Below are positions 1 to 6,362 of a stretch of DNA of 6,362 bases, one piece after another; within the stretch, counting starts at the first letter, position 1; each line of letters starts with the position of its first letter. Origin of the DNA: Gammaproteobacteria bacterium (GTDB taxonomy: Bacteria; Pseudomonadota; Gammaproteobacteria; SZUA-229); assembly GCA_013138755.1 (NCBI GenBank), contig WTCC01000113.1, positions 1 to 6,362 on the forward strand. Reading direction: 5' to 3'. The position numbers and the translations under genes are program-made. The notes under the pieces are model-generated. The model worked only from the letters and a program-made list of their open reading frames with translations, had not been told where the DNA came from and did not search any database.

Positions 1-94
1 AACTATTTTAGAAAATTGAAAGTGGTAAATCACAGCCAATATCTAACTAATAACGATATTTTAGTGGGGGTAATTCTTGATTATTAGTGGAAAA
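1..94. other. Left-edge AT-rich stretch, no gene seen
   Basis: I see no convincing reading frame, RNA gene or terminator here. The stretch is AT-rich, and it lies downstream of the doubtful minus-strand ORF that ends at 95. Confidence 0.4.
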
Positions 95-385
95 CTACAT
101 GTATTTAGGGATGGAGTTTTTAAAATCCAAAATATTTTGAGTTTTCACACAGTCTGGGTCGGTAAGCGACCACTGAAAAACTCCGGAATAAATAATCTGC
201 TCAAGGATCGCCACCCGAAGTAGTTCTTGATGGGATTCGCTTTGTGAGCTACACATCTCTATAAAGCGGTCCTTTGAATAATTGGACCGGTAGAGTAAAA
301 ATTCTGCAAAACAGTCACAGAATAAAAACTTACTGTAGGCGAAAAAACGACTCTCTATATTCCAACTGGTGCTGACGGGGTACAT
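95..385 (-). CDS. Doubtful small hypothetical protein, 96 aa
   Basis: This frame would encode 96 residues from an ATG at 385 to a TAG at 95. I do not recognise the product. The N-terminal half is rich in Phe, Ser and Tyr with three Cys (FCDC, MCSS). The C-terminal half looks more protein-like, with a predicted amphipathic stretch around HQELLRVAILEQIIYSG. There is no signal peptide, membrane helix or known motif. No good Shine-Dalgarno sequence precedes the start; the nearest purine tract is GAAAAGA. The frame stays open well upstream of the ATG, which mildly supports past or present coding. However, that part is antisense to a hydrophobic plus-strand ORF starting at 384, so the openness may be mutual. 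It could equally be chance or a relic. Confidence 0.3.
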   Translation of the reverse strand: MYPVSTSWNIESRFFAYSKFLFCDCFAEFLLYRSNYSKDRFIEMCSSQSESHQELLRVAILEQIIYSGVFQWSLTDPDCVKTQNILDFKNSIPKYM

Positions 386-500
386 GATGTCTTTTCTGGG
401 TGCAAGTGAAAATCGATTTAGGCAGTGGATGATTGGAATGACGTTATTTTTGATACTGGTAATAGTGTTTGTATATCTAGTTAGCCAGAGTATTTTATAA
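384..500 (+). CDS. Possible 38-aa single-pass membrane protein
   Basis: The frame starts with two consecutive ATG codons (384 and 387) and ends with TAA at 498-500. The first half is polar and basic (ASENRFRQW). It is followed by one strongly hydrophobic helix (roughly residues 16-34, including TLFLILVIVFVYLV) and a short tail. This is the usual layout of a small inner-membrane protein with an N-in basic flank. The only ribosome-binding candidate is ACGGGG at 375-380, six bases before the second ATG, so 387 may be the true start. It shares the CATG at 383-386 with the start of the doubtful minus-strand ORF. I recognise no family. Confidence 0.3.
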   Translation: MMSFLGASENRFRQWMIGMTLFLILVIVFVYLVSQSIL

Positions 501-700
501 AATCACGCGACTCTTGATTTTAAACAAAGTTTTTTATGTAAAAAATTAATACAGTTTAGTTGTATGTGATGTACTTATTATGCGGAGCGGTTTCTTTTTG
601 AAAGTGTATGCTGTCGTGTCAGATTTAGATTGATGCAGTTTCAGTATTCATCGTCAGAAATTTATGCCGCTAGTTAAATGATTAAGTAGGAGGAAATGAT
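501..700 (+). promoter_or_regulatory. Upstream regulatory region of uspE
   Basis: This gene-free stretch of about 200 bases precedes uspE. It contains the FNR-type box, an AT-rich segment with a -10-like TAATAC at 547-552, and a strong ribosome-binding site AGGAGG at 688-693. That site is seven bases from the ATG at 701 and fixes the start. I see no terminator or riboswitch-like fold. The implied 5' leader would be about 140 bases long. Confidence 0.45.
514..527 (+). promoter_or_regulatory. FNR/Anr-type box upstream of uspE
   Basis: TTGAT-TTTA-AACAA matches the FNR/Anr consensus TTGAT-N4-ATCAA at nine of ten specified bases. Its centre is near 520.5. A weak -10-like hexamer, TAATAC (547-552), lies at about the distance expected for class II activation, where FNR sits near -41.5. 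UspE genes of gammaproteobacteria are often FNR-linked, and in E. coli uspE lies next to fnr. The match is sequence only; no start site is known here. Confidence 0.45.
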
Positions 701-1660
701 ATGAAAAGATTTAAAAAACTTCTTCTGGTTTGTGATTTTGATACAAAACAGCACATGGCGGTAGAGCGTGCAGTGTCCCTGACACAGCAGAATGGAGCTA
801 AGTTGACGGTGATTACAGTAGTCAAAGAAATTCCTACAAATATGAGTATGGTAATTACTGCTATTACGCCTCAGGAAGTTTTTCAGCTAGTGATCGATGA
901 TAAACAGAAAAGAGTCGATGCACTTGTTGCAGATATCCGTAAACAAGGTGTTGAAGCAGAATCAATGGTTATTGCTGGTACACCTTTTTTGGAGGTTATC
1001 CGTCAGGTTCTGCGTGGCAAGCATGATCTAGTGATTCTCGCGGCAGAAGGTAAAAGTGGTATTAGGAAACGGTTATTTGGTAGTACATCCATGCATCTGA
1101 TGCGTAAATGTCCCTGTCCGGTTTGGGTGGTTAAATCCGCAAAACGTACAAAATACAAAAAGATTATGGCTGCTGTTGATATCTCAAGCGATTTTCCTGA
1201 TGTTGAACATAACTCACTTAATCCACTAATTTTACAATTGGCTAGTTCCCTATCACAGATGGATGATAGCCGACTCCATGTCGTTCAAGTCTGGTCGGTA
1301 TATGGCGAGGGGTATATGCAAGCGCGTGGCAACTTGAGTGATGAATCTCTCGATAAAATACGCAAACAAAACAAACAGGAATATGCTTCCCGCATCGACA
1401 GGTTGCTGGCCAGCGTTGACCTTAAAGGTATCATAAGTTGCCGGCATTTACCGAGAAGTGATGATGTAGCCAAAACTATCGTAAAATTGGCTAAAAATAA
1501 AGCCGTTGATCTACTGGTAATGGGCACGGTTTGCCGCACAGGTCTGCCTGGTTTTATTATTGGCAACACTGCGGAAAAAGTATTGAGTGAGGTGAACTGC
1601 TCCGTGCTGACGGTTAAGCCAGAAGGTTTCGTTACACCTGTGACACTTGAAGATTCATGA
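701..1660 (+). CDS. uspE: Tandem universal stress protein, UspE type
   Basis: At 319 residues with two consecutive Usp (UspA-like) domains, this matches the usual UspE length of about 316. UspE-type proteins are cytoplasmic stress proteins linked to stationary phase, oxidative stress, motility and adhesion. Domain 1 spans about residues 4-146 and domain 2 about 152-307. Each opens with the beta-strand ending in the nucleotide-contacting Asp (LLLVCDFD, D12; IMAAVD, D160). The ATP-loop consensus G-2x-G-9x-G(S/T) is imperfect in both. Domain 1 has Ala114-x2-Gly117-x9-Gly127-Ser-Thr, and domain 2 has Gly275-x2-Cys278-x9-Gly288-Asn-Thr. Domain 2 still has the UspE-like LLVMGTV...GNTAEKVL segment. 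AGGAGG seven bases upstream supports the start. The gene stands alone and no clear intrinsic terminator follows. FNR control is likely from the upstream box. The family call is firm; UspE orthology is likely. Confidence 0.93.
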
Positions 1661-1949
1661 TTTTAGATTGTAAAATTTGGAGTCTGCCCAAATCATTTAT
1701 CTAAGATGGATCTATTAACGACGAAAACTGGCTGCCTTCAGAAACTTTATCTCCATATTAAACTGCAATCTTTAATCTGAAGCTGTTATGTGATTTTTTC
1801 AGATGGGATTGTGCCGCCACTCTTCACCCACACTCCCCTTCAAGCCACATCCGCACAAAACATAGAACGAGCCATCACAGCGCAATTTTTAGCCAATAGT
1901 GGCCGTAAATTCCGCCGCGCCCGACAGCCGTCAGCCCCAGAGGTACCCC
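1661..1949. other. Intergenic stretch with inverted repeats and a GC-rich tract
   Basis: I find no supportable gene. The first part is AT-rich and has TTCAGA at 1737-1742, TCTGAAG at 1776-1782 and TTCAGA again near 1798. The middle arm could pair with either neighbour, giving two alternative weak hairpins; neither has the tight loop and adjoining T-run of a terminator. From about 1803 the base composition rises (64 G+C in 1801-1920, 53%). The tract leads into the 67% G+C repeat block without a codon pattern I can support. It may be the 5' part of a larger structured element whose 3' part is repeat copy 1. Confidence 0.4.
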
Positions 1950-2044
1950 AAACCGCACGCCTCCGGAAAAATTTCGGGCCCGGCATACGACGCTCATGGG
2001 CGCTCCCTGTGGGGCAGAGATGGCAAGCCCGGGCGACTCAGATT
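1950..2044 (+). repeat. GC-rich structured direct repeat, copy 1
   Basis: This is the upstream copy of a pair flanking the HNH gene. Over the core 1958-2039 it aligns without gaps to 2566-2647, 608 bases downstream, with 64 of 82 identical positions. Best-kept blocks are AAAATTTCGGGC, CTCAT, GGGGCAGAGA, GGC-R-AGCC and GCGACTC. A hairpin GCTCC/GGGGC (2002-2006 with 2011-2015) has a T-G pair that becomes C-G in copy 2. The pair 1980/1998 changes from C-G to G-C. Bases 1921-2040 are 67% G+C against about 41% in the HNH gene. The 18 substitutions show no third-position bias (8, 4 and 6 by codon position in the overlapping open frame), so I read this as non-coding. The family is unknown to me. Confidence 0.8.
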
Positions 2045-2049
2045 ACACC

Positions 2050-2078
2050 TTGCCAACTATTATAAAAAATATTACTAT
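2050..2078 (+). promoter_or_regulatory. Sigma-70-like promoter for the HNH gene
   Basis: TTGCCA (2050-2055) matches the -35 consensus at five of six bases. After a 17-base spacer, TACTAT (2073-2078) matches the -10 at four of six. Transcription would start near 2085 and give an HNH leader of about 110 bases that contains the two hairpins. The promoter lies in the AT-rich DNA just downstream of repeat copy 1, so copy 1 would not be on this transcript. It is a sequence prediction only. Confidence 0.45.
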
Positions 2079-2111
2079 CTCTATGTGCTGATTCTTTAGG
2101 ACAGCTGTAGT

Positions 2112-2136
2112 GCCAGTCTGAATCTCTTCAACTGGT
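2112..2136 (+). other. Hairpin A in the HNH leader
   Basis: CCAGT (2113-2117) pairs with ACTGG (2131-2135). After a bulged C, TGAA pairs with TTCA and closes a TCTC tetraloop. A G-T pair (2112/2136) may extend it. It shares GG at 2134-2135 with the base of the next hairpin, so the two could compete or the shared pairs could switch. Confidence 0.5.
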
Positions 2137-2171
2137 TCCCAAGATTACGTTTTAACGTGTCTCGGGCAACC
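2134..2171 (+). other. Long hairpin B just upstream of the HNH gene
   Basis: GGTT/AACC at the base, CCC/GGG (one bulged C at 2167), AGA/TCT and ACGT/ACGT stack into one stem of fourteen Watson-Crick pairs plus a possible T-G pair, closed by a TTTA loop (2151-2154). It ends 12 bases before the GGAG ribosome-binding site. No T-run follows, so it is not a terminator. Its position suggests an mRNA leader structure (translation control or transcript stability) or part of a structured RNA linked to the nuclease gene. Confidence 0.6.
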
Positions 2172-2193
2172 TTAAATCTAGTTGGAGATACAT

Positions 2194-2544
2194 ATGAGTA
2201 AATCACGAAAACCCCTTAAATATCCCCGTTCTTTAGCATTCTCTCGTCAGAATGGTAATTGCTATTATTGCGGACTACCCATGTGGACTAATGACCCACA
2301 ATATTTCTCATCTAAATACAAGATTAGCGAAAAACAGGCAAAACACTTTAAGTGTACTGGAGAGCATCTGGTCGCACATCAACATGGTGGTAGTTCACAG
2401 CAAGACAATATTGTAGCGGCTTGTGAGTTTTGTAATCTACAGAGGCATAGGCGCAAATCTAATCCAAGTCCAACGCAATATAAAGATTTTGTTCAACAAC
2501 GCATGGATAAAGGTCGTTGGCATAACATTAGATTGGCAACTTAG
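2194..2544 (+). CDS. Small stand-alone HNH endonuclease, 116 aa
   Basis: This is a predicted metal-dependent DNA nuclease of the HNH/His-Me finger superfamily. Paired cysteines C23-x2-C26 and C77-x2-C80 look like a structural zinc site. The HNH core runs from E57-H58-L through H62, G65-G66 and N72 (DNIVAAC) to C80-N81 and H85. H58 is the likely general base, with N72 and H85 completing the motif. The C-terminus (FVQQRMDKGRWH) is basic and typical of this small HNH group. There is no target-recognition domain, helicase, methylase or transposase, so specificity is unknown. I chose ATG 2194 because GGAG at 2184-2187 is six bases upstream; a TTG at 2182 would swallow that site. The gene has its own promoter, a hairpin-rich leader and a GC-rich repeat on each side, which suggests mobility or a linked RNA. 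The nuclease fold is confident; the role is unknown. Confidence 0.9.
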   Translation: MSKSRKPLKYPRSLAFSRQNGNCYYCGLPMWTNDPQYFSSKYKISEKQAKHFKCTGEHLVAHQHGGSSQQDNIVAACEFCNLQRHRRKSNPSPTQYKDFVQQRMDKGRWHNIRLAT

Positions 2545-2557
2545 AAACCAGCCATAT

Positions 2558-2652
2558 AAATCACCCGCCTACGGGAAAATTTCGGGCGATGCATGTCACA
2601 CTCATCGGGGCCCGCTGAGGGGCAGAGACGGCGAGCCTGTGCGACTCGAGTT
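2558..2652 (+). repeat. GC-rich structured direct repeat, copy 2
   Basis: This downstream partner of the repeat at 1950-2044 lies in the same orientation and begins 13 bases after the HNH stop. It is 64% G+C over 2561-2650. Candidate pairings are CGATG/CATCG (2587-2591 with 2603-2607) and GCCC/GGGC (2610-2613 with 2620-2623), plus the short GGCGAGCC fold at 2630-2637. Similarity may resume further on at GGACAGCT (2680-2687), which recurs at 2099-2106 near copy 1. The segment between is of different length and AT-rich in both places. In both copies the AGC of this motif can pair with an upstream GCT. Confidence 0.8.
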
Positions 2653-2671
2653 GAAGTAGAATTTTGGAAAA

Positions 2672-2688
2672 AAGCTTCGGGACAGCTT
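2672..2688 (+). other. Short inverted repeat downstream of repeat copy 2
   Basis: AAGCT (2672-2676) and AGCTT (2684-2688) form a perfect five-base stem around a seven-base loop that contains GGAC. No T-run follows, so I do not call it a terminator. It corresponds to the GCTG/CAGC fold around 2087-2105 near copy 1. Confidence 0.35.
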
Positions 2689-2735
2689 GAAGTGGTAATC
2701 AATAACGAACACTTGAGAATCTTTATATCAAGCAT

Positions 2736-2764
2736 AAAAAAAACGGCAGCCTAAAAGACTACCG
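2736..2764 (-). terminator. Intrinsic terminator of the minus-strand operon
   Basis: Read on the minus strand, CGGTAGTC and GGCTGCCG form an eight-base stem (six Watson-Crick and two G-T pairs) around a TTTTA loop, followed at once by eight T. It lies about 45 bases past the stop of the last operon gene at 2811. On the plus strand the A-run precedes the stem and nothing T-rich follows, so it should stop minus-strand transcription only. Confidence 0.9.
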
Positions 2765-2810
2765 CTATCGCATAGGCACCTTGAATTTTTTGTTAATAAT
2801 TTTACTGTAC

Positions 2811-3416
2811 CTAAATATCTAATCTAACATTCAACAATAACGCATCTACATCATCTCCAGTAGCATATCCAATACCAAAAGATACTTTTTCGTTAGCATA
2901 GAATCTTGCACCCAACCCAAATCTATTAAAGCTATCATCAAACACATCTGTATACGAAAAGCCCACATCAACCTCAATTGAGTTTGTCACCAAATGACGC
3001 AATCCAATCCCAGCAACAATTCCAGTATCATTTTCATCAAAAGATCGCGTATCACCAGTCACCTCAACCTTCGCTTTAAGTGCTGAAAAATTAGCAACCA
3101 CATCAGTTCCCACCGCAATTGGCGCATGAAGAGTTATACCTAATACAAACTCGGAGGTGTCGATATCAATACCCTGATAACTATCAAAACTTGTCGCATT
3201 AAAACCAGCGGTAATGGCAAGATTTTGAGTAATACCCAATGAACCAGAAATACCTAGCCCATCTCCATCAATATCACCATTTGGTAAACTTGAATCAGTA
3301 ACGGACGAATAAGCTCCCTGTATAAAATCGTAACTAATTTCTCTAGATATAACGCTTGATGATAATGGAAAAATCACTGCCATAAGGAGACCGTGTTGAA
3401 TAGTACGGTTGAACAT
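2811..3416 (-). CDS. Small outer-membrane beta-barrel protein, 201 aa
   Basis: This is a predicted exported barrel of the small porin-like type (OmpX/Ax21-like architecture). An N-terminal signal sequence (about residues 1-24) is followed by alternating polar and hydrophobic strands consistent with eight to ten antiparallel segments. Examples are GLGISGSLGI, NLAITAGFNA, SEFVLGITLHAP, TGIVAGIGLRHLV, IEVDVGFSYTDV, RFGLGARFYA and VSFGIGYATG. Residues 47-54 (NGDIDGDG) are an Asp-rich turn that could bind calcium. The protein ends in LLLNVRLDI, without the C-terminal Phe or Trp common in barrel substrates of the BAM machine. GGAG lies eight bases before the ATG. It is the last gene of the operon, 15 bases after its neighbour and just before the terminator. 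The barrel fold is likely; the cargo or partner is not known. Confidence 0.8.
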   Translation of the reverse strand: MFNRTIQHGLLMAVIFPLSSSVISREISYDFIQGAYSSVTDSSLPNGDIDGDGLGISGSLGITQNLAITAGFNATSFDSYQGIDIDTSEFVLGITLHAPIAVGTDVVANFSALKAKVEVTGDTRSFDENDTGIVAGIGLRHLVTNSIEVDVGFSYTDVFDDSFNRFGLGARFYANEKVSFGIGYATGDDVDALLLNVRLDI

Positions 3417-3431
3417 TATAGAAACTCCTAA

Positions 3432-3731
3432 TTATTTATTGAATACCCAGGTATCAGAATTATTAATATCTACAACGAACCAACCTTCTGAATAAACATC
3501 CGCCAAATTATTATAATTATGAGTATCTTGGGTAGATCGTTTCATACAGGTTAAAGACTTTTTTGAATAATTTTTATTTAAGACGGTCAAAACTTTACCT
3601 GCATGACAAACCATTTGGTCTTTTACTTGAGGCAAAGACTCCGCAGCAATGCCATTGAAACTCATCAACAAAACTATTGCAAAAATTAGACTTGTTGAAA
3701 CACGCGGCGCTTGGGAAAAAAATATTTTCAT
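3432..3731 (-). CDS. Small secreted two-cysteine protein, 99 aa
   Basis: I do not recognise the family. A signal peptide is clear: a basic start, a hydrophobic core at about residues 14-24 (SLIFAIVLLMS) and a likely signal peptidase I site after A30 (NGIAA, then E31). The mature part is about 69 residues with exactly two cysteines, C42 and C62, which could form one disulfide in the periplasm. The C-terminal half is aromatic and polar (EGWFVVDINNSDTWVF). There is no lipobox, unlike its upstream neighbours. The gene starts 20 bases after the DUF799 stop and has only a weak ribosome-binding site (TAAAG). It ends 15 bases before the barrel gene, so it probably belongs to the operon. A periplasmic accessory of the barrel or lipoproteins is inferred from position alone. 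Confidence 0.75.
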   Translation of the reverse strand: MKIFFSQAPRVSTSLIFAIVLLMSFNGIAAESLPQVKDQMVCHAGKVLTVLNKNYSKKSLTCMKRSTQDTHNYNNLADVYSEGWFVVDINNSDTWVFNK

Positions 3732-3751
3732 TTTACTTTATATAAGCCAGG

Positions 3752-4423
3752 TCATTTCTTTTCAATATGACTTAGCTTAATACTCTGGTTCATGTCTTTA
3801 TCAAACATATTATTGTACTTACCATAGGGGACAGTCTTTAATGCTGCCTGATTAATTTTTATTGCAATGGGCACATAGTCTTGCATGGATGTAGCGACGG
3901 CCGTTGCAATAATGGCAGCCAGTAATCCACCGCCACCATCATCACCCGTATTCACAACCATTTCGCCCTTGTAATTCCACAAGGTCTCACCAGTTTTGCA
4001 CGATTTTATTTGATACTCGGTGCTCACCGTAACATTACCACCTATAATATAATAGTTAGTGTCCCATACCTCAATATTTACATAAAGAACAGCATCAGCA
4101 CCAAATGGTTCGGCAAATTTTTGTGGCGGTATATCCTTTAGAGATTCGCCATCTGTAAAACCTTCATTACGTAAAAAACGATCCGTTACTTCTATTGGCA
4201 AAACATAAAACCCAGCATTCGAAAGTGGTTCATTAATTGTAGAGGAATATAAAATAGGCGAATCAGCAGCCGTACTATGATTAATAGCCGGAATAACCAA
4301 AATAGCCACAGGCTTCTCATTATACATCTCAGGAAATTCTTGACCCTTGGTAGAATTCATAGAGCAGCCTGAAGCCAATAAAAATAAAATGCTAAACAAC
4401 AGCGGTAATAGTAATCTCATCAT
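3752..4423 (-). CDS. DUF799 (GNA1162-family) outer-membrane lipoprotein
   Basis: This 223-residue lipoprotein matches the DUF799/GNA1162 family, first noted as a Neisseria surface-antigen candidate and routinely found beside CsgG-like and DUF4810 genes. The signal peptide ends in the lipobox LASGC with C20. Ser at +2 predicts sorting to the outer membrane by Lol. Family-like segments are ILVIPAINHST (41-51), GADAVLYVNIEVWDTNY (108-124), EYQIKSCKTGETLWNYKG (136-153), a Gly-rich hydrophobic run GGGGLLAAIIATAVATSM (163-180) and VPYGKYN (198-204). Two adjacent ATG codons are possible starts. GAGG on the minus strand is four bases from the first and seven from the second, so 4420 may be the true start. 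The gene begins eight bases after the DUF4810 stop. Its biochemical activity is unknown. Confidence 0.9.
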   Translation of the reverse strand: MMRLLLPLLFSILFLLASGCSMNSTKGQEFPEMYNEKPVAILVIPAINHSTAADSPILYSSTINEPLSNAGFYVLPIEVTDRFLRNEGFTDGESLKDIPPQKFAEPFGADAVLYVNIEVWDTNYYIIGGNVTVSTEYQIKSCKTGETLWNYKGEMVVNTGDDGGGGLLAAIIATAVATSMQDYVPIAIKINQAALKTVPYGKYNNMFDKDMNQSIKLSHIEKK

Positions 4424-4431
4424 AGCCCCTC

Positions 4432-4785
4432 TTATGATTCGCTCAGTTTGTTTTTAAGCGTTTTTTGCATTAACGTTGCTCCTGCCGGATAAGTGTCTTG
4501 CTCCAACCCAAAATAACTCTGAGCTAAAGCAGTATCACCTCGCTCCATTGCGAATAACCCAAGTTCGGCATAAATACCCGGAGGTACTCTTAAATTCATT
4601 TCGGTTGATGTCTCCACAATCGATTGCAATTCTTTTTCATGCGCCAGATTAGATGCTTCACCAGGTTCTTTCTTAACCATGTAAAGCGTACTCGAATAGT
4701 TGCCCCAATAAAGATTGGACTGACTAACCTTCTTCACACAACCACTTAAAAACACCAACAATATTATAGAAAATACTACTCTCAC
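4432..4785 (-). CDS. DUF4810 outer-membrane lipoprotein, GTG start
   Basis: This 117-residue lipoprotein has a signal peptide ending in LVFLSGC (C16, Val at +2). The family features are LYWGNYSSTLY (25-35) and a TPR-like helical repeat, VPPGIYAELGLFAMERGD (68-85) with ALAQSYFGLEQDTYP following. TPR-like folds usually mediate protein contacts, so it may be the scaffold or adaptor of the lipoprotein set. The start is GTG at 4785-4783. It overlaps the upstream stop by four bases (GTGA), and GAGG at 4796-4793 lies seven bases upstream, so translation is probably coupled. DUF4810 genes are typically found between CsgG-like and DUF799 genes, as here. The domain call is strong; the function is not known. 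Confidence 0.9.
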   Translation of the reverse strand: MRVVFSIILLVFLSGCVKKVSQSNLYWGNYSSTLYMVKKEPGEASNLAHEKELQSIVETSTEMNLRVPPGIYAELGLFAMERGDTALAQSYFGLEQDTYPAGATLMQKTLKNKLSES

Positions 4786-5099
4786 AATTGCACCTCAAAT
4801 GACGTTCCAGTTGAAACATAAAATTTACGATTCACAGTAAGCACTCCACCCTTTGTGATTTTTACTGTATGCGAACCAATTGACACTTCTATTTTGGTGG
4901 CTGTTTTTCCGTTTAAATCATATGACGTTGTTTCTTGGGCAAGATCGATTGGCTTGTTGTTATCAATAGTAACAACGTTATTCATAGGATCTCCTATCAA
5001 TAACAAATAAGCCTTGTCATCCACCAGCACAGACTGGCGATAAGTCCCGCAGCTCGTTAGCATAAATAACGCCATAATAATTATTAAAAGTTTCTTCAT
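4782..5099 (-). CDS. Small PEGA-like outer-membrane lipoprotein, 105 aa
   Basis: The signal peptide (MKKLLIIIMALF) ends in the lipobox MLTSC with C17 and Gly at +2. The mature part is all-beta in appearance. Its second half (IEVSIGSHTVKITKGG, then FYVSTGTSFEVQL) has the spacing of PEGA-like surface or peptidoglycan-linked beta domains (G-x-H-x-V followed by a terminal beta-strand), a similarity I judge by eye. I prefer the ATG at 5099 to one at 5126. GAGG at 5111-5108 lies eight bases upstream, the signal peptide then has normal length, and the longer form would overlap the csgG-like gene by 17 bases. It sits 10 bases after that gene and overlaps the DUF4810 start. Its role is probably a cofactor of the CsgG-like protein. 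Confidence 0.82.
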   Translation of the reverse strand: MKKLLIIIMALFMLTSCGTYRQSVLVDDKAYLLLIGDPMNNVVTIDNNKPIDLAQETTSYDLNGKTATKIEVSIGSHTVKITKGGVLTVNRKFYVSTGTSFEVQL

Positions 5100-5109
5100 A
5101 AATACGACC

Positions 5110-6051
5110 TCATAATTCCTGAACAATCAGTTGATCATTTTTAACACCTTTAACACTACCCGAGGTTAGACGGCAAATAGACACCTCGTTGTTGCCATTA
5201 CCAGTAAAGGACGTTACTTTGAGCTTGGCAACTTCTTCTCTTGGTAGCTCAATCTCGAGACCTGTTTGTGGGTTTTTTACCACCCGACCGCGCTTCATTA
5301 CTTTAAACTCGTCACCTATTTCTAACCCTTGCGATTTACCACCGGACACAATAACCTGCCCTTGCTGCACATCAAGTATGTATGCAACCCAAGGTTTATC
5401 TAATAGGTTCTCTATCAAGTTACTGACTAATTTAGAAATAGCTGCGGATAATGCTTCATCATCCAGTTTGGAGTCATAACCAGCCGATTCGCCAACACCA
5501 AAAACACGGTTTGCCTCTGACAAGGCCTCACCACTTCCTTCTTGCGAGAAAACAATTTGGCCAGTTGTTACATCTACTAAACGAACATTCACTGTTGCAT
5601 TAGCTCTTTGTTTCTTATTACGGCTAAACACACCGACTTCACTAGTAGTCGTACGTCCAAACTCAGAAACTGAACCGATAATAAGATAGTCCGCACCAAC
5701 CGTTTTCGGTGTGATATTCGCTAAATCCTGTTCGGCTTTAATTTTGTCCAAGTCTTGTCGTTCTAACATCAAAAACTTACCCGATTCAGTCAAACGCGCA
5801 GCCAAAATATCACTTGCTTGCTTACCAATTCGGTCATTGCTTTCATCTAGAAGAAAAGAATTACCATGCTTTGTTTCGTTACTGAATCGTGCAATTACTA
5901 CTTTACGCTTTAAACTTTTAACATCTTCAGCAACTATGGTCTTACTAATTTGTGGTTGTGCATCAGGCTTATGAACAGCCTCTATCGTCGAAGTGGAGCA
6001 CCCGCTTATGAGTACAGAGAAGAGAACAAGTATTGCAGCAGTCCTAATCAA
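5110..6051 (-). CDS. CsgG/HfaB-family outer-membrane lipoprotein with extra C-terminal domain
   Basis: CsgG proteins form outer-membrane secretion channels; curli CsgG exports curlin, and HfaB serves holdfast anchoring. This one has 313 residues. The lipobox is LISGC (C18, Ser at +2). The CsgG domain follows, with VVIARFSNET (51-60), the hallmark FLMLERQDLDKIKAEQDL (93-110) and ADYLIIGSVSEFG (120-132). Candidate membrane hairpins lie at about 133-169 and 170-200, where ATVNVRLVDVTTGQIVFS (152-169) is typical. Residues 222-313 are an added beta-rich domain (QGQVIVSGGKSQGLEIGD...NPQTGLEI) that resembles FlgT C-terminal-like domains. The start is TTG; AGGAG at 6062-6058 lies six bases upstream and no in-frame ATG competes. 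It is the first gene of the six-gene operon. No csgA, csgB, csgE or csgF gene is present, so curlin is unlikely to be its cargo. Confidence 0.92.
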   Translation of the reverse strand: MIRTAAILVLFSVLISGCSTSTIEAVHKPDAQPQISKTIVAEDVKSLKRKVVIARFSNETKHGNSFLLDESNDRIGKQASDILAARLTESGKFLMLERQDLDKIKAEQDLANITPKTVGADYLIIGSVSEFGRTTTSEVGVFSRNKKQRANATVNVRLVDVTTGQIVFSQEGSGEALSEANRVFGVGESAGYDSKLDDEALSAAISKLVSNLIENLLDKPWVAYILDVQQGQVIVSGGKSQGLEIGDEFKVMKRGRVVKNPQTGLEIELPREEVAKLKVTSFTGNGNNEVSICRLTSGSVKGVKNDQLIVQEL

Positions 6052-6057
6052 TTTTAT

Positions 6058-6062
6058 CTCCT
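6058..6062 (-). promoter_or_regulatory. Ribosome-binding site deciding the TTG start
   Basis: AGGAG on the minus strand lies six bases (ATAAAA) before the TTG at 6051-6049. It is a strong site at ideal spacing, which makes the rare TTG the best start of the CsgG-like gene. Confidence 0.8.
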
Positions 6063-6077
6063 ATTTATACAGTTATA

Positions 6078-6104
6078 TTTATAATTTTTCGCAGTAGAAC
6101 ACAA
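6078..6104 (-). promoter_or_regulatory. Weak candidate promoter of the lipoprotein operon
   Basis: On the minus strand TTGTGT (6104-6099) and TATAAA (6083-6078) resemble -35 and -10 boxes, but the 15-base spacer is short. The region is very AT-rich, so other -10 choices exist. The promoter should lie between about 6060 and 6140, because no closer gene could supply read-through. Confidence 0.25.
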
Positions 6105-6362
6105 ATTTAACCATTTTCCTAATAAGGGACTTCTTAAATAGACTTGGTCAACTCTGTTTTAGCTAAGGAGTTCCAATATTATTGAATGACGATCACGAGT
6201 TGCCATTTCCACCCATCGATGCAACCCATGCGGTCAAAATTGAATTACTCATCATATAAAAACGTTCGGGAATCGTTCGGGTTCGGGTCAGGTTCGATCG
6301 GGAGACATTTGTTGCCACCGCTGACTCTCAGCAACTGGGAATCTCAAAATCGAAATCAATTT
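6105..6362. other. Right-edge stretch, no confident gene
   Basis: An open frame runs on the plus strand from an ATG at 6186 through the window edge (59 codons). The nearest ribosome-binding sequence, AGGAG at 6166-6170, is 15 bases away, and the product resembles nothing I know. On the minus strand two frames enter from the right edge and stop within about 25 codons, so the tail of a gene outside the window is possible. GTTCGGG occurs at 6264-6270 and 6275-6281, and TTCGGG again at 6282-6287. A small hairpin GCTGA/TCAGC with a CTC loop sits at 6320-6332. Confidence 0.3.

Follow-up and report, generated by a model that had tools for sequence, protein, structure and literature searches.

The window, by which we mean the whole 6,362-nt stretch analysed here (contig WTCC01000113.1 of a gammaproteobacterial genome assembly), carries on its forward strand a small HNH endonuclease gene at 2194-2544 (ATG at 2194, stop codon TAG at 2542-2544), which encodes 116 amino acids and holds its nuclease domain in a free-standing intergenic gene. 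The assignment, already made in the earlier note on this DNA, is borne out by a match to the Pfam HNH family (5.9e-6, 26.8 bits vs a cut-off of 21.4), by invariant residues and by structure comparison. Across 53 homologues the two zinc-binding CxxC pairs (C23, C26, C77, C80), E57 and H58, N72 and N81 are invariant, and the AlphaFold model is confident (pLDDT 89.7, pTM 0.80). The nearest solved structure, by sequence (1.8e-6) as well as by fold (9.1e-4), is the Gme HNH nicking endonuclease Gmet_0936 (4h9d), for which the accessible part of PMC3765158 reports Mn-dependent DNA nicking, mostly for the N77H variant, and mentions no leader RNA. Both proteins combine a zinc ribbon, here with the four cysteines named above, with an HNH site, and nicking by the window protein is predicted; identity is 21-23% and TM-scores lie at 0.38-0.56. 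In Pfam, every family matched was HNH or a related nuclease and RuvC was absent, in keeping with the remark in the earlier note that the protein lacks the other domains of IscB. The best NCBIfam protein match was the HNH part of IscB (9.2e-5, 21.7 bits vs a cut-off of 175), and one endonuclease VII PHROG matched at 1.2e-5.

Relatives of the HNH protein were collected from proteins (11 at E <= 1e-3, the window's own included), from genome contigs (the best 80 of 176 were used) and from viral contigs (51). A single-protein search of the genome contigs gave no relative; the alignment-based search of them succeeded. Matches were present in 3 of 369 genomes of the class, the window's included, and among plasmid and phage records 13 plasmids and no phage record had a relative. 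No constant neighbour gene was seen at 45 loci, where the scanned neighbouring reading frames (122 of 172) belonged to diverse families. In the window, the minus strand at 3752-6051 holds a predicted lipoprotein-like gene cluster (CsgG, DUF4810 and GNA1162-like families) that looks like one envelope or secretion operon.

The gene is enclosed by two GC-rich copies of a direct repeat, at 1950-2039 and 2558-2647, which lie in the same orientation with a spacing of 608 and align without gaps (69 of 90 bases identical, 64 of 82 for 1958-2039 vs 2566-2647); a whole-genome search recovered the pair at E 4.5e-13. The right copy begins 13 bases past the stop codon, and the copies have a G+C content of 0.66 and 0.62, vs 0.39 for the stretch between them and 0.40 for the whole window. 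In all these respects, including orientation, coordinates and core identity, the description in the earlier note was reproduced. Its term "structured" was not borne out: the 96-nt copies folded no better than dinucleotide shuffles on either strand, as RNA or as DNA (z -0.84 to +1.58), and longer pieces gave z -1.62 (138-nt left) and +1.36 (126-nt right). Pair support was likewise unconvincing, with two-sided changes at 2 of 22 predicted pairs and an unfavourable covariation term, and for want of a fold signal and of convincing pairs the repeats were rejected as structured RNA. The 608-bp spacing had also brought to mind an integron cassette. Such cassettes are flanked by attC sites that fold into a one-strand hairpin; the DNA of the repeats folds no better than shuffles on either strand and shows no attC motif by eye, and the candidate was rejected.

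A related genome of the family (G015) contains the full-length element in one piece, left part-core-right part, without HNH, whereas the window has the layout left part-core-unit-core-right part. Read against this single full-length element of one relative (locus L004), the left window copy, made of left part and core, extends over 1854-2039 on the forward strand (71% identity to L004 1396-1580) and the right copy, made of core and right part, over 2558-2688 on the same strand (2565-2688 being 69% identical to L004 1498-1621). A search of the window's own genome, a draft of 2.1 Mb that is 73% complete, gave just these two copies, and a DNA search of 54 family genomes added only that of G015. 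The sequence-only model R1, built from three cores, adds copies in G010 (5.6e-9) and G050 (1.6e-5) and a doubtful one in G008 (0.026). Because the window's genome is the only one of the 54 with an HNH homologue at E <= 1e-5, the copies of G015, G010 and, more weakly, G050 stand without HNH. Conversely, R1 gave no core at E <= 0.05 when run on 80 further HNH loci (a match in L055, with E 0.09, is at chance level), the 51 viral HNH loci, compared by blastn only, gave nothing but short matches of 20-26 bases, and plasmid and phage records gave no match to the repeat. The readings offered in the earlier note, a cassette, a homing-type element whose nuclease acts at repeat copies and a nuclease with a linked RNA, were all built on the repeats, and the results that it named as refuting them were obtained at least partly: HNH homologues lack the repeat (80 loci by model, 51 viral loci by blastn), and G015, G010 and, more weakly, G050 have it with no HNH homologue.

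Being flanked by direct repeats is no peculiarity of the HNH units. Direct repeats lie on both sides within 800 bp at 5 of 51 HNH units, the window being one of the five, vs 11 of 86 free-standing small genes of HNH-bearing loci, several of them from related prophages (p 0.78); an apparent enrichment against arbitrary positions (1 of 259) vanished with these matched controls. That the repeats belong to the nuclease element, as cassette ends, a target-site duplication or nuclease targets, is therefore something to which we give very little credence. The split layout in the window, set against the one-piece G015 element without HNH, is what an insertion duplicating the core would leave, and an old insertion of that kind would also fit. 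The core is nevertheless missing by model from all 80 other HNH loci, copies occur in genomes without an HNH homologue, the two window copies are only 77% alike, and other small genes are flanked as often; on the first and last of these observations the repeats were rejected as cassette ends. Since HNH loci lack the core, copies occur without HNH and flanking repeats are equally common elsewhere, the repeats likely lie outside the nuclease system and are best read as a lineage-specific intergenic repeat where the HNH unit happens to sit. Three observations concern the surroundings of the element. Positions 361-384 of the window (24 bases, CCAACTGGTGCTGACGGGGTACA and one base more) recur unchanged in G015, at a distance of about 120 bases from the GC-rich element there; G015 has a second copy with one mismatch, and the remaining 16 genomes of the genus gave no copy at <=2 mismatches. 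In G050 the element follows an apparent tyrosine integrase gene, as judged by eye (L145 50-1226 and 1430-1620), and the G010 copy has a tRNA-like remnant nearby (L144 1200-1560).

Reading the bases before the start codons of HNH relatives revealed a common leader. In the window, a conserved leader RNA of about 110 nt lies immediately 5' of the HNH start, at about 2085-2193 on the forward strand, and is predicted to form three hairpins: H0 (2087-2105), a stem with one bulged base and a tetraloop, drawn by eye, which most relatives have at this position too; H1 (2112-2136), a bulged stem GCCAGU[C]UGAA/UUCAACUGGU; and H2 (2138-2166), CCC..GGG with an inner stem. A weak promoter-like site on the same strand, TTGCCA-17-TACTAT at 2050-2078, lies just 5' of the leader in a position that suits the leader 5' end, although such sites are at chance level in the region (4 found vs 3.0 expected). 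A simple hairpin pattern was present in 88 of 138 leaders, in some of them by chance. Across 40 leaders H0 folds with a mean z of -1.90 vs -0.18 in a control region (p 1.9e-8), and the window's own H0 is weak (z -0.81).

Covariation was scored on two alignments. Of 51 leaders cut out, 36 were aligned, and the 21 of near-equal hairpin length formed the seed, in which 86.7% of the cells of three helices are paired, vs 79.8% in shuffled and 30-48% in slid alignments. Two-sided changes occur at 10 of 19 seed pairs (matched by 18 of 500 shuffles); no shuffle in 500 was as good for the covariation score or for the two-sided-change cells, and 117 of 500 were for pair types, so that, judged by the seed only, two covariation measures out of five (pair types, and pairs with two-sided change) do not stand out well from the shuffles. 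The model R2 matches the window, itself a seed member, at 2105-2171 (E 3.6e-14), and its 58 matches (56 distinct rows) were aligned by fitting to the model, with the seed rows included. In this larger alignment 89.0% of the cells are paired, two-sided changes reach 15 of 19 pairs, and there are 130 two-sided cells vs 38.9 in shuffles (0 of 500 as good) and no more than 37 in slid alignments. Of the helix 3 cells, only 72% are paired. An alignment-free comparison gave a mean fold z of -1.98 for 121 HNH leaders vs -0.38 for 220 control leaders (p 2.7e-20), with -2.67 for the window. The alignments thus show the predicted H1 and H2, each supported by the R2 match, to be a conserved structure with strong covariation across Proteobacteria.

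No Rfam family, HEARO included, matched the window at E <= 5, and none matched at the leader in nine homologous loci; the earlier note had singled out the HEARO model as one to try. A description of the leader RNA was not found in the literature searched; a larger 2017 catalogue of candidate RNAs was not among the papers found, and a description there is possible. "HNH" does not occur in the main text of the 104-RNA paper (PMC2864571) as far as that text is accessible. The idea of a nuclease with a linked RNA, also raised in the earlier note, has thus moved: the repeats hold no such RNA, and the 5' leader of the gene does. Alphaproteobacterial and phage HNH relatives (L084, L103, L104, L107-L109, L117, L119 and similar) have a different common leader, also hairpin-rich by eye, of the pattern GCGCGAGC...GCTTCC...GGGGAGCG...ATTCGCTTC...GAAGT(C/T)GAAT.

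Leader and gene are closely linked. At E <= 1e-3, R2 gave 53 matches in 52 of 82 sources, the window and L005 being the same place, all of them on the HNH strand and at most about 200 nt upstream of the start; the other 30 sources had no match at this threshold. Of 55 further sources, 5 matched at E <= 1e-3, including one that records the L013 place a second time. Whole genomes were then scored for their best candidates only (150 per genome in 34 carriers, 14 in 369 genomes of the class, 13 in 399 genomes of the Cupriavidus order), so that further copies may be missed. The 34 carriers, picked for carrying the leader and HNH pair, gave 41 matches at E <= 0.01; all 38 of at least 28 bits precede an HNH gene, and three of 19.7-21.4 bits stand without one. 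The 38 include a second leader copy of Cupriavidus laharis with its own HNH gene (L195) and the second of two tandem leaders in L029. In the class, both strong matches proved to be leaders of HNH genes, and the four at 22-23 bits lack HNH. In the Cupriavidus order all five matches of at least 44 bits precede an HNH gene; five more scored 22-26 bits, and of these L212 is followed by an HNH fragment, L214 has an HNH gene on the other side and three have none. Among the genomes searched, strong leader copies occur only in front of HNH genes. The spacing and number of the RNAs vary: the distance from match to start is about 130 nt in L022, L036 and L051 and about 80 nt in L049 and L068, and L029 (3766-3953) has tandem leader RNAs ahead of one HNH gene. 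At L028 the HNH leader is preceded, at a distance of about 170 bases, by a CRISPR array (3020-3708) that matches CRISPR-DR4 12 times.

Together the promoter-like site, the leader and the HNH gene make up a unit of about 0.5 kb. Related bacteria have it at differing sites, and comparison of these loci makes it likely mobile. The L080 gene of a Cupriavidus genome was used with its surroundings as a 2.1-kb query against 40 genomes, that genome among them. Away from L080 itself, matches covered no more than the unit or a part of it: about 480-560 bp in G443, in G470 and at a second site of G452, and about 170 bp in G457. What the Cupriavidus genome has in common with three of 39 relatives, and with its own second site, is thus the unit only. 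Within the window's family, an HNH homologue occurs in 1 of 54 genomes, which also speaks for mobility. Shared blocks measure 480-690 bp among seven loci from Cupriavidus and one near relative, which have one extra 91-bp piece that overlaps a tRNA gene; six Methylotenera-like loci have common blocks of 364-787 bp, reaching about 300 bp past the stop, and a few further pieces of 49-156 bp. In these two groups of relatives, alignment shows 0.4-0.8 kb in common between units and no common flanks, and the window unit, from promoter-like site to stop (2050-2544), fits the size of the common blocks. Some loci have kilobases of context in common (L016, L087 and L088; L077 and L079; L060 and L067). 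Because no empty site was found, the case for mobility is built on the differing flanks. Beside the uspE-like gene, the four relatives examined lack the HNH unit and have unlike neighbours, and hence offer no orthologous site, and a Methylomonas prophage (L206) was rejected as an empty site, as it shows an apparent deletion that truncates the HNH gene. On this prophage-like contig the leader and the first approximately 47 HNH codons are apparently deleted at about 6054-6099.

The mobile cassette proposed in the earlier note is retained in part: the repeats are probably not its ends, and the HNH unit itself behaves as a compact mobile unit. It would spread like free-standing homing genes, the target being nicked and the unit copied in by repair, and in the window it is flanked by two copies of a GC-rich intergenic repeat that likely has nothing to do with it. 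Apparent 3' halves of tRNA genes, seen by eye, mark the end of Methylotenera-like units about 200-300 nt past the HNH stop (L030, L035, L047, L054, L058), and a Marinobacter unit (L015 3675-3723 and 5422-5470) has a tRNA-Phe half on both sides, one copy inside an intact tRNA-Phe; these halves are possible attachment sites.

The window leader folds better than nearly all shuffles (z -3.22, 1 of 200 equally good), and its most stable predicted fold lacks H1: the loop end and 3' arm of that hairpin (2125-2135) pair instead with the Shine-Dalgarno (SD) region (2178-2188, forward strand, with GGAG at 2184-2187) in a helix of 11 pairs and -13.8 kcal/mol, the predicted OFF state. The same alternative is predicted in relatives with different letters. 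For 38 leaders, a set with two misplaced arms, pairing of the arm with its own SD region averages -7.6 kcal/mol vs -5.64 (sd 0.31) with permuted partners, and for the 30 left after near relatives were dropped it averages -8.25 vs -5.96 (sd 0.37) with swapped partners, none of 20,000 permutations being as low, and -5.73 with reversed downstream pieces. A value of -9 kcal/mol is reached by 15 of the 30, the window's leader included, but also by 18% of the swapped pairings and by 7 of the 30 with reversed pieces, and several leaders have nearly no such helix (L029 -0.5; L037 and L065 -0.7). The calculations thus show a predicted alternative SD helix to be common among leaders, in about half of them, and not universal; others may hide the SD in a local hairpin. 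Predicted unpaired probability of the SD is 0.21 in 33 HNH leaders vs 0.44 in 83 controls with a recognisable SD (p 1.6e-6), and that of the start codon 0.41 vs 0.50 (p 0.06).

On balance we favour, with some reserve, a reading in which the leader works as a translational switch with two states and the 0.5-kb unit as a whole moves between bacterial genomes. In the OFF state, the 3' arm of H1 would pair with the SD region and block the ribosome from starting; in the ON state, H1 would form and leave the start free. The trigger might be negative feedback, a guess that we hold weakly, with the HNH protein binding the bulged hairpins and favouring OFF, and such autoregulation would keep a self-spreading nuclease scarce. 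A simpler account, in which the leader is a static repressor that only hides the ribosome-binding site and has no regulated second state, seems to us unlikely, though worth serious thought. The unusually paired SD region suits it, and so do the RNA structures hiding the ribosome-binding site that are described for I-TevI, I-TevII, I-TevIII, segB and the HNH gene mobE in the accessible part of PMC2988022. Mere hiding, however, has no need of H1 and H2 covarying as a conserved structure over such distances, and H1 and the SD helix are mutually exclusive in the window.

Among known systems, free-standing homing genes whose start site is hidden in RNA come closest. The free-standing HNH homing genes of T-even phages (mob genes such as mobE) are intergenic and have their ribosome-binding site hidden by RNA structure, according to the same part of PMC2988022. 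The units described here resemble them in having the nuclease domain in a free-standing intergenic gene and, by prediction only, a ribosome-binding site hidden in RNA structure. Unlike the mob genes, they have bacterial and prophage carriers, a protein of only 116 aa and a multi-hairpin leader whose covarying core is conserved across Proteobacteria.

A second comparison is with HEARO/IscB, where a structured omega RNA goes with an HNH gene (PMC9755519, accessible part), a layout repeated here. The leader might likewise be processed out and serve the small HNH protein in trans, as its partner or its guide, which we consider improbable. In favour of this, an RNA that is strongly structured and strictly linked precedes the HNH gene within a likely mobile unit, and the best NCBIfam protein match, below cut-off, is the HNH part of IscB. 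Against this, the protein has neither RuvC nor any other further domain, the RNA has no HEARO or other Rfam match, and the leader, unlike omega RNA, continues into the SD and start codon. The guide segment of HEARO/IscB comes from DNA outside the element; here, the conserved part reaches the 5' hairpin H0 beside the promoter-like site, and no obvious variable segment is visible by eye. The defining features of HEARO/IscB that we looked for, RuvC and HNH in one protein and a match to the HEARO model, are absent.

The leader could also act as DNA, with the nuclease recognising its hairpins in the form of cruciforms or sites to nick. The hairpins are palindromic, structured DNA is a substrate of EndoVII-like HNH enzymes, and there is the endonuclease VII PHROG match already noted. 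The conserved stems nonetheless contain many G-U pairs (at the outermost H1 pair, 48 of 54), which would be meaningless in DNA, and complementarity to the SD belongs to mRNA; we regard this reading as most improbable. An extension of the leader's role is that it also forms the RNA half of a minimal ribonucleoprotein, bound by the 116-residue HNH nuclease, which is thereby steered or held inactive. We offer this as a speculation with little expectation that it is right, though if true the units, which have no transposase of their own, would rank with the smallest known mobile units made of a nuclease and an RNA.

The repeat pair that first drew attention to the window is real but beside the point; what matters is a conserved leader RNA tied to small, likely mobile HNH genes. 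Very small HNH nucleases, likely mobile and spread over many Proteobacteria and prophages, thereby turn out to be tied to a structured RNA that lies outside the Rfam models. This offers a testable link between homing genes that hide their ribosome-binding site and RNA-associated HNH systems. If the two-state switch is right, these units would set their own dose by an RNA device within a 0.5-kb package, and would provide a simple model for how selfish nucleases may be kept from harming their hosts.
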